A DNA stretch of 64,000 nt from Minwuia sp. (lineage in GTDB: Bacteria; Pseudomonadota; Alphaproteobacteria; Minwuiales; Minwuiaceae), in contig JARGPL010000043.1 in NCBI GenBank assembly GCA_029210175.1, positions 62,001 to 126,000 on the forward strand, given 5' to 3'. A program made the translations under genes and the position numbers. A model generated the notes under the pieces. The model was not told the origin of the DNA. It saw only the letters and a list, made by a program, of their open reading frames with translations, and did not search any database. Shown here piece by piece: positions 1 through 64,000 of this stretch; position 1 is the stretch's first letter, and every line of letters starts with the position of its first letter.

Positions 1-42
1 GACTGCGCATGCGGCTTCGTTCTGTCTCGTTCGTCGTGTCGG

Positions 43-1743
43 TCATGTTCGGACAGTTCCCTTTCGAGCGGAACCGGGTATGGGCGGGATCGCCCGCGCA
101 TCGTGCAGGACGTAGGCCGGGACAGCTTCATTGTCGCCGCGAATGTTCACGTCCTGAACAGGAAAGCCATCCATGTCCATCCCCGCAGCCACTGCCACGG
201 CTTCGGAGAATATGATCTGGCTCTGGTGGTCCTTGTTGGCGTCTTCCAGGCGGCTGGCCACATTGACCGGCGCGCCGATGGCGGTCACCGACATGACGTT
301 GCGGTAACCCATTTCGCCGACCACGACATCGCCGATCTCGATCCCGATCCCGATTCTCAACGGCTGCCCGAGTTCCGCACGCAGCGCATCATTCATTTCG
401 TTCAGGGCAACCGACATGGCTCTGGCGGCCGCAAGTGCCTTGCGCGCTCCCGCCTCCGGCGTTTCGCCGATGCCGAACAGCGCCATGACACCGTCCCCGA
501 TGAACTTGTCCAGCTTGCCGCCATTGCGCTCGACCGCTTCGCCCATGTAGCGGAAATACTGATTGATCAGGAACACGACGTCATAGGGCAGTTTCTGCTG
601 CGAGAACTGGGTGAAGCCCCGGATGTCGGCAAACAGGATCGCGATGCATTCCTCAGCGCCACGCGCCGACCCCGCCGTGTTGCTGTAGGCGGCATGGGAG
701 GTCGCTGGTGCAGGCAGCAGCGGATAGACCCGCAGATCGCCGGTCGGTCGCACCTGGCAGGCGAGCCGGACGCCTGGTGCGGCACCAAGGCGACGCAGCA
801 CCCGTGCCTCGATCTCCTCCGGCTCCGGGCAGTTATCCAGCCCCTCCAGCACCTTCACGCGGCAGGTGGAACAGCGCCCGCGGCCACCACAGATGCTGGC
901 GTGGGATACCCCGGCACGACGGCTGGTCTCGAGGATGGTCAGACCGGGCAGGACCGCGGCCTTCTGTCCGCCAGGGTACTGGATCACGATCCGCTTGCGC
1001 TGGCGTTCGATCAGCAAATGGATACCGCGGGCCAGCCCGACAACGCTGATCGTGATGATCATGCCCATCCAGGCCGTGTCACGTGCTGCATAGAGCCAGG
1101 CAGAAGCCTCGCCCGGCAATTGCGTGCGCAACAGATAGGCGCTGCGCCAGACCGGGTCATCCAGCAGGACCACGACCTCCTGACCGCCATTGACGAAACC
1201 GATGAGGGACAGGATCACGGTCAGGAGCGCGGCGGTATAGAGGCCGGGAATGCAGGGCCGGTACCATTGCTTCAGCCGCAGCCACCGATGGATGCCGGTG
1301 CAGCCGTGGGCCCATGACAGGATGACGACGACCGCCTGCTGCAGGCCACCCAGTGGGTCCAGATGCCAGAGCGCAACCAGCACCCAGGCATAGGTGTCAT
1401 CCAGGCCATAGATATCGTGCAGGCCTCGGTTGGCCAGTACATGCACCACCAGCAGCGGTGGCAGGGCGAAGCCGGTGACCAGCTGAATGACCTCGGCCAG
1501 CGAGATACCGCGCCAGATGCGTCGGCGATAGACCGCGAACAGGGCAAGCGCCATGTGGACGACGGTTGCGGCGATCAGCACCACCGTCATCAGGGGGGCT
1601 CGCCAGACCAGTATGAAGATTTCCCGCCCCGCCTCCATCGCGGGCAGGGAGATGATGCCGAGCGCATGATTGAGCAGGTGCGTTGCCACGAATGCGAACA
1701 GGATCAGCCCGGATATCAGTCTGGCCCTGTTGACGTAGTGCAT
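43..1743 (-). CDS. Membrane-anchored, ferredoxin-fused class III adenylate cyclase (CyaC-like)
   Basis: Predicted to make cAMP at the inner membrane in response to redox state. Of 566 residues, about 1-245 form some six hydrophobic helices carrying conserved-looking histidines (H22, H26, H63, H101, H146, H152, H242), as in SdhC-type diheme cytochrome b anchors. A [2Fe-2S] ferredoxin domain follows (C285, C291, C294, C329). The C-terminal cyclase domain has both metal-binding aspartates (D373 in FADIRGFT, D417 in FIGDGVM) and the N494/R498 pair of NVASR. Sinorhizobium CyaC is the known cyclase with a quinone-responsive diheme anchor, and this protein looks like that type. Heme binding and nucleotide specificity are inferred. 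It is read alone, away from the window edge. Confidence 0.88.
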   Translation of the reverse strand: MHYVNRARLISGLILFAFVATHLLNHALGIISLPAMEAGREIFILVWRAPLMTVVLIAATVVHMALALFAVYRRRIWRGISLAEVIQLVTGFALPPLLVVHVLANRGLHDIYGLDDTYAWVLVALWHLDPLGGLQQAVVVILSWAHGCTGIHRWLRLKQWYRPCIPGLYTAALLTVILSLIGFVNGGQEVVVLLDDPVWRSAYLLRTQLPGEASAWLYAARDTAWMGMIITISVVGLARGIHLLIERQRKRIVIQYPGGQKAAVLPGLTILETSRRAGVSHASICGGRGRCSTCRVKVLEGLDNCPEPEEIEARVLRRLGAAPGVRLACQVRPTGDLRVYPLLPAPATSHAAYSNTAGSARGAEECIAILFADIRGFTQFSQQKLPYDVVFLINQYFRYMGEAVERNGGKLDKFIGDGVMALFGIGETPEAGARKALAAARAMSVALNEMNDALRAELGQPLRIGIGIEIGDVVVGEMGYRNVMSVTAIGAPVNVASRLEDANKDHQSQIIFSEAVAVAAGMDMDGFPVQDVNIRGDNEAVPAYVLHDARAIPPIPGSARKGTVRT

Positions 1744-1785
1744 GCTCTCTCCGGTGGCCTGTCGCCTGAACGCCCGACGCCCGGA

Positions 1786-2772
1786 TCAGATTCCGGCGAT
1801 CAGTTGCTTCAGATCAGCCTCCGGGCGGGCACCATAATGGCTGATGATTTCCGCCGCCGCCACGGCCCCGATGCGCCCCGCATCCGACAGGCTGCGCCCG
1901 CTGGTGATGCCCGCCAGGAATCCGGCGGCGAACAGGTCGCCCGCGCCGGTCGTGTCGACAAGCTGCTTCGGCTTGGTCGCCGGGACTTCGTGCACCCCGT
2001 CAGGGGCGACGATGACGCATCCCTTCTCGCTGCGCGTCAGCACGGCCAGGTGCACTTTCCCCCGGACGGCATCGAGCGCGGCATCAAAGCTGTCGGTTTC
2101 GTAAAGCGCCATGATCTCCGCCTCATTGGCGAAGACGATGTCCAGGGGGCCTTCAACCAGGTCGCGGAACTCGTCGCGATGGCGGTCGACGCAGAAACTG
2201 TCGGAAAGGCTCATCGCCACCTGGCGGTCGGCGTCGCGGGCAATGGCCGTCGTGCGGCGCATCGCTTCCTTCGCCAGCGGCTGATCCCAGAGATAGCCTT
2301 CGAGGTAGGTGATCGCCGCACTGGCCACCAGGTCCGCATCAATGTCATCAGGTCCGATCTCGGCGCTGGCCCCCAGGAATGTGTTCATGGTGCGCTGCGC
2401 ATCGGAGGTGACGAGGATCAGGCAACGCGCTGTGGCCGGTCCCGGTTTCGCCTGGGGTGGTGCGTAGGTGACGCCAGCGGCACGGATGTCGTGTGCGAAG
2501 ACCTCGCCCAGCTGGTCATCCTGGACCCGGCCGATGAAGGCCGCACGGCCACCCAGTGCTGCAACACCGACAGCCGTGTTGGCCGCCGACCCACCGGAGT
2601 GTTCGACCCCGGGTCCCATGGCGTCATAGAGGCTGGTTGCCTGATCCTGATCGATCAGCTGCATCCCGCCCTTGGCGAGATTGCGTGAGGCGAGAAATGC
2701 GTCATCCGCATCGGTCAGGACATCCACGATGGCATTGCCAAGGGCCACTACGTCCAGGGTCGGTTCGGTCAT
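1786..2772 (-). CDS. PfkB-family sugar/nucleoside kinase, adenosine kinase-like
   Basis: A 328-residue ribokinase-fold kinase, probably phosphorylating adenosine or a related nucleoside or sugar with ATP. The N-terminal GNAIVDV strand, the GGSAANTA substrate loop (about 61-68) and the second PfkB signature DTTGAGD (273-279, catalytic Asp279) are intact. The frame is open 97 codons further upstream, but that extension lacks domain-like character and overlaps the divergent amidase. The ATG at 2772 has a GGAG-like site upstream and gives the usual family length. Similar proteins in alphaproteobacteria are annotated adenosine kinase, but substrate cannot be settled from sequence alone. Confidence 0.86.
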   Translation of the reverse strand: MTEPTLDVVALGNAIVDVLTDADDAFLASRNLAKGGMQLIDQDQATSLYDAMGPGVEHSGGSAANTAVGVAALGGRAAFIGRVQDDQLGEVFAHDIRAAGVTYAPPQAKPGPATARCLILVTSDAQRTMNTFLGASAEIGPDDIDADLVASAAITYLEGYLWDQPLAKEAMRRTTAIARDADRQVAMSLSDSFCVDRHRDEFRDLVEGPLDIVFANEAEIMALYETDSFDAALDAVRGKVHLAVLTRSEKGCVIVAPDGVHEVPATKPKQLVDTTGAGDLFAAGFLAGITSGRSLSDAGRIGAVAAAEIISHYGARPEADLKQLIAGI

Positions 2773-2856
2773 CCTGCCGCGCTCCGTATGTTTCGAATCA
2801 AGCTGTACTCGGGGCCGGTTTACACCGTTCAATGGCTGACGCAAACTCACCGAATC

Positions 2857-4272
2857 ATGACCGAGTACCATCGCTGGACCGCGACAGAAGCCGTCAATCG
2901 CCTGCGGACGGGCGATGTGACCCCCCTTGAGCTGATCGACGCTGCGGCGGAACGCATCGCGGTGGTGGAGCCTGCGGTGAACGCGTTGCCGACCCTTTGC
3001 CTCGATCGCGCGCGGGACCGCGCGCGCAATCTGCAGCGTCCCGCCACCGCCGATGCCGGACACCTTTACGGCCTGCCGATCGCCATCAAGGATCTGACCA
3101 ATGTGGCCGGTGTGCGGACCACATTCGGGTCAAGTCTCTTCGCCGATCATGTCTCCGATGCCAGCGATCTGATGGTGGAACGGCTGGAGCGTCGGGGCGC
3201 GTCGGTCGTCGCCAAGTCGAACACACCGGAATTCGGTGCCGGAGCCCAGACCTTCAACGACGTCTTTGGCGTCACGCGCAACCCCTGGAACACGGAACTG
3301 ACACCCGGCGGGTCATCGGGTGGCTCCGCCGTTGCAGTGGCGACGGGGGAGGTCTGGCTGGCGCAGGGCAGTGATCTTGGCGGTTCGCTTCGCATTCCGG
3401 CGGCATTCGCCGGATGTGTCGGTCTGCGCCCCAGTCCCGGGCGGGTGCCCCATGGCCCATCGAAGCTGCCGTTCATGGTCAATTCGGTCGAAGGACCCAT
3501 GGCGCGAACGGTGCAGGATATCGCCCTTTTCCTCGATGCGATGTGCGGCATGCATGACGAAGACCCCATTTCCCTGCCTGCGCCGGTCCGGAGCTTTCAG
3601 CATGCCGTGGCGCAGGGGCGGCCACCAAAGAAGATCGCGTTTTCCATGGATCTGGGGATCACGCCCATTCACCGGGACGTGCGTGCCGGCACCGAGGCGG
3701 CCCTGAAATGCTTTGCGGACATGGGCACGGAAGTTGTTCCGCTGGATATGGAATTTGGCGATGCAGAGCCCATCTTCCAGGTGTTGCGCGCGGCCCAGTT
3801 CGCGGCGGCACATGGTGAAACGCTGGCCCTGCACCGCGAGAAGCTGAAACCGGAGGTGGTCTGGAACATTGAGAAGGGCATGGCATTGACGGCGGATGAC
3901 ATCGGTCGTGCGGAGCGGGCACGCGCGGATATCTACCACCGGTTCGTGCGCCAGTTCGATGACGTGGATCTGGTGGTGACGCCGACCGTGAACACACCGC
4001 CGTTTCATGCCGATACGCGATATCTGGAGGAACTGGATGGGCAGCCATTCGAGAGTTACATCAGCTGGCTGGCCATGACGTTTGCCCTGACGCTGACCAC
4101 CTGTCCGGCAATATCCGTGCCCGGCGGCTTTACCCCGGATGGGTTGCCGCTGGGTCTGCAACTGGTGTCGCGTCCGCGGGATGAGGCATCTCTGCTTGGT
4201 ATGGCACGGCACTTCGAGAACGCGGCCGGTCTGCGCGACCGCCTGCCCGTTGACCCCGTAGTGAGGCACTGA
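2857..4272 (+). CDS. Amidase (amidase-signature family)
   Basis: A 471-residue amidase-signature hydrolase that should cleave a carboxamide bond; the substrate is not evident. The Ser-cisSer-Lys triad is visible: K78 in AIKD, S153 in the GGSSGGS glycine-serine loop, and nucleophile S177 in DLGGSLRIP. The start is placed at the ATG beginning MTEYHRW because the family normally starts close to this helix; an in-frame ATG 69 bases upstream is possible. The stop codon overlaps the start of the EI24 gene (TGATG), so the two are probably translationally coupled. It is divergent from the PfkB kinase, leaving a short shared promoter region of about 85 bases. Confidence 0.88.
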   Translation: MTEYHRWTATEAVNRLRTGDVTPLELIDAAAERIAVVEPAVNALPTLCLDRARDRARNLQRPATADAGHLYGLPIAIKDLTNVAGVRTTFGSSLFADHVSDASDLMVERLERRGASVVAKSNTPEFGAGAQTFNDVFGVTRNPWNTELTPGGSSGGSAVAVATGEVWLAQGSDLGGSLRIPAAFAGCVGLRPSPGRVPHGPSKLPFMVNSVEGPMARTVQDIALFLDAMCGMHDEDPISLPAPVRSFQHAVAQGRPPKKIAFSMDLGITPIHRDVRAGTEAALKCFADMGTEVVPLDMEFGDAEPIFQVLRAAQFAAAHGETLALHREKLKPEVVWNIEKGMALTADDIGRAERARADIYHRFVRQFDDVDLVVTPTVNTPPFHADTRYLEELDGQPFESYISWLAMTFALTLTTCPAISVPGGFTPDGLPLGLQLVSRPRDEASLLGMARHFENAAGLRDRLPVDPVVRH

Positions 4273-5021
4273 TGATCGGAACCATCATTTCCGGCGCCCT
4301 GAAAGGCTTCAGCCAGATTCTATCTGACCCGAAGCTGCGCCGTATCTTCTGGCGCACCCTTGCCCTCGCTGCCGTGGCCTATCTCATCGCCGGGGGCGTG
4401 GCCTGGTTCGTCATCGACTATTTCCTGACCTTTGATGTCTCCTGGTTGCCGGACAGCATCGTTGGCTGGGTACGCGGCTTGCTGGAGGCAAGTGTGCTGC
4501 TCGGTGTGATCGGCTTGATGTGGGCAATCTTCCCCGCAGTCTTCACGGGCCTTTCATCGATCTTTCTGGATGAAGCAGCGGCGGCGGTGGAAGTCAGGCA
4601 TTATCCGCAGCACAAGCCCGGCGTCGAACCGGCGTTCTGGCCATCCATGCGGCGTACCCTGCAGTTCACTCTGCTGGTCGTGATCATCAACATCCTGCTG
4701 CTGCCGCTGTATCTGCTGGGTCTGTTCATCCCGCCGCTGAATCTGCTGCTCTACTACGGCGTGAACGGATATTTTCTGGGTCGCGAGTATTTCGAACTCG
4801 TCGGATATCGCCATCTTGACGAGGGCACGGTCTTCACGGCCCGCCGCCGCAACAGCACGGTTGCGCACCTGGCGGGGGCTGCAATCGCATTGGCGCTCAC
4901 AATTCCGATTCTCAACCTGTTCGTGCCTGTAGCGGCTGCTGCAATGATGGTGCATGTTTACAAGGAACTTGATCGACGTGGCCGAATCGTCGGCCCGATG
5001 ACAGGCATGCCAAAGGTCTGA
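4272..5021 (+). CDS. EI24 / CysZ-like integral membrane protein
   Basis: A 249-residue membrane protein with about four to five hydrophobic segments (near residues 28-52, 71-98, 130-165 and 200-228) and a YFLGREYFELVGYRH-type cytoplasmic loop typical of the EI24 domain. The family includes CysZ, a sulfate permease, but many alphaproteobacterial members have no proven substrate. It overlaps the amidase stop by one base and its own stop overlaps the bactofilin start by one base, so the three genes form a tight unit. Transport of sulfate is therefore only one possibility. Confidence 0.8.
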   Translation: MIGTIISGALKGFSQILSDPKLRRIFWRTLALAAVAYLIAGGVAWFVIDYFLTFDVSWLPDSIVGWVRGLLEASVLLGVIGLMWAIFPAVFTGLSSIFLDEAAAAVEVRHYPQHKPGVEPAFWPSMRRTLQFTLLVVIINILLLPLYLLGLFIPPLNLLLYYGVNGYFLGREYFELVGYRHLDEGTVFTARRRNSTVAHLAGAAIALALTIPILNLFVPVAAAAMMVHVYKELDRRGRIVGPMTGMPKV

Positions 5022-5563
5022 TGACGGAGAGTAGCGTGTTCAGAAACCGGAACGAGACCTCGGGTGATGGGGGCGACAATGGCACCGACAAGGGATTGCC
5101 GAGACGCGAGGATGCAGGTGGTGGATTCCGTGCCGACCACCGCACCGGTGCCGCCCGGCCCGTACCCAGTTCCTTCACGGCGCTTAATCAGGAGCATGAC
5201 AAGGTGAACGCTGAACCCAAGACGCTGATCGTCGGGCGGGAAATCCGCATGAAGGGGGAGATCGGGAACTGCGAGCATGTGCTGATCCATGGCTTTGCGG
5301 AGGCCGCGCTTTCCGATTGTCGTGCCTTTGAAGTCTCGCAGAGCGGCACGCTGAACGGCAGTGCCGAGGTGCAGTCTGCAGATGTCAGTGGCCGCTTCGA
5401 TGGCACCCTGAAGGTGCGTGGTCGGCTGATCATCCGGGCCGGCGGTCGGGTGAGTGGTGACATTGCATACGCCGAGATCGAGATCGAACCCGGTGGGCGC
5501 CTTGATGGTCAGATCCAGTCCATCGAGCCGCAGCTGGTCACGAACAAGCGCGCAATCGGTTGA
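5021..5563 (+). CDS. Bactofilin, polymer-forming cytoskeletal protein
   Basis: A 180-residue protein with a disordered, charged N-terminus (about 1-65) followed by a DUF583 beta-helix (about 66-160) of repeating short strands with regularly spaced glycines (TLIVGREI, GEIGNCEHVLIHG, GTLNGSAEV, GRFDGTLKV, GRVSGDI). Bactofilins polymerise without nucleotide and scaffold cell-shape or envelope proteins at the membrane. The ATG overlaps the TGA of the EI24 gene. A link to the membrane protein or lipoprotein next door is plausible from the gene order but not shown. Confidence 0.88.
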   Translation: MTESSVFRNRNETSGDGGDNGTDKGLPRREDAGGGFRADHRTGAARPVPSSFTALNQEHDKVNAEPKTLIVGREIRMKGEIGNCEHVLIHGFAEAALSDCRAFEVSQSGTLNGSAEVQSADVSGRFDGTLKVRGRLIIRAGGRVSGDIAYAEIEIEPGGRLDGQIQSIEPQLVTNKRAIG

Positions 5564-5582
5564 TTCCACAGGTGAGTTCGCG

Positions 5583-5996
5583 ATGATCCGTTACCTCGCA
5601 CCCGTCCTGATTCCCTTCGTTCTGGCCGCCTGTGCCGGGATGGGCAGTGACGCAACAGCGCCCGGTGGTGCAGGCCAGACTGCCACGGTTGATGCTGGCC
5701 CGGGTGACCGGCGCACGGAGCGGTCGGTTGCTGCGGCGGGATCGTTCGTGCCAGATCGTCATGCGGAGGAGTTCATCGGCAGCAGCCGACGTGATCTGGT
5801 GGCCTGGCTGGGGCAGCCGGACCTTGAACTGCGCGAAGGTGAGCGCAGTCTGCTGCAGTTCCGTCAGGGCAGATGCGTCGTGCTTGTGATGGTCGAGGCT
5901 GGGGATGGTGTCGCTGCGGTGGAGATGTCCGGTATCGACGGGGGAACTGACACGCGCTGTGCAGATTCGACCCTGCCAAAGGTGATGACGCAGTAG
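5583..5996 (+). CDS. Small outer-membrane-type lipoprotein
   Basis: A 137-residue protein with a lipoprotein signal peptide: MIRYL, a hydrophobic stretch and a LAAC lipobox with the acylated cysteine at residue 16. The mature part contains LVAWLGQPDLELREG and LLQFRQGRCVVLV, a pattern seen in small SmpA/OmlA-like lipoproteins of alphaproteobacteria. The frame is open further upstream, but the ATG at 5583 is directly followed by the signal peptide. It lies 19 bases after the bactofilin stop and is probably the last gene of that operon. Function unknown. Confidence 0.8.
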   Translation: MIRYLAPVLIPFVLAACAGMGSDATAPGGAGQTATVDAGPGDRRTERSVAAAGSFVPDRHAEEFIGSSRRDLVAWLGQPDLELREGERSLLQFRQGRCVVLVMVEAGDGVAAVEMSGIDGGTDTRCADSTLPKVMTQ

Positions 5997-6150
5997 CAAA
6001 TCCACATATGCCTTATTTTTAGGCGCGACCCCTGTGATCAAAATTTATTTGCACAATATTTAGTCATCATCAGCTGTTTCGGCGTGGTGCCACTATGCCA
6101 TCACTGGCGTAACTATCTGAAATCATGAAAAAATAAAATAAATCCTGATT

Positions 6151-6565
<415 letters not shown>

Positions 6566-6584
6566 GCAAGGGGAACATTAGAGT

Positions 6585-7919
6585 ATGAATTCCGGAAAAC
6601 GAGCCCTGCTGGCCGGTATCGGTGCGGCATTGCCGCTCGGCCTGCTGGCATCGCCGGCACTCGCTGAAGTCAGCAGCGAGTCGGCCTATATCTTCAACAC
6701 CTTGTCGTTTCTCATCTGCGGCTTCCTCGTCATGTTCATGGCGGCGGGCTTTGCGATGCTGGAAAGCGGCATGGTCCGTTCCAAGAATGTCGCCACGATC
6801 TGCGTGAAGAACATCGCCCTGTTCTCCATCGCGGGCCTGATGTTCTGGTTGATCGGTTATGACCTGATGTACGGCATTGACGAAGGTGGCTACATCGGCA
6901 CCTTCTCGCTGTTCTGGGCTGCCGACGATGCTGCCGCGCTGGCCGCGACCGCTGATTTCAGCGGCGGCTATTCCGCGTCATCTGACTGGTTCTTCCAGAT
7001 GGTGTTCGTCGCCACCGCCGCGTCCATCGTGTCCGGCACGGTCGCCGAGCGCGTGAAGCTCTGGCCGTTCCTGATCTTCGTGGCCGTACTGACCGCTGTC
7101 ATCTACCCGATCCAGGGTTCCTGGGAATGGGGTGCGGGCTGGCTCGACGCCGAGTTCGGCTTCTCCGACTTCGCCGGTTCCACGCTGGTGCATTCGACCG
7201 GTGGCTGGGCGGCCCTGATGGGTGCGCTGATCATCGGTGCACGCAAGGGCAAGTATGGCCCCGACGGTCGGGTCAACCCGATGCCGGGTTCGTCCATGCC
7301 GCTGGCGACGCTGGGTGTGTTCATCCTGTGGCTCGGCTGGTTCGGCTTCAATGGTGGCTCGCAGCTGGCTCTCGGCTCTGCCGCGGACGCCATCGCGATC
7401 TCCAACATCTTCGTCAACACGAACGTGGCTGCTGCCGGTGGTGTTGTCGCTGCGATGATCGCAAGCCAGATCATGTACAAGAAGGTTGACCTGACGATGG
7501 CCCTGAATGGTGCGATCGGTGGCCTGGTGTCGATCACTGCGGAGCCTCTGGCCCCCGGTATTGGCGCCGCCATCCTGATCGGTGCCGTTGGTGGTGTCCT
7601 GGTCGTGGTCGCTGTCCCGCTGCTCGACAAGCTGAAGATCGACGATGTCGTGGGTGCAATCCCCGCCCATCTGGTCTGCGGCATCTGGGGCACGCTGGCG
7701 GTTCCGATCACCAACTCTGACGCCAGCTTTGGCGGCCAGATCGTCGGTATCGTGGCCATTGGCCTCTTCGTCTCCATCGCAAGCGCCATCGTCTGGATGA
7801 TCCTGAAGGTCACCGTGGGCGTGCGTGCTTCGGAAGAAGACGAGGAACTGGGGCTCGACCGTTCCGAGCTCGGCATGGAGGCCTATCCCGAGTTTGGTCG
7901 CGGTTCCCAGATTGGCTGA
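6585..7919 (+). CDS. amtB: Ammonium transporter
   Basis: A 444-residue Amt/Rh channel for ammonium uptake across the inner membrane. A cleavable signal peptide (about 1-27, ending ALA-E) precedes eleven predicted helices. The twin pore histidines are present in LVHSTGGW and PAHLVCGIWG, and the family block GTVAERVKLWPF is clear. The acidic C-terminal tail (EEDEELGLD) is the usual GlnK contact region. It is cotranscribed with glnK and followed by a strong intrinsic terminator. Confidence 0.96.
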   Translation: MNSGKRALLAGIGAALPLGLLASPALAEVSSESAYIFNTLSFLICGFLVMFMAAGFAMLESGMVRSKNVATICVKNIALFSIAGLMFWLIGYDLMYGIDEGGYIGTFSLFWAADDAAALAATADFSGGYSASSDWFFQMVFVATAASIVSGTVAERVKLWPFLIFVAVLTAVIYPIQGSWEWGAGWLDAEFGFSDFAGSTLVHSTGGWAALMGALIIGARKGKYGPDGRVNPMPGSSMPLATLGVFILWLGWFGFNGGSQLALGSAADAIAISNIFVNTNVAAAGGVVAAMIASQIMYKKVDLTMALNGAIGGLVSITAEPLAPGIGAAILIGAVGGVLVVVAVPLLDKLKIDDVVGAIPAHLVCGIWGTLAVPITNSDASFGGQIVGIVAIGLFVSIASAIVWMILKVTVGVRASEEDEELGLDRSELGMEAYPEFGRGSQIG

Positions 7920-7982
7920 ACCGTAACCAACCTTGAAGACCCGCCCCTTCCTCCTCCCTCTTGGAAGGTGCGGAAGACTAGG

Positions 7983-8016
7983 AGCCCGGCAGCTTTGGCT
8001 GCCGGGCTTATTTTTT
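7983..8016 (+). terminator. Rho-independent terminator after amtB
   Basis: A perfect 11-bp stem (AGCCCGGCAGC / GCTGCCGGGCT) with a TTTG loop is followed by a run rich in T (TATTTTTT). It sits about 64 bases past the amtB stop and separates glnK-amtB from the second amt gene. Confidence 0.92.
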
Positions 8017-8131
8017 GCGCAGATGCTGATTATGACGTCATGGGTCTGGCTAAAATTTAAGCATATCTAGGTGCCGAAGATTACCCCAGTCGTAAGATGT
8101 TGAAATATATCAATCTAATTCATTTGCCTAT

Positions 8132-8148
8132 TTGGCATGCAGTTTGAT
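8132..8148 (+). promoter_or_regulatory. Candidate sigma-54 promoter of the second amt gene
   Basis: The element reads TTGGCATG, four bases, TTGAT, with the -24 GG and -12 GA ten bases apart. It shares GGCATG-N4-TTGA with the element before glnK and stands at a similar distance (67 bases) from its start codon. The GA instead of GC at -12 is the same deviation as in the first site. Confidence 0.45.
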
Positions 8149-8214
8149 CAATAGGAGGCACAACAAGGTGGGCCAGTGAAACTCACCGTTTATCTGTAGA
8201 GGGAGGAGATCGAC

Positions 8215-9438
8215 ATGGACTCGGTCCAATCAGGACTGGACGTCTTTTTCGTGCTGATGGGCGCGATCCTTGTGTTTGCGATGCACGCGGGATTTGCGTT
8301 CCTTGAAGTCGGCACCGTCCGCCACAAGAACCAGGTCAATGCGCTGGTGAAGATCCTCGTGGATTTCGCCATCTCCACGGTCGCCTACTTCTTCATCGGT
8401 TACTCGGTCGCCTATGGCGTCGATTTCCTGATGAGTGCGTCGGTACTGACCGGAGATGCCGAGAATTCGATCTTTGCCAAGTCCGGCTTCGATCTGGTGA
8501 AATTCTTCTTCCTTCTCACCTTTGCTGCAGCAATTCCCGCCATCATCTCGGGCGGCATCGCGGAACGCGCCAAGTTCTGGCCGCAGGCGTTCGCGACCGC
8601 CGTGATCGTCGGCATCGTCTACCCGTTCTACGAAGGCATGGTCTGGGGCAGCACCTTTGGCTACCAGGACTGGATCACGGAAAGCTTCGGCGCGCCATTC
8701 AACGACTTCGCCGGATCGGTTGTCGTTCATGCCGTTGGCGGCTGGATCGCACTGGCTGCCGTCATTCTGCTGGGGGTCCGCAAGGGCCGGTATCGCAAGG
8801 ATGGCTCTCCCGCTGGTATTCCACCGTCGTCCATTCCGTTCCTGGCCCTCGGCTCCTGGCTGCTCTGTATCGGCTGGTTCGGTTTCAATGTGATGAGCGC
8901 GCAATCGGTCGGCGGGATCAATGGTCTCGTGGCCATGAATTCCCTGCTCGCCATGGGCGGCGGTATCCTGGCTGCGCTGATCGTGGGGCGGAATGACCCC
9001 GGGTTCGTCCACAATGGCGCCCTGGCCGGTCTGGTCGCGGTCTGTGCCGGTTCCAACGTGATGCACCCTCTGGGGTCACTCGTCGTCGGTGGTGTCGCCG
9101 GTGTCCTGTTCGTCGTGGTCTTCCAGCTCTGTCACAATCGCTGGCGCATCGACGACGTCCTGGGTGTCTGGCCGCTGCATGGTCTTTGCGGCCTTTGGGG
9201 CGGAATCGCCTGTGGCATCTTTGGAACAGAGGCACTTGGCGGTATTGGTGGCGTGACCTTCATGTCGCAGTTGGTGGGTTCGCTGATCGGCGCGGCCTAC
9301 GCGTTGATCGCCGGTTTCGTTGTCTACGGCATCCTCAAGGTCGCGATGGGTATCCGCCTGAGCGAAGAAGAGGAATTCAACGGCGCAGATCTTTCGATCC
9401 ACAACATCAGTGCCAATCCGGATTCCGATCTGCGCTGA
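8215..9438 (+). CDS. amt: Second ammonium transporter (Amt family)
   Basis: A 407-residue Amt/Rh channel. Unlike the preceding amtB it has no cleavable signal peptide and starts with MDSVQSGLDVFF. Pore histidines are in VVVHAVGGW and PLHGLCGLWGG, and SGGIAERAKFWPQ is the family block. It is clearly divergent from amtB rather than a recent duplicate, so it may differ in affinity or in P-II control. A strong GGGAGGAG ribosome site precedes the ATG. It has its own upstream region with a sigma-54-like element and converges on the phosphoesterase. Confidence 0.95.
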   Translation: MDSVQSGLDVFFVLMGAILVFAMHAGFAFLEVGTVRHKNQVNALVKILVDFAISTVAYFFIGYSVAYGVDFLMSASVLTGDAENSIFAKSGFDLVKFFFLLTFAAAIPAIISGGIAERAKFWPQAFATAVIVGIVYPFYEGMVWGSTFGYQDWITESFGAPFNDFAGSVVVHAVGGWIALAAVILLGVRKGRYRKDGSPAGIPPSSIPFLALGSWLLCIGWFGFNVMSAQSVGGINGLVAMNSLLAMGGGILAALIVGRNDPGFVHNGALAGLVAVCAGSNVMHPLGSLVVGGVAGVLFVVVFQLCHNRWRIDDVLGVWPLHGLCGLWGGIACGIFGTEALGGIGGVTFMSQLVGSLIGAAYALIAGFVVYGILKVAMGIRLSEEEEFNGADLSIHNISANPDSDLR

Positions 9439-9458
9439 TCGGGCCGGGTGCGTTCGCC

Positions 9459-10433
9459 CTATCGCGTGGTGGAGGAGGCGTCATAGGCTTCCTCCACCAG
9501 CAAGGGGCGGAAACTGAAAGGCGGTGTCGCAGTCGGGTCGATGGTCACGATGACCGCGCCCACGTCCGGTGACCCCGGAACTTCCAGCCGCCAGAGATTG
9601 CGTACCAACCTGTCGTTCTCATCGTGCAGCGGGCGGTCCGTGCGATAGCTGTGGGTGTCGCCATGGACCAGCAGCACCGGACCACCGTAGCTTGCGGCTC
9701 CGGCTGCGAGGGCTGCCAGGGTTCGCGCAAATCCCTTGTCCGCTTTCCTGAATTCCGGGTTCGCATGAATGGCGATGACGAGCGCCGGGGCCTCGGTACG
9801 TGCGGCGGTTTCGAATGCACGCCGCAGCCACACCATGTTGGCCGCTTCCCGCATTTCATAGGATGCCTCCGGCCCGATCTTGCGCTTGCGGCCATTGCTC
9901 GACCCCACGACATGTACCGTCGCGAAGACGATGCCGCTCTCGGTCCAGATCGCATTCTCGACCATTTCAGGATACTGGCCGGCGTCTGACTGGCGTTGAT
10001 AGGTGCGGCCGTTCTGGCCAAAGCTTGTTGGTTGGGAAAAGAAGAACTGCCGCAAGCGGGCGAGCCGTTCATAGGGATCGTGGTTTCCCGCGCTGCCCCG
10101 ATGGCAGTCAGTCCATTCGTTGTCGCCGGGGGTATAGAACAGCGGCCCCCTGAAGCGGTTGAACTGCGTGCGGACCTTCAGCAACGTCATGTCGTTGCAG
10201 GGGCTGGACCCGGACTTGATGTCACCGACATGGATCGACAGGACCGGGTCGAGGGTATTGATCTCGTCGATCAACCGCTCGAACAGAAAGTCGTCGCGGG
10301 GGACCTGGTAGGGCGTATCCCCCAGCGCAGCAAAGGTAACCGGTTCGCTGGCTGCAGCGGCCAGAGGTGCCAGCAGGGCGGCACAGGCCGCCAGGTGCAG
10401 GGTAGCTGCTTTCAGCCGGGTGACGCCTGTCAT
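9459..10433 (-). CDS. Secreted calcineurin-like metallophosphoesterase
   Basis: A 324-residue exported protein: signal peptide about 1-27 (ending AAAAS) then a calcineurin-type phosphoesterase with GDTPY, HVGDIK, GDNEW in place of the usual GNHE, an IHANPE histidine and HGDTHSY. These supply the two-metal ligands; the substrate is unknown. The ATG at 10433 has an AGGAGG site, which decides it over an in-frame ATG at 10490 that overlaps the stop of the portal gene. It lies 53 bases downstream of that gene on the same strand, with a long hairpin between them. Confidence 0.8.
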   Translation of the reverse strand: MTGVTRLKAATLHLAACAALLAPLAAAASEPVTFAALGDTPYQVPRDDFLFERLIDEINTLDPVLSIHVGDIKSGSSPCNDMTLLKVRTQFNRFRGPLFYTPGDNEWTDCHRGSAGNHDPYERLARLRQFFFSQPTSFGQNGRTYQRQSDAGQYPEMVENAIWTESGIVFATVHVVGSSNGRKRKIGPEASYEMREAANMVWLRRAFETAARTEAPALVIAIHANPEFRKADKGFARTLAALAAGAASYGGPVLLVHGDTHSYRTDRPLHDENDRLVRNLWRLEVPGSPDVGAVIVTIDPTATPPFSFRPLLVEEAYDASSTTR

Positions 10434-10445
10434 GATTGCCTCCTG

Positions 10446-10486
10446 GATCGGCAGAAAGAGGTGCCTGTCCTCTTTCTGCCACCCGA
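10446..10486 (-). terminator. Long hairpin between portal gene and phosphoesterase
   Basis: A perfect 12-bp inverted repeat (GGCAGAAAGAGG at 10450-10461 and its complement at 10469-10480) encloses a 7-base loop; outer GATCG/CGATC arms extend it with a small bulge. On the minus strand it begins right at the portal stop codon and ends just before the phosphoesterase ribosome site. There is no T run after it, so it could be a terminator, an RNA-processing site or a translational control element. Confidence 0.5.
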
Positions 10487-12112
10487 TCATGACACGGGTG
10501 TGGCCATCTGCTCCAGAACCGACCGGTCAAGACCGGGTACTGCGTCCGGGGCTTCCTGTGGTTCCGTATCTGCGGCGGCCAGTCCAAGCTGCTGCAGTGC
10601 GTCGGCCGCCGCCAGATCAGGTTTCTCCGTTGCGACAAGAAACTCCGACGGAAACCCGTTCCGCTTCAGGAAATCGCGCAGGTATCCGGTGCGGTCGATG
10701 ACCTGCTCCAGAAGATCAGGGAAGGCGGTCGCGGCCTGCACGTAAGCCGCCTGTGCTGCCGTCGCGTCGGCAATTTCCTGCAGGCGGACCAATGGTGACG
10801 TGGGCTTCGGCTTGACCCTCTCCCCATCCACTTCGAACGGTGGCACGTAATAGGGGGACCCGACCATGGCCGGACTGGACAGGATCGACAGCACCCGATT
10901 GGCGAGCGGAAAGTCCAGTTCCGTCAGCAGGCGGAGCGACATCGGCAGCTCCACGGCTTCGAACTCCTGCTGTCGCACGTCGATCTCGAACGCCGTGCGC
11001 CCGGACGCGCTCGTCGGGGGCAGCCCAGGACCCATGATCGCCTCCCGAATGCTGCGCTGCAGGTTCTCCAGCACGATCTGGCTGACGTCGAAACGGCCCG
11101 GAGCGTCCAGTGGTGTCAGGCCCTGCGACCCGACCGCTTTCGGGATGATGGCACCGGGGACGAGCTGGATATTGGCGGGGTTCAACACACCGTCATCCTC
11201 TGCCTGCCAGATACCGGTCACGGCGATGGAGGCATTCTTCAGGATCAGTTCCACCACCTTGTTGGCCGTCTTGATGTCGGCAAGCGCGTTCAGCACAGGC
11301 CCCCGGCCCATCCATTCGCCGGGTGCCTTGTCGGTGCGGAACGCGATTACCGGGGATGCGGCGAACGTGCGGCGAAGCAGCATGTTCTCACCGGCGGCAC
11401 CGGGCTGTGCCGCGCACCAGACCTCATAGATCGCCGCCGCGCCTGGATCGTCGGCAAGTATGGCCTCGATGACCTGGATCTCGGTATCGGGCTGTTTTTC
11501 CGCGATACGGGCCAGATCGGCAGGCAGCCGTGCGTCAGGCCAGCGTTCCAGGATGCGCCGGGCGGGGAGGCGGAGGTCGCGAAAGATGGTCGCGAGCAAT
11601 CCGTCGCGGCCTTCCTCCGGGGTCATTTCCTGCGCCGGAATGGCTTCGAACCGCAGCGGCCTGTTCAGGGTGCCCGCATGCACCATCAGTGCACCGGTGG
11701 AGATCAGGGCGTCGCCCAGCGCCGGATCGATCTCGATATGGAAATTCGAAGCCTCGATGGCGCCGTGGAACTTCTCCCTTACTTCCCCGGCGTAGATATC
11801 GAACGCCTGCTGCGCTTCCGCATCATGCATCAGGGCTTCTGGCGCTTCGAAATCCATCCAGGACTTGAACGGGGGGAAGAGCTGTCCGTGCAGACGGGAT
11901 TTCCGCCAGTGCAGGGCCTGTACCGCCGTATTGTCGAAAATCTCCCGATCACGGCGCTGACCGGTCATCCCGGCCCGGTTCGACGCGTGGTTGGGCAGGG
12001 CGAAGGCATAGGCGTCGTCCAGCAGCTGATCCCAGGTCCGGCGGCGCTGCGCAGCCCGTGCAAACCGCTGCAGCGTCGCTGACTGATAGCCCGCGTCAGA
12101 TGTATTTTTCAT
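10487..12112 (-). CDS. Orphan phage head-tail connector (podovirus-type portal) protein
   Basis: A 541-residue protein resembling the T7 gp8-type head-to-tail connector (portal) family, normally about 530-560 residues. Recognisable parts are an N-terminal helical RRRTWDQLLDDAYAFALP segment, LHWRKSRLHGQLFPPFKSW (the family's conserved block before a Pro-x-x-x-Trp) and a long C-terminal helical region with AYVQAATAFPDLLEQVID. In a phage it forms the dodecameric DNA entry ring. Here no terminase, scaffold, capsid, tail or integrase gene is within reach on either side, and the flanking genes are cellular. The frame is intact and full length. It may be a prophage relic or a domesticated gene. Confidence 0.72.
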   Translation of the reverse strand: MKNTSDAGYQSATLQRFARAAQRRRTWDQLLDDAYAFALPNHASNRAGMTGQRRDREIFDNTAVQALHWRKSRLHGQLFPPFKSWMDFEAPEALMHDAEAQQAFDIYAGEVREKFHGAIEASNFHIEIDPALGDALISTGALMVHAGTLNRPLRFEAIPAQEMTPEEGRDGLLATIFRDLRLPARRILERWPDARLPADLARIAEKQPDTEIQVIEAILADDPGAAAIYEVWCAAQPGAAGENMLLRRTFAASPVIAFRTDKAPGEWMGRGPVLNALADIKTANKVVELILKNASIAVTGIWQAEDDGVLNPANIQLVPGAIIPKAVGSQGLTPLDAPGRFDVSQIVLENLQRSIREAIMGPGLPPTSASGRTAFEIDVRQQEFEAVELPMSLRLLTELDFPLANRVLSILSSPAMVGSPYYVPPFEVDGERVKPKPTSPLVRLQEIADATAAQAAYVQAATAFPDLLEQVIDRTGYLRDFLKRNGFPSEFLVATEKPDLAAADALQQLGLAAADTEPQEAPDAVPGLDRSVLEQMATPVS

Positions 12113-12121
12113 GGATACTGT

Positions 12122-12142
12122 CCCATTGGTTGTTGCAATGGG
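12122..12142. promoter_or_regulatory. Inverted repeat upstream of the orphan portal gene
   Basis: CCCATTG and CAATGGG form a perfect 7-bp inverted repeat around a 7-base centre, ending about ten bases before the portal ATG. It could be a repressor operator or an mRNA hairpin that hides the weak ribosome site. Role inferred from position only. Confidence 0.35.
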
Positions 12143-12270
12143 GTGACGATAGGCGCCGAATTCGAAATGAGTGCGCCACCAACTGTCGGCTTTCCGCTCG
12201 CGGCACTCGACCTGTCCCCCGACGTCGCTAGACTGCGGGCAATGGCTTCAGGACTACGGGGGATCGACTG

Positions 12271-13452
12271 ATGGGCTTGATCGATGATGTTCGCAAGCAG
12301 TTGCACGGGGACATGACGGACTGGCGACGCGACATTCACAAGCATCCCGAGACGGCATTCGAGGAACATCGGACCGCTGACAAGGTTGCGGAACTGCTGG
12401 AATCCTTCGGGATGGAGGTCGATCGCGGTCTGGCCAAGACCGGCGTTGTCGGCACGCTGCGCGCCGGAACCGGCAATCGCGCCATCGGCCTGCGCGCGGA
12501 CATGGATGCCCTGGATCTGACGGAACTCAACAACTTCGACCACAAGAGCGTGCACGACGGGAAGATGCATGCCTGCGGTCATGACGGGCACACCACCATG
12601 CTGTTGGGGGCCGCCCGCTATCTGGCCGAGAACCCGAACTTCGACGGTATCGTGCAGTTCATCTTCCAGCCGGCGGAGGAGAATCTCGCCGGTGGCCGCG
12701 TGATGGTGCAGGAAGGGTTGTTCGAGAAATTTCCCGTGGAACAGGTCTACGGCATGCACAACTGGCCCGGGCTGCCGGTGGGCAGCTTCGCCGTCTGCAC
12801 CGGTCCGATGATGGCTTCGGCTGACTTCTTCGAGCTGACGCTGACCGGGCGGGGCGGGCACGGGGCGTTCCCGCATCTGGCCAAGGACCCGATTGTAGCG
12901 GCTGCCCACGTCATCACCGCCTGGCAGACCATTGTCAGCCGTGATGCGGATCCGATGAAAGCCGCAGTCATCAGCGCCTGTGAGATCAATTCGGGCTTTA
13001 CCGGCAATGTCATCCCGGAAACCGCCGTGATCCGGGGCACCACCCGCACGTTCAACGAAGGCGTGCAGGACATGATCGAAGAACGCATGCGCACGGTGGC
13101 GAACGGCATTGCCCAGGCGTTCGACATGCAGGCACATTTTACCTACGACCGGCGGTATGCGCCCACCGTGAACACGCCGGATGAGACCGGCTACGCCGTT
13201 GCGGCCGCCCGCGCGATCGTGGGCGAGGACAATGTCGACACCAAGCTGGTGCCGGTCATGGGGGCGGAGGACTTCGGCTGGATGCTGCGGGAACGCCCGG
13301 GCTGTTACATGTTCGTCGGCAATGGTGAAGGCCAGGCAGGCGGGTGCGAAGTGCACAATCCCAAGTATGACTTCAACGACGAAACCTTGCCGGTCGGCGC
13401 AGCCTACTGGGTGAAGCTTGTCGAGATGCAGCTTCCCGTAGCCGGGGAGTGA
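12271..13452 (+). CDS. M20-family amidohydrolase (hippurate hydrolase-like)
   Basis: A 393-residue M20D metallopeptidase that should hydrolyse N-acyl amino acids or similar amides in the cytoplasm. Metal and catalytic residues are visible: HACGHDGH (C102, H104, D105, H107), PAEE (E136/E137), the HNWPG histidine and a C-terminal VMGAEDFGWM. The dimerisation domain lies between about 185 and 295. A longer open frame on the opposite strand covers the same DNA but is only a codon-bias shadow. It is transcribed alone, divergent from the portal gene. Confidence 0.93.
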   Translation: MGLIDDVRKQLHGDMTDWRRDIHKHPETAFEEHRTADKVAELLESFGMEVDRGLAKTGVVGTLRAGTGNRAIGLRADMDALDLTELNNFDHKSVHDGKMHACGHDGHTTMLLGAARYLAENPNFDGIVQFIFQPAEENLAGGRVMVQEGLFEKFPVEQVYGMHNWPGLPVGSFAVCTGPMMASADFFELTLTGRGGHGAFPHLAKDPIVAAAHVITAWQTIVSRDADPMKAAVISACEINSGFTGNVIPETAVIRGTTRTFNEGVQDMIEERMRTVANGIAQAFDMQAHFTYDRRYAPTVNTPDETGYAVAAARAIVGEDNVDTKLVPVMGAEDFGWMLRERPGCYMFVGNGEGQAGGCEVHNPKYDFNDETLPVGAAYWVKLVEMQLPVAGE

Positions 13453-13508
13453 TTAGGGTCGTTCGTGAAACACCCTTGGGTGGTACGCTTCTTGCTCGTT
13501 CATTCGAG

Positions 13509-13524
13509 TGTGAGCGGTATCACG
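13509..13524. promoter_or_regulatory. CRP-like palindrome 1 upstream of MBL-fold gene
   Basis: TGTGA-GCGGTA-TCACG matches the CRP consensus TGTGA-N6-TCACA at nine of ten defined positions. Its centre is 125 bases upstream of the GTG start at 13642 and 56 bases from a second copy. Confidence 0.5.
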
Positions 13525-13564
13525 GCAATTGGTTCACGAAATGACCACTCTACCGCATCGGCAG

Positions 13565-13580
13565 TGTGAGCACGATCACA
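13565..13580. promoter_or_regulatory. CRP-like palindrome 2 upstream of MBL-fold gene
   Basis: TGTGA-GCACGA-TCACA is a perfect match to the CRP/FNR-superfamily consensus TGTGA-N6-TCACA. Its centre lies about 69 bases before the GTG start. Together with site 1 it suggests cAMP-CRP control of the MBL-fold gene. Confidence 0.6.
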
Positions 13581-13641
13581 GCGGCAGGTGCACAACGCGA
13601 CTCGATGATGATCCAGAAATGAAACAGGCGGGGGCCAACAA

Positions 13642-14469
13642 GTGAGTTTCAAGGTCAAATTCTGGGGTGTGAGAGGCAGTATTGCGACTCCGGGCCCGCG
13701 CTATGTGGCTTTTGGTGGCAACACCAGCTGCATCGAGGTGTCCTGTGGCGGACAGCGTCTGATCTTTGACGCTGGCACCGGTATCAGGAACCTCGGTCAC
13801 TGGCTGATGAAGAAGAATGTGCACAACGCGCATCTTATGCTGTCCCATACCCATTGGGACCATATCAATGGCTTCCCGTTCTTTTCGCCTGCGTTCAAGA
13901 AGGACCACCATTTCACGATCATGGCGGGTCACCTGGCGGAGGAAACCGGCGGTATCCGCGAAGTGCTGGCCTCGCAGATGAACCAGCCCACATTCCCTGT
14001 GCCCATCGACATCATGCAGGCGCAGCTGAGTTTCGAGGATTTCAAGGCTGGTGACGTGCTGAACCTCGGCCCGGATGTTCGCGTCACCACCACGCCATTG
14101 AACCACCCGGACGGTGCAACCGGCTATCGCGTCGACCATGCCGGCCACGCATTCTGCTACGTCACGGACACCGAACACGTCCCGGGCAAGCCCGATGAGA
14201 AGATCCTGGCCCTGATCGAAGGGGCTGATGTCGTGGTCTATGACTGCACCTACAACGACAAGGAATTCGCTTCCAAGGTCGGGTGGGGTCATTCGACCTG
14301 GCAGGAAGGCATGCGCCTCTGTCAGGCCGCAAACGTGCGCCAGCACGTCATCTTCCACCACGACCCGGACCATGAAGACGTCTACATGGAACGGCTGGAG
14401 GAAGAAGCGCGCTACGAATGGATCGGCAATACCGTCGCCCGCGAGAACATGCGGTTGCGGGTGGGGTGA
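13642..14469 (+). CDS. MBL-fold metallo-hydrolase
   Basis: A 275-residue metallo-beta-lactamase-fold enzyme. It opens with the family block FWGVRGSIATPGP and GGNTSC, and carries the zinc motif HTHWDH (69-74), a later histidine in NHPDGATGYR, an aspartate in YVTDTEH and a C-terminal HHDPDHED. This subfamily resembles RNase Z/PhnP-type phosphodiesterases; the substrate is not known. Translation starts at GTG, as no ATG fits the conserved N-terminus. The upstream region contains two CRP-type palindromes. It converges on the HD-domain gene. Confidence 0.85.
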   Translation: MSFKVKFWGVRGSIATPGPRYVAFGGNTSCIEVSCGGQRLIFDAGTGIRNLGHWLMKKNVHNAHLMLSHTHWDHINGFPFFSPAFKKDHHFTIMAGHLAEETGGIREVLASQMNQPTFPVPIDIMQAQLSFEDFKAGDVLNLGPDVRVTTTPLNHPDGATGYRVDHAGHAFCYVTDTEHVPGKPDEKILALIEGADVVVYDCTYNDKEFASKVGWGHSTWQEGMRLCQAANVRQHVIFHHDPDHEDVYMERLEEEARYEWIGNTVARENMRLRVG

Positions 14470-14476
14470 GGCGGTT

Positions 14477-15064
14477 CTAAGCCACTTCCTGCGCGGCGTC
14501 GGCCATGTAGATCGACTGCTTCGGTGTCTCGAACACGCGCTGCACCATCGGGCGGAAATCGTCCAGTTTCATGGAGTCATAGGCCGGGTCGAATGCGGGC
14601 GCGTCGTAGCGTTCGCAGAAGATCGCCGTCCGTTCGAAATCCGGGTGACCGCGGAACTGTTCGCGCATGTCGCGGTCCAGCCCCAGGTGGTGGAAGAAGT
14701 AATAGCCCTGGAAGATGCCATGTTGCGCGACCATCCAGTGGTTTGACTCTGACACGAACGGCTTCAGCACCGTCGCGGCCATGTCGGCATGATTGTAGGA
14801 ACACAGCAGGTCGCCGATGTCGTGCAGCAGGGCGGCCACGACATATTCCTCATCCTCCCCCGCCTTGCGCGCGCGGGTCGCGGTCTGCAGGCTGTGTTCC
14901 AGCCGATCCACCTGAAACCCGCCATAGTCGCCCCCCAGCATCTGCAGATGCGCCAGCAGGCGATCCGCCAGACCGGCGCTGAACGGCTTGTATTCCGCGC
15001 CGATGATCTTCCAGTCCTGAGCCGTGCTGTCTGCCATATCCGTGAAGCGCGCGCTATCTGCCAT
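14477..15064 (-). CDS. HD-domain protein, PhnZ-like diiron oxygenase family
   Basis: A 195-residue HD-domain protein with LEHSLQ (H57), LLHDIGD (H81, D82) and a downstream histidine and aspartate, enough for a dinuclear iron site. From memory of PhnZ, the marine enzyme that oxidatively cleaves 2-amino-1-hydroxyethylphosphonate, the block DY-x-G-x5-LEHSLQ matches (Tyr47), as do the C-terminal DF and later segments. The PhnZ glutamate three residues after that tyrosine is Phe50 here, so the substrate may differ. No PhnY-type hydroxylase or phosphonate transporter is nearby. A GGGGACAG site precedes the ATG. Confidence 0.72.
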   Translation of the reverse strand: MADSARFTDMADSTAQDWKIIGAEYKPFSAGLADRLLAHLQMLGGDYGGFQVDRLEHSLQTATRARKAGEDEEYVVAALLHDIGDLLCSYNHADMAATVLKPFVSESNHWMVAQHGIFQGYYFFHHLGLDRDMREQFRGHPDFERTAIFCERYDAPAFDPAYDSMKLDDFRPMVQRVFETPKQSIYMADAAQEVA

Positions 15065-15185
15065 GGTCTGTCCCCTGTTGCTGCTGTGCCGTGGCGCAGA
15101 GCGGTTGCGTTGACCCGGCCCGTGGCCTCCAGTATCTCCGGTGTAGTGCCGTCAGGGCAAGATGGATCGAAGGGGAGAGCGGGCC

Positions 15186-16322
15186 ATGATCGGATTGACC
15201 GAAGACCAGATCGCGTTTCAGGACGCAGCACGCAGCTTTGCCGTGGCGGAGATGGAGCCCCATGCCGCGAAGTGGGATGAGGAAAAGATCTTCCCCGAAG
15301 ACACCCTGCGGCAGATGGCGGAGCTGGGCTTCGCCGGGATCTATGTCGACCCGGCGCATGGCGGTTCGGGCCTCAGCCGTGTCGATGCGGCCGTGATCTT
15401 CGAGGAACTGGCGGCGGGCTGCACATCGACTGCGGCCTATGTCTCGATCCACAACATGGCGACCTGGATGATCGACAGGTTCGGCGATGATGAGGTGCGC
15501 GCGAAGTTTCTGCCGAAACTCTGTTCGATGGAAAATTTCGCCAGCTATTGCCTGACGGAGGCCGGGGCCGGGTCGGATGCCGCCAGCCTGAAGACGAAGG
15601 CGGTGCGCGACGGCGACCACTATGTCCTCAACGGCGCCAAGGCCTTCATCTCCGGCGGTGGCCGGTCAGATGTCTACGTGGTTATGGCGCGGACCGGTGA
15701 CGACGGACCGAAGGGTGTTACCTGCATCGTGGTCGAAAAGGATGCGCCGGGCCTCGGCTTCGGCGCACAGGAACGCAAGATGGGCTGGAATTCCCAGCCG
15801 ACCGCCATGGTCATGTTCGATGACTGCCGCGTGCCTGTCAGCAACCGCATCGGTGATGAGGGGCAGGGGTTCAGCATCGCCATGGCTGGACTGGACGGTG
15901 GCCGCATCAACATCGGTGCCTGCTCCATCGGCGCCGCGCGCGCATCGCTGGAACGCACGATTGCCTACGTGAAGGACCGCAAGCAGTTCGGGCAGGCCAT
16001 TGCCGGTTTCCAGAACACCCAGTTCAAGCTGGCCGACATGGCGACCGATCTGGAAGCGGCCCGCATGATGATCCGCGGTGCGGCGGCGAAGCTCGACGAC
16101 GGTGCCGCGGACAAGACAGTCGCCTGTGCCATGGCCAAGCGCTTCGCCACGGATGTGGGGTTCAACGTCTGCAACGACGCGCTGCAGCTGCATGGCGGCT
16201 ACGGCTACCTCCGCGACCACCCGATCGAGCGCTACATGCGCGACTGCCGGGTGCACCAGATCCTGGAAGGCACCAACGAGATCATGCGCGTGGTCATCAG
16301 CAGGCAATTGCTGAAGGATTAG
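15186..16322 (+). CDS. Acyl-CoA dehydrogenase, isobutyryl-CoA dehydrogenase-like
   Basis: A 378-residue FAD flavoenzyme that introduces the alpha-beta double bond in a short or branched acyl-CoA. Family blocks are [11 protein letters not shown] (FAD/substrate loop), KAFISGGG, the DRKQFGQAI segment and the C-terminal [12 protein letters not shown] with the catalytic Glu in EGT. It most resembles ACAD8-type isobutyryl-CoA dehydrogenases of valine breakdown, but no valine-pathway partner is adjacent. The start is the ATG at 15186 with GGGGAGAG upstream; an in-frame start 24 bases earlier is less likely. Confidence 0.9.
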
Positions 16323-16331
16323 GGATCCCGG

Positions 16332-16784
16332 TCAGGCCTTCGAAACCAGCGATCCGGGATTGGATGAATCGAACACCACCGGTTCATCCAGCATGGCGTG
16401 CAGCCAGACTCTGTAGAAACTGATCCTGCCGTCCTTCACTTTGAAGAAGCTGAAGGCGGTGCAGGACATTTCATCGCCCGTGGGGGTGCGGCCGAGCCAG
16501 GGGCCGATGAGCTTGCCGGTGAAGGACCATTTCGCCATCACCTGATCGGTGTCGGCAACGATCTCTTCGATGGTGATCTTCAGGTCGCTGATGTTGCGCC
16601 CGAAACCCCTGGCATGGGCCACAAGGCCTTCGCGACCCGGCGGGCCGCCAAAGGCCTGATTGGCCTCATCGACCATGTCCGGCAGGGCCAGTTCCTCGAT
16701 CAGGTCGAGACGCCCGTTGGCAACCACCTCATTCAGGTAGGCTTCCATCAGCTGTCGTGGGGTGCGTTTCGGGGTGGTGGTCAT
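16332..16784 (-). CDS. SnoaL-like / ester cyclase family protein
   Basis: A 150-residue NTF2-fold protein of the SnoaL-like type: MEAYLNEVVANGRLDLIEEL at the start, a central FTGKLIGPWLGRTPTG segment and a C-terminal FKVKDGRISFYRVW strand. Members range from polyketide cyclases to small hydrolases and non-enzymatic ligand binders, so no reaction is proposed. It converges on the acyl-CoA dehydrogenase with a 9-base gap and lies downstream of the glutaryl-CoA dehydrogenase on the same strand. Confidence 0.75.
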   Translation of the reverse strand: MTTTPKRTPRQLMEAYLNEVVANGRLDLIEELALPDMVDEANQAFGGPPGREGLVAHARGFGRNISDLKITIEEIVADTDQVMAKWSFTGKLIGPWLGRTPTGDEMSCTAFSFFKVKDGRISFYRVWLHAMLDEPVVFDSSNPGSLVSKA

Positions 16785-16883
16785 GGCAGTGCTCTCAGTT
16801 GTGAGGCCTCAAGGGCGGACTGGCGGCAGCGGCACGCCCCGAACCAATCGAAACGTGCCGCCGCTGCTTCAGGCTGCAAAGCC

Positions 16884-18074
16884 TCAGAAAAACGCCTGCA
16901 GACCGGTCTGGGCGCGGCCCAGGATCAGGGCATGGACGTCGTGCGTGCCTTCATAGGTGTTCACGGTCTCCAGATTCATCAGGTGGCGCATCACGTGATA
17001 TTCCTCATGAATGCCGTTGCCGCCGTGCATGTCACGGGCGACACGGGCGATGTCGAGGGCCTTGCCGCATGAATTGCGCTTGATAACGGAGATGGATTCC
17101 GGCGGGCAGTTGCCAGCGTCCTTCATCCGGCCCACGGCCAGGCAAGCCTGCAGGCCGATGGCGATTTCCGTCTGCATGTCGGCCAGTTTCTTCTGGATCA
17201 GCTGGTTCTGCGCCAGCGGGCGACCGAACTGCTTGCGGTCCATCGTGTAGGTGCGGGCCGCGTGCCAGCAGAATTCTGCCGCGCCCAGCGCGCCCCAGGC
17301 GATGCCGAAGCGGGCGTTGTTCAGGCAGCCGAACGGGCCGCCAAGGCCACTGATGTTGGGCAGCAGATTCTCCGCCGGGGCGAACACATTGTCCATGACG
17401 ATCTCACCGGTGATGGACGCGCGCAGGGACAGCTTGCCCTCGATCTTCGGGGCGGACAGGCCTTCCATGCCCTTTTCCAGCACGAAGCCGCGAATCTTGT
17501 CGTCGTCGGTCTTGGCCCAGACAACGAAGACGTCGGCGATGGGCGCGTTGGAAATCCACATCTTGGCGCCGCTGACGCGATAGCCGCCATCGACGGACTT
17601 GGCGCGGGTCTTCATGCCGCCCGGGTCGGAGCCGTGGTCCGGTTCGGTCAGGCCAAAGCAGCCAACCCATTCGCCGGACGCGAGCTTCGGCAGGTACTTC
17701 TCCCGCTGGGCTTCGTCCCCAAAGGCATAGATCGGGTGCATGACCAGGGATGACTGCACGCTCATCATGGATCGGTAGCCGCTGTCGATCCGTTCCACTT
17801 CGCGCGCAATCAGGCCATAGGTCGTGTAATTCACGCCTGCGCAGCCATAGCCGTCGATGGTCGGACCCAGCAGGCCAAGCTCGCCCATTTCACGGAAGAT
17901 GCTGCGATCGGTCTTTTCCTCGCGAAACGCCTCGATCACACGGGGCATCAGCTTGTCGTTGGCGTAATCGCGTGCGGTGTCGCGCACCATGCGTTCTTCT
18001 TCGGTCAGCTGGCCATCCAGGTCGAACGGGTCTTCCCAGTTGAAAGCAGGCTTCGTCTTCATCGGTGCGTTCAT
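16884..18074 (-). CDS. gcdH: Glutaryl-CoA dehydrogenase
   Basis: A 396-residue acyl-CoA dehydrogenase that oxidises and decarboxylates glutaryl-CoA to crotonyl-CoA in lysine, tryptophan and glutarate breakdown. Diagnostic features are [11 protein letters not shown] (the glutaryl-binding Arg), [21 protein letters not shown], and the C-terminal [19 protein letters not shown] with the catalytic Glu. A CAGGAGCC ribosome site precedes the ATG. It follows ridA by 30 bases and is probably cotranscribed. Confidence 0.95.
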
Positions 18075-18104
18075 GCCATCAGGCTCCTGAGCAATTGGGC
18101 GCGA

Positions 18105-18497
18105 TCAGTCGGGGATCACCGCCGTGGTCTCGATTTCGATCTTGGCGCGGTCTTCCATCAGCGCGGTGACTTCGACGACGGCCATTGCGGGGAAATGCTT
18201 CCCGAAGCAATCGCGGAATGCGCTGCCCACCTCGCGCACGGCGTTGAGATATTCGCGCTTGCTGGTCACGTACCAGGTCATGCGGGCAATGTTTTCGGGC
18301 CGGGCGCCGGCTTCTTCCAGCACACGCAGCGTGTTGGCGAAGGCCTGTCGTGCCTGCCCGGCGAAGTCATCGGTTTCGAAAATCTCGTCCCCGGTCCAGC
18401 CGATCTGACCGGCCACGAACACCATGGTGCCGCGCGCGGCGACACCATTGGCATAACCCCTGGGGCGTTTCCATTCCGGCGGATTGATCAGTTTCAT
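18105..18497 (-). CDS. RidA family protein
   Basis: A 130-residue YjgF/YER057c/UK114-fold protein. RidA proteins hydrolyse reactive enamine/imine intermediates or act as related deaminases in trimers. VFVAGQIGW, the QARQAFANTLRVLEEAGA helix and FPAMAVVEV match; the family's C-terminal acidic residue is in the KIEIETTAV strand. The canonical RidA catalytic arginine cannot be placed with confidence, so it may belong to a Rid subgroup other than RidA proper. It has a strong GGGGGAGG ribosome site and precedes gcdH. Confidence 0.87.
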   Translation of the reverse strand: MKLINPPEWKRPRGYANGVAARGTMVFVAGQIGWTGDEIFETDDFAGQARQAFANTLRVLEEAGARPENIARMTWYVTSKREYLNAVREVGSAFRDCFGKHFPAMAVVEVTALMEDRAKIEIETTAVIPD

Positions 18498-18556
18498 GTG
18501 CGGCCTCCCCCGCCTGTTGCTCCCACCGTTCTAGACATTCGACCGGGCAGCGGCAA

Positions 18557-19204
18557 TCACCGCTGCTTGACCGGGTCCGGGTCCAGGCGCGCAAATGGGC
18601 GGATCGCGAAGCCGAGGACGCAGGCGTTCAGGATGTGCCAGAGGAAATGCGTGCCGGCCGGGAAGGCATCGCAGATCGGCGCATCAATGGTGCGGAAGAT
18701 GAAAGACGGCACGAAGCAGCAGATGGCGATGGCAATGTCGCGTCCCGCCGGGTGACCCCTGCTCATCAACAGGAACGCCAGCAGTCCGCCAGTGACGAAG
18801 GGGCCGAGGTAGGCTGCACCCCCCACCGGAACAATGGTCCCCATGGCGATGGAGGCGGCGATCATGCCCAGCGGCCAGAATGCAGCCATCCACCAGGCCT
18901 GGCGCAGCCAGCTGCGGGCGCTGAACAGGATTGCGGCCAGCAGACAGAGTGTCAGCGCGACAGTGTCGAGAATGGCGCCGATCCGGTTGGCGTAGGTGTG
19001 GAAGATCAGGCTGCCCACGCCGGTCGCGAACAGCAGGATGACCAGCGTACGCAGCATCCAGTTGCCATCGCGGCCATTGCGGCGCGCGATCTGCCAGAGC
19101 CAGATGGCAGCGATCATGAAGGCGAAGTTGGTAATGGCGTTCAGCGGTTCCCCCAGCAGGCCCGGGGCCAGCCGCTCGCAATAACCGTCAATGTAGTCGG
19201 TCAT
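18557..19204 (-). CDS. Ceramidase-domain membrane protein
   Basis: A 215-residue membrane protein with about seven hydrophobic helices of the alkaline ceramidase (CREST) superfamily. GEPLNAITNFAF, the SLIFHTYAN motif with its Ser/His, an Asp in ILDTVAL and the paired histidines of GTHFLWHILN are the expected zinc-site elements. In this group the substrate may be a ceramide-like or other amide lipid. It starts four bases after the stop of the UbiH-type hydroxylase, so the two are likely cotranscribed. Confidence 0.82.
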   Translation of the reverse strand: MTDYIDGYCERLAPGLLGEPLNAITNFAFMIAAIWLWQIARRNGRDGNWMLRTLVILLFATGVGSLIFHTYANRIGAILDTVALTLCLLAAILFSARSWLRQAWWMAAFWPLGMIAASIAMGTIVPVGGAAYLGPFVTGGLLAFLLMSRGHPAGRDIAIAICCFVPSFIFRTIDAPICDAFPAGTHFLWHILNACVLGFAIRPFARLDPDPVKQR

Positions 19205-19208
19205 GACG

Positions 19209-20411
19209 TCAGGTCCTCAACAGCCTGGGCCGGTCACCGACATCGCCCATGGCATGGCGCATGAAGAACCTGCGCAACGGCCCGGACCGATGCACCGCCG
19301 CCAGAGCCAGGTCACGGGCCAGCTTCAACGGCGGCAGGTCGTTGGAGAACATGCGATTGAGAATGTCCGTCACGGCGGTCAGGGCGACGGAATCGGTGCG
19401 CCGCCAGCGTTCATATTGTTCCAGCACGCTGGCGTCGCCGAGGTCGAGACCAAGCTGCGCTGCCTCCGCCAGGCATTCCGCCAGTGCCGCGACGTCGCGC
19501 AGGCCCAGATTGAAACCCTGTCCGGCAATGGGGTGAATGCCGTGCGCCGCGTCTCCCACCAGCGCCAGCCGGTCGGCGCGGAAAGCATGGGCAAGGACCA
19601 GACTGAGCGGATAGCGGAACCGGTCGCCGACCACATGAACCGGGCCGAGGAAATCACCCACGCGACGCTGGATCTCGGCTGTGAAATCCGCTTCCGGAAG
19701 TTCCATGAAGGCGGGCGCGAGGTCGCTCCGCTCCGTCCAGACCAACGATGCCCGGTTGCCGGTCAGCGGCAGGATCGCAAAGGGGCCGGCGGGCAGGAAC
19801 CTTTCATGGGCAATGCCCTGATGGTCCCGTTCATGAGCAATCGTGCAGACGATGCCGTCCTGCGGATAACGCCATTGCAGACTTTCGATACCGGCATCCT
19901 GCCGCAGGCGCGACATGCGCCCGTCTGCCGCGACACAAAGCTCCGCGCGAACGATGTCTCCATCGCTCAGAACCGCTTCGACCCCCGCATGGGACCGCTT
20001 CATCCGACCAACCGTGACCGGGGCTTTCAGGGTGACGCTGTCCAGTTCCGCCACGGTCGCGAAAAGCGCGCGACGGGTGAAACGGTTCTCCACCATCTGT
20101 CCCAGCGGGTCGTTACCCACTTCACGGTGGTCGTAATGCAGGAACAGCGGGGCATTGCCGTCCGACACACGGATCTGGTTGATCGGCTGCACGTCCGCGA
20201 TCCGGCTTGCGATGCCCAGCCGGTCGAGCATGCGCCAGCTGGCCGCCGCGATTGCCGATGATCGCCCGTCGAAAGGCGGGGCCACGTGGTCTGCAGGTGC
20301 CTCCCGATCCACGATCACGGTGGCGATTCCCGCCCGGCCCAGCGCCACGGCGAGGCTGAGGCCCACAAGGCCCCCGCCAACGATCAGTACACGTGCATGA
20401 ATGTCTGTCAT
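19209..20411 (-). CDS. UbiH/UbiF/VisC/COQ6-type FAD hydroxylase
   Basis: A 400-residue class A flavoprotein monooxygenase, probably hydroxylating the ubiquinone ring. The Rossmann motif VLIVGGGLVGLSLA lies at the N-terminus, a DG-type motif (CVAADGRMSRLR) in the middle and the FAD signature GDAAHGIHPIAGQGFNLGLRD near residue 285. The family members differ in ring position and cannot be told apart by eye. The start is the ATG at 20411; a TTG 18 bases upstream is possible. It heads a two-gene unit with the ceramidase-like gene. Confidence 0.9.
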   Translation of the reverse strand: MTDIHARVLIVGGGLVGLSLAVALGRAGIATVIVDREAPADHVAPPFDGRSSAIAAASWRMLDRLGIASRIADVQPINQIRVSDGNAPLFLHYDHREVGNDPLGQMVENRFTRRALFATVAELDSVTLKAPVTVGRMKRSHAGVEAVLSDGDIVRAELCVAADGRMSRLRQDAGIESLQWRYPQDGIVCTIAHERDHQGIAHERFLPAGPFAILPLTGNRASLVWTERSDLAPAFMELPEADFTAEIQRRVGDFLGPVHVVGDRFRYPLSLVLAHAFRADRLALVGDAAHGIHPIAGQGFNLGLRDVAALAECLAEAAQLGLDLGDASVLEQYERWRRTDSVALTAVTDILNRMFSNDLPPLKLARDLALAAVHRSGPLRRFFMRHAMGDVGDRPRLLRT

Positions 20412-20540
20412 GAGAAGCAGTCTAGCCAAACCTGCGCGCGGGCAACATGCGACCTTCGGGCCTTGGAGCCCCCCGGCGTTTATGCTCTAAAGCCATGCAG
20501 GGCCATGGCGGCGGCAGACAATCGCGGAGGAGCGGCAAGG

Positions 20541-20996
20541 ATGAGCACGGCAAGCGGGACCATCACCGAAAAGGGCAAGACCTGGTACCTTGAGGATATC
20601 GAAGTCGGCATGGTGGGCAGTTATACCGCCGAGGTCACGGAAGACCTTATCCAGGCCTTCGCCAATGCATCCGGCGACGACAATCCGCTGCACCTCGACG
20701 AGGAATATGCCAAGACGACCATGTTCAAGGGCCGGATCGCCCACGGCATGCTGTCGGCGAGTTTCCTGTCCACGATCTTTGGCACCATCTTTCCCGGCCC
20801 TGGCGGCATCTACATGACGCAGAACCTGAAGTTCGTGGCCCCGGTCCGCATCGGTGACGTGGTCACCGCCACAGCCGAGGTTGACGAGGTCATGGCCGAC
20901 AAGGGGCGCGTCCACTACATCTGCACCTGCACCGTGGGCGACAAGAAGGTCGTCGTCGGTGATGCCTGGATCATGCCGGCGCGCCGGGGCAAGTGA
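20541..20996 (+). CDS. MaoC-family (R)-enoyl-CoA hydratase (PhaJ-like)
   Basis: A 151-residue hot-dog-fold hydratase. The catalytic Asp/His pair is in FANASGDDNPLHLDEEYA, followed by the RIAHGMLSASFLS helix. Enzymes of this type hydrate trans-2-enoyl-CoA to (R)-3-hydroxyacyl-CoA, feeding PHA synthesis or beta-oxidation. The ATG at 20541 has GGAGGAG upstream; an open extension further upstream is not protein-like. Its stop overlaps the region of the ribF start. Confidence 0.88.
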   Translation: MSTASGTITEKGKTWYLEDIEVGMVGSYTAEVTEDLIQAFANASGDDNPLHLDEEYAKTTMFKGRIAHGMLSASFLSTIFGTIFPGPGGIYMTQNLKFVAPVRIGDVVTATAEVDEVMADKGRVHYICTCTVGDKKVVVGDAWIMPARRGK

Positions 20997-21004
20997 ACGG
21001 TTCC

Positions 21005-21946
21005 ATGCGTATTGCACGGTTGAGCGGGGTCGCACCGGCGGAATGCCGGGGTGCGGCCGTGGCGATTGGCAACTTCGACGGGGTGCACCGCGGGCACCGG
21101 GTGTTGATCGCCCGGGCCGCAGCGGAGGCGGAACGTCTTGGCTGCCCGGCGGGTGTGCTGACGTTCGAGCCGCATCCGCGCGAATATTTCGCGGCCAATG
21201 CGCCAGCATTTCGCCTGACCAATTTCCGCGCCAAGACCATGAGCCTGTGTGGTGCGGGCGTCGATGTCCTGGCTGTCGCACCCTTTGGCAAGACAATGGC
21301 GCAGATGAGTGCGACCGACTTTGTCGATGACGTGCTGATCCGACGCCTGGGCGTTGCGCATGTCGTCGTCGGCTATGACTTCGCCTTTGGCCACAAGCGG
21401 GCAGGCAATGTTGCCATGCTGAAAGCCATGGCGTCGGCGCGCGGCTTTGGCGTGACCGTGGTGGACCCGGTGCGCGAAGGGGAGGAAGTGTTTTCCTCCA
21501 CGCGTATCCGTGATGCCCTCTGGCAGGGTGCGCCCCGTCGCGCTGCTGACCTGCTGGGCCATGATTGGGAGGTCCATGGCCGCATCATCAAGGGTGATCA
21601 GCGCGGTCGGACGATAGGCTTTCCCACGGCGAATGTTGCGCTGGGGGGGTACATCGAACCACAGTTCGGGGTCTATGCCGTCCGGATCGGCTGGGATGAA
21701 GGGGGCGAGACCGTCTGGCGCGATGGCGTTGCCAACCTGGGGCGCAGGCCGACTTTCAACAAGGTCGATGTGCTGCTGGAGGTCAACGTGTTCGACTTCG
21801 CCGGTGATCTTTACGGGCACCATACGAGGGTCCGGTTCATCGATTTCATCCGACCAGAGCAGAAATTCGACGGCCTCGACGCCCTGAAGGCGCAGATCGC
21901 TGCGGATGCGGAAAGCGCGCGCCAGATCCTGGGCGCGAACAACTGA
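21005..21946 (+). CDS. ribF: Bifunctional riboflavin kinase / FAD synthetase
   Basis: Converts riboflavin to FMN and FAD. The N-terminal FMN adenylyltransferase domain has AIGNFDGVHRGHR and the FSSTRIR motif; the C-terminal flavokinase domain (about 180-310) has GRTIGFPTANV and the YGVYAV-like strand. Total length 313 residues is standard. The ATG at 21005 is chosen; a GTG at 20993 overlapping the previous stop is an alternative that would couple translation to the MaoC gene. Confidence 0.95.
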   Translation: MRIARLSGVAPAECRGAAVAIGNFDGVHRGHRVLIARAAAEAERLGCPAGVLTFEPHPREYFAANAPAFRLTNFRAKTMSLCGAGVDVLAVAPFGKTMAQMSATDFVDDVLIRRLGVAHVVVGYDFAFGHKRAGNVAMLKAMASARGFGVTVVDPVREGEEVFSSTRIRDALWQGAPRRAADLLGHDWEVHGRIIKGDQRGRTIGFPTANVALGGYIEPQFGVYAVRIGWDEGGETVWRDGVANLGRRPTFNKVDVLLEVNVFDFAGDLYGHHTRVRFIDFIRPEQKFDGLDALKAQIAADAESARQILGANN

Positions 21947-21974
21947 TTGTTCCGGTCCATCGCCATGGTGGCGG

Positions 21975-22310
21975 TCAGGGGCTTCTGATCGCCCTTTCGA
22001 CCATCCACAGGGCGAGTGTTTCACCCTGATTGATGTCTTCGAACGTGATCCCCGTGCCCTGGCTGCGATGGCTGACGATGCGCGCGGCAAGTGTTTCAGC
22101 AAAGCCGTCGACACTGACCAGGCAGGTGCGACCGGCATTGCTGGGGATCGCTGGATTGACCAGCATGCCACTGGCTGAAACATTCACCGCAGTGAAGTTG
22201 CCAGCCTTGGCGGCCTTGTCCTTCCTGATCCAGACCGCCAGCCCGACAGCGATGCGTGGATGTCGGCGTCGTTCCTTGCCATGCACGTGAACGGACGGCG
22301 CGGTCATCAT
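21975..22310 (-). CDS. PilZ-domain protein
   Basis: A 111-residue single-domain protein. The PilZ c-di-GMP signature is visible as RRRHPR near residue 13 and NVSASGM about 35 residues later (D/N-x-S-x-x-G). PilZ proteins bind c-di-GMP and act on motility, secretion or envelope processes; the target is unknown. The start is the ATG pair at 22305-22310, with a GGGGGGA stretch upstream. The frame is open for 26 more codons without a better start. Confidence 0.82.
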   Translation of the reverse strand: MMTAPSVHVHGKERRRHPRIAVGLAVWIRKDKAAKAGNFTAVNVSASGMLVNPAIPSNAGRTCLVSVDGFAETLAARIVSHRSQGTGITFEDINQGETLALWMVERAIRSP

Positions 22311-22424
22311 CAATCCCCCCGTTTGCCGAACAGAACCCCGTTCAGCGCGTCGGTGGGGATGGTAGGTGAAACATGGGTAACATGCCACCGCACGATTTGG
22401 CTCAGGTGGCCGCGTGCTGGCCAG

Positions 22425-23120
22425 TCAGCGCACGGTCCTGGCGTTCTGGCCGAACATCAGCTTCTTGGCCTCTTCGCTCATCGTCGGCTGGGTGTTGATT
22501 TCCTGGGCCAGTGCATAGGCACGCACCGTTGCCGGGCGTGCCTTCACGGCTTCGTACCAGCGCTTCAGATGGGGGAAATCGTTGAGGTCCTGCCCCTGGC
22601 GTTCATGGGGCACGATCCAGGGGTAGCAGGCCATGTCGGCAATCGAATAGGACCCGCCGATGAACTCCCGGTCGGACAGACGCTTGTTCAGCACGGCGTA
22701 GAGCCGCGCAGTCTCGTTCACATAGCGGTCGATGGCATAGGGAATGGTTTCCGGCGCATAGGTCTTGAAGTGGTGGTTCTGCCCCAGCATCGGCCCCAGT
22801 CCACCCATCTGCCAGGTCAGCCACTGCAGCACATCCCAGCGGCCATGCAGATCGGCAGGGAGGAACTTGCCGGTCTTCTCCGCCAGATATTGCAGCATGG
22901 CACCACTTTCGAAGATGGAGAGCGGGTCGCCAGCACCTGCGGGTTCATGGTCGACCATGGCCGGGATTCGATTGTTCGGCGCAATCTTCAGGAAATCCGG
23001 TTCGAACTGTTCGCCCTTGCTGATATTCACGGGAATGACGCGATAGGGAACGTCCGCTTCCTCGAGAAACATGGTGATCTTGTGCCCATTGGGCGTGGTC
23101 CAGTAATGGAGATCGATCAT
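22425..23120 (-). CDS. Glutathione S-transferase (YfcG/Nu-like)
   Basis: A 231-residue GST. The N-terminal thioredoxin fold begins DLHYWTTPNGHKITMFLEE, with the NNRIPAMVDHE cis-Pro and the ESGAMLQYLAEK glutathione-binding Glu-Ser. The C-terminal helical domain contains IADMACYPWI. The TPN motif at the N-terminus resembles the Nu-class/YfcG disulfide reductases. AAGGGGAAGAG precedes the ATG. No neighbour suggests a specific electrophile. Confidence 0.91.
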   Translation of the reverse strand: MIDLHYWTTPNGHKITMFLEEADVPYRVIPVNISKGEQFEPDFLKIAPNNRIPAMVDHEPAGAGDPLSIFESGAMLQYLAEKTGKFLPADLHGRWDVLQWLTWQMGGLGPMLGQNHHFKTYAPETIPYAIDRYVNETARLYAVLNKRLSDREFIGGSYSIADMACYPWIVPHERQGQDLNDFPHLKRWYEAVKARPATVRAYALAQEINTQPTMSEEAKKLMFGQNARTVR

Positions 23121-23174
23121 GGTCTCTTCCCCTTGGCGTCGGTTGCCTGTCTCTGATTGTCGGCGGCTCTCGTG

Positions 23175-24176
23175 TCAGGCGAAGGCCGCAGCCTGCAGGC
23201 GCTCCATCTGCGGCGACCGCCCGTACATCTCCCGATAGCACTTGGAGAAATGGGAGGCGGAGACGAAGCCACAGGCAATCGCCACATCGACAATCGGCAT
23301 GTTCGACTGCAAAAGCAGGTGCCGTGCCCGGTCGATGCGGATTTCCAGGTAATAGCGCGCAGGCGAACGGCCCAGATGGCGACGGAACAGCCGCTCCACC
23401 TGTCGTCTCGACAGCCCGACATACTGCGACAGTTCGGCGAGCGACAGCGGCTCGGCCACATTGGCTTCCATCAGTTCGATGATCAGCAGCAGCTTGGCAT
23501 GGTGCAGCCCAAGTCGCGCCTGCAGCGGCAGACGTTGCCGGTCACGCGGATTGCGGATGCGGTCGATCATGCAGAGTTCGCAGACCTGCGTCACCACCTG
23601 CTGGCCGTAATGCCCTTCGATCACATGCAGCATCATGTCCAGGGCCGCCGTGCCGCCTGCACAGGTATAGATGCCGTGGTCGATCTCGCAGAGGTCCGCA
23701 TGGACCTCCGCCGTCGGGTACTTCTCGGCAAATGCGGGCAGGGTCTCCCAATGGATGGAGCAGCGCCGGCCGTCCAGCAGGCCGGCGTGCGCCAGCAGCC
23801 ACGCGCCCGTACACAACCCGCCGACGCCGATACCATGGCGGTGCATCGCACGGATCCAGCCGTCGAACTGCGGGCTGCGGAACGCCTCCACCTGCAATCC
23901 TGCGCTCACCAGGATCAGCTCCGGCTTGATGTCATCCAGCGACCGCTGCCGCACGTGATCCAGCGACATGTCGACACCGACTGTCAGCCCGTTCGATGCC
24001 GCGACCGGTTCGCCATCCAATGATGCGATGATCCATTCATAGGCCTTGCGACCCAGGACACGGTTGGCGAGACGCAATGGTTCAACGGCAGAGGAAAACG
24101 CGATCATGGAGAACTGCGGCACCAGAAAGAACAGGACGCGGTGCGTCTTCAGCACGTCAAATCCCTGATCTGCCAT
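23175..24176 (-). CDS. GlxA/GbdR-type AraC-family transcription regulator
   Basis: A 333-residue regulator: a DJ-1/PfpI-like amidotransferase domain (about 10-190, with GGLCTGAWLLAHAGLLDG where the nucleophile elbow sits) and a C-terminal AraC helix-turn-helix pair (AELSQYVGLSRRQVERLFRR and AIACGFVSASHFSKCYRE). This layout matches GbdR, CdhR and SouR, which sense glycine betaine, carnitine and sarcosine. It is divergent from soxBDAG, so sarcosine- or betaine-responsive activation is the natural inference. The ATG at 24176 is chosen for its CGGAGAAA site nine bases upstream; three earlier in-frame starts have none. Confidence 0.9.
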   Translation of the reverse strand: MADQGFDVLKTHRVLFFLVPQFSMIAFSSAVEPLRLANRVLGRKAYEWIIASLDGEPVAASNGLTVGVDMSLDHVRQRSLDDIKPELILVSAGLQVEAFRSPQFDGWIRAMHRHGIGVGGLCTGAWLLAHAGLLDGRRCSIHWETLPAFAEKYPTAEVHADLCEIDHGIYTCAGGTAALDMMLHVIEGHYGQQVVTQVCELCMIDRIRNPRDRQRLPLQARLGLHHAKLLLIIELMEANVAEPLSLAELSQYVGLSRRQVERLFRRHLGRSPARYYLEIRIDRARHLLLQSNMPIVDVAIACGFVSASHFSKCYREMYGRSPQMERLQAAAFA

Positions 24177-24502
24177 AGCTGTTTCTCCGATCATCAGAGC
24201 CTTGTTGCCGGGCCGTTTTTCTGACGCCGTCATGGCGCACGATTTTCTGCCTGAACACAGCGGCACAAAGCCACGACCCGGTCAATCTGTCTTCTGCATT
24301 CACGGTCCAGTTTGCTGTAGGCTCTGCACTGCTTCAATCACTATCGGCAGGCAGTGACTGAAGGGTGGTGTCGCGCTTGATACACGGCATGTCGCGGCAA
24401 GCTGATCGCCGGGGCGGTGCGACTGTCATCAACACCCTGTATTGTGGCGCTTTTCGCCTTGGGCGCGGTGGGACTGGCTCGGGTTTGGGAGATGCTGGCG
24501 GC
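24177..24502. promoter_or_regulatory. Divergent control region between sox regulator and soxB
   Basis: A 326-base gene-free region. CACTGC (24327-24332) and GCAGTG (24351-24356) form an inverted repeat with an 18-base centre, and TCACT-N10-AGTGA (24338-24357) overlaps it. These could be half-sites for the adjacent AraC-type regulator. No clear -35/-10 pair was recognised. Confidence 0.35.
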
Positions 24503-25753
24503 ATGAAGAGATACTCTGCGCTTGAACTGATCCGGCAGGGCCTGACCGGCCACCGCGGGTGGGACCGGGTCTGGCGCAAGCCCGAACCGAAGGAATCCTA
24601 TGACGCGGTCATCATCGGTGGCGGCGGTCACGGCCTCGCCACGGCCTACTACCTCGCCAAGCTGCATGGCATGACCAATATCGCGGTCATCGAGAAGGGC
24701 TGGATCGGCGGCGGCAATTCCGGCCGCAACACGACGATCATCCGGTCCAACTACCTCTTCGATGAAAGTGCCGCGATCTACAATCACGCCCTGAACCTCT
24801 GGAAGGGTCTTGGGCAGGAATTGAACTTCAACATCATGATGAGCCATCGGGGCGTGCTGAACCTGGCGCATGATGAAGGGGAGATGCGCCAGCTGAAGCG
24901 CCGGGTGGAGGCGAACCGCCTGAACGGCGTCGACAGTGAGTGGCTGGATGCGAAGGAAGTGAAGAACTTCTGCCCGTCGATCAATATCTCCGGCGATATC
25001 CGCTACCCCGTTCTTGGCGGCACCCTGCAGCGATCTGGCGGCGTCAATCGCCACGACGGCGTGGTCTGGGGTTATGCCCGCGCCGCCGATGCGATGGGTG
25101 TCGACATCCTGCAGCAGACCGAAGTCACCGGCATCCTGACGGATTCCGGTCAGATCACCGGCGTCGAGACCACGCGCGGCACCATCCGCACGCCGAAGGT
25201 GGCGTCGGTCACCGCCGGGCACACGTCCGTCATGGCGAAGATGCTGGACATTCGTCTGCCGGTGGAGAGCCATCCGCTGCAGGCGCTGGTGTCGGAGCCG
25301 ATCAAGCCGGTGCTGAACTGTGTCGTCATGTCGAACGCCGTGCATGTCTACTGCAGCCAGTCCGACAAGGGCGAACTGGTGATCGGTGCCGGAATCGACG
25401 CGCAGCTGTCCTATACCCAGCGCGGCAACCTGGACATCATCGAACACCAGATGGCGTCGCTGATGGAACTGTTCCCCATCTTCTCGCGCCTGCGGATGAT
25501 GCGGCAGTGGGGCGGTATCGTCGATGTCTGCCCGGACGCCAGCCCGATCATCACCAAGACGCCGGTCAAGGGGTTCTATGTCAATGGCGGCTGGGGGACC
25601 GGTGGCTGGAAGGCAACGCCGGGGTCGGGGCATGTCTTTGCCGATCTGATTGCCAAGGATGAACCGAACCGCATTGCGGCGCCGTTCACCATGGATCGCT
25701 TCGTATCCGGCGCTCTGGTGGCCGAACATGGTGCCGCGGCAGTGGCCCATTGA
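24503..25753 (+). CDS. soxB: Sarcosine oxidase subunit beta
   Basis: The 416-residue FAD/FMN subunit that oxidises sarcosine to glycine. The dinucleotide-binding motif [19 protein letters not shown] lies at about 35-53, the family [10 protein letters not shown] block follows, and H184 in [11 protein letters not shown] corresponds to the histidine that carries covalent FMN. The C-terminal [16 protein letters not shown] flavin loop is intact. The ATG at 24503 gives the usual start MKRYSALEL; the open frame further upstream is not homologous. First gene of soxBDAG. Confidence 0.96.
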
Positions 25754-25804
25754 CGTGATGAACCGACCGATGATGCAGCCCTTGTTGTTGCGGGAGCCAT
25801 ACTG

Positions 25805-26176
25805 ATGTTCGTGATCGATTGCCCGAATTGCGGTCCCAGGGACCAGTCCGAATTCGTCTATGGCGGGGAAGCGCATATCGCGCGCCCGACGAAATCCGAA
25901 GACATGACCGATGCCGAATGGGGTGAGTTCGTATTCATGCGGACGAACACGAAGGGGCTGTTTGCCGAGCGCTGGTGGCACGCAACCGGTTGTCGCAAGT
26001 TCTTCAACATGCTGCGCAATACAGCCACCGACGAGATTCATGCCGTCTATCGCATCGGGGAAAAGCCACCCAAGGTGGACGCTGACCTGCCCGCCACACC
26101 GGCAGGCGAGGCGTCCATCGGATCCGGCAATGACGCCGTGAAGATCATGCGCGCCGATGCGGAGGCCGGGTCGTGA
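25805..26176 (+). CDS. soxD: Sarcosine oxidase subunit delta
   Basis: A 123-residue zinc-binding subunit of heterotetrameric sarcosine oxidase. The CPNCG knuckle (C6, C9) and the WWHATGCRKFFN block (His and Cys) are the zinc ligands. Family members are about 90-110 residues; this one has a C-terminal extension of about 25 residues. Its stop overlaps the GTG start of soxA, so translation is coupled. Confidence 0.94.
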   Translation: MFVIDCPNCGPRDQSEFVYGGEAHIARPTKSEDMTDAEWGEFVFMRTNTKGLFAERWWHATGCRKFFNMLRNTATDEIHAVYRIGEKPPKVDADLPATPAGEASIGSGNDAVKIMRADAEAGS

Positions 26177-29100
26177 GCGGCACCAGCAGGGTACAGGGAC
26201 GCGGCCTGGTCGACCGCAGCCGCCCCGTCACGTTCCGCTTTGACGGACGCGAGATTCGCGGGTTCGAGGGCGACACGATTGCATCCGCTCTGCTGGCCAA
26301 CGGCGAGATCATGGTGGGCCGCAGCTTCAAGTATCACCGCCCCCGCGGCATCGTCGGCGCGGGCAGCGATGACCCCGCTGCCATGGTGCAGGTTGGCGAT
26401 GATGCCGCCGCAACCGACCCCAACGTCATGGTCACGACGCAGGAGATCCATGCAGGATTGCAGGCCGGTCCGCAGAACTGCTGGCCCAGCCTGAAATATG
26501 ACATCGGTGTGCTGAACGACGTCTTCATGCGGTTCTTCCCCGCTGGTTTCTACTACAAGACCTTCATGGGATCGGACCGCTTCCGCTGGCTGAACTGGAT
26601 GACGTTCGAGCCGCTGATCCGGGCTGCGGCCGGTCTGGGCAAGGCCCCGTCGAAGCCGGATCCGGACAGCTATGAATCGGTCAACCGCCATTGCGATGTG
26701 CTGGTCATCGGGGCAGGCCCGGCTGGCCTGGCGGCGGCAACGAACGCGGCGAGGTCAGGGGCCCGGGTGATCCTGGTCGAGGAAACGCCGCACCTTGGCG
26801 GCAGTCTGCTCGCGTCCGATGGCGACACCACCACAATTGGTGGCAAATCCGCTGCTGACTGGGTCGAGGCCCAGAAACAGAAGCTGTCGGAAAATCCGGA
26901 TGTCACGGTTCTGACGCGGACCACGGCCTTCGGTTATTACGCCATGAACTTCGTGGGGCTGATCCAGCGGGTAAAGGATCATCTGCCGGAACATCAGCGC
27001 GACGCGAAACAGCCGCGCCAGCGGGTCTGGCGCATCCGTGCCAAGCAGGTCGTGCTGGCGACCGGTGCGATCGAACGCCCGCTGGTGTTCAATGAGAATG
27101 ATCGCCCTGGCATCATGCTGGCCAGCGCCGTCCGCACGTTCCTGCATCGCTATGGCGTGCTGGCGGGCAAGCGCATCCTGATCTTCGCGAACAATGACAG
27201 CGCCTGGCAGACCGCATTCGATATTCGCGCTGCGGGCGGGGAAGTCGCCGGGATCGTGGATGTACGCCGGGATCTGGATGAAGGTCTGGCGCTGCGGGCG
27301 TTGAAGGCCGGAATCTCCGTGCATCCCCGTACGGCAATTGTCGGAACCCACGGCCGCCACCGTGTCGACAGCGCCTTTGTCGCCGGGCTGGACGATGGCG
27401 GCAATATCCGTGGAACGCGCAGCCGCATCGAATGCGACCTGATCGCGGTTTCCGGTGGCTGGAATCCCAACGTGGCCCTGTTTGCGCAGTCCCGTGGCAA
27501 GCTGAAATGGGACGAGGGCCTGGCGAGCTTCCGCCCCGGCCAGTCCTGGCAGGAAGAGCGCTCTGCCGGGGCCTGCAACGGCACCCTGGACCTTGCCGAT
27601 GCGATTGCCGAAGGGGCGAAGGCGGGCATGGAAGCGGCGCGTGCTGCCGACTTCACGGTGCGCGCGGTCAAGCAGCCAGCGGTGGAGACCGATGCGGTTC
27701 AGACCCTGAATCTTGTGCCTGTCTGGCAGGTGCCATCCGGTCTGCCGCGTGAGAAGACCAAGGCCTTTGTCGATCTGCAGGATGATGTGAAGGCATCTGA
27801 CCTGCAGCTGGCGACGGAAGAAGGCTATGATTCCGTCGAACATGCCAAGCGCTACACCACGCAGGGCATGGGCACTGATCAGGGCAAGACTTCCAACGTC
27901 AATGCGTTTGGCATCATGGCCGAAGCCCGCGGCATCACGGTGCCGGAAGTCGGAACAACCACCTTCCGCCAGCCTTACCGGCCGGTCACGATCGGTGCCC
28001 TGGGTGGACAGCATGTGGGCGCGCACTTCATGCCGCGCCGGGGTACGCCGATGCATGACTGGCACCGGGCGCAGAACGCGATCTTCGAACCCGTGGGTGA
28101 CTGGTTGCGTGCCCGCGCCTATCCGAAGGCGGGGGAAAGCTTTCAGGCTGCCGTGCAGCGAGAGGCAAGGGCGGCCCGGACGACAGCGGGATTGCTGGAT
28201 GCCACGACGCTCGGCAAGATCGATATCAGGGGCAAGGACGCCCGCACGTTCCTCAACCGTGTCTATACCAACGCCTGGTCCAAGCTGGCGCCCGGGCATT
28301 GTCGCTATGGCCTGATGCTCGGCGAAGACGGCATGGTCAGTGATGACGGTGTGACCGCCTGCATCGCCGACGACCATTTCCACATGACAACCACGACCGG
28401 CGGTGCGGCGAGCGTGCTGCAGAAACTGGAAGACTACCTGCAGACCGAATGGCCGGACCTGGATGTCTGGCTGACCACGGTGACGGAGCAATGGGCCGTG
28501 GCTGCGATCTGCGGGCCGAAGGCAGAACAGATCGTGGCCTCCATCGTTGATGGCATCGACCTCGATCCGGCGGCATTTCCGTTCATGACCTGGCGGGACG
28601 GCAAGATCGGCAGTGTCCCGGCACGGGTCTTCCGCGTGTCGTTCACCGGTGAGGTTTCCTATGAGATCAATGTGCCGGCCACCTATGGCCACTGGCTGTG
28701 GGAGCAACTGATCGCGGCTGGCAAGCCGCATGGTCTGACGCCCTACGGCACGGAAGCGATGCATCTGCTGCGGGCGGAAAAGGGTTTCATCATCGTGGGT
28801 CAGGAAACCGACGGCACCGTCACGCCCGGCGACCTGCGGATGGACTGGGCCGTGGCGAAGAAGAAGGGCGATTTCATCGGCAAGCGATCCCTGTCGCGCA
28901 GCGATACCATGCGCGATGATCGCAAGCAGCTTGTCGGCCTGCTGACCTTTGATGGCGATCATGTCCCGATGGAAGGGGCGCAGATCATCGGAACGGCGGA
29001 TGAACCAGCCCCGCCGGTTCCCATGCAGGGCCATGTCACATCCGCCTATTTCAGCCCCAACCTGGGGCGTTCCATCGCCATGGCATTGATCAAGCGTGGC

Positions 29101-29211
29101 GGCCAGCGGATGGGTGAAACAGTCTGGATCGCCCGCAATGGCGACAAGCCGGTGCCTGCGAAGATCGTCGGTTACGACTTCCTGGGTGACGCGAAGGGAG
29201 AAGCCGCATGA
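26173..29211 (+). CDS. soxA: Sarcosine oxidase subunit alpha
   Basis: The 1012-residue large subunit. An N-terminal ferredoxin-like fold without cluster cysteines (RPVTFRFDGREIRGFEGD) is followed by an NAD-binding domain (VIGAGPAGLAAATNAARSG near 178-196) and, from about 630, a GcvT-like folate domain that transfers the sarcosine methyl group to tetrahydrofolate, giving 5,10-methylene-THF. Translation starts at GTG overlapping the soxD stop, and the stop overlaps the soxG start (ATGA). A long open frame on the opposite strand is a shadow. Confidence 0.96.
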   Translation: MSGTSRVQGRGLVDRSRPVTFRFDGREIRGFEGDTIASALLANGEIMVGRSFKYHRPRGIVGAGSDDPAAMVQVGDDAAATDPNVMVTTQEIHAGLQAGPQNCWPSLKYDIGVLNDVFMRFFPAGFYYKTFMGSDRFRWLNWMTFEPLIRAAAGLGKAPSKPDPDSYESVNRHCDVLVIGAGPAGLAAATNAARSGARVILVEETPHLGGSLLASDGDTTTIGGKSAADWVEAQKQKLSENPDVTVLTRTTAFGYYAMNFVGLIQRVKDHLPEHQRDAKQPRQRVWRIRAKQVVLATGAIERPLVFNENDRPGIMLASAVRTFLHRYGVLAGKRILIFANNDSAWQTAFDIRAAGGEVAGIVDVRRDLDEGLALRALKAGISVHPRTAIVGTHGRHRVDSAFVAGLDDGGNIRGTRSRIECDLIAVSGGWNPNVALFAQSRGKLKWDEGLASFRPGQSWQEERSAGACNGTLDLADAIAEGAKAGMEAARAADFTVRAVKQPAVETDAVQTLNLVPVWQVPSGLPREKTKAFVDLQDDVKASDLQLATEEGYDSVEHAKRYTTQGMGTDQGKTSNVNAFGIMAEARGITVPEVGTTTFRQPYRPVTIGALGGQHVGAHFMPRRGTPMHDWHRAQNAIFEPVGDWLRARAYPKAGESFQAAVQREARAARTTAGLLDATTLGKIDIRGKDARTFLNRVYTNAWSKLAPGHCRYGLMLGEDGMVSDDGVTACIADDHFHMTTTTGGAASVLQKLEDYLQTEWPDLDVWLTTVTEQWAVAAICGPKAEQIVASIVDGIDLDPAAFPFMTWRDGKIGSVPARVFRVSFTGEVSYEINVPATYGHWLWEQLIAAGKPHGLTPYGTEAMHLLRAEKGFIIVGQETDGTVTPGDLRMDWAVAKKKGDFIGKRSLSRSDTMRDDRKQLVGLLTFDGDHVPMEGAQIIGTADEPAPPVPMQGHVTSAYFSPNLGRSIAMALIKRGGQRMGETVWIARNGDKPVPAKIVGYDFLGDAKGEAA

Positions 29212-29831
29212 CCGCGCCTGTCCGCCGTTCACCCCTGGCGCATCGCAAGCCCGCGTCAGCGCCCGACGACCTGCTGCATCTCAGCGAGCGGGCTTTCGAC
29301 GCCAAGATCGTGCTGCGTGGCACCCCCGACATCCTGGGTCCGGCACTTGCAGAAGTTGCCGGTGTCGAGATGCCCGAACCGACCCGCAGCACGACCAGTG
29401 ACCGCCACCGCCTGCTCTGGCAGTCGCCGGACGAGTTTCTGCTGCTGGGACCGAAGGACACCGAACTGGCTCTGCTGGATGCGCTGCAGGCTGCACTCGA
29501 CGGTGCCCATGTCCAGATCGTCAACGTTTCGGATTATCACACCACACTGGTTCTGGCGGGGCCGAAGGCGCGCGAGACCCTGATGACGCTTTCGACGCTG
29601 GACCTGCATCCCCGGGGGTTCACGGTCGATCAGGTCGCAGGCACGACGTTCGGTCATGCACTCGGATGGCTGGTCCAGACGGCAGATGACGAGGCGGAAG
29701 GCGGCCCGGTGTTCGAGATTCTGGTACGCTGGTCACATGCCGACTATCTGTTCTGTGAACTGACCCATGGGGCGCGGGCTTTCGGCATGCCTGAATCGAA
29801 GCCCCTCAGCGGCGAGCTGATGGAAATCTAG
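29208..29831 (+). CDS. soxG: Sarcosine oxidase subunit gamma
   Basis: A 207-residue GcvT-like small subunit. VNVSDYHTTLVLAGPKARETL and DLHPRGF are characteristic, as is the C-terminal WSHADYLFCELTHGARAFG segment. It supports the folate-binding face of the alpha subunit. Its ATG overlaps the soxA TGA. Last gene of the operon; the next gene converges on it. Confidence 0.93.
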   Translation: MTAPVRRSPLAHRKPASAPDDLLHLSERAFDAKIVLRGTPDILGPALAEVAGVEMPEPTRSTTSDRHRLLWQSPDEFLLLGPKDTELALLDALQAALDGAHVQIVNVSDYHTTLVLAGPKARETLMTLSTLDLHPRGFTVDQVAGTTFGHALGWLVQTADDEAEGGPVFEILVRWSHADYLFCELTHGARAFGMPESKPLSGELMEI

Positions 29832-29862
29832 AAGATCGGACGTCCGGATCACCTGTTCTTCG

Positions 29863-30165
29863 TCAGATGTTGTCGGTCTTGATGGTCAGTTTCGCGATCG
29901 GATCGGGGGCGAACAACAGTTCACATCGCGTTGTCGCAATGTCGCGGGCTTCGGATGCACCGACTGCCGTGTGGTTCACGACAGCGCTGGACAGGGACTG
30001 GACACAGTGTGCCCTGGCCTGATGCAGTGCGGCAGACTGGTCCTGCTGCCGCGTCGGAGCAACCGGCGACACGTCGAATGGAGCCAACGCCGCCAGCGCC
30101 ACACCGCAAAATGTGACACAGAACGTGACTCCGATCAGAAATTGACGTGTTGGCCGCATGAACAT
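29863..30165 (-). CDS. Small secreted protein of unknown function
   Basis: A 100-residue protein with a signal peptide (MFMRPTRQ then a hydrophobic core ending ALAALA). The mature part holds two cysteines (AHCVQSL and TTRCELL) that could form one disulfide. No family was recognised. A second in-frame ATG two codons later is equally possible. Codon third positions are GC-rich as in neighbouring genes, which supports it being real. Confidence 0.55.
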   Translation of the reverse strand: MFMRPTRQFLIGVTFCVTFCGVALAALAPFDVSPVAPTRQQDQSAALHQARAHCVQSLSSAVVNHTAVGASEARDIATTRCELLFAPDPIAKLTIKTDNI

Positions 30166-30292
30166 GCTTCGGCAAACTTCCTCACTGGTGCGGTTGTCCC
30201 GCTTGGCAAGGTCATCGCAAGCGCCGGGCCAGTCACGCGAAGCTGATCATGCGAGGGGTGCAGGGCAGGCAGAACGGTCATTGTTCCGCAGG

Positions 30293-30314
30293 CTCAACGA
30301 TTTCTCAACGATTT
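30293..30314. repeat. 11-bp tandem direct repeat
   Basis: CTCAACGATTT occurs twice head to tail in the 285-base gap before the prolyl aminopeptidase gene. It could be a regulator half-site pair, but a repeat this short may be chance. Confidence 0.3.
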
Positions 30315-30450
30315 GCCCCGGTGGTCTGCTGGCCACGGTCGCTGAGCCCGATTAGGTCTGGAAATGGCCGGGTGCGGATGGTACCCCGACGCGAGTCCCG
30401 CTCAACAATGGGTCGCGGGCTGAACTGACCACGCTGATGCAGAGGACGCC

Positions 30451-31419
30451 ATGCCAGACACCCTGAGCCGCCGCAGTCTGTACCCCCGTATCGACCCCTA
30501 TGATCAGGGGTTCCTGAGCGTCTCCGATCGGCACACCATCCATTTCGAACAGTGCGGCAATCCATCAGGCAAACCGGTCGTCGTTGTTCATGGCGGTCCC
30601 GGCGGCGGCAAGAAGCCCGACGACCGGCGCTTCTTCGACCCGGAAGCCTATCGCGTGATCCTGTTCGATCAGCGCGGTTGCGGGATGAGCCGCCCGCATG
30701 CCGAACTGGAAGGGAACACGACCTGGGATCTGGTTGCGGACATGGAACGTCTGCGGACCCATCTGGGGATCGATACCTGGCAGGTGTTCGGTGGATCATG
30801 GGGCAGCGCGCTCGGACTGGCCTATGCCCAGACGCACCCCGACAGGGTCAGTGAGCTTGTCATGCGGGGCATCTTCACGCTGCGTGATGCTGAGCTGAAG
30901 TGGTTCTATCAGGCGGGTGCCGGTGCAATCTTTCCCGACAGCTGGGAAGGATACCTGGCGCCGATCCCGGAGGATGAGCGCGACGACATGATCGCCGCCT
31001 ATTACAGGCGCCTCACGTCCGATGACCACGCCGTGCAGCTGGAGGCCGCCCGGGCCTGGAGCATGTGGGAAGGCGGCACCTTGAGCCTGCACACGGACCC
31101 GGGTCGGGTGAACGATTTTGGTGATGAAGAGTTCGCCCTCGCCTTCGCGCGTATCGAGTGCCACTACTTCATCAACAAGGGCTTCTTCGAGCACGATGGC
31201 TGGCTGATCGACAATGTCGATCGTATCCGGCATCTGCCCTGCACGATCGCGCAGGGGCGCTATGACGTGGTGACGCCGATGATGACAGCATGGGCGCTGC
31301 ACAAGGCCTGGCCCGAGGCGGATTTCCGCCTGGTTCCTGATGCGGGGCATGCAGGGTCCGAGCCAGGCATCGTTGACGAGCTGATCAGGGCAACTGATGC
31401 ATACCGGATGAGGGCCTGA
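30451..31419 (+). CDS. pip: Prolyl aminopeptidase
   Basis: A 322-residue alpha/beta-hydrolase of peptidase family S33 that removes N-terminal proline. The oxyanion loop HGGPGGG (47-53), the family DQRGCGMS block, the nucleophile S116 in GGSWGSAL, the Asp in GRYDVVTP and the His in DAGHAG are all present. Typical length. It stands eight bases ahead of chpT and may share its transcript. Confidence 0.94.
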   Translation: MPDTLSRRSLYPRIDPYDQGFLSVSDRHTIHFEQCGNPSGKPVVVVHGGPGGGKKPDDRRFFDPEAYRVILFDQRGCGMSRPHAELEGNTTWDLVADMERLRTHLGIDTWQVFGGSWGSALGLAYAQTHPDRVSELVMRGIFTLRDAELKWFYQAGAGAIFPDSWEGYLAPIPEDERDDMIAAYYRRLTSDDHAVQLEAARAWSMWEGGTLSLHTDPGRVNDFGDEEFALAFARIECHYFINKGFFEHDGWLIDNVDRIRHLPCTIAQGRYDVVTPMMTAWALHKAWPEADFRLVPDAGHAGSEPGIVDELIRATDAYRMRA

Positions 31420-31426
31420 TACCGCG

Positions 31427-32041
31427 ATGATTGACCTGAACTTCTCCGCGCTGCTGTCTTCGCGAATCTGCCACGATCTTGTCGGCCCTATCGGTGCCTT
31501 GTCGAATGGCATCGAACTGATGGAACTGGAAGACGATCCGGCCATGGCGACCGACGCGCTGGACCTGTTGAAGATGTCGGCCAACAACGCCTCCAATCGG
31601 CTGAAATTCCTGCGGCTGGTCTTTGGTGCCTCAGGTGGCGATGCGATGCCTCTGGCCGTGTCGGAAGCGCGATCAGCGGCGCTGGCATTCTATGAAGATC
31701 AGCGACTGGACCTGGACTGGCCCCTGGCCGACGGGCCTGACCCGGCGAAGAGCCGTGTCCGCCTGCTGCTCAACCTCATCATGTCAGCGGCCTTTGGCAT
31801 GGTGCGTGGCGGTACGCTGTCCGTTCACCTGTCGGATACCGAGGTGCGACTGACAGCCGTGCATGAGCGTGCGCAACTGTCGGATGAAGTCTGCTCGGCC
31901 CTGCTGGGCACGCGTCAGGCGGCCACGGTGGAGGATGCCCGCATCATCGAGGCGTTCCATGCGGCCTTGCTGGCGGAGGCGGAGGGGATCCGTATTCAGG
32001 TGACCAATTCACCGGGGCAGTTTGTCATTTCGGCGGCCTGA
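31427..32041 (+). CDS. chpT: Histidine phosphotransferase ChpT
   Basis: A 204-residue pseudo-histidine-kinase phosphotransferase. The DHp-like helix carries the phosphorylated histidine H16 in SSRICHDLVGPIGALSNGIEL-type sequence and is followed by a degenerate ATPase-like domain. ChpT relays phosphate from CckA to CtrA and CpdR, controlling the alphaproteobacterial cell cycle or motility. The ATG lies seven bases after the pip stop. Its presence is a strong marker of an alphaproteobacterial chromosome. Confidence 0.9.
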   Translation: MIDLNFSALLSSRICHDLVGPIGALSNGIELMELEDDPAMATDALDLLKMSANNASNRLKFLRLVFGASGGDAMPLAVSEARSAALAFYEDQRLDLDWPLADGPDPAKSRVRLLLNLIMSAAFGMVRGGTLSVHLSDTEVRLTAVHERAQLSDEVCSALLGTRQAATVEDARIIEAFHAALLAEAEGIRIQVTNSPGQFVISAA

Positions 32042-32075
32042 ATTATCTATTGAGGCTGACAGTGGGAGACTGACC

Positions 32076-32645
32076 TTGGACGCACTTGATCTGATCGTGA
32101 AACGGGCCTCCGTGCCGCCGCGCCTGCATGAGGACTCCGACCTCGACGATGCCGCGCTGGACCAGATCTTCGCGGCAACGGTCACAGCGCCGGATCACGG
32201 ACTGGTGCGCCCCTATCGTTTCATCACGATCCGCGGCGCGGCACGCAATCGCCTGGGCGATGTCTTTGCCGAAGCCGCGCTGATGCGGAACCCGGACGCG
32301 GAACCCGGCGTCATCGAGAAAGACCGGCTGAAGCCGCTGAGGTCGCCGGTTGTCGTGGCCGTCATTGCCTGCATCACGCCGGACCACCCGAAGGCCCCGC
32401 CGGTGGAGCAGATGCTGACCGCTGGCATGGCCGGATACAACATGGTGCTTGCGGCGCAGGCCATCGGTCTCGGTGGCATCTGGCTGACCGGTGCGCCGAC
32501 CTATGATGCCCACGTGCAGGCCGCGCTGGGGGTGCAGGCTTCCGAGGAACTGCTGGGCTTTGTGTATCTTGGCCAGCCGAAACGCGACTTCAAGGCACCG
32601 CGTCGGCCGGACTGGCGGGACTTCGTGACCAGCTGGGATGAATGA
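32076..32645 (+). CDS. Nitroreductase family protein (YdjA-like)
   Basis: A 189-residue FMN-dependent nitroreductase-fold protein. The N-terminal LIVKRASVPPRL matches the RRS motif region that binds FMN, APDHG lies at the expected substrate side and GLGGIWLTG is the C-terminal flavin block. It most resembles the small YdjA type. TTG is taken as the start since GGGAG precedes it and it gives the family N-terminus; another TTG at 32022 would overlap chpT. The physiological substrate is unknown. Confidence 0.85.
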   Translation: MDALDLIVKRASVPPRLHEDSDLDDAALDQIFAATVTAPDHGLVRPYRFITIRGAARNRLGDVFAEAALMRNPDAEPGVIEKDRLKPLRSPVVVAVIACITPDHPKAPPVEQMLTAGMAGYNMVLAAQAIGLGGIWLTGAPTYDAHVQAALGVQASEELLGFVYLGQPKRDFKAPRRPDWRDFVTSWDE

Positions 32646-32655
32646 TCAGGAATGA

Positions 32656-34011
32656 TCAGTCCTGGCTGTTCCTGCCACGAAAGACCGTCTCCATCTTTCG
32701 CCGGTAGGCCACCGTGGGGTCCGTTTCGTCAATGTCCACATCGTCGTAGGTGATCACCGCGTCTTCGGCCATGTCGTGGCGCAAGCGGACACCGTGCGCC
32801 AGACCCAATGGCAGGCAGTTGTCCATCAGCGAGTCGTGGGCGCGCCGCAGCTTTCCGAACACGGTGAACCCGCCTTCACCATCCAGCATCTCGCCCGCTT
32901 TCAGGCCCCGTTTCGCAGTCGCCACCACGTCGCCGCGAAATCCCCTGGCGCGTCCGGTCGGTTCGCCGCGCAGGGCGGCAGAGGCGACGGATACACCGAG
33001 TTCCAGTCCGATGAGGTGATAGGGACGCCAGAGTGCCGCATAGTCGCCTGTCGGATCGGTCACCAGCCCGTAATCGGCGAAGCAGTTACGGACATATTCG
33101 TCCGGTGCCCGGAACGTCACGTAGACCCCCCAGCGCAGATCGTTGGGCACGGGCTGGCCGTCGTGGGTCTCGCAGGAAACGACTTCGACCGTGCCGTCCG
33201 TATCCAGCAGCCCGCCAACCGTGCGCGGGCGCAGCAGGGTCGAAAGTTCATTGACCGAAGCGGGCGGGAACGCCAGCCCGCGCCGTTCCGGTGTCAGGCC
33301 GCAGGCATTGGAAACCGCCGCCATCTCGATGGCCGACTTGGTGCCGTCCAGGAACGAATTGAACATCTGCGGGTTCATGCCGGACGCCGCCGCCCGTTCC
33401 GGTGTCAGGCCATAGTGCGACCAGACGGTGTCGGGCGTGGAGCGATGATAGATCGGGCGATACTTGGTGCCCTTGCCGGCGCAGACAACGTCGAGGCCAA
33501 TCGCTCTGGCCCAGTCCACTTGTTCCGCGATCAGGGCTGGCTGGTCGCCATAGGCCATGGAATAGACCACACCGGCGCTGTCGGCTTCTTCGGCCAGCAA
33601 GGGGCCGGCGAGCACATCCGCCTCCACATTCACCATCACCACATGCAGGCCATTGGCAAAGGCAGCCCGCGCGTGGCGGATACCTGCTGCCGGGTGGCCA
33701 GTGGCGTCGATGATCACCTGCATGCCGTTCTGACCGATCAGCGCCATCGCGTCCTGACCACACCAGGTGGTGCCGGTGTCGATGGCATCTGCCGGGCTGC
33801 GGGCGGCAAGCTGAGTGTCAGGCCAGCCCGTCTCGGTGCAGGACAGACGTGCGCGACCTTCGGTCAGGTCAGCAATACCGACCACATGCATGCCGGGTGT
33901 GCGGCGCGCCTGAGCCAGGAACATGGACCCGAACTTGCCAGCCCCGATCAGGCCGACACGTACCGGCTCCCCCAATTCCTGTGCCTGCAGCAGCAGATGA
34001 TGTAGGTTCAA
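32656..34011 (-). CDS. Homoserine dehydrogenase-like protein with SAF domain (COG4091 type)
   Basis: A 451-residue NAD(P)-dependent oxidoreductase-like protein. A Rossmann domain (VRVGLIGAGKFGSMF near residue 17-31) is followed by a catalytic-like region with NVEADVLAGPLL and AYGDQPALI, and by a C-terminal SAF-like domain (KAGEMLDGEGGF). It belongs to the 'predicted homoserine dehydrogenase' group, which is distinct from Hom and is often found with sugar-acid or polyol catabolism genes. Its reaction is not known and no pathway genes are adjacent here. Confidence 0.78.
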   Translation of the reverse strand: MNLHHLLLQAQELGEPVRVGLIGAGKFGSMFLAQARRTPGMHVVGIADLTEGRARLSCTETGWPDTQLAARSPADAIDTGTTWCGQDAMALIGQNGMQVIIDATGHPAAGIRHARAAFANGLHVVMVNVEADVLAGPLLAEEADSAGVVYSMAYGDQPALIAEQVDWARAIGLDVVCAGKGTKYRPIYHRSTPDTVWSHYGLTPERAAASGMNPQMFNSFLDGTKSAIEMAAVSNACGLTPERRGLAFPPASVNELSTLLRPRTVGGLLDTDGTVEVVSCETHDGQPVPNDLRWGVYVTFRAPDEYVRNCFADYGLVTDPTGDYAALWRPYHLIGLELGVSVASAALRGEPTGRARGFRGDVVATAKRGLKAGEMLDGEGGFTVFGKLRRAHDSLMDNCLPLGLAHGVRLRHDMAEDAVITYDDVDIDETDPTVAYRRKMETVFRGRNSQD

Positions 34012-34096
34012 GGTCGCAAGCTCCCGCCATTCATAAGGACAACGAGCAGGTTATACGCCGAAGAACGCGTCGCGAAACCTATAGTTCGGCGGCTGT

Positions 34097-34519
34097 CTAC
34101 TGCCCGGAGCGCTTGCCGTAAATGGCCAGTAAGACTGTATAGTCGTCACGGGTTTCGTAATCCTCATGCCCCACGACGATCAGGTCTTCTGCCTGCAACT
34201 CGCCGACGACGCCCTTGAAATCCTTTTCGGATGCATCGGAACCTTCATCCTCACAGACATCCCGGTCATCGCGCACCAGCCCCTCGACAATGCGGCAGTT
34301 GCCGCCCGTGACGATGTCCAGTGCCAGATCGCTGGCCCCCTTGTTATAGGCAACGGTGCCGGTCAGGGACGCGAGGGAAACCAGCTCGCCAATGCCGACG
34401 CCCGCCGCGAACGGGAGGGCACAGCCGCCGGAAAGTCCAAGGGTGGCGAAAAGCACGCTGCAGCAAGCCAATCGGCGGGCGATGGAGCGGGGGGTGCGTG
34501 GTGAGCAAATTGTACGCAT
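34097..34519 (-). CDS. Small lipoprotein of unknown function
   Basis: A 140-residue protein with an Arg-rich n-region, a hydrophobic core and a lipobox LSGGC (Cys32). The mature part has AYNKGASDLALDIVTGGNCRIVEGLVRDDRDVC-like spacing, with two cysteines, a pattern recalled from small alphaproteobacterial lipoproteins. The ATG at 34519 has AGGAAGG upstream and suits the signal peptide better than the longer open frame. Function unknown. Confidence 0.72.
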   Translation of the reverse strand: MRTICSPRTPRSIARRLACCSVLFATLGLSGGCALPFAAGVGIGELVSLASLTGTVAYNKGASDLALDIVTGGNCRIVEGLVRDDRDVCEDEGSDASEKDFKGVVGELQAEDLIVVGHEDYETRDDYTVLLAIYGKRSGQ

Positions 34520-35807
<1,288 letters not shown>

Positions 35808-35827
35808 GTCATTCTGTCGACGTGGCC

Positions 35828-35860
35828 CGCCCGGCACCCTTCAGGTCACGGTGCTGGGCG
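35828..35860 (+). terminator. Hairpin between mdh and sucC
   Basis: CGCCCGGCACC and GGTGCTGGGCG pair over 11 bp with one G-T wobble around an 11-base loop, 20 bases after the mdh stop. No T run follows, so it more likely stabilises or processes the mRNA, or attenuates partially, than terminates fully. Confidence 0.4.
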
Positions 35861-35980
35861 GTTGCGCCCGGGGTGGGCTGCCGTTACGTTGGCGGCGTCC
35901 GGTCGGGGGTCGTCCACGCATGCGTGGGGGGAGGTCCTTGAGCGGCCCGTCCCTGGTTTCCAACGATAATCCGGAACATC

Positions 35981-37177
35981 ATGAATATTCACGAATATCA
36001 GGCGAAAGCACTTCTGCGGAAGTATGGCGTCGCCACACCGAAGGGCGCGCCCGCGTTCACGGTCGAGGAAGCGGTCAAGGCCGCGAATGAACTTGGTGGT
36101 CCGGTCTGGGTCGTCAAATCACAGATTCATGCCGGTGGCCGTGGTGCCGGCCGGTTCGTGGGCAAGCCGGATGGCAAGGGCGGCGTTCGCGTCTCCACAT
36201 CCGTTGATGATGTCCGCACGAACGCCGAGGAAATGCTGGGCAACGTGCTGGTCACGAAGCAGTCCGGTGCCGAGGGCAAGCAGGTCAATCGCCTCTATAT
36301 CGAAGATGGCTGTGACATTGCACGGGAACTGTACCTGTCAGTCCTGCTGGATCGCGCGACGAGTGCTGTGACCTTCATTGCCTCCGCTGAGGGCGGCATG
36401 GAGATCGAGGAGATCGCCGAGAGCAATCCTGAAAAGATACTGCATTGCCCGGTTGATCCCGCGACAGGCATCCAGGGGCATCACTGCCGCCGGATCGCCT
36501 ATTTCCTGGGCCTTGAAGGCGATCAGGTGAAGTCGGCGACGAAGTTCATCACGGCGCTGTACAACGCATTCATCGAACTGGATGCCAGCCTGGTGGAAAT
36601 CAACCCGCTGGTGGTGACCGGCGCAGGTGAAGTCATCGCGCTGGATGCCAAGATGAACTTCGACGACAACGCGCTCTATCGCCACAAGGAAGTGGCCGAA
36701 CTGCGCGACGTCGAGGAAGAAGACCCGATGGAGGTCAAGGCCTCCGAGTATGACCTGAACTATGTGAAGCTTGACGGCTCCATCGGCTGCATGGTGAACG
36801 GTGCCGGTCTGGCCATGGCGACCATGGACATCATCAAGCTTTATGGCTCCGAACCGGCCAACTTCCTCGACGTTGGCGGCGGTGCCACCCGAGAGAAGGT
36901 GACGGAAGCGTTCAAGATCATTCTTTCCGATCCGAACGTGCAGGGCATCCTGGTGAATATCTTCGGCGGCATCATGCGTTGCGATGTCATCGCGGAAGGT
37001 GTTGTTGCGGCGGCCCGCGAAGTCTCGCTGGACAAGCCGCTGGTCGTGCGGCTGGAAGGCACGAATGTCGATCTCGGCAAGAAGATCATGGCCGAATCGG
37101 GCCTGACCATCATTGCTGCCGACAACCTGGCCGATGCGGCCGAGAAGATCGTCACTGCGGTGAAGGAGGCTGCCTGA
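35981..37177 (+). CDS. sucC: Succinyl-CoA ligase subunit beta
   Basis: The 398-residue ATP-grasp subunit of succinyl-CoA synthetase. [17 protein letters not shown] and the [11 protein letters not shown] nucleotide-binding block are diagnostic, and [15 protein letters not shown] lies near the C-terminus at the subunit interface. Its stop overlaps the sucD ATG by one base, so the two subunits are made in step. Confidence 0.97.
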
Positions 37178-38052
37178 TGTCCACGCTCGTCAATTCTGAC
37201 ACCAAGGTCATCTGCCAGGGCTTTACCGGCAAGCAGGGGACATTCCACTCCGAACAGGCCATTGCCTACGGGACCAAGATGGTCGGCGGCACCAGCCCCG
37301 GCAAGGGCGGTTCCGAGCATCTGGGCCTGCCTGTGTTCGACACGGTTGCCGACGCGATGGATCGCACTGGTGCCAATGCATCCGTGATCTATGTGCCGCC
37401 GCCGTTCGCCGCCGATGCGATCATGGAAGCGATCGCATCCGAAGTGCCGCTGATCGTCTGCATCACGGAAGGCATTCCGGTGCTGGACATGGTGAAGGTG
37501 AAGCAGGCGCTGAAGAATTCCGGCAGCCGCCTGATCGGCCCGAACTGCCCCGGCATCATCACCCCCGATGAATGCAAGATCGGCATCATGCCTGGCCATA
37601 TCCACAAGCGTGGTACGGTTGGCATCGTGTCCCGATCCGGCACCCTGACCTATGAAGCGGTGGCGCAGACCACGGCGACCGGTCTGGGCCAGACCACCTG
37701 CATCGGCATTGGTGGTGACCCGGTGAATGGCACCAACTTCATCGACTGCCTTGATCTGTTCCTGAAGGATGATGAGACGGAGTCCATCATCATGATTGGT
37801 GAGATCGGCGGCAGTGCAGAGGAAGAAGCGGCAGAATTCCTTAAGGCATCCAGGGTTAAGAAGCCTGTCGTCGGCTTCATTGCCGGTGTGACGGCCCCTC
37901 CGGGCCGACGCATGGGCCACGCCGGCGCGATTATTGCTGGTGGCAAGGGCGGCGCTGAGGACAAGATGGAGGCCATGCGGTCTGCCGGGATTGCCGTGGC
38001 CGATTCGCCGGCCGCCCTGGGAACCACATTGGTGGATCTGCTGAAGGGTTAG
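37177..38052 (+). CDS. sucD: Succinyl-CoA ligase subunit alpha
   Basis: The 291-residue CoA-binding subunit. [26 protein letters not shown] and the phosphohistidine block [11 protein letters not shown] are intact. The start overlaps the sucC stop (TGATG); the frame is open upstream only within sucC. It is followed after 86 bases by sucA. Confidence 0.97.
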
Positions 38053-38138
38053 GGACGGGCAAGACATCGCCACGCGACCCGCACCCGAAGCAAGAAGTCA
38101 GGAAAGGGACGCGGGGGAAAGCCCCGCGCCAGAAAAAG

Positions 38139-41045
38139 ATGGGCGTTCAAGAACACGGAGCCGGCTTTCTCAACGGTGCTAACACGGCCTTCATCGAAGG
38201 GCTCTACCAGAAGTATCTGGAAGACCCGACGTCGGTCGATGACAGCTGGGCGCAGTTCTTCGCCGAGGTTGGCGACGACCTTGCCACCGTTGAGCGGGAA
38301 GCGCAGGGGCCAAGCTGGGGCCGCACGACCGATGAGATGGGTGTCGATGACCCCTATGAACTGATCGGTCCTGCGGTCAAGGCGGCCCAACGTTCGGAAC
38401 AGTTGGGGTATTCGGAGGCCCGGGCGGCAACGCTCGACAGTCTCCGTGCCCTGATGCTCATTCGCGCCTATCGCGTGCGCGGGCATCTGATTGCCAATCT
38501 CGATCCGTTGCAGCTTGATCCCCCGACCGTCCACCCTGAACTCGACCCGAAGACCTATGGCTTCAGCGATGCGGACATGGACCGCACCATCTTCCTGGAC
38601 AATGTGCTGGGGATGGAAACCGCGACGATGCGGGAAATCATCGACGTGGTGCAGAAGGTCTATTGCGGCACCATGGCCGTCGAGTACATGCACATCCAGA
38701 GTCCGGAACAGAAGTCCTGGATCCAGCAGCGGATCGAGGGACCGGACAAGGAAGTCACCTTCACCATGATGGGGCGCCGCGCGATCCTCAACAAGGTGAC
38801 GGAGGCCGAGGGCTTCGAGAGCTTCCTGAACGTCAAGTACACCGGCACCAAGCGCTTCGGCCTGGACGGCGGTGAAGCCCTGATTCCCGCGATGGAAGCC
38901 ATCATCAAGCGTGGCGGACAGCTGGGCGTCAAGGAAATCATCCTGGGCATGCCGCATCGCGGCCGCCTGAACGTTCTGACCAGTGTCATGGGCAAGCCGT
39001 TCCGTGCCGTGATCTCCGAATTCCAGGGCAATGCCGCGAACCCGTCCGACGTCCAGGGTTCAGGCGATGTGAAGTATCATCTGGGCACCTCGTCGGATCG
39101 TGAATTCGATGGCAACAAGGTGCATCTGTCGCTGACGGCCAACCCGTCGCATCTGGAAGCGGTCGATCCTGTCGTCATCGGCAAGGCGCGGGCGAAGATC
39201 GGCCAGATCGGTTTTGACAGCTGGCGCCAGGTCATGCCGGTACTGATGCATGGTGATGCGGCCTTTGCCGGCCAGGGCGTCGTTGCCGAATGCCTGGGGC
39301 TGTCGGGCCTGAAGGGCTACCGCGTTGGTGGCACCCTGCACATCATCGTCAATAACCAGATCGGCTTCACGACCGCGCCCAAGTACTCACGTTCCTCGCC
39401 CTATCCGTCGGATGTGGGCAAGATGGTCGCCGCACCGATCTTCCACGTGAACGGTGACGATCCGGAAGCGGTGGTTCATGCAGCCAAGGTGATCACGGAG
39501 TTCCGTCAGGAGTTCGGTGTCGATGTGGTGCTGGACATGTTCTGCTATCGCCGTCACGGGCACAACGAAGGCGATGAGCCGTCGTTCACGCAGCCGATCA
39601 TGTACCGCAAGATTTCCGGCCATCCGACCACCCGCCAGATCTACGCCAGGAAGCTGGAAGAGGAAGGCACGCTGGAGGCCGGTGGCGGCGACGCCATGGT
39701 GTCCGATTTCCGCAACTTCCTTGAAGATGAATTCGAGGCCGCGACCTCTTACAAGCCGAACAAGGCCGACTGGCTGGAAGGGCGTTGGCAGGGTTTGCGC
39801 ATCGCCCCGCTGGGCGACCGGCGCGGTGCGACAGCCGTTCCGAAAGAGGCCCTGCAGAAGATCGGCAAGGGGCTGACGACGATCCCGGAGGGCTTCAATG
39901 CCCACCGGACCGTGAAGCGGCTGATGCAGACCAAGAAGAAGATGTTTGAAAGCGGCGAGGGCTTTGACTGGTCGACGGCTGAGGCTCTGGCGTTTGCGAC
40001 CCTGCTGATGGAAAAGGTGCCGGTTCGGCTTTCGGGCCAGGATTCGGGGCGCGGCACATTCAGTCAGCGCCATTCGGTGCTGGTCGATCAGCAGACCGAA
40101 GACCGCCATCTGCCCCTGAACAACATCGACGAGGAACAGGCGCACTACGAAGTTGTCGATTCCATGCTGTCGGAGATGGCGGTGCTGGGTTTCGAATATG
40201 GCTTCAGTCTTGCCGAACCGAATGCGCTGGTGCTCTGGGAGGCGCAGTTCGGTGACTTCGCCAATGGCGCACAGGTCATCGTCGACCAGTTCCTGTCCAC
40301 GGCAGAATTGAAATGGCTGCGGATGAGCGGGCTGGTGATGCTGCTGCCACATGGGATGGAAGGGCAGGGGCCTGAACACAGTTCGGCACGTCTGGAGCGG
40401 TATCTGCAGCTATGCGCGGAGGACAACCTGCAGGTCGCCAACGTCACGACACCGGCCAATTACTTCCATATCCTGCGCCGCCAGATCCATCGCGACTTCC
40501 GCAAGCCGCTGATCCTGATGACGCCGAAGTCGTTGCTGCGTCACAAGAGCTGCGTTTCGACCATCGACGACATGGCAACCGGATCGTCGTTCCACCGGGT
40601 TCTCTATGAAGACAATCCGCCCTGCAGCCGTGACGATACGAAGTGGCTGATCCTCTGCTCGGGCAAGGTCTACTACGATCTGGTGGAGAAGCGTGAGGAA
40701 CTGGGGGTCAAGGATGTGCAGGTGATGCGTGTCGAACAGCTTTACCCCTATCCGACGGAGCCGATGGTCGAGGAACTGAAAGGCTTCCGCAACGTCGAGA
40801 AGGTGATCTGGTGCCAGGAAGAACCAAAGAACATGGGGCCCTGGTTCTTCGTGCAGAACTGGCTGGAGGAATGTTTCCGCCTGGCCGGCATGAAGAAGGT
40901 GCAGCGCCCGACCTATGTCGGTCGTCCGCCATCGGCCTCCCCTGCGACGGGTCTGAACAAGATCCACGTGAAGGAGCAGGATATTCTCTGTCGCAAGGCG
41001 TTGACGGGCACCCCGGTCGACGCAATGAACCGCGACAATTTCTGA
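38139..41045 (+). CDS. sucA: 2-oxoglutarate dehydrogenase E1 component
   Basis: The 968-residue thiamine-diphosphate decarboxylase of the 2-oxoglutarate dehydrogenase complex. The N-terminal E2-binding tail ([18 protein letters not shown]), the [21 protein letters not shown]-like region, [11 protein letters not shown] and the ThDP block [15 protein letters not shown] then NNQIGFTT are typical. The C-terminal transketolase part contains the substrate-side [17 protein letters not shown]. Length is normal. Confidence 0.97.
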
Positions 41046-41070
41046 TTGGATTTGCGCGAGGGAGCGCCTG

Positions 41071-42357
41071 ATGACCGTTGAAATCAAAGTCCCGACGATG
41101 GGCGAGTCGATCTCTGAAGCAACCGTTGGCCAGTGGTTCAAGCAACCTGGTGATGCGGTGGCCGTTGACGATACGCTCTGTGAGCTGGAAACCGACAAGG
41201 TAACGCTGGAGGTCAATGCGACCACGGCGGGCGCGCTGGCAGAGATCCTCGCCGAAGAAGGCGCGACCGTGGGTGTTGGCGCCGTGCTCGGCACGATCGA
41301 CGAAGGTGCCGAGGGCAAGAAGGCCGCGTCTGGCGGCGACGCGGCCAAGAAGGACGCGGTGCCTGCAAAGGAAGAACCGAAGCAGGCGGCGGCTCCTGCA
41401 CCGGCTGCAGCGCCGGCGAAGAAGGCGGCCCCGGCCCCGGATCGCAAGGTCGTCGCCATGGATTCGGCTAAGGAACTGGCGGAAGCCAAGGGTGTCAGCC
41501 TTGCTGGCATCGAAGGCACCGGCAAGGATGGCCGCGTGACCCGTGCCGATGTCGCCCGTGCCATCGCGGATGGTCGCGCCAGGCAGGCCGAACGTCAGGC
41601 TTCGCAGCCGGCCATGGCAACGGCGTCAGCCGGCTCCGGCGGTGAGCGACCCGAGGCGGAGCGGGAGGAGCGGGTGCGGATGACGCGCCTGCGCCGGACC
41701 ATCGCCGGTCGCCTGAAGGAAGCCCAGAACACGGCCGCCATGCTGACCACCTTCAACGAGGTGGACATGACCGAGGTCATGGCGCTGCGTTCCGAGCACA
41801 AGGAAGCGTTCGAGAAGAAGCACGGCGCACGGCTGGGCTTCATGTCGTTCTTCGTGAAGGCGTGCATCGCGGGCCTGAAGGACCTTCCGGCAGTGAACGC
41901 GGAGATTGATGGCGACGACATCATCTACAAGAATTACTACCACATCGGGGTGGCCGTCGGTACGCCGAACGGCCTTGTCGTGCCGGTGGTGCGGGATGCC
42001 GATCATCTGTCCATCGCGGGTCTGGAAACCGGTATCTCCGAACTGGGCCTGAAGGCGCGGGATGGCAAACTGAGCCTGAACGACCTGCAGGGCGGCACCT
42101 TCACCATCTCCAACGGTGGTGTCTATGGCTCGCTGATGTCCACGCCGATCCTGAATACGCCGCAGTCCGGCATCCTGGGCATGCACAAGATCCAGCAGCG
42201 TCCGATGGATGTGAATGGAGAGATCAAGCTCCGGCCGATGATGTATCTGGCACTGTCCTATGATCACCGTGTCATTGACGGTCGGGAGGCGGTGACGTTC
42301 CTGGTTCGCGTCAAGGAATGTCTGGAAGATCCCCGCCGCATGATCCTGGACCTCTAG
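41071..42357 (+). CDS. sucB: Dihydrolipoyl succinyltransferase E2 component
   Basis: The 428-residue core of the 2-oxoglutarate dehydrogenase complex. A single lipoyl domain has lipoylated K43 (ETDKV), an Ala/Pro/Lys-rich linker (about 85-130) leads to the peripheral subunit-binding domain ([23 protein letters not shown]), and the catalytic domain ends with [11 protein letters not shown]. It follows sucA by 25 bases. Confidence 0.96.
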
Positions 42358-42421
42358 GGCCTGGCATCAAGCTAACCTGTGGAAGCACCTTCCCGCTCAC
42401 CGATCCTGATAGGCGAAGAGC

Positions 42422-43834
42422 ATGTCTGAAGAGAAGCGTTACGATCTGGTCATCATCGGCGGCGGTCCCGGTGGTTACGTTGCGGCCATCCGGGCAGCGC
42501 AGAACGGGCTGAGCGTGGCCTGCGTGGAAATGCGTGGGCGGCTGGGTGGCACCTGCCTGAATGTCGGCTGCATCCCTTCCAAGGCCTTGTTGCAAAGCTC
42601 GCACCTGTTCGAGGAAGCAAGCATCCATTTCGATGTCCATGGCATCCAGACCGGTGACGTCAAGCTGGACCTGAAGACCATGCTCGGCCGCAAGGACGAA
42701 GTCGTGACGACGCTGACGGACGGTATCGAAGGCCTCTTCAAGAAGAACAAGGTCGACTACATCATCGGTACCGGCACCATCATCGACAATGAAACGGTGG
42801 AGGTTGCGCCGGGTGGACGCAAGAAGAAGCAGACGCTGAAGACCGACACGATCCTGATTGCAACCGGATCGGAGGTCGCGACGATTCCCAATGTGGAGAT
42901 CGACGAGAAGCGCATCGTCTCCTCCACCGGGGCGCTGGAACTGGCCAGGGTGCCGAAGTCGATGATCGTCATCGGTGGTGGCTACATCGGGCTGGAACTT
43001 GGTTCGGTCTGGCGCAGGCTCGGCGCGGAAGTCACGGTCGTCGAGTTCCTCGACCGCATCACCCCGGGCATGGATGGTGAAATCTCCAAGCGCATGAAGG
43101 TGATCCTGGAGAAGCAGGGCATCAAGTTCATGATGGGTACCAAGGTGACGGAGGCGAAAGCTCTCAAGACCCAGGTGAACCTGACGGTGGAGCCTTCCAA
43201 GGGCGGTGATGCCCAAACGCTGAAAGCCGAAGTCGTGCTGGTTTCCGTAGGCCGACGGCCCTTCACGGAGGGACTGGGTCTGGAGAATGTCGGCGTCGAG
43301 ACCGACCGGGGCTTCATCAAGGTCGATGAACATTTCCAGACATCTGCACCGGGCGTCTTTGCCGTGGGGGACGTCATTCCAGGACCGATGCTGGCCCACA
43401 AGGCGGAACACGAAGGTGCTGTGGTTGCCGATTTCCTTGCAGGCGAGCCGGGGCATGTGAACTACGATACCGTTCCTGGCGTCGTCTATACTTGGCCGGA
43501 AGTTGCCTCCATCGGCCGTACCGAGGAACAGTTGAAGGAAGCGGACGTCAAGTATGCCGTCGGCAAGTTCCCGTTCTCCGCCAATGCCCGCGCCCGCACG
43601 GTGGGTGAAAAGGATGGTCTGGTGAAGATCATCGCCGACAAGGACAGCGACCGGGTGCTGGGCGTCCACATCATCGGCCCCGACGCGGGTACCATGATTC
43701 ACGAGGCCATGGCGGTGATGGAACTGGGCGGCACAGCGCACGAAGTCGGCGAGATGTGCCATGCGCACCCGACGCTCAGCGAAGCGGTCAAGGAAGCTGC
43801 CCTGGCCGTGCACAAGCGCACCATCAACATGTGA
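42422..43834 (+). CDS. lpdA: Dihydrolipoyl dehydrogenase
   Basis: The 470-residue E3 flavoprotein that reoxidises dihydrolipoamide with NAD. FAD motif VIIGGGPGGYVAAIRAAQ, redox disulfide C45/C50 (GGTCLNVGCIPSK), NAD motif GGGYIGLELGSVWRRLGA and the C-terminal HAHPTLSE histidine-glutamate pair are all present. As the last gene of the sucCD-sucAB cluster it probably serves the 2-oxoglutarate complex. Confidence 0.96.
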   Translation: MSEEKRYDLVIIGGGPGGYVAAIRAAQNGLSVACVEMRGRLGGTCLNVGCIPSKALLQSSHLFEEASIHFDVHGIQTGDVKLDLKTMLGRKDEVVTTLTDGIEGLFKKNKVDYIIGTGTIIDNETVEVAPGGRKKKQTLKTDTILIATGSEVATIPNVEIDEKRIVSSTGALELARVPKSMIVIGGGYIGLELGSVWRRLGAEVTVVEFLDRITPGMDGEISKRMKVILEKQGIKFMMGTKVTEAKALKTQVNLTVEPSKGGDAQTLKAEVVLVSVGRRPFTEGLGLENVGVETDRGFIKVDEHFQTSAPGVFAVGDVIPGPMLAHKAEHEGAVVADFLAGEPGHVNYDTVPGVVYTWPEVASIGRTEEQLKEADVKYAVGKFPFSANARARTVGEKDGLVKIIADKDSDRVLGVHIIGPDAGTMIHEAMAVMELGGTAHEVGEMCHAHPTLSEAVKEAALAVHKRTINM

Positions 43835-43884
43835 GTGGCCGGGTTTCCGGCGACCGGCAGATAACCGTCAGTATCAGCCTGATC

Positions 43885-44391
43885 CTACCAGCGCGGACAC
43901 TCGCTCCGCCTGTTGTGGTTGCGCAGCGACGTCAGATAACCGTCGACCGCCTGGGTCATCGCCGGGCTGCAGGTGCCGACCTCACTGGCCAGGGTTCCTC
44001 GGTAGAGGCTCATGGCAACGCCATGCGTTATCGAGACAGCGGCGATCTGGCGTTCTGACCAGCAGCCGCTGTTCTGCTCTCGCTCCAGCAACGGCAGGTA
44101 GGAACGCGCGCCCCAATCCAGGCTGCAGAATTCGGCAAATGCAGATCCGGCGCCGCGCGCGATGACGTCCTTTGTCATGGCATCCGGCAGCATGCCGTCG
44201 ATCTTTTCGATGGCGGTCGCCGGGGCGCATTTCGCGGCCCCGCAATCTCCGATTTCAATGTTCTGCACAACCAGATCCGATACCCGGTTGATCAGGTCGC
44301 GATCGATTTCCTCGACCATTGACGGATCCTCTGCCCAGGCGGGCGAGGCGAGGGAAAGAAAGACAGCGAGGGCGCAGGAAAGACGCAGCAT
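43885..44391 (-). CDS. Periplasmic cysteine-rich protein coupled to a sulfurtransferase
   Basis: A 168-residue protein with a signal peptide ending SPAWA-E. The mature part has six cysteines (GDCGAAKC, EFCSLDW, SGCWSER, GTCSPA, SECPRW), which could make three disulfides, so an exported, oxidised protein is likely. No family recognised. Its ATG at 44391 overlaps the sulfurtransferase TGA, indicating translational coupling. Confidence 0.65.
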   Translation of the reverse strand: MLRLSCALAVFLSLASPAWAEDPSMVEEIDRDLINRVSDLVVQNIEIGDCGAAKCAPATAIEKIDGMLPDAMTKDVIARGAGSAFAEFCSLDWGARSYLPLLEREQNSGCWSERQIAAVSITHGVAMSLYRGTLASEVGTCSPAMTQAVDGYLTSLRNHNRRSECPRW

Positions 44392-45263
44392 CAGGTATCG
44401 GTCTCCATTGGCAGGTTGGGGTCCATGCACCATTCGGTGAGCGAGTTGTCGTAGAGGGCAACATCGTCATGCCCCAGCAGTGCCATCACGAACGCAGGCG
44501 TGGTTGCGGCGATACCACCACCACAATAGGTCACGACCGGCGCGGAGCCGTCGACGCCGACCTCTTTCAGCATCTTCTCCAGCTGAGGCAGGGGCAGGAA
44601 GGCACGGGTTTTCGGGTCCGTCATCTCCCGCGCAGGAACGTTGACGCTGCCCGCGATGTGGCCCGGGCGCCCATAATGCGTGCCGCCGCTGCCCGTGTGC
44701 TGATCACGGCCCAGGGCATTCAAGATGATGGTGCCGTTTTCGGTCATGGCCGCCTGCACCCGTTTCTGATCGGCAATCAGTTCGGGACGTGGCCGGGCGG
44801 TGAAGATGGCGGGTGGATATTCGGCTGTGCCGGATTCCGTGGCACGGCCCTCCGCTTCCCATTTATCAATGCCGCCGTCCAGAATGGCTGCGTTGTCGAA
44901 GCCGAAGGCGCGCAACATCCACCAGACCCGCGTCGCCCACATCGGGTGAAACCGGCTGTAGAGCACGATCCGGCTGTCATCGCCAATCCCCAGCCGCCCA
45001 GCCGCCGCAGCAAATGACGCCGCATCCGGCAGGGTGAAGCGCAGCTTGGGGTCCGGGCGCGACAGGTCGCCCTGAATATCGATGAAACCGGCACCGGGAA
45101 TGTGCGACGCCTCCCACTCGGCACGGCATGGCTCGACCCGGAACGTCGTTTCCGTCGCCGGCGCCAGCCGGGTGGAGCAATCAAGGACGCGCAGATCGGG
45201 ATCACCCAGTTGTGCGGCCAGCTGTTCGGTGCTGATCAACCAGCGTTCGCTGCGCTCGGTCAT
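44391..45263 (-). CDS. sseA: 3-mercaptopyruvate / thiosulfate sulfurtransferase
   Basis: A 290-residue tandem rhodanese. The inactive N-terminal domain contains VLYSRFHPMWATRVWWMLRAFG and the C-terminal one the catalytic C247 in VTYCGGGIAA. In MST the loop is CG(S/T)GVTA and in rhodanese CRKGVTA; this CGGGIAA form is a variant, so donor preference is uncertain. The ATG at 45263 has GGGGAGAG upstream and is preferred over one 72 bases earlier. It is divergent from the aminotransferase. Confidence 0.87.
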   Translation of the reverse strand: MTERSERWLISTEQLAAQLGDPDLRVLDCSTRLAPATETTFRVEPCRAEWEASHIPGAGFIDIQGDLSRPDPKLRFTLPDAASFAAAAGRLGIGDDSRIVLYSRFHPMWATRVWWMLRAFGFDNAAILDGGIDKWEAEGRATESGTAEYPPAIFTARPRPELIADQKRVQAAMTENGTIILNALGRDQHTGSGGTHYGRPGHIAGSVNVPAREMTDPKTRAFLPLPQLEKMLKEVGVDGSAPVVTYCGGGIAATTPAFVMALLGHDDVALYDNSLTEWCMDPNLPMETDT

Positions 45264-45369
45264 CTGTCTCTCCCCTGCCGGTGCTGCGGACCTGTCCAGT
45301 GATTCATGCACCTTCGGGCTAGGTGTTCCGGGCATTTGGCGCGATCATGGCGGTCGTGGAGGGCCAATC

Positions 45370-46302
45370 ATGAACGACCAGACACCACTACGCCAGAGTG
45401 CGGATGCAAACATCTTCGCGAACGGCTGCGCCTATATGGACGACACCTATGTCCCGATTGCGGAGGCGAAGGTCTCCGTTCTCGACTGGGGCTTCAACAA
45501 GTCAGACGTGACCTATGATGTCGTGCATGTGCGCGACGGCGGCTTCTTCCGGCTGGACGATCATCTGGACCGGTTCTTTGCCTCCATGGCCGCGCTGCGC
45601 ATGAAAGTTCCATACGACAAGGCTGAGATGGCGGAGATCCTGACCGAATGTGTCCGGAAGGCCGGATTGCGCAATTCCTATGTTGCCATGGTGACTACCC
45701 GTGGTGTGCCGCAACCCGGTGCGCCGCGGAAACCCAGCATCATTCCCAACCGCTTCATTGCCTACGCCATTCCGTGGGTCGATGTGATCAGCGAGGAGAT
45801 TCAGGAACGCGGCGCGCACCTGATTGTCGCGAAGACACCGCGCATTCCTGCTGCGTCCGTCGATCCGACCGTGAAGAACTATCATTGGGGCGACATGATC
45901 CGCGCTTTGTTCGAGGCGGAGGACGCGGGCGCGGACACGGCCGTGCTGCTGGACCTGGACGGTTTCGTGACCGAAGGTCCGGGTTTCAACGTCTTCGCGG
46001 TGATTGACGGTACGGTGGTTTCACCCGACCGCGGCGCGCTGGAAGGTGTGACACGGCAATCGGTGCTGGATGTCTGCGAGAAGCTGGGCATTCCGTCGGA
46101 GGTGCGTCCCATGACGGCGGATGAACTGCGTGAAGCGGATGAGGTCTTCACCTCCACCACCGCAGGCGGCGTGATGCCGGCGTCGCGCATCGATGGCCGG
46201 ATCAAGGGCAATGATCGGCCCGGCCCGATCTCCATGCGGCTGAAGGAAACCTATTGGCAACTGCATGGCGAAGGCTGGCACATGACACCGATCGACTACT
46301 GA
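45370..46302 (+). CDS. Class IV PLP aminotransferase, (R)-selective amine transaminase-like
   Basis: A 310-residue fold-type IV aminotransferase. PLP Lys169 lies in DPTVKNYHWGDM, with Glu202 in TEGPGFNV and the TTAGGVMP phosphate-cup loop. Many segments recall the fungal (R)-amine:pyruvate transaminases: SDVTYDVVHVRDGGFFRLDD-type N-terminus, PDRGALEGVTRQSV and the closing METYW/IDY region. Branched-chain and D-amino-acid aminotransferases share the fold, so the substrate is inferred. The start is the ATG at 45370. Confidence 0.85.
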   Translation: MNDQTPLRQSADANIFANGCAYMDDTYVPIAEAKVSVLDWGFNKSDVTYDVVHVRDGGFFRLDDHLDRFFASMAALRMKVPYDKAEMAEILTECVRKAGLRNSYVAMVTTRGVPQPGAPRKPSIIPNRFIAYAIPWVDVISEEIQERGAHLIVAKTPRIPAASVDPTVKNYHWGDMIRALFEAEDAGADTAVLLDLDGFVTEGPGFNVFAVIDGTVVSPDRGALEGVTRQSVLDVCEKLGIPSEVRPMTADELREADEVFTSTTAGGVMPASRIDGRIKGNDRPGPISMRLKETYWQLHGEGWHMTPIDY

Positions 46303-46320
46303 TCCGGCTGTCCACAAGCC

Positions 46321-48117
46321 TCAGATCAGCCAGGCTTCCACCGCCTCTTCCCGGCCTTTGAGCGGAATGTCGCCGACAAGGGCGGCGTCGTCGGTCGCGC
46401 GCGCTGCGCGCACTGTTGCGGAGCTGGCCAGAATGACCGTATCGCTGTCGCCCCGGCGTACCATGGCGGCCTCCGCCTCCAGCCGGTTGGCGATGTTCAC
46501 CGTGTCGCCGACAATCGTGTAGTTCATGCGGCCCACGGCACCGATGTTGCCGACGATGACCGGACCGGTGTGCAACCCGATCCGAACCCTGACCGGGTCT
46601 GCGCGTCCCTGATTGTTCGCTGCCACGGCTTCGCGTATCGCCCGTGCGGCAAGAACAGCCCGTGCCGCATGATCTTCCTGCGGTTCCGGCGCGCCCCAGA
46701 ATGCCATCACGGCATCGCCGATGAACTTGTCGATCGTGCCGCCAGTCGCCTCGATCTGGGTCGCCAGCAGATCGAAGTGCGCGTTCAGGAAATCAGCAGT
46801 CTCGGTTGCTGCCCAATGCTCGGATCGACCGGTGAAGCCACTGATGTCGGTGAACATGACCGTGACGTAGCGTTCCTCACTTCCCGCCGCGGCGGAACCG
46901 CCCTGTGCCATCAGGTTCTGCACCAGGCGTTTCGGCACATAGGTCTCGAACCAGCGCAGCCCGGTGATCATGGCATTCATGGATGCGGATGCATTGTCCA
47001 GTTCGCGAAACGAACTGCGGGGCAGGGGATCAAGCCCGTCGAGGTCGAGCTTCCGTGCCCGATCCGCGAAGGCCGACAGCCTGACCAGCGGCAACGCGAG
47101 GCGCCGCGCCGCCAGAAATGCGATCAGCAGGCTGACGACCAGAACCCCCAGGCCCGCCAGCGCGGCGCGCAACAGCCGCATCAGTTCATCCGTCACGTCC
47201 TGCAGCGGGAAAGCCAGCACCAGCGTCCAGGCGACCTGCCCGTACCTTTCCATCGTCGTCAGCAACAGGACGTGGGTCGTATCATCAGGCAACCGCACGA
47301 TCCGGGATTCGAAATCGTCCGCCTGCACGTCCAGCAGATTGGCCCTGCCAGCCAGCAGGGCGGTCAGGATCGGGTCATCGAAGTCGGTCGCCGACAGATG
47401 ATCAGTGTTCGAGGTGCCGGTGATCCGCCCGTCGAACATCGCCGGATGAGCCAGCACCCGGCTTTGCCCATGCAGGACGAAGGCCGTGCCGAAAACCTGT
47501 GCTGCGGCATCCGCCACGGTGCGTGCCAGCCGGTCGGCAGGAACCCGCGCGCGCAGTACGCCCACGGATTCACCGTCGATCTTCACGGACCGGCGATAGG
47601 TCAGCAGCGGAGTGCCGTCCTCACGGTCCCAGATGATCTCACCCCAGTGGGGGCTGCGATCCTTTTCCGCCATGATACGCTCTGTCACGCCGGGGGATCC
47701 GAGCAGGTCGCTGCGTCTGATCACGCCGCTGCCATCCTGGCGCTGGACGTCGAGCAGTTGTGCCTGCAGGTCAACGAACGACAGACCGCGTGTCGCCGGG
47801 GTTGCGGCAAGCGCACCGGTCATCAGCTTCGCCAGAGGGCCCTTGCTGTCGAGCGGCTGTTCGGGACGTTCCGCCTCGAAGAATGTTCCGACAAAGCCAA
47901 CCTGGGCCTCGACCGGGCGCAGGTCGGCATGAATATCGTTCTCGATGAGTTGCAACATGACACGGGCGTTGTTGAGCAGCAGGTCCTGTGTGTTGCGTCG
48001 CGCGCTGCCGAAGCCCAGGACGAGGACAAGCGTCACGGCCAGCAGGACCAGGCCGCCGATACCCGCGGTCAGCCCGGCTCTCAGCCCAATACGTCCTCGG
48101 GGGATGCGCAATCTCAT
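46321..48117 (-). CDS. Transmembrane sensor class III adenylate/guanylate cyclase
   Basis: A 598-residue receptor cyclase. TM1 lies at about 15-36, followed by a large periplasmic sensor of Cache-like character (about 40-315), TM2 at about 318-342, a HAMP-like linker and a C-terminal cyclase domain. The metal aspartates are in FTDISGFT and FIGDAVMAFWG, and IVGDTVNIANRLE carries the transition-state Asn/Arg. The sensor probably binds a small periplasmic ligand. Single gene, divergent from the exporter. Confidence 0.88.
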   Translation of the reverse strand: MRLRIPRGRIGLRAGLTAGIGGLVLLAVTLVLVLGFGSARRNTQDLLLNNARVMLQLIENDIHADLRPVEAQVGFVGTFFEAERPEQPLDSKGPLAKLMTGALAATPATRGLSFVDLQAQLLDVQRQDGSGVIRRSDLLGSPGVTERIMAEKDRSPHWGEIIWDREDGTPLLTYRRSVKIDGESVGVLRARVPADRLARTVADAAAQVFGTAFVLHGQSRVLAHPAMFDGRITGTSNTDHLSATDFDDPILTALLAGRANLLDVQADDFESRIVRLPDDTTHVLLLTTMERYGQVAWTLVLAFPLQDVTDELMRLLRAALAGLGVLVVSLLIAFLAARRLALPLVRLSAFADRARKLDLDGLDPLPRSSFRELDNASASMNAMITGLRWFETYVPKRLVQNLMAQGGSAAAGSEERYVTVMFTDISGFTGRSEHWAATETADFLNAHFDLLATQIEATGGTIDKFIGDAVMAFWGAPEPQEDHAARAVLAARAIREAVAANNQGRADPVRVRIGLHTGPVIVGNIGAVGRMNYTIVGDTVNIANRLEAEAAMVRRGDSDTVILASSATVRAARATDDAALVGDIPLKGREEAVEAWLI

Positions 48118-48206
48118 TCAGGTGCTATACGGTCAAATCGTGATCGGTAGAAGGCAAAACGCGGCCTGCGGCCATCGACGGACAGCAGAATGCAGAAGGA
48201 TGATCC

Positions 48207-48812
48207 ATGACTGCGGCCATCGAAGGCTTTCTTCTCAGCATTGGTCTGATCCTGGCAATCGGCGCGCAAAACGCCTTCGTGCTGCGCCAGGGGCTGAAGC
48301 GTCAGTATGTCTTCACGGTCACCACGATATGCGCCCTGTCGGACGCAGCGCTGATCGGGGCGGGTGTGTTCGGGTTGGGCAGCCTGATCCGTGAGGTGCC
48401 GGATCTGATCATGGTCGTCACGGTCGGCGGTGCCGTCTTCCTGTTCGTCTATGGCGCGCTGGCGCTGCGCCGCGCGCTCTCCCCCGGGGCGCTGCAGGCG
48501 GCTGAGGATCAGGGACTGAGCTATCGTGCGGCAATCCTCACCGTGTTGGCTTTCACGTTCCTGAATCCCCACGTCTATCTCGACACCGTGGTCATGCTGG
48601 GCAGCCTGTCCGCACGCCATGATCTGGATGGACGCATGGCCTTCTGGCTTGGCGGCGCGCTGGCTTCTGCCACCTTTTTCTACAGCCTGGGCTACGGCGC
48701 GCGCTGGCTTTCGCCATTGTTTGCGCGGCCATCGGCCTGGCGGGTCTTTGACGTGATCGTCGGCGTGATCATGTGGGGCATCGCCGCATCCCTGCTGGCG
48801 ACGCTGTTCTGA
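48207..48812 (+). CDS. LysE/ArgO-family amino acid exporter
   Basis: A 201-residue inner-membrane exporter with six predicted helices. GAQNAFVLRQGL near the N-terminus and FTFLNPHVYLDTVVMLGS in the middle are signatures of the LysE/ArgO subgroup that exports arginine or lysine. No LysG/ArgP-type regulator gene is next to it. It converges with the DUF4167 gene end to end with no gap. Confidence 0.92.
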   Translation: MTAAIEGFLLSIGLILAIGAQNAFVLRQGLKRQYVFTVTTICALSDAALIGAGVFGLGSLIREVPDLIMVVTVGGAVFLFVYGALALRRALSPGALQAAEDQGLSYRAAILTVLAFTFLNPHVYLDTVVMLGSLSARHDLDGRMAFWLGGALASATFFYSLGYGARWLSPLFARPSAWRVFDVIVGVIMWGIAASLLATLF

Positions 48813-49817
48813 TCAGTCGGCGGCGTCTTCCGACGGGGTTGTGTCAGGTGCTGCTTTCGCAGCGGCTGCGGCCTGTTTGGCTTCTGCCGCAGCTTCCATT
48901 TCGGCGCGTGTCCGCCGGGGGCGCCGCACCCGCTTCACCACACGTTCCAGACCAGCCGTATCGGATTCTTCGACCTGTACGGCCGCTGGCTCGACGGCGC
49001 CGTCTGGCTGTGCGGTGACTGTCGGCTGCTCGGCGTTCTCGTTCACCTCGACGGGTTCGATACGGCGGGAACGCTGCGGCGCGCGCGGTGCCTTCTCCGC
49101 GCGTTCGGGCGCTTCCTGGCGTTCCTGATTCTCCGAACGGTTCTGATCATCATCATTGCGCTGGTCACGGCTGTCATCGTTGCCCTGATTGCGCTGGCCG
49201 CGGTTGTCGTCGTTGCGCTGCTCGCGCTGCTCGCGCTGGCCGCGGTTGTCGTCGTTGCGCTGCTCGCGCTGGCCGCGGTTGTCGTCGTTGCGCTGCTCGC
49301 GCTGGCCACGATTGTCGTCGTTGTTGCGCTGCTCGCGCTGGCCACGGTTGTCATCGTTGCCCTGATTGCGCTGACCGCGATTGTCGTCATTACGCTGATT
49401 GCGCTGGCCACGGTTGTCGTCGTTGCCGCGGCCCTGGTTGCGCCGCTGGCCACGCCGGGGGTCATCGGGCTGATCCTGTTCAGAGAAATCGCGATCCTCG
49501 TCACCACCGGATCCGTTGCCCTGATCCTGATCGCCATTCGAATCCTGCTGCTGGCGGTTCGGGTTCTGACCCTGGCCCGGCGTCTGCTGGCTCGACATGA
49601 TGCGGTAATAGTGCTCGGCGTGCTGCCAGAATCCTTCCGCACCAATGGGGTCACCGGTGGCCTGGGCATCGCGGGCAAGCTGGCTGTATTTCTCATACAC
49701 CTGGCTCGCATTGCCACGGATCTTGCCTTCCGGCCCGTTGCTTTCGAAGCTGCGATTGGGATTCGGTGCGCGGCGGTTTGTACGACCGCGCGCACGGTTC
49801 TTGTTTGGTGCTCTCAT
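48813..49817 (-). CDS. DUF4167 protein with long Arg/Asn/Asp/Gln repeat region
   Basis: A 334-residue protein. The N-terminal DUF4167 domain (about 10-70, with ARGRTNRR, SNGPEGKIRG and QVYEKYSQLARDAQATGDPIGAEGFWQHAEHYYR) is common in alphaproteobacteria and has a RNA-binding-like composition, though its function is unknown. Residues about 125-225 are a low-complexity array of DDNRGQR(E/N)Q units, followed by an acidic and basic tail. The ATG at 49817 is taken because the domain starts there. Confidence 0.85.
   Translation of the reverse strand: MRAPNKNRARGRTNRRAPNPNRSFESNGPEGKIRGNASQVYEKYSQLARDAQATGDPIGAEGFWQHAEHYYRIMSSQQTPGQGQNPNRQQQDSNGDQDQGNGSGGDEDRDFSEQDQPDDPRRGQRRNQGRGNDDNRGQRNQRNDDNRGQRNQGNDDNRGQREQRNNDDNRGQREQRNDDNRGQREQRNDDNRGQREQREQRNDDNRGQRNQGNDDSRDQRNDDDQNRSENQERQEAPERAEKAPRAPQRSRRIEPVEVNENAEQPTVTAQPDGAVEPAAVQVEESDTAGLERVVKRVRRPRRTRAEMEAAAEAKQAAAAAKAAPDTTPSEDAAD
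49153..49440 (-). repeat. 33-bp in-frame tandem repeat array
   Basis: About seven units of a 33-bp sequence encode an 11-residue motif centred on DDNRGQR, with some units shortened or partly duplicated. Nucleotide identity between units is high (repeated CGGTTGTCGTCGTTGCGCTG-like blocks), which points to recent expansion and possible length variation between strains. Confidence 0.85.
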
Positions 49818-49993
49818 TGATCCGCCAAATAGTCGCTTCGGGAAACCATCCATCGTCTTGTGACGAGGCATGTCTGCTCGCGCTGATACGCTTCTTTTTG
49901 AGCTGTCGGCACAGGGGATATGCCAAATGACACATCACGCCCGAAGTCCGTGAGCGAAAGCTACGGCCTGGGACCGACATTTCCAAGTCCTTT

Positions 49994-50866
49994 TTACGCT
50001 GAATCCGTTGATTTCAGCGTGATGCCGCGTTCGATGTCACCCAGATCACGAACGGCATGGATGGTTTCAAGGCCAGATTGCCGTGCAATTGTCCGAACAG
50101 CTTCCCCCTGGTCCTGACCGAATTCGAACACGACGACCCCGTTCGGCAACAGGCGCGGGCCGACATGCGGACATATCTGGCGATAGGCATCCAGGCCATC
50201 CGTGCCGCCGACCAGGGCCAGCCGGGGTTCATGGTCACGCACTTCCGGCTGAAGACCTGCCATATCCGCTTCGGTGATGTAGGGCGGGTTGCTGATGATC
50301 AGATCAAAGCTGGCGGCGATGCCGTCCAGCCAGTGGCCAGTCTGAAACATTACCCGGTTGGCCAGCCCGAGGGTCCGGGCATTGTCGCGCGCGACGTGCA
50401 GCGCGGCTTCCGAGATATCAACACCCGTGCCCATCGCCATCGGGCGCTCCGCCAGCAATGTCAGTATCAGGCAACCGCTGCCGGTGCCGAGATCAAGGAT
50501 CTTCACCGGTCGGTCAGGGGACAAGAAACTCAGGGCCATCTCGACAACGCATTCTGAATCGGCTCGCGGGTCCAGCACGTCAGGTGTCACGCGGAACAAA
50601 CGGCCAAAGAATTCCCGGCTGCCTGTCAGATGCGATACCGGCGCCCGCAGCAGCCGACGCGCGATCAGTGACTGAAATGCCCGTGCCTCCGGCCTGGCAA
50701 CGGCGCGCATGGATCCGGGCAGCAGGCTGGCAGGGGCAACGTTCATGGCATGGCCCAGCAGGACCCGGGCGTCGAGGCGCGCCGTCGGAATGCCACCATG
50801 CCGCAAGCGCGTCGTTGCTTCATCCAGCAATGCCCCGACGGTCGCGGGATCAGGCGTCCTCTGCAA
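49994..50866 (-). CDS. prmC: Peptide chain release factor N5-glutamine methyltransferase
   Basis: A 290-residue SAM-dependent methyltransferase that methylates the GGQ glutamine of RF1 and RF2. SAM motif [10 protein letters not shown] and the substrate motif NPPY ([13 protein letters not shown]) are intact, after an N-terminal helical domain. The start appears to be TTG within the end of prfA (17-base overlap). The prfA-prmC order is the classic arrangement and links the enzyme to its substrate. Confidence 0.94.
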
Positions 50867-51932
50867 GGCTTTCCAGCCGCCGTGCCTGGTCTTCGGCCAC
50901 CAGCGCCTCGATCACTTCCCCCAAGGCGTCGCCGCTGACGATCTCGGACAGTTTGTAGAGGGTGAGGTTGATGCGGTGATCCGTCATCCGCCCCTGCGGG
51001 AAATTGTAGGTGCGAATGCGTTCCGACCGGTCACCGCTGCCGACCTGCTGGCGACGGTCTGCGGCGCGTTCCCCGTCGACGCGCTGACGTTCGGCATCGT
51101 ACAGGCGCGCGCGCAGGACCTTCATGGCCTTGGCGCGGTTCTTGTGCTGGGATTTCTCGTCCTGCTGGGTGACAACCAGCCCGGTTGGCAGATGGGTGAT
51201 TCTGACGGCCGAGTCCGTTGTGTTGACCGACTGGCCCCCGGGACCGGATGCGCGATAGACGTCGATGCGCAGGTCCTGGTCATCGATCACCACGTCCACT
51301 TCCTCGGCTTCCGGCAGGACGGCCACGGTCGCGGCAGATGTGTGGATGCGACCGCCGGACTCCGTCTGCGGCACCCTTTGCACGCGGTGGGTCCCGGATT
51401 CGAACTTCAGCTTGGCAAAGACATTGCTGCCATTGATCTCCGCGATGCCTTCCTTCAGACCACCAATGTCTGTCTCACTGATCTCCATCGCCTGGAACCG
51501 CCAGCCTGATAGCTCCGCGAAGCGCTGGTACATGCGAAACAGATCCCCCGCGAACAGCGCCGCCTCATCGCCGCCCGTGCCTGCCCGGACTTCCAGAATG
51601 GCACTGCGGGCGTCGGCTGCATCACTCGGCAACAGCAGGATCATCAGGGCGCGCTCGTGTTCCGGGCGGCTGGCGTTCAGCGCATCCAGCTCCCCCCGTG
51701 CCAGGTCGCGCATCTCGGCGTCACTGTCCGGGTCATCCAGCATGGACTGCAGATCGGTGATCTCGGCATCCACCGCGTTCAGGTGGTCGATGCCCTGAAC
51801 CACCGGAGTCAGTTCCGCATACTCGCGTGCCAGGTCAGCAAAATCGTCGCGTTCCCCGCCACCTTCGGCCATCAGGGCCTCCAGCTCGTCATGCCGCGCC
51901 TTGATGCGGCGCAAACGGTCGAGCGGGATCAC
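50850..51932 (-). CDS. prfA: Peptide chain release factor 1
   Basis: The 360-residue class I release factor for UAA and UAG. The catalytic GGQ is in [17 protein letters not shown], and [22 protein letters not shown]-type sequence marks domain 2. Standard length. It overlaps the 3' end of hisS by four bases and the 5' end of prmC. Confidence 0.97.
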
Positions 51933-53188
51933 ACGCGACTTCCGCTGAATGATGCCATGGCGGTCGTGATCTGTGGCAGCGTGACTTCGGTCTGCTCCCC
52001 CGTGGCCAGGTTGCGCACCTGCACGAGGCCCTTGGCCAGTTCATCATCACCAAAGATCAGCGCCGCGACGGCTCCGGCCTTGTCGGCCCGTTTCATGCGC
52101 TTGCCGAGGTTTCCCCGGAACGCCTGATCGACGATGAAGCCTTCACGGCGGAGGGCCTGACCGATCTTCAGGGCTTCGGTCTCTGCCGCTTCACCGATAG
52201 GGATCAGCGCAATCGGCTGTGGTGCTGCCGCGGTGACCCCCGACAGCATCGCCAGACGTTCGATACCGCCTGCCCAGCCGATTCCGGGTGTTGCCGGGCC
52301 GCCCAGCTGTTCGATCAGGCCATCATAGCGGCCACCCGCAATCACTGCGCCCTGCGCACCGAGCGCGTCCGTCACGAACTCGAAGGCGGTGTGCGTGTAA
52401 TAGTCGAGGCCGCGCACCAGCCGTGGATTGATCTCGTAGGCGATGCTCAGCGTGTCCAGCCCGAACAGCACGGAGCCGAAGAAGTCCTGGCTCTGCTGGT
52501 TCAGGTAATCACCGAACAACGGAGCATCGGCGACCAGCTTGCGGTCGCCTTCATCCTTGGAATCCAGGATGCGCAGCGGGTTGCGGCCCAGCCTGTCCTG
52601 GCTGTCCTTCGACAGCTTGTCGCGGTGGTCGGAGAAATAGCTGACCAGTGCTGCCCGATAGGCATCCCGGCTTTCCGGATCGCCAAGCGTGTTCAGGTTC
52701 AGCACCGTCTTGTGCAGCACATCCAGGGTGTTGAGGATCTCTGTGCCAACCGCGATGACTTCCACATCCGCCGCAGGTTCCGGTGCGCCGATGATCTCCA
52801 CATCAATCTGATGGAACTGGCGCTGCCGTCCCTTCTGCGGACGTTCGTAGCGGAACATGGGACCGGCCCCGAAGGCGCGAAACGGCACACTTTGCTGCAG
52901 GCCGTTGGAGATGAAGGCGCGACAGATTGCAGCCGTGTACTCGGGGCGGAGCGTGATCGATTCGCCACCCCGGTCGTCGAACGAATACATCTCCTTCGAC
53001 ACGACATCCGAGGTTTCACCCATCGAACGCGCGAAGACATCCGTGAATTCGAAGATCGGGGTCGCCATTTCCCGGTAGCCATAGGTGGCGGATACGCGAC
53101 GTGCCGTCGCGATTACCTCGGCATGGGCGCCGAAGGCATCGGGCAACAGGTCATGGGTGCCGCGAACGGGCTGGGCTTTGGCCATCAT
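51929..53188 (-). CDS. hisS: Histidyl-tRNA synthetase
   Basis: A 419-residue class II tRNA synthetase. Class II motif 2 ([21 protein letters not shown]), the HisA-type [12 protein letters not shown] block and motif 3 ([13 protein letters not shown]) are present, with the C-terminal anticodon-binding domain from about 320. The ATG at 53188 is chosen over a TTG two codons earlier. It belongs to the ispG-hisS-prfA-prmC run. Confidence 0.97.
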
Positions 53189-53235
53189 TTTCAACTTGTC
53201 GTTAGAGTTTCTGTCAGATCGGCGAGGGGGGCTGT

Positions 53236-54366
53236 CTAATCGGCGGCTTCCGAAGCTTCTGCTGCTTCGGCGGCCTGAATGGCGGCCACGCGGGTTTCCA
53301 CCATGTCGACGATATGATCCACCAGCTTGTCATCATCCACATTATGGTCCGCGATGCCGCCGACATAGACCTTGTGGCTGCGCCCCCTGGCACCGCCGGT
53401 CAGGCCGATATCGGTCTCGCGTGCTTCACCGGGGCCATTCACGACGCAGCCGATGATCGACAGGGTCATTGGTGTGGTGATGTGGGCCAGGCGTTCTTCC
53501 AGCGTCTCGACGGTCTTGATCACCTGGAACCCCTGACGCGCGCAGGACGGGCAGGAAATGATGGTGACTCCGCGGCGACGGAGGCCGAGAGATTTCAGGA
53601 TCTCGTAGCCGACCTTCACCTCCTCGACCGGATCAGCCGACAGCGATACCCGGATGGTGTCACCAATGCCTGCCCAGAGCAGGGAGCCAATGCCGATGGC
53701 GGACTTCACAGATCCGCCGATCATGCCGCCCGCTTCCGTGACACCAAGATGCAGCGGATAATCACAGGCTTCCGCGAGACCGTTGTAGGCGGCGACGGAC
53801 AGGAACACGTCCGATGCCTTCACGGAGATCTTGAATTCGCGAAAATCGTTGTCTTCCAGAATGCGGGCGTGGTCGAGGGCGCTTTCGACCATGGCCTCTG
53901 GGCAAGGCTCCCCGTATTTCTCCAGCAGGTGTCGCTCCAGGCTGCCGGCATTGACGCCGATGCGCATGGAACAGCCATGATCGCGTGCCGCCTTGACCAC
54001 TTCGCGTACCCGCTCCGGCGATCCGATGTTGCCGGGGTTGATGCGCAGGCAGGCCGCACCCGCTTCCGCCGCCTCTATGGCGCGCTTGTAGTGGAAATGA
54101 ATGTCCGCCACGATGGGAACAGACACCGCGCCGACGATCTTGCGCAGTGCCTTCGTCGCATCCTCGTCGGGGCAGGAAATGCGCACGATATCCGCGCCAG
54201 CGTCCTCCGCTGCCCGAACCTGGGCGATGGTGCCTTCCACGTCCGAAGTGACCGTGTTCGTCATGGTCTGCACCGAAATCGGTGCATCACCCCCAACCAG
54301 CACGTTTCCGACCCGGATCTGGCGTGACTTGCGCCGGTAGATATCGCGATAGGGACGAACGCTCAT
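53236..54366 (-). CDS. ispG: 4-hydroxy-3-methylbut-2-enyl diphosphate synthase
   Basis: The 376-residue [4Fe-4S] enzyme of the MEP isoprenoid pathway. The TIM-barrel part has [10 protein letters not shown] and [11 protein letters not shown]; the C-terminal cluster domain has cysteines in CPSCARQGF and [11 protein letters not shown]. The C-terminus ends in an Ala/Glu-rich tail ([10 protein letters not shown]). It lies 47 bases upstream of hisS on the same strand. Confidence 0.97.
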
Positions 54367-54548
54367 GACCCGATCCTTGTTTCCGTTGGGCAGAGTGCGG
54401 CGGCAGCTTCAGGATTGCCGCGCAGTCTCGCCGGGCATTGTTACGACATGGCGGCAGCAAAGACGAGGGCAAGGGACGCTGATTGTCGCAAGGCGTGCTG
54501 TGACGGCGGGCGGCACCATGAGCCAGTCGCCAGCTTGAACATGCGCCG

Positions 54549-55835
54549 CTAACGCCCTGTGCTGTTTGCCAGCAACCAGTCGGCGTCGAGCGCCAGATTG
54601 TTCTGCCTGTCGGCAAGGCGCGCGACGGAACCCAGTTCCTTGCCATCCACGATCAGCTGCAACCCTGAAACGTTGTTGCTGCGGATCAACAGGCCATCCA
54701 GATCGGGCGCGCGGTATTCGTCACCTGCCCGCAGCACGCGGTGGGGCAGCACAGTGCGTCCCCCCGCCTGCTTCACCAGAATCTGTGCCTGTTCCGTCGC
54801 GCGGATGACAATCCGCGCATCCCGGTTCGCGACGCCAAAGACCCGCGGTACATATTCCGTGCGCGGCGCACTGGGTGGCAGCGGTGGCGGGCCAACGGCA
54901 GCAATGACTGCAACCGGTGCTTCGGGAACCGCTGAATCTGTCTGGGCCTGCGCATCGGCTGCGATGTCCCGGTCCGGCGCCGCGCTGCCGGTCTCGTCGG
55001 TACCGCGTTCTTCGGCTGTTTCCCGTATCACGGTCTCGGCTGCCGTATTGCCATCCCCGGCGGGCGTTTCCGTATCAGTGTCCGCATTCACCGTGGCGAC
55101 ATTGATCGCGGTCAGCGGCAGCGGTACATCCGCGATGGCCGGGGCAGGCAGGTCTGCAGCCAGATCGGCGGTCAGATCAGGACGGGCATCGGCGGCATTG
55201 GCGGCCATGACGCTTCTGGGTGACGGGCCGTTCGCATCGGCTGCAACCCGCTGTTCCTCATCCGATTCGGCCGACGTGGATGCGAAGGGCTGACGTGACA
55301 CTTCCGGCGTGACCTGGCGCGCAATGCGATCAGGCACGGCGGGCACCAGATCGACAAAATGGTCATCCTGACCGTTGAAGAAGAACCAGCCGCCATAGAC
55401 AGCGGCGCCCAGCAGCACGGCGATCAGCAGCGTTGCGGTACCTGGTCGACGGTTTTCATGCTGGGGAACCGGAAATTCCAGACGCCGGCTGTGGCCGCCG
55501 GTCCCGGCCTCATCCTTGAACATCTGGACGCAGACATCCCCATCGGCACCCAGGAATTCCGCATAGCTGCGCAGGAAGCCGATGGCGTAGATCCGCCCCG
55601 GCAGGTCACCGAACTTGCCCGCTTCGATCGCTTCCAGGTAGGGCGCGCGGATACGCAGGCGTTCGGCCACTTCGGAAACCAGCAGGCCATAGTGTTCCCG
55701 CTCCGCCCGCAGTTCGGCGCCAACACCGCGATAGATGCCTTCACCCTCGCCTTCCGGCTCCACCACTTCATGCAGGTTCAGCCGCCTGCCGCGCGTTTCC
55801 GTTTCGTCAGGAATGTCGCGGCCGCTGTCGGGCAT
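54549..55835 (-). CDS. rodZ: RodZ-like cytoskeletal membrane protein (HTH + DUF4115)
   Basis: A 428-residue bitopic protein. The N-terminal helix-turn-helix domain (about 35-105, VGAELRAEREHYGLLVSEVAERLRI-like) binds MreB in known RodZ, a single helix crosses the membrane near 133-154, a long Pro/Ala/Asp-rich periplasmic linker follows, and a DUF4115 domain closes the protein. It should help maintain rod shape. Its place next to ispG is a common alphaproteobacterial order. Confidence 0.88.
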   Translation of the reverse strand: MPDSGRDIPDETETRGRRLNLHEVVEPEGEGEGIYRGVGAELRAEREHYGLLVSEVAERLRIRAPYLEAIEAGKFGDLPGRIYAIGFLRSYAEFLGADGDVCVQMFKDEAGTGGHSRRLEFPVPQHENRRPGTATLLIAVLLGAAVYGGWFFFNGQDDHFVDLVPAVPDRIARQVTPEVSRQPFASTSAESDEEQRVAADANGPSPRSVMAANAADARPDLTADLAADLPAPAIADVPLPLTAINVATVNADTDTETPAGDGNTAAETVIRETAEERGTDETGSAAPDRDIAADAQAQTDSAVPEAPVAVIAAVGPPPLPPSAPRTEYVPRVFGVANRDARIVIRATEQAQILVKQAGGRTVLPHRVLRAGDEYRAPDLDGLLIRSNNVSGLQLIVDGKELGSVARLADRQNNLALDADWLLANSTGR

Positions 55836-56093
55836 GGTGAATCGTGGCTCCCAGTCTCAATTCGCATCCGTCCATGTCGATCGCTGTCTTGCTGCATCGA
55901 CATCGTTCCATTGTGTCACCGATGCATGTGATGCCCCGGTACAACAGTGCCTGTGGAAAGGTGTGGGATAACCTCGCCGGATGACCCATCCGACGGAACC
56001 ACATTCCGCAACGCACCATTTCAGTGTCTTAACGAACTTTGGAAGACAGTAGAAGCGAAATCTGGCGCAAAATGGGCAGGATTCAGCGGTTGT

Positions 56094-58355
56094 TCAGACC
56101 TTCACGCCGTTGTCTCTGGCATAGGCCTCGAACAGTGGCCGCAGACTGCTTTCGTGGCGCTGATCCAGCTGCGCCATTTCTTCCCGCAGTGCACCAGCAT
56201 TCAGGGAAAGGATCATTTCCTTCACCGCACCGATCGCGTTTGGCCGCATCGACAGTTTGCGGAAACCCAGCGCCACCAGAACCATCGCTTCAAGCGGTCG
56301 GCTGGCCATCTCACCGCAGATCGAGAACTCGACGTCGGACGCCTGGCAGAGATCCGAAATGCGCCGCAGCGACGACAGGAACCCGGGGCTGAGCGTGTCG
56401 TAGCGGCTGGCGACCCTGGCGTTTCCGCGGTCTGCCGCATACATGAACTGCATCAGGTCATTTGATCCGATGGACACGAAGTCGACGCGTGGCAGCAACG
56501 CAGGCAGGCGCCAGACCAGCGCCGGTACTTCCAGCATCACACCGACCTTCAGGCTGGCCGGTCCCTCGCGCCCGCGATCATGCGCCCACAGGACTTCCCG
56601 CAGCAACAGGGCGCGGGCCGCCTCATATTCGGCAACATCCGCGATCATGGGGAACATCACCCGCAGTTCCCGCCCGCTGCTGGCGGCAAGCAGGGCGCGC
56701 AGCTGCATGCGGAACAGCGCTTCCTGATCCAGCGAGATACGTACCGCGCGCCAGCCCATTGCGGGGTTCGCTTCCGGGTCGCGCTTCATGTAGGGCAGCA
56801 ACTTGTCGCTGCCCACATCAAGGGTGCGGAAGATCACAGGCCGGTCTCCGGCCGCATCCAGGACATGCTTGTAGTACTCCGACTGCTCCTGCATGCGCGG
56901 CAGCCGGGACCGCACCATGTAATGCAGTTCCGTTCGATAGAGGCCAATGCCGGCAGCGCCGGTTTCATCCAGGTGTCGCAGGTCGAGAAGCAGGCCGGCG
57001 TTGCAGTGCAACTCCACATCAACACCATCCAGGGTGACGGCACGAACATCGCGCAGGGCGCGGCGCCGGGCCTCGACTTCCTGCTGCATCGCTTCGGTTT
57101 CGCCAAACGCCTTGATCACATCGCTGTCGGGGCGCACGAACACCTGGCCATGGTCGCCATCGATGATCACCAGATCGCCGGGGTCGACCCTGTCAGTTGC
57201 GCCCTTGCAGCCACCGATCACCGGGATATTTAGGGCTCGGGCAACGATGGACATGTGGGATCCGACGCTGCCCTGTTCCAGGATCACGCCGCGCAGCTTG
57301 GTTTCATCGAAGTCCAGCAGTTCTGCCGGTCCCATGTCCCGCGCGATCAGCACGACGTCGTCCGGCAGGTCCCGGTCCAGCGCCGTGATGCCCGTGTTCA
57401 GACGGTTGAACAGGCGGTTGGCGAGATCATCCATGTCGGCCAGGCGGGCGCGGATATAAGGGTCCGGAATCTTGCGGAACCGGGCGCGGGTCTGATCATG
57501 CACGCGCTTCACCGCGGCCTCCGACGTGAAGCCGGTATCCACCGCCTCACGCATGCGCCGCTGCCATCCGGGATCGTGGGCAAACAGGCGAAATGCCTCC
57601 ATCACCGCCCGGGATTCGCCTGCCGCAACGGCAGGCTGGGCCAGCATCTCGTCAATCTGCGCATGGATGTCCTGGATGGCATCGTCCAGGCGAATGCGCT
57701 CCGCCTCCGGATCATCGGCCATGGTCTGTCGCACGCTGATTCGGGGGGCGTGCAGAACAGCTTTCCCCTTGGCAAAGCCGTCAGACAGGCTGCGACCGGC
57801 AAGCCGCGTTGGCAGCCCGTTGCTGCGGACGGATTCAGCCGCGGTCTCCGGCGGTACGAGGGCGCCGGACGCGATCATCTGGCCGAACACCAGCGCCAGC
57901 ATCTCCAGCGCTTCCTGTTCCTCATCCTGATAGTCACGGGCGGAGACGTTCTGCACCACCAGCACGCCAACGACCCGGTCGCCGTGCAGGATGGGCACGC
58001 CGAGGAACGACATGTAGGCTTCTTCGCCGGTCTCCGGTCGCGGTTCGAAGGCGGGGCTGGATCGTGCATCACGCAGCCTGACGGGCAGGCTGGTCTCCGC
58101 CACGTGACCGACCAGGCCGACACCCGGTTCAAGTCGGGTCAGATGCACGGCTTCCCTGCGCAGTCCCTCGGTTTCAAAGAGTTCGAATGAGCCGTCCGCC
58201 CGTCGGACGTAGATCGAACAGACCTCCGCATCCATGTTGCGCGCGACCAGACCCACCACCTGCGACAGACGGACCTCGGGCGGGTCGGCCGATTGCATGA
58301 TGGCCCGGAAGTCGCTCAGAAGCTGGCGTGACTGCTGTGCAGCATCACGTTTCAT
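56094..58355 (-). CDS. ptsP: GAF-domain phosphoenolpyruvate-protein phosphotransferase (EI-Ntr)
   Basis: A 753-residue enzyme I of the nitrogen-related PTS, passing phosphate from PEP to NPr. An N-terminal GAF domain (about 5-165) precedes the EI domains. The phosphohistidine is H367 in GSVGSHMSIVARALNIPV; the PEP-binding TIM barrel ends with FSICGEMASRPLEA. GAF-linked EI-Ntr responds to glutamine and 2-oxoglutarate, matching the GlnK/Amt theme. The ATG at 58355 is chosen over a TTG 27 bases upstream. Confidence 0.95.
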   Translation of the reverse strand: MKRDAAQQSRQLLSDFRAIMQSADPPEVRLSQVVGLVARNMDAEVCSIYVRRADGSFELFETEGLRREAVHLTRLEPGVGLVGHVAETSLPVRLRDARSSPAFEPRPETGEEAYMSFLGVPILHGDRVVGVLVVQNVSARDYQDEEQEALEMLALVFGQMIASGALVPPETAAESVRSNGLPTRLAGRSLSDGFAKGKAVLHAPRISVRQTMADDPEAERIRLDDAIQDIHAQIDEMLAQPAVAAGESRAVMEAFRLFAHDPGWQRRMREAVDTGFTSEAAVKRVHDQTRARFRKIPDPYIRARLADMDDLANRLFNRLNTGITALDRDLPDDVVLIARDMGPAELLDFDETKLRGVILEQGSVGSHMSIVARALNIPVIGGCKGATDRVDPGDLVIIDGDHGQVFVRPDSDVIKAFGETEAMQQEVEARRRALRDVRAVTLDGVDVELHCNAGLLLDLRHLDETGAAGIGLYRTELHYMVRSRLPRMQEQSEYYKHVLDAAGDRPVIFRTLDVGSDKLLPYMKRDPEANPAMGWRAVRISLDQEALFRMQLRALLAASSGRELRVMFPMIADVAEYEAARALLLREVLWAHDRGREGPASLKVGVMLEVPALVWRLPALLPRVDFVSIGSNDLMQFMYAADRGNARVASRYDTLSPGFLSSLRRISDLCQASDVEFSICGEMASRPLEAMVLVALGFRKLSMRPNAIGAVKEMILSLNAGALREEMAQLDQRHESSLRPLFEAYARDNGVKV

Positions 58356-58445
58356 CCGATTGGCCCCCCACGGGCTCTTCAATATCTGTGTCTGCGGTTC
58401 GGCGTCCCGATCCCGTCAACTCTTGCCCTGATGCGTGTCCGGGCG

Positions 58446-58473
58446 CGCCAATGCAACACTTAATGTTGTGGCG
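58446..58473. promoter_or_regulatory. Inverted repeat upstream of ptsP
   Basis: CGCCA-ATG-CAACA pairs with TGTTG-TGGCG around CTTAA, a 10-bp stem with a 3-base bulge, about 90 bases before ptsP. It could be an operator or an mRNA hairpin in the ptsP leader. Role inferred from position only. Confidence 0.35.
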
Positions 58474-58490
58474 TGGTCATTGGTTCCTCA

Positions 58491-58682
58491 TCAGGCGCCA
58501 AGTATCTTCCAGACGCCCGATGACTGCAGCACGGGCGTGTCATCCACCCAGAGCCTGCCGGTCAGGACGCCACAGGTTGCCGGGCCTTCAGTTGCTTCGC
58601 GAACCCAGGTGGGGCCGATGTGGCCGCTGAAATTGCCCTGACCCGTGACCTGCACGAACCCTTCCGGCACCAGATGTTGCAT
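58491..58682 (-). CDS. Short reading frame resembling the N-terminus of a PaaI-type thioesterase
   Basis: A 63-residue frame beginning MQHLVPEGFV with GGAGAG upstream. VPEGF then F-x-x-H-I-G-P-x-W-V-R recalls the opening of hot-dog thioesterases of the PaaI group, but the catalytic helix and the rest of the fold (another 70-80 residues) are absent. It may be a truncated remnant, a true small protein or a chance frame. It is on the same strand as ptsP and upstream of it. Confidence 0.4.
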   Translation of the reverse strand: MQHLVPEGFVQVTGQGNFSGHIGPTWVREATEGPATCGVLTGRLWVDDTPVLQSSGVWKILGA

Positions 58683-58700
58683 TTCGCCAAGCTCTCCATT

Positions 58701-58728
58701 CCCGTGTGACGGGCTTTCTTATCACGGG
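58701..58728. promoter_or_regulatory. Inverted repeat in the intergenic region
   Basis: CCCGTG and CACGGG form a 6-bp inverted repeat around a 16-base centre, between the short thioesterase-like frame and the 59-codon frame. A possible operator; weak support. Confidence 0.22.
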
Positions 58729-58924
58729 ATTTGCATGCTTCCAGCGAATCCGCCGCATCGGGCACATGCAGGCACCACGATTGTTGCCTTGTTTGCCTGC
58801 AAGGGTGAGACTCCGGCGCGGTGCAGTCGCGCGACTCACCTGATTTCGACCGGGTGCGAGGATTTGTTAACCATGGTTGTGCGAACGTGTAAGTGCCCAA
58901 TGGCCCATGTGGAGCACGCCAGCC

Positions 58925-59104
58925 ATGTTCGATCTTCCGGTCCTGATCAGCGAAACCGAGGCGGGATTCCGTCTGGCCGTGATGGTGAACGAGGACGTGG
59001 TGATTTCGCGCAGCATGTCCCGCGCGGATCTGGAACAGTTGAAGGTGCGCATCAACGCCGCCCTGGGCGATGCGGAACCGTCCTTCGCCGACTGGGACTC
59101 CTGA
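58925..59104 (+). CDS. Small protein of 59 residues upstream of the binding-protein gene
   Basis: A compact frame (MFDLPVLISETEAGFRLAV...) with a GGAG ribosome site and strongly GC-biased third codon positions, which argues that it is translated. No family was recognised; predicted strands followed by an amphipathic helix (RADLEQLKVRINAAL). Its TGA overlaps a CTG codon of the following solute-binding protein frame, so it may couple translation to it. Confidence 0.6.
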   Translation: MFDLPVLISETEAGFRLAVMVNEDVVISRSMSRADLEQLKVRINAALGDAEPSFADWDS

Positions 59105-60867
59105 CGTTTCTGGCGCTCACGACTCTCGGCTGGTCAGCCGCGCAGGCAGAACCGCAACACGCCATATCGATGCAGGATGCGCCGAAGTATCCGGCAGGCT
59201 TCAGCCATTTCGGCTACGTCAATCCGGCGGCACCGAAGGGCGGTGTGCTGCGGCTGGCGGCGCGTCAGGGCAGTTTCGACAGTCTGAATCCATTCATCTT
59301 CAAGGGGCAGGCGGCAGAAGGCTGGCGTCTGGTGTTCGAGGCACTGACCAAGCGATCGCAGGATGAACCCTTCGCCCTGTATGGCCTGCTTGCCGAGGCA
59401 ATCGACATGGATCCGGCGCGGCGCAGCATCGCGTTCAGCCTGAACCCGGATGCGCGCTTTGCGGACGGGGAACCGATAAACGCGGATGTGCTGTTGCGGT
59501 CCTGGCAGACCCTGCGGGATCAGGGACGACCCAATCACCGGCTTTATTACAAGCAGGTGGTCCGCACGGAAGTTGACGGGCGCAAGGTCACGTTCCACTT
59601 CGCGTCGGGTGAGAACCGGGAACTGCCACTGCTGATGGCGCTGATGCCGGTGCTGCCGATGCACTGGTTCGATGCCAATGGCTTCGACCGCACGACGCTG
59701 GATGCCATTCCCGGCAGTGGCCCGTATCGGGTCGCAGAACTGGAACAGGGGCGCAGCATCACTTATCAGCGCCGCCCGGACTATTGGGGGCGGGATCTGG
59801 CGGTCAATCGCGGGGACTACAACTTCGACCGGATCACCTACGAATTCTTCCGCGATCAGACGGCACGGTTCGAGGCGTTGAAGGCCGGGCTGTATGACGT
59901 GCGCTTCGAACTGGACCCCGCGCGCTGGGCGGAGGCCTATGATTTTCCGGCGATCAAGCAGGGCAGGCTTGAGAAGCTCGAACTGCCGCTGAAACGTCCG
60001 GTGGGCATGCGGGGGCTGGTCTTCAACACCCGCAAGCCCGTGTTCGATGATGTGCGGGTGCGGCAGGCGCTGGCGCTGGCTTTCGATTTCGACTGGGTCA
60101 ACCGCAACCTGTTCCACAGCGCCTACCGCCGCAACGTGAGCTATTTCGAGAACAGCGACCTGGCGGCAGAGGGTGAGCCTTCGGCAGCGGAGCTTGCGCT
60201 GTTGAGGCCGCATGCGGCCAGCCTGCCGGACGCCGTCTTCGGGCCGGCTTTCGTCCCACCTGAGGCATCCGGGCGCAGTGGCTTGCGGACGAACCTGCGG
60301 CGGGCAGGCAAGATGCTGGCGGCAGCCGGATGGACGGTCGGTCCGGACCAGACCCTGCGCAATGGCGACGGCATGGCGCTGGCGTTCGAGATCCTGCTTT
60401 TCGACCCGACGGATGAGAAGGTGGCGTTGCAGTTTGCGCGCAACCTGAAACGGCTCGGGGTGATGGTGAATGCCCGGACGGTGGATTCCTCCCAGTATGA
60501 GCGTCGGCGGCAGAGCTTCGATTACGACATGATCGTCAACCACTGGTACCAGTCCCTCAGTCCGGGGTCGGAGCAATGGTATTACTGGGGGCAGGCGGCG
60601 GCGGATCAGCCGGGCAGCCGCAACTACGCCGGTGTCCGGTTGCAGGTGGTGGATGATCTGGTGGCGGCCATGACAGCGGCGGTCGGGCGCGATGACCTGC
60701 GGGCGGCAACCCGTGCGCTCGACCGGGTCTTGAGGTCCGGCCACTATGTGGTGCCGCTGTACTGGCAACCAACCACCCGGATGGCAGTAAGCGCGGGTCT
60801 GCGTCGGCCCGAAACAGTGCCGGTCTATGGCCCTTTGCTGACAAGCTGGTGGCGCGATACCCAATGA
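59083..60867 (+). CDS. Extracellular solute-binding protein, family 5 (YejA-like), start unresolved
   Basis: About 590 residues of an ABC-transporter periplasmic binding protein for oligopeptides. After a signal-peptide-like stretch (LRRLGLLTFLALTTLGWSAAQA), YPAGFSHFGYVNPAAPKGGVLRL and FDSLNPFIF match YejA of the microcin C/oligopeptide system. No in-frame ATG, GTG or TTG lies near the signal peptide: the nearest are over 150 bases upstream, inside the 59-codon gene. A CTG at 59101 overlaps that gene's stop. The given start is the first signal-peptide codon, not a proven initiation site. No yejBEF permease genes are nearby. The stop overlaps yjbQ. Confidence 0.8.
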   Translation, partial: LRRLGLLTFLALTTLGWSAAQAEPQHAISMQDAPKYPAGFSHFGYVNPAAPKGGVLRLAARQGSFDSLNPFIFKGQAAEGWRLVFEALTKRSQDEPFALYGLLAEAIDMDPARRSIAFSLNPDARFADGEPINADVLLRSWQTLRDQGRPNHRLYYKQVVRTEVDGRKVTFHFASGENRELPLLMALMPVLPMHWFDANGFDRTTLDAIPGSGPYRVAELEQGRSITYQRRPDYWGRDLAVNRGDYNFDRITYEFFRDQTARFEALKAGLYDVRFELDPARWAEAYDFPAIKQGRLEKLELPLKRPVGMRGLVFNTRKPVFDDVRVRQALALAFDFDWVNRNLFHSAYRRNVSYFENSDLAAEGEPSAAELALLRPHAASLPDAVFGPAFVPPEASGRSGLRTNLRRAGKMLAAAGWTVGPDQTLRNGDGMALAFEILLFDPTDEKVALQFARNLKRLGVMVNARTVDSSQYERRRQSFDYDMIVNHWYQSLSPGSEQWYYWGQAAADQPGSRNYAGVRLQVVDDLVAAMTAAVGRDDLRAATRALDRVLRSGHYVVPLYWQPTTRMAVSAGLRRPETVPVYGPLLTSWWRDTQ

Positions 60868-61301
60868 ATGCAGCTGGTGACATGCGGCAGGCACAGACCA
60901 CCCTGACCATTGCAACGCCGGGGCGTGGACTGCATGACATCACCCGTCAGGTTGCTGACTGGTGCACCGGGACGGGCTTGCAGGTCGGGCTGCTGACCAT
61001 CTTCATCCGGCACACGTCCGCGTCCCTGACCATTCAGGAAAACGCTGACCCCGATGTGCTGCATGATCTGGAAACATTCATGGCCCGACTGGTGTCGGAC
61101 GACACATCGCTGTACCGCCATACTGCGGAAGGTGCCGATGACATGCCCGCTCACATTCGCAGCGCCCTGACCGCAACAAGTATCGCTGTGCCAGTGGCGC
61201 TCGGGTTGCCCCTGTTCGGGACCTGGCAAGGGCTCTATCTCTGGGAACACCGGACCCGCGCGCATCGGCGCCAGGTCATCTTGCACATGATTGGGGAATG
61301 A
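60864..61301 (+). CDS. YjbQ-family protein (secondary thiamine-phosphate synthase enzyme)
   Basis: A 145-residue UPF0047 protein. IFIRHTSASLTIQENADPDV, the HTAEGADDMPAHI block and LPLFGTWQGLYLWEHR are the family's three conserved regions. YjbQ has weak thiamine-phosphate synthase activity in vitro; its main role is not settled. The ATG overlaps the binding-protein stop and the gene stop overlaps the next cyclase ATG, so three unrelated genes are tightly coupled. Confidence 0.92.
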   Translation: MNAAGDMRQAQTTLTIATPGRGLHDITRQVADWCTGTGLQVGLLTIFIRHTSASLTIQENADPDVLHDLETFMARLVSDDTSLYRHTAEGADDMPAHIRSALTATSIAVPVALGLPLFGTWQGLYLWEHRTRAHRRQVILHMIGE

Positions 61302-62482
61302 TGGACGCCCAACAGAAAATCTCCGCCTGGCTGCTGGACAAAGGACGTGTCGCCGGGGACATGTCAGAGCTCATCGCCGGTCTGGTCGGGGCCATTCGTG
61401 ATGCCGGTATTCCGGTCGAGCGTTTCACGTTGGGGCAGCGGACGCTGCATCCGGAAGTCGCGGCACTGGCCTTCTTCTGGTCGCTGGAGCAGGGGGAGGT
61501 CTCGATACGGCAGATCAGTTTTGAAGTGCAGCAATCGACCGAGTACCTGGTCAGCCCCGTGCGGGTGATCTACGAGGGTGGTGATCAGGTCCGATGCCGT
61601 CTGGAAGGTGACGATCCTGATATGGAATATGCGTTCCTCGAAGGGCTGCGGAATGACGGTTTCACGGATTACATCGCGCTTGGAGTTCCGTTGACCACCA
61701 ACGTCCGTCAGCCGGTTTCCTTTTCCATCAAGCGGGCGGGGGGATTCACAGATGATGATGTGGCGACCCTGCGCGCGGTCCTGCCCTTGTTCGGGTTGCT
61801 GAGCGAAATCCACGTGGGTCGTCAGGTGGCGAGCAGTTTGCTGGACATCTATCTGGGGCATGGAACGGGGGAACGGGTGCTGCAAGGCGCCATTCGCCGT
61901 GGCACGGCCCGCCGGATTCCTGCCGCTGTCTTCTTCTGCGATCTGCGCGGCTTCACGGCCATGTCGGAGCGATTGCCGCGTGACTACATCATCCATGTGC
62001 TCAACGACTATTTTGGTGCGGTGGGGGAGGCGATCGAGGCCTCTGGCGGCGAGATCCTGAAGTTTATCGGGGACGCCGCACTGGCGATTTTCCCCGTCGA
62101 GGATGCGGGGGGCGCGGCAGAGGCCTGCAACAAGGCACTGACCGCAGCGCACGACGCCATTGCAGGGCTTGAAAAGGTCAATGAGCGTCGCGCAACGGAA
62201 AGCAAGCCGCCTCTCCGCAGCAGCTTCGGCCTGCATGTCGGCGATGTCTTCTATGGCAACATCGGCTCCGCAGTCCGGCTCGATTTCACGGTGATCGGAC
62301 CGGCGGTCAATCGGGCCGCGCGTCTGGAGAAACTTTCTGCCGACCTGTCCGTCCCGGTTCTGGTGACATCGCAGTTCGCAGCGGCCGCGACCGGCGCGTT
62401 CCAGTCCGTGGGCTATCACAAGCTGAAGGGTATCGCGGACGAGGTTGAGGCATTTTCGCCGGTGAGCGCGCCACACGCGTGA
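61298..62482 (+). CDS. Soluble class III adenylate/guanylate cyclase
   Basis: A 394-residue cyclase without membrane helices. Residues 1-200 form an uncharacterised, GAF-like N-terminal region, and 205-394 the catalytic domain with D215 (FFCDLRGFT), D259 (FIGDAALAIFP) and VIGPAVNRAARLE. The Asp of the purine-specifying VGDxVN motif is replaced (IGPAVN), so base preference is uncertain. It overlaps yjbQ by four bases. Third cyclase in this window. Confidence 0.87.
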   Translation: MMDAQQKISAWLLDKGRVAGDMSELIAGLVGAIRDAGIPVERFTLGQRTLHPEVAALAFFWSLEQGEVSIRQISFEVQQSTEYLVSPVRVIYEGGDQVRCRLEGDDPDMEYAFLEGLRNDGFTDYIALGVPLTTNVRQPVSFSIKRAGGFTDDDVATLRAVLPLFGLLSEIHVGRQVASSLLDIYLGHGTGERVLQGAIRRGTARRIPAAVFFCDLRGFTAMSERLPRDYIIHVLNDYFGAVGEAIEASGGEILKFIGDAALAIFPVEDAGGAAEACNKALTAAHDAIAGLEKVNERRATESKPPLRSSFGLHVGDVFYGNIGSAVRLDFTVIGPAVNRAARLEKLSADLSVPVLVTSQFAAAATGAFQSVGYHKLKGIADEVEAFSPVSAPHA

Positions 62483-62576
62483 CGCAATGGCGCAAGGGGG
62501 GCAGGTCGCCGCCTTCAACCGGAGCATGTCAGATGCGGGGGCGACACATCGCAAGTGCTGCGGATAGGTTCCGGCC

Positions 62577-63684
62577 ATGGGTCATGCGCCGACACCGGTA
62601 CCCGAAGATGCCATCGCACCCCGTTTCCACAGAGGCTGGGCGGTCACGGCGGGTTGTTTCTTCATCGCGATCTTCGCCTGGGGCACGGTGTTCTGCGGCC
62701 ACGGCTTCTACATCGCTTCACTGACCCGGCTGCATGGCTGGTCAACCAGTTCGGTGTCGGGCGCGATTTCGCTGTTCTGGGTCGTCGGTATTCCGATGAC
62801 CGTGATCAAGGGCAGCCTGATCGACCGGTTCGGCCCACGCGTCGTCATGGCGGTCAGCGGCACGCTGGTGGGCATCAGCGTGCTGCTGCTGGGGCAGGCG
62901 AGCGCGCTCTGGCATATCTATGTGGCCTTCGTGATCATGGCGCTTGGCTATCCGGCGGTGGGCGCGGTGGGTATCAGTGCCACGCTCAGCCCCTGGTTCG
63001 ACCGAAACCTGGGCGTTGCAGTGAGCTTCGCACTGACCGGAGCCAGCGTCGGCGCCATGGTCATGGTGCCGGTCATCACCCGCATTTCGGTGGCGGAAGG
63101 GTTTCCCTTCGCGGCGACGGCTGCCGGTCTGTCGATCATCATCGTCACGATACCGGTGGCGGCGCTGGTCATCGCCCGGCCACCGGGTGCGATGGACGTG
63201 GTGGTCGCACCGGCGCTGGGCCATTTTCGCGCAACTGCGGCGATTCCGGCATTCCGGGTCATCGCCCTGGCGTCGGGCCTCAGTCTCGCCGCGCAGGTTG
63301 GATTCCTGTCACATCAGATCCCGATCCGGGAAGAACGCCTCAGCCAGACGAATGCAGCCGACGCGGTCGCGGTAACGGCTGCGGCGGGCATCATCGGGCG
63401 GTTCGGTCTGGGGTTTCTGGCTGCCCGCTTTGACCTGCGCTGGATTGCTGCCGCCCTTGCTGGCGCGACGCTGGTTCGGGGCCGGCGGTTACGGCAAGAC
63501 CTATGGCCTGCTGGCCCTGTTCCTGTATCTGTTTCAGGGGCTGGGGCCGGGCCTGAGCGGCGTGATCCGCGACTTTGCCGGGGTCTGTAACCCGGCGCTC
63601 TGGACCCAGGCGGGCATTCTGATTGTCGCCATTGTCGTGATCACCCGTCTCTCGGCGCCGCCGCCCGATCAAGGCGGTCATTGA
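62577..63684 (+). pseudogene. MFS transporter disrupted by internal deletion and frameshift
   Basis: The first 300 codons (62577 to about 63470) read as an MFS permease, with GxLxDRFGPR-type loop 2-3 (KGSLIDRFGPR) and nine or so helices. The frame then turns into Arg/Pro-rich non-membrane sequence and stops at 63590. Meanwhile a second frame from about 63470 to 63684 encodes the expected C-terminus (GAGGYGKTYGLLALF then FQGLGPGLSG and a last helix). About 45 residues around helices 9-10 are missing. Either a real lesion or a sequence error. The 3' end overlaps the Sua5 gene. Confidence 0.75.
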
Positions 63685-64000
63685 TCGCCAGACCCAGTCC
63701 GTGGCGCGGTATCGGCATGACGGCGATGCGCTGCGCCCCGGCCCTGTCGATCTCATGCAGGACCTGAAACAGGTTGGCTGCTGCTTCCACCAGGTTCCCT
63801 GACGGGCTCAGGTTCCGGGCGGACGACGGTGCATCGGGACCGAAACCGATCAGCACTTCGTCATCGTCCGCCACCAATGCGTTCAGGCGCAGCTGGCCGC
63901 CTGGCGCATAGTGGCTGGCCAGCATGCCGGGACTGGCCGGGGCGGTGGGGTCGCTTGCCGGCAGCTGAAGCGGACCGGTGACCTGCTCGATCTCTTCCAC
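63641..64000 (-). CDS. C-terminal part of threonylcarbamoyl-AMP synthase (Sua5/YwlC), cut by window end
   Basis: The last 119 residues of a protein that continues beyond the window. SPGMLASHYAPGGQLRLN is the linker and start of the Sua5 C-terminal domain, and RIAVMPIPRHGLGLAINDRLDRAA is its conserved end. The enzyme makes threonylcarbamoyl-AMP for the t6A modification of ANN-decoding tRNAs. The catalytic YrdC domain lies outside. Confidence 0.87.
   Translation of the reverse strand: MEEIEQVTGPLQLPASDPTAPASPGMLASHYAPGGQLRLNALVADDDEVLIGFGPDAPSSARNLSPSGNLVEAAANLFQVLHEIDRAGAQRIAVMPIPRHGLGLAINDRLDRAAAPRDG

Follow-up and report, generated by a model that had tools for sequence, protein, structure and literature searches.

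A T7-type portal gene among cellular genes of Minwuia and its dispersed particle-gene partners: a possible podovirus-derived gene transfer agent of Alphaproteobacteria

The portal gene and its surroundings

The stretch of DNA analysed here, called the window, comprises 64,000 nucleotides of a Minwuia sp. genome and carries, among genes of cellular type, a gene for a T7-type portal protein (Table 1). The product matches Pfam family PF12236 (Head-tail_con) over profile positions 3-489 of 489 with E 3.2e-73 and a score of 247 bits against a curated cut-off of 27, as expected of a full-length T7-type portal, and it also matches PHROG 332 (head-tail adaptor; E 7.4e-56), which confirms the identification made in the initial annotation. 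In the PDB, the single sequence found the podovirus portal 9efk (E 7e-31) and the family profile found the T7 portal (E 2.6e-23); podovirus portals were also matched there by the fold of an AlphaFold model of moderate quality. This model has a mean pLDDT of 66, with values below 50 across most of residues 292-382, which is why the assignment of blocks within the protein, described below, is based on sequence alignment. The gene is present in a single copy and is the sole match in its own genome. The nearest phage record, an unverified 5-kb faecal sequence, shares 39% identity with it, and the portal of phage MEP301 shares 33%.

Ten genes around the portal (positions 2788 to 16319) match cellular Pfam families, a metallophosphoesterase gene lies directly downstream, and the base composition of the portal gene by codon position resembles that of its neighbours. 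No tRNA was found in the window with ARAGORN. When 32 proteins from two phages with related portals were used as queries, they matched only the portal within the window and nothing in the 20 kb preceding the window. A prophage edge beside the window was considered and rejected, as the flanks are cellular. The earlier view that the portal stands alone among cellular genes is correct, in the sense that it is alone locally; no capsid or terminase locus showed up in the 20 kb before the window.

Table 1. Location of the portal gene, its neighbour and the partner genes in the same genome (C, contig)
Feature	Location	Strand	Evidence
T7-type portal (head-tail connector) gene, 541 aa	window 10487..12112	minus	PF12236, PHROG 332, genus conservation, dN/dS
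Portal stem-clip block, codons 251-350	window 11063..11362	minus	block identities, T7 profile alignment
Metallophosphoesterase gene	window 9459-10490		PF00149
Large terminase	C29:3818-5326		
Scaffold	C25:73245-73949		
Capsid	C18:10435-11253		
Nozzle	C18:7502-9493		
Fibre	from C5:2677		

Conservation of the portal in the genus

The portal frame is intact at the same locus in all seven sampled Minwuia genomes, so that chance is excluded, and the comparison of synteny found the locus kept throughout the genus. Each of the other six genomes has one portal copy, with 71-90% identity. The order of genes common to three of them (G001, G002, G003) is two ammonium transporters, phosphoesterase, portal, M20 peptidase and lactamase-fold gene; G005 shows the same genes as far as its contig end, while G004 and G006 keep the portal, the M20 peptidase and the lactamase-fold gene within one region. 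G007 and G008, which represent two further genera of this family, have no portal.

According to our own Nei-Gojobori script, the dN/dS of the portal is 0.10-0.12 in four close species pairs (dS 0.19-0.90) and 0.20 in the most distant pair, G000-G006; the M20 peptidase flanking the portal has a dS of 0.13-0.65 in the same four pairs. The values for the close pairs agree with the proposal of the initial annotation that the frame reflects selection rather than decay. The metallophosphoesterase is a fast-evolving gene (dN/dS 0.18-0.20), which adjoins the portal in six of the seven genomes and was not found at the G006 locus.

Other particle genes in Minwuia

The gene set found in all seven genomes of the genus consists of the portal, a Bbp19-like protein, scaffold, major capsid protein, a phrog_18004 protein, adaptor, nozzle, fibre and large terminase; a particle gene set of the type of a gene transfer agent (GTA), with capsid, portal, tail and terminase, is thus present in 7/7. 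These genes occupy several loci among cellular genes, and a contiguous podovirus prophage genome at one site was not found in the genus, the pieces lying at several places. With profiles from related clusters, one strong capsid match and one strong match to the nozzle (tail tube B) were obtained per genome in 7/7. Contig C18 of the genome under study carries the capsid, the nozzle, the phrog_18004 protein ("hinge"), the tail adaptor and a protein of ~131 residues. The large terminase, of phrog_2 type and carrying ATPase and nuclease motifs, occurs in all seven genomes, in G005 only as a contig-end piece, and a T7-type fibre likewise occurs in all seven. The scaffold was recognized in 7/7, where the class profile matched it weakly, at best E values of 6e-4 to 7e-3; the copy in the genome under study matches PF05396 with E 7.5e-13 and is immediately preceded by the Bbp19-like gene (PF25181), as in the class-wide cluster described below. 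Scaffold identity within the genus is 51-79%. The gene caller is crude for GC-rich DNA, and the coordinates of lone pieces were taken from search matches.

The suggestion that the portal is the last piece of a prophage is contradicted by these results, with capsid, nozzle, terminase, scaffold and fibre present elsewhere in all seven genomes. A search of the rest of the genome for a capsid and a terminase of the same phage type found the former; the terminase that it found is of another type. In the closed genome G003, the terminase, the capsid cluster and the fibre lie at 1.326-1.351 Mb with cellular genes in between, the scaffold at 2.823 Mb and the portal at 2.951 Mb; the distance of 1.6 Mb between capsid and portal again indicates that no prophage adjoins the latter. 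All particle genes fall within ~71 kb in G004 and ~70 kb in G006, interspersed with cellular genes. The terminase is located 7-15 kb from the portal (G004, G006) or from the capsid cluster (G003).

Contig ends excepted, the frames of the particle genes are open in 7/7 genomes. Their dN/dS in the four close pairs is 0.03-0.06 for the capsid and for the adaptor, 0.07-0.12 for the nozzle, 0.05-0.09 for the terminase, 0.10-0.14 for the scaffold and 0.16-0.20 for the fibre, and it is higher in the most distant pair, G000-G006 (scaffold 0.39, fibre 0.58). A holin of PF11351, a family named for gene-transfer release, is found in all seven genomes of the genus and in none of 14 controls. It adjoins a gene in five genomes that is called lysozyme-like from a reading of the sequence letters, and in G004 and G006 the holin and the fibre are 0.7 kb apart. 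As its context differs from genome to genome, its membership in the particle set is held tentative. Among the Minwuia genes identified there are no ejection (core) proteins, no small terminase and no regulator.

A related gene cluster across Alphaproteobacteria

Relatives of the capsid were found in at least 519 stretches, of which the best 80 named loci were read. In these, the genes follow one order on one strand: behind a divergent S24-type repressor and two small genes come portal, Bbp19, scaffold, capsid, hinge, adaptor, nozzle, a small protein, fibre and a phrog_38 terminase. Order was counted over the 76 non-Minwuia loci of the best 80, with those that have enough flank as denominators. 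The hinge follows the capsid in 70/70 loci, the adaptor in 61/62, the nozzle in 58/59 and the terminase in 53/58; the portal lies no more than 10 kb before the capsid in 34 of 57 and the scaffold in 35 of 57, and a divergent S24 gene precedes the portal in 25 of 31. None of these 76 loci has a core gene on the opposite strand.

From repressor to terminase, the cluster spans 9.7-19.3 kb (median 15.8, n=22). Such clusters are filed as viral contigs in IMG/VR, where 16 of the 80 best contigs measure 17.0-19.5 kb and only 4 exceed 20 kb. Inspection of four gene lists by eye and a scan of ten further proteins revealed no integrase, and within the same scope no integration or replication genes were seen with the particle genes. 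An ilvE-like aminotransferase is present in 12 of the best 80 loci, and a class I lysyl-tRNA synthetase stands beside other clusters (L162, from Pfam; L115, by eye); recurring neighbours of this kind are as for one old chromosomal site. Among the 80 best capsid loci, 29 belong to Azospirillaceae, including A. lipoferum Sp59b.

Locus L115 also carries a cell-wall hydrolase and a PF11351 holin behind its terminase. This holin matches four Minwuia loci, of G004 and G006; the hydrolase, the repressor of the class cluster and its two small genes have no match in the Minwuia loci read, and the phrog_38 terminase is not a conserved Minwuia gene (weak partial matches in 3/7 genomes). The two small genes are conserved between repressor and portal in L028, L033, L036, L037, L038 and L039, with motifs like SAEEVWFWF and WWLRFLKKGFKHCFVV, and their representatives have no significant Pfam or PHROG match. 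In an Azospirillum cluster (L120, 7255-9606), a GGDEF/EAL sensor gene is located between scaffold and capsid, and a similar-looking frame occurs in L132.

Distribution and descent with the host

The distribution of the particle genes was followed in 385 genomes of the class, a strong capsid being defined by E <=1e-64 and a strong portal by E <=1e-100, cut-offs that were picked after the lists had been viewed. At E 1e-10, 89 of the 385 genomes have a capsid match. It is strong in 59, of which 58 reach 6e-114 or better and one, a partial match, 1e-64; the 30 weak matches, with E from 7e-42 to 9e-12, look prophage-like. A strong portal accompanies the capsid in 57 of the 59 strong-capsid genomes and is found in 61 genomes overall. 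The two genes lie within 20 kb of each other in 35 of the 57 and on different contigs in 15, to which assembly breaks may contribute; in the remaining seven they share a contig at a distance of 57 kb to 1.6 Mb. These seven genomes span four family codes (f1, f52, f105, f151), so that scattering seemingly occurred more than once, with the genes retained.

Three reduced genomes of 0.9 Mb (G076, G195, G365; f69) keep a strong capsid and portal 7.8-8.3 kb apart. Broken capsid copies were found in G023 and G207. A portal gene in two open fragments, separated by 17 kb, occupies G059:C2:1262467-1280787.

The seven Minwuia sequences form one clade (SH-aLRT 100) in a capsid tree with 91 members, in which Azospirillaceae require 3 changes against a shuffled mean of 19.5. 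The phages Hodr, MEP301 and PG9A-2 fall outside the bacterial capsids on long branches. The 8 rows labelled Rhodospirillaceae, a loose title label, do not cluster, requiring 8 changes, and support is lacking at many deep branches. SucA served as a host marker; it was sought in 30 genomes and compared in 27, with G010 (no match) and G282 and G054 (pieces only) left out. Capsid and SucA distances are correlated (Mantel r 0.58, 0/10000 permutations), also without Minwuia (r 0.62, n=23, 0/10000 permutations). Of the six families with several rows, five are each set apart by a single branch in the capsid tree and in the SucA tree alike, and f52, the sixth, requires two changes in either tree. The capsid is conserved more than SucA (median -ln identity 0.37 vs 0.49), and its GC3, which ranges from 0.42 to 0.97, tracks the GC of the flanks (r 0.93, n=69). 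Judged from the sequences, co-evolution with the host and purifying selection, both looked for in a GTA, hold here, the deep branches of the capsid tree being unsupported.

Two records stand out by their position. L192 (MT838907.1, 5 kb), an unverified "Bacteriophage sp." from human faeces, is nested in the bacterial clade next to the class genome G010 in both capsid and portal trees; the phage label may conceal a copy from a gut alphaproteobacterium. The capsid of L183, from a Stygiobacter MAG of another phylum, groups tightly with Magnetospirillum, and the contig is probably misbinned.

A diverged portal and a changed packaging side in Minwuia

Median identity to the rest of the lineage is 64% for the capsid of the genome under study and only 35% for its portal; among pairs of members with less than 75% capsid identity, the portal median is 57% and the 5th percentile 50%. 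The divergence is unevenly distributed along the protein. Compared with 41 lineage portals, identity is 74% in residues 251-300 and 80% in residues 301-350; the lineage portals reach 88% and 80% with one another, and the portal under study shares 48% with three phages. In the seven remaining blocks, identity to the lineage is 17-32%, no closer than to phages, and the wing and crown have diverged beyond recognition. In the profile alignment, residues 251-350 correspond to stem helix 7 and the clip of the T7 portal, a stretch that includes D275, D278, Q307, R309, R310 and K313. In the structural description drawn on here in part, these residues contact the adaptor gp11 in T7 (PMC6702177).

Minwuia retains the adaptor of the old lineage alongside a strongly diverged scaffold and a terminase of another type. 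The terminase belongs to a common phage type, with 47% identity to several phages and at least 552 relatives in IMG/VR; its membership in the set rests on its conservation in 7/7 genomes and its proximity to the portal or the capsid cluster. Import of the portal together with this terminase was rejected: 64 of the 80 best viral contigs with a Minwuia-type terminase have a portal match, and the Minwuia portal is no closer to those phages than class-wide portals are. Minwuia portals, used as queries against IMG/VR, had no relative there. Either recombination or fast local evolution would account for the divergence of the portal blocks. Change in the wing, crown, scaffold and terminase, with the putative tail-docking part held, is what would be expected if the particle must still assemble.

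Interpretation and alternatives

Taken together, the sequences make it very probable that these are domesticated, vertically inherited podovirus-type particle genes. They suggest that the particle is retained for the bacterium's own purposes, with DNA carriage between cells as the likeliest one, and we consider it fairly probable that the portal is a dispersed part of a domesticated T7-type particle acting as a GTA. DNA transfer is what we infer; this role is favoured by analogy and because terminase, adaptor, nozzle and fibre have been kept. Of the earlier idea of a scattered GTA-like set, the scatter has thus been borne out, with partners elsewhere in 7/7 genomes, and the function is the part that goes beyond observation.

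In the proposed mechanism, the particle parts would still assemble, with the portal ring and the scaffold initiating the capsid and the terminase loading it with host DNA, since genes so distant from one another could not be packaged jointly as a phage genome. Adaptor, nozzle and fibre would then close the filled capsid, some cells would lyse, and the particle would inject its DNA into relatives as a podovirus-type GTA. In Minwuia, the packaging side would be an altered one, with a terminase of another phage type, a scaffold that has strongly diverged and a portal in which only the stem-clip block of the old lineage survives. On a broader proposal our judgement is evenly balanced: that a class-wide alphaproteobacterial GTA of podovirus origin, independent of RcGTA and BaGTA and older than many families, is still made and is the source of the 10-kb particles of Azospirillum, its genes having been scattered in Minwuia and its packaging side exchanged piecewise along protein interfaces.

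The same domesticated particle might have a role other than gene transfer, either as a killing or lysis particle, such as PBSX, or with some other cargo. Descent, selection and scatter would look alike in that case, and the evidence for domestication applies to it equally; however, all seven genomes retain a large terminase that has ATPase and nuclease motifs, so DNA is probably packaged, and the adaptor, nozzle and fibre, also kept, are parts for delivery. We regard such a role as unlikely. Still less probable are recurrent temperate podoviruses bound to host lineages and to one preferred integration site, that is, active prophages that appear vertical. The S24-type repressor beside the cluster, the listing of clusters as viral contigs in IMG/VR, the existence of related isolated phages and the prophage-like capsid matches in 30 of 385 genomes would fit them. 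Against them stand the short repressor-to-terminase span, the failure to see an integrase in the lists and proteins inspected, the scarcity of contigs above 20 kb among the 80 best, a GC3 matched to the host, capsid distances that follow SucA, and genes scattered along the chromosome in Minwuia and other families.

That the portal, the capsid and the other pieces are independent prophage remnants in decay is very improbable. Scattered pieces and the broken copies in other genera are what decay would leave, but the pieces are open in all seven Minwuia genomes (contig ends excepted) with dN/dS of 0.03-0.20 in close pairs, and capsid and portal occur together in nearly all strong-capsid genomes. 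The least probable reading is that the portal alone was recruited for a cellular job at its locus, a possibility raised at the outset. It would suit the unrecognizable wing and crown and the recurrent metallophosphoesterase neighbour; yet the expected partners are conserved in the same seven genomes, and the block that has been held is the one that contacts the adaptor in T7.

If the preferred reading of a domesticated particle used for gene transfer is true, another large GTA family has gone unnoticed, or been catalogued as prophages, throughout a major class of bacteria that includes Azospirillum and Magnetospirillum, and short-tailed particles join the GTAs of Alphaproteobacteria. It also offers a testable source for the 10-kb particles of Azospirillum. 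The Minwuia loci would represent a virus particle dismantled along the chromosome and nevertheless kept, and the portal would indicate which part must stay while the rest changes.

Comparison with known systems

RcGTA is siphovirus-like and has an HK97-type capsid. The genes described here resemble RcGTA and its kin (Rhodogtaviriformidae) as phage-derived particle genes that are inherited vertically and lie at several loci; they differ in that the capsid matches only PF19821, and not the HK97 type of the RcGTA family, and in that the portal, fibre and scaffold are T7-type. A search of the PDB with the capsid profile found the capsid of LME-1 (9eg4) and no RcGTA chain. According to the passages of PMC9662315 used here, RcGTA genes are spread over five loci in R. 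capsulatus. The same passages describe BaGTA of Bartonella as having an HK97-type capsid and occupying one region of ~79 kb, with reported particles that include short-tailed or tailless ones, and give for Bartogtaviriformidae an HK97-type capsid together with a TerL within the BaGTA clade. Compared by this description, BaGTA is similar as an alphaproteobacterial GTA with short-tailed or tailless particles; the capsid here matches only PF19821. FpGTA of Faecalibacterium, a GTA-like element in two operons, is thought to be podovirus-like in the excerpt of PMC12946183 consulted; as described there, it shares this likeness but belongs to a Gram-positive gut host. No description of an alphaproteobacterial T7-type particle set was found in the open-licence literature.

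The T7-like podoviruses Pelagibacter phage Hodr, Methylophilales phage MEP301 and LME-1 have homologues of the portal, capsid and tail proteins. The major capsid protein of the genome under study is 46% identical to that of Hodr and 29% to that of MEP301, and LME-1 supplies the best solved relatives, with its portal-tail complex (9efk) and its capsid (9eg4). Unlike the cluster, these podoviruses are complete phages on long outer branches.

Particles with ~10 kb of random host DNA have been described for A. lipoferum and B510 (PMC3899980, citing Boyer 2008). In the portions of that article available to us, they are assigned to prophage regions with an RcGTA-like order of terminase, portal, protease and capsid, and a lone lysozyme is given as the only phage-related gene of the Azospirillum core (PMC3899980). 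The lysozyme could be another scattered member of the particle set. We hypothesize that the 10-kb particles of Azospirillum are linked to the T7-type cluster found in these genomes.
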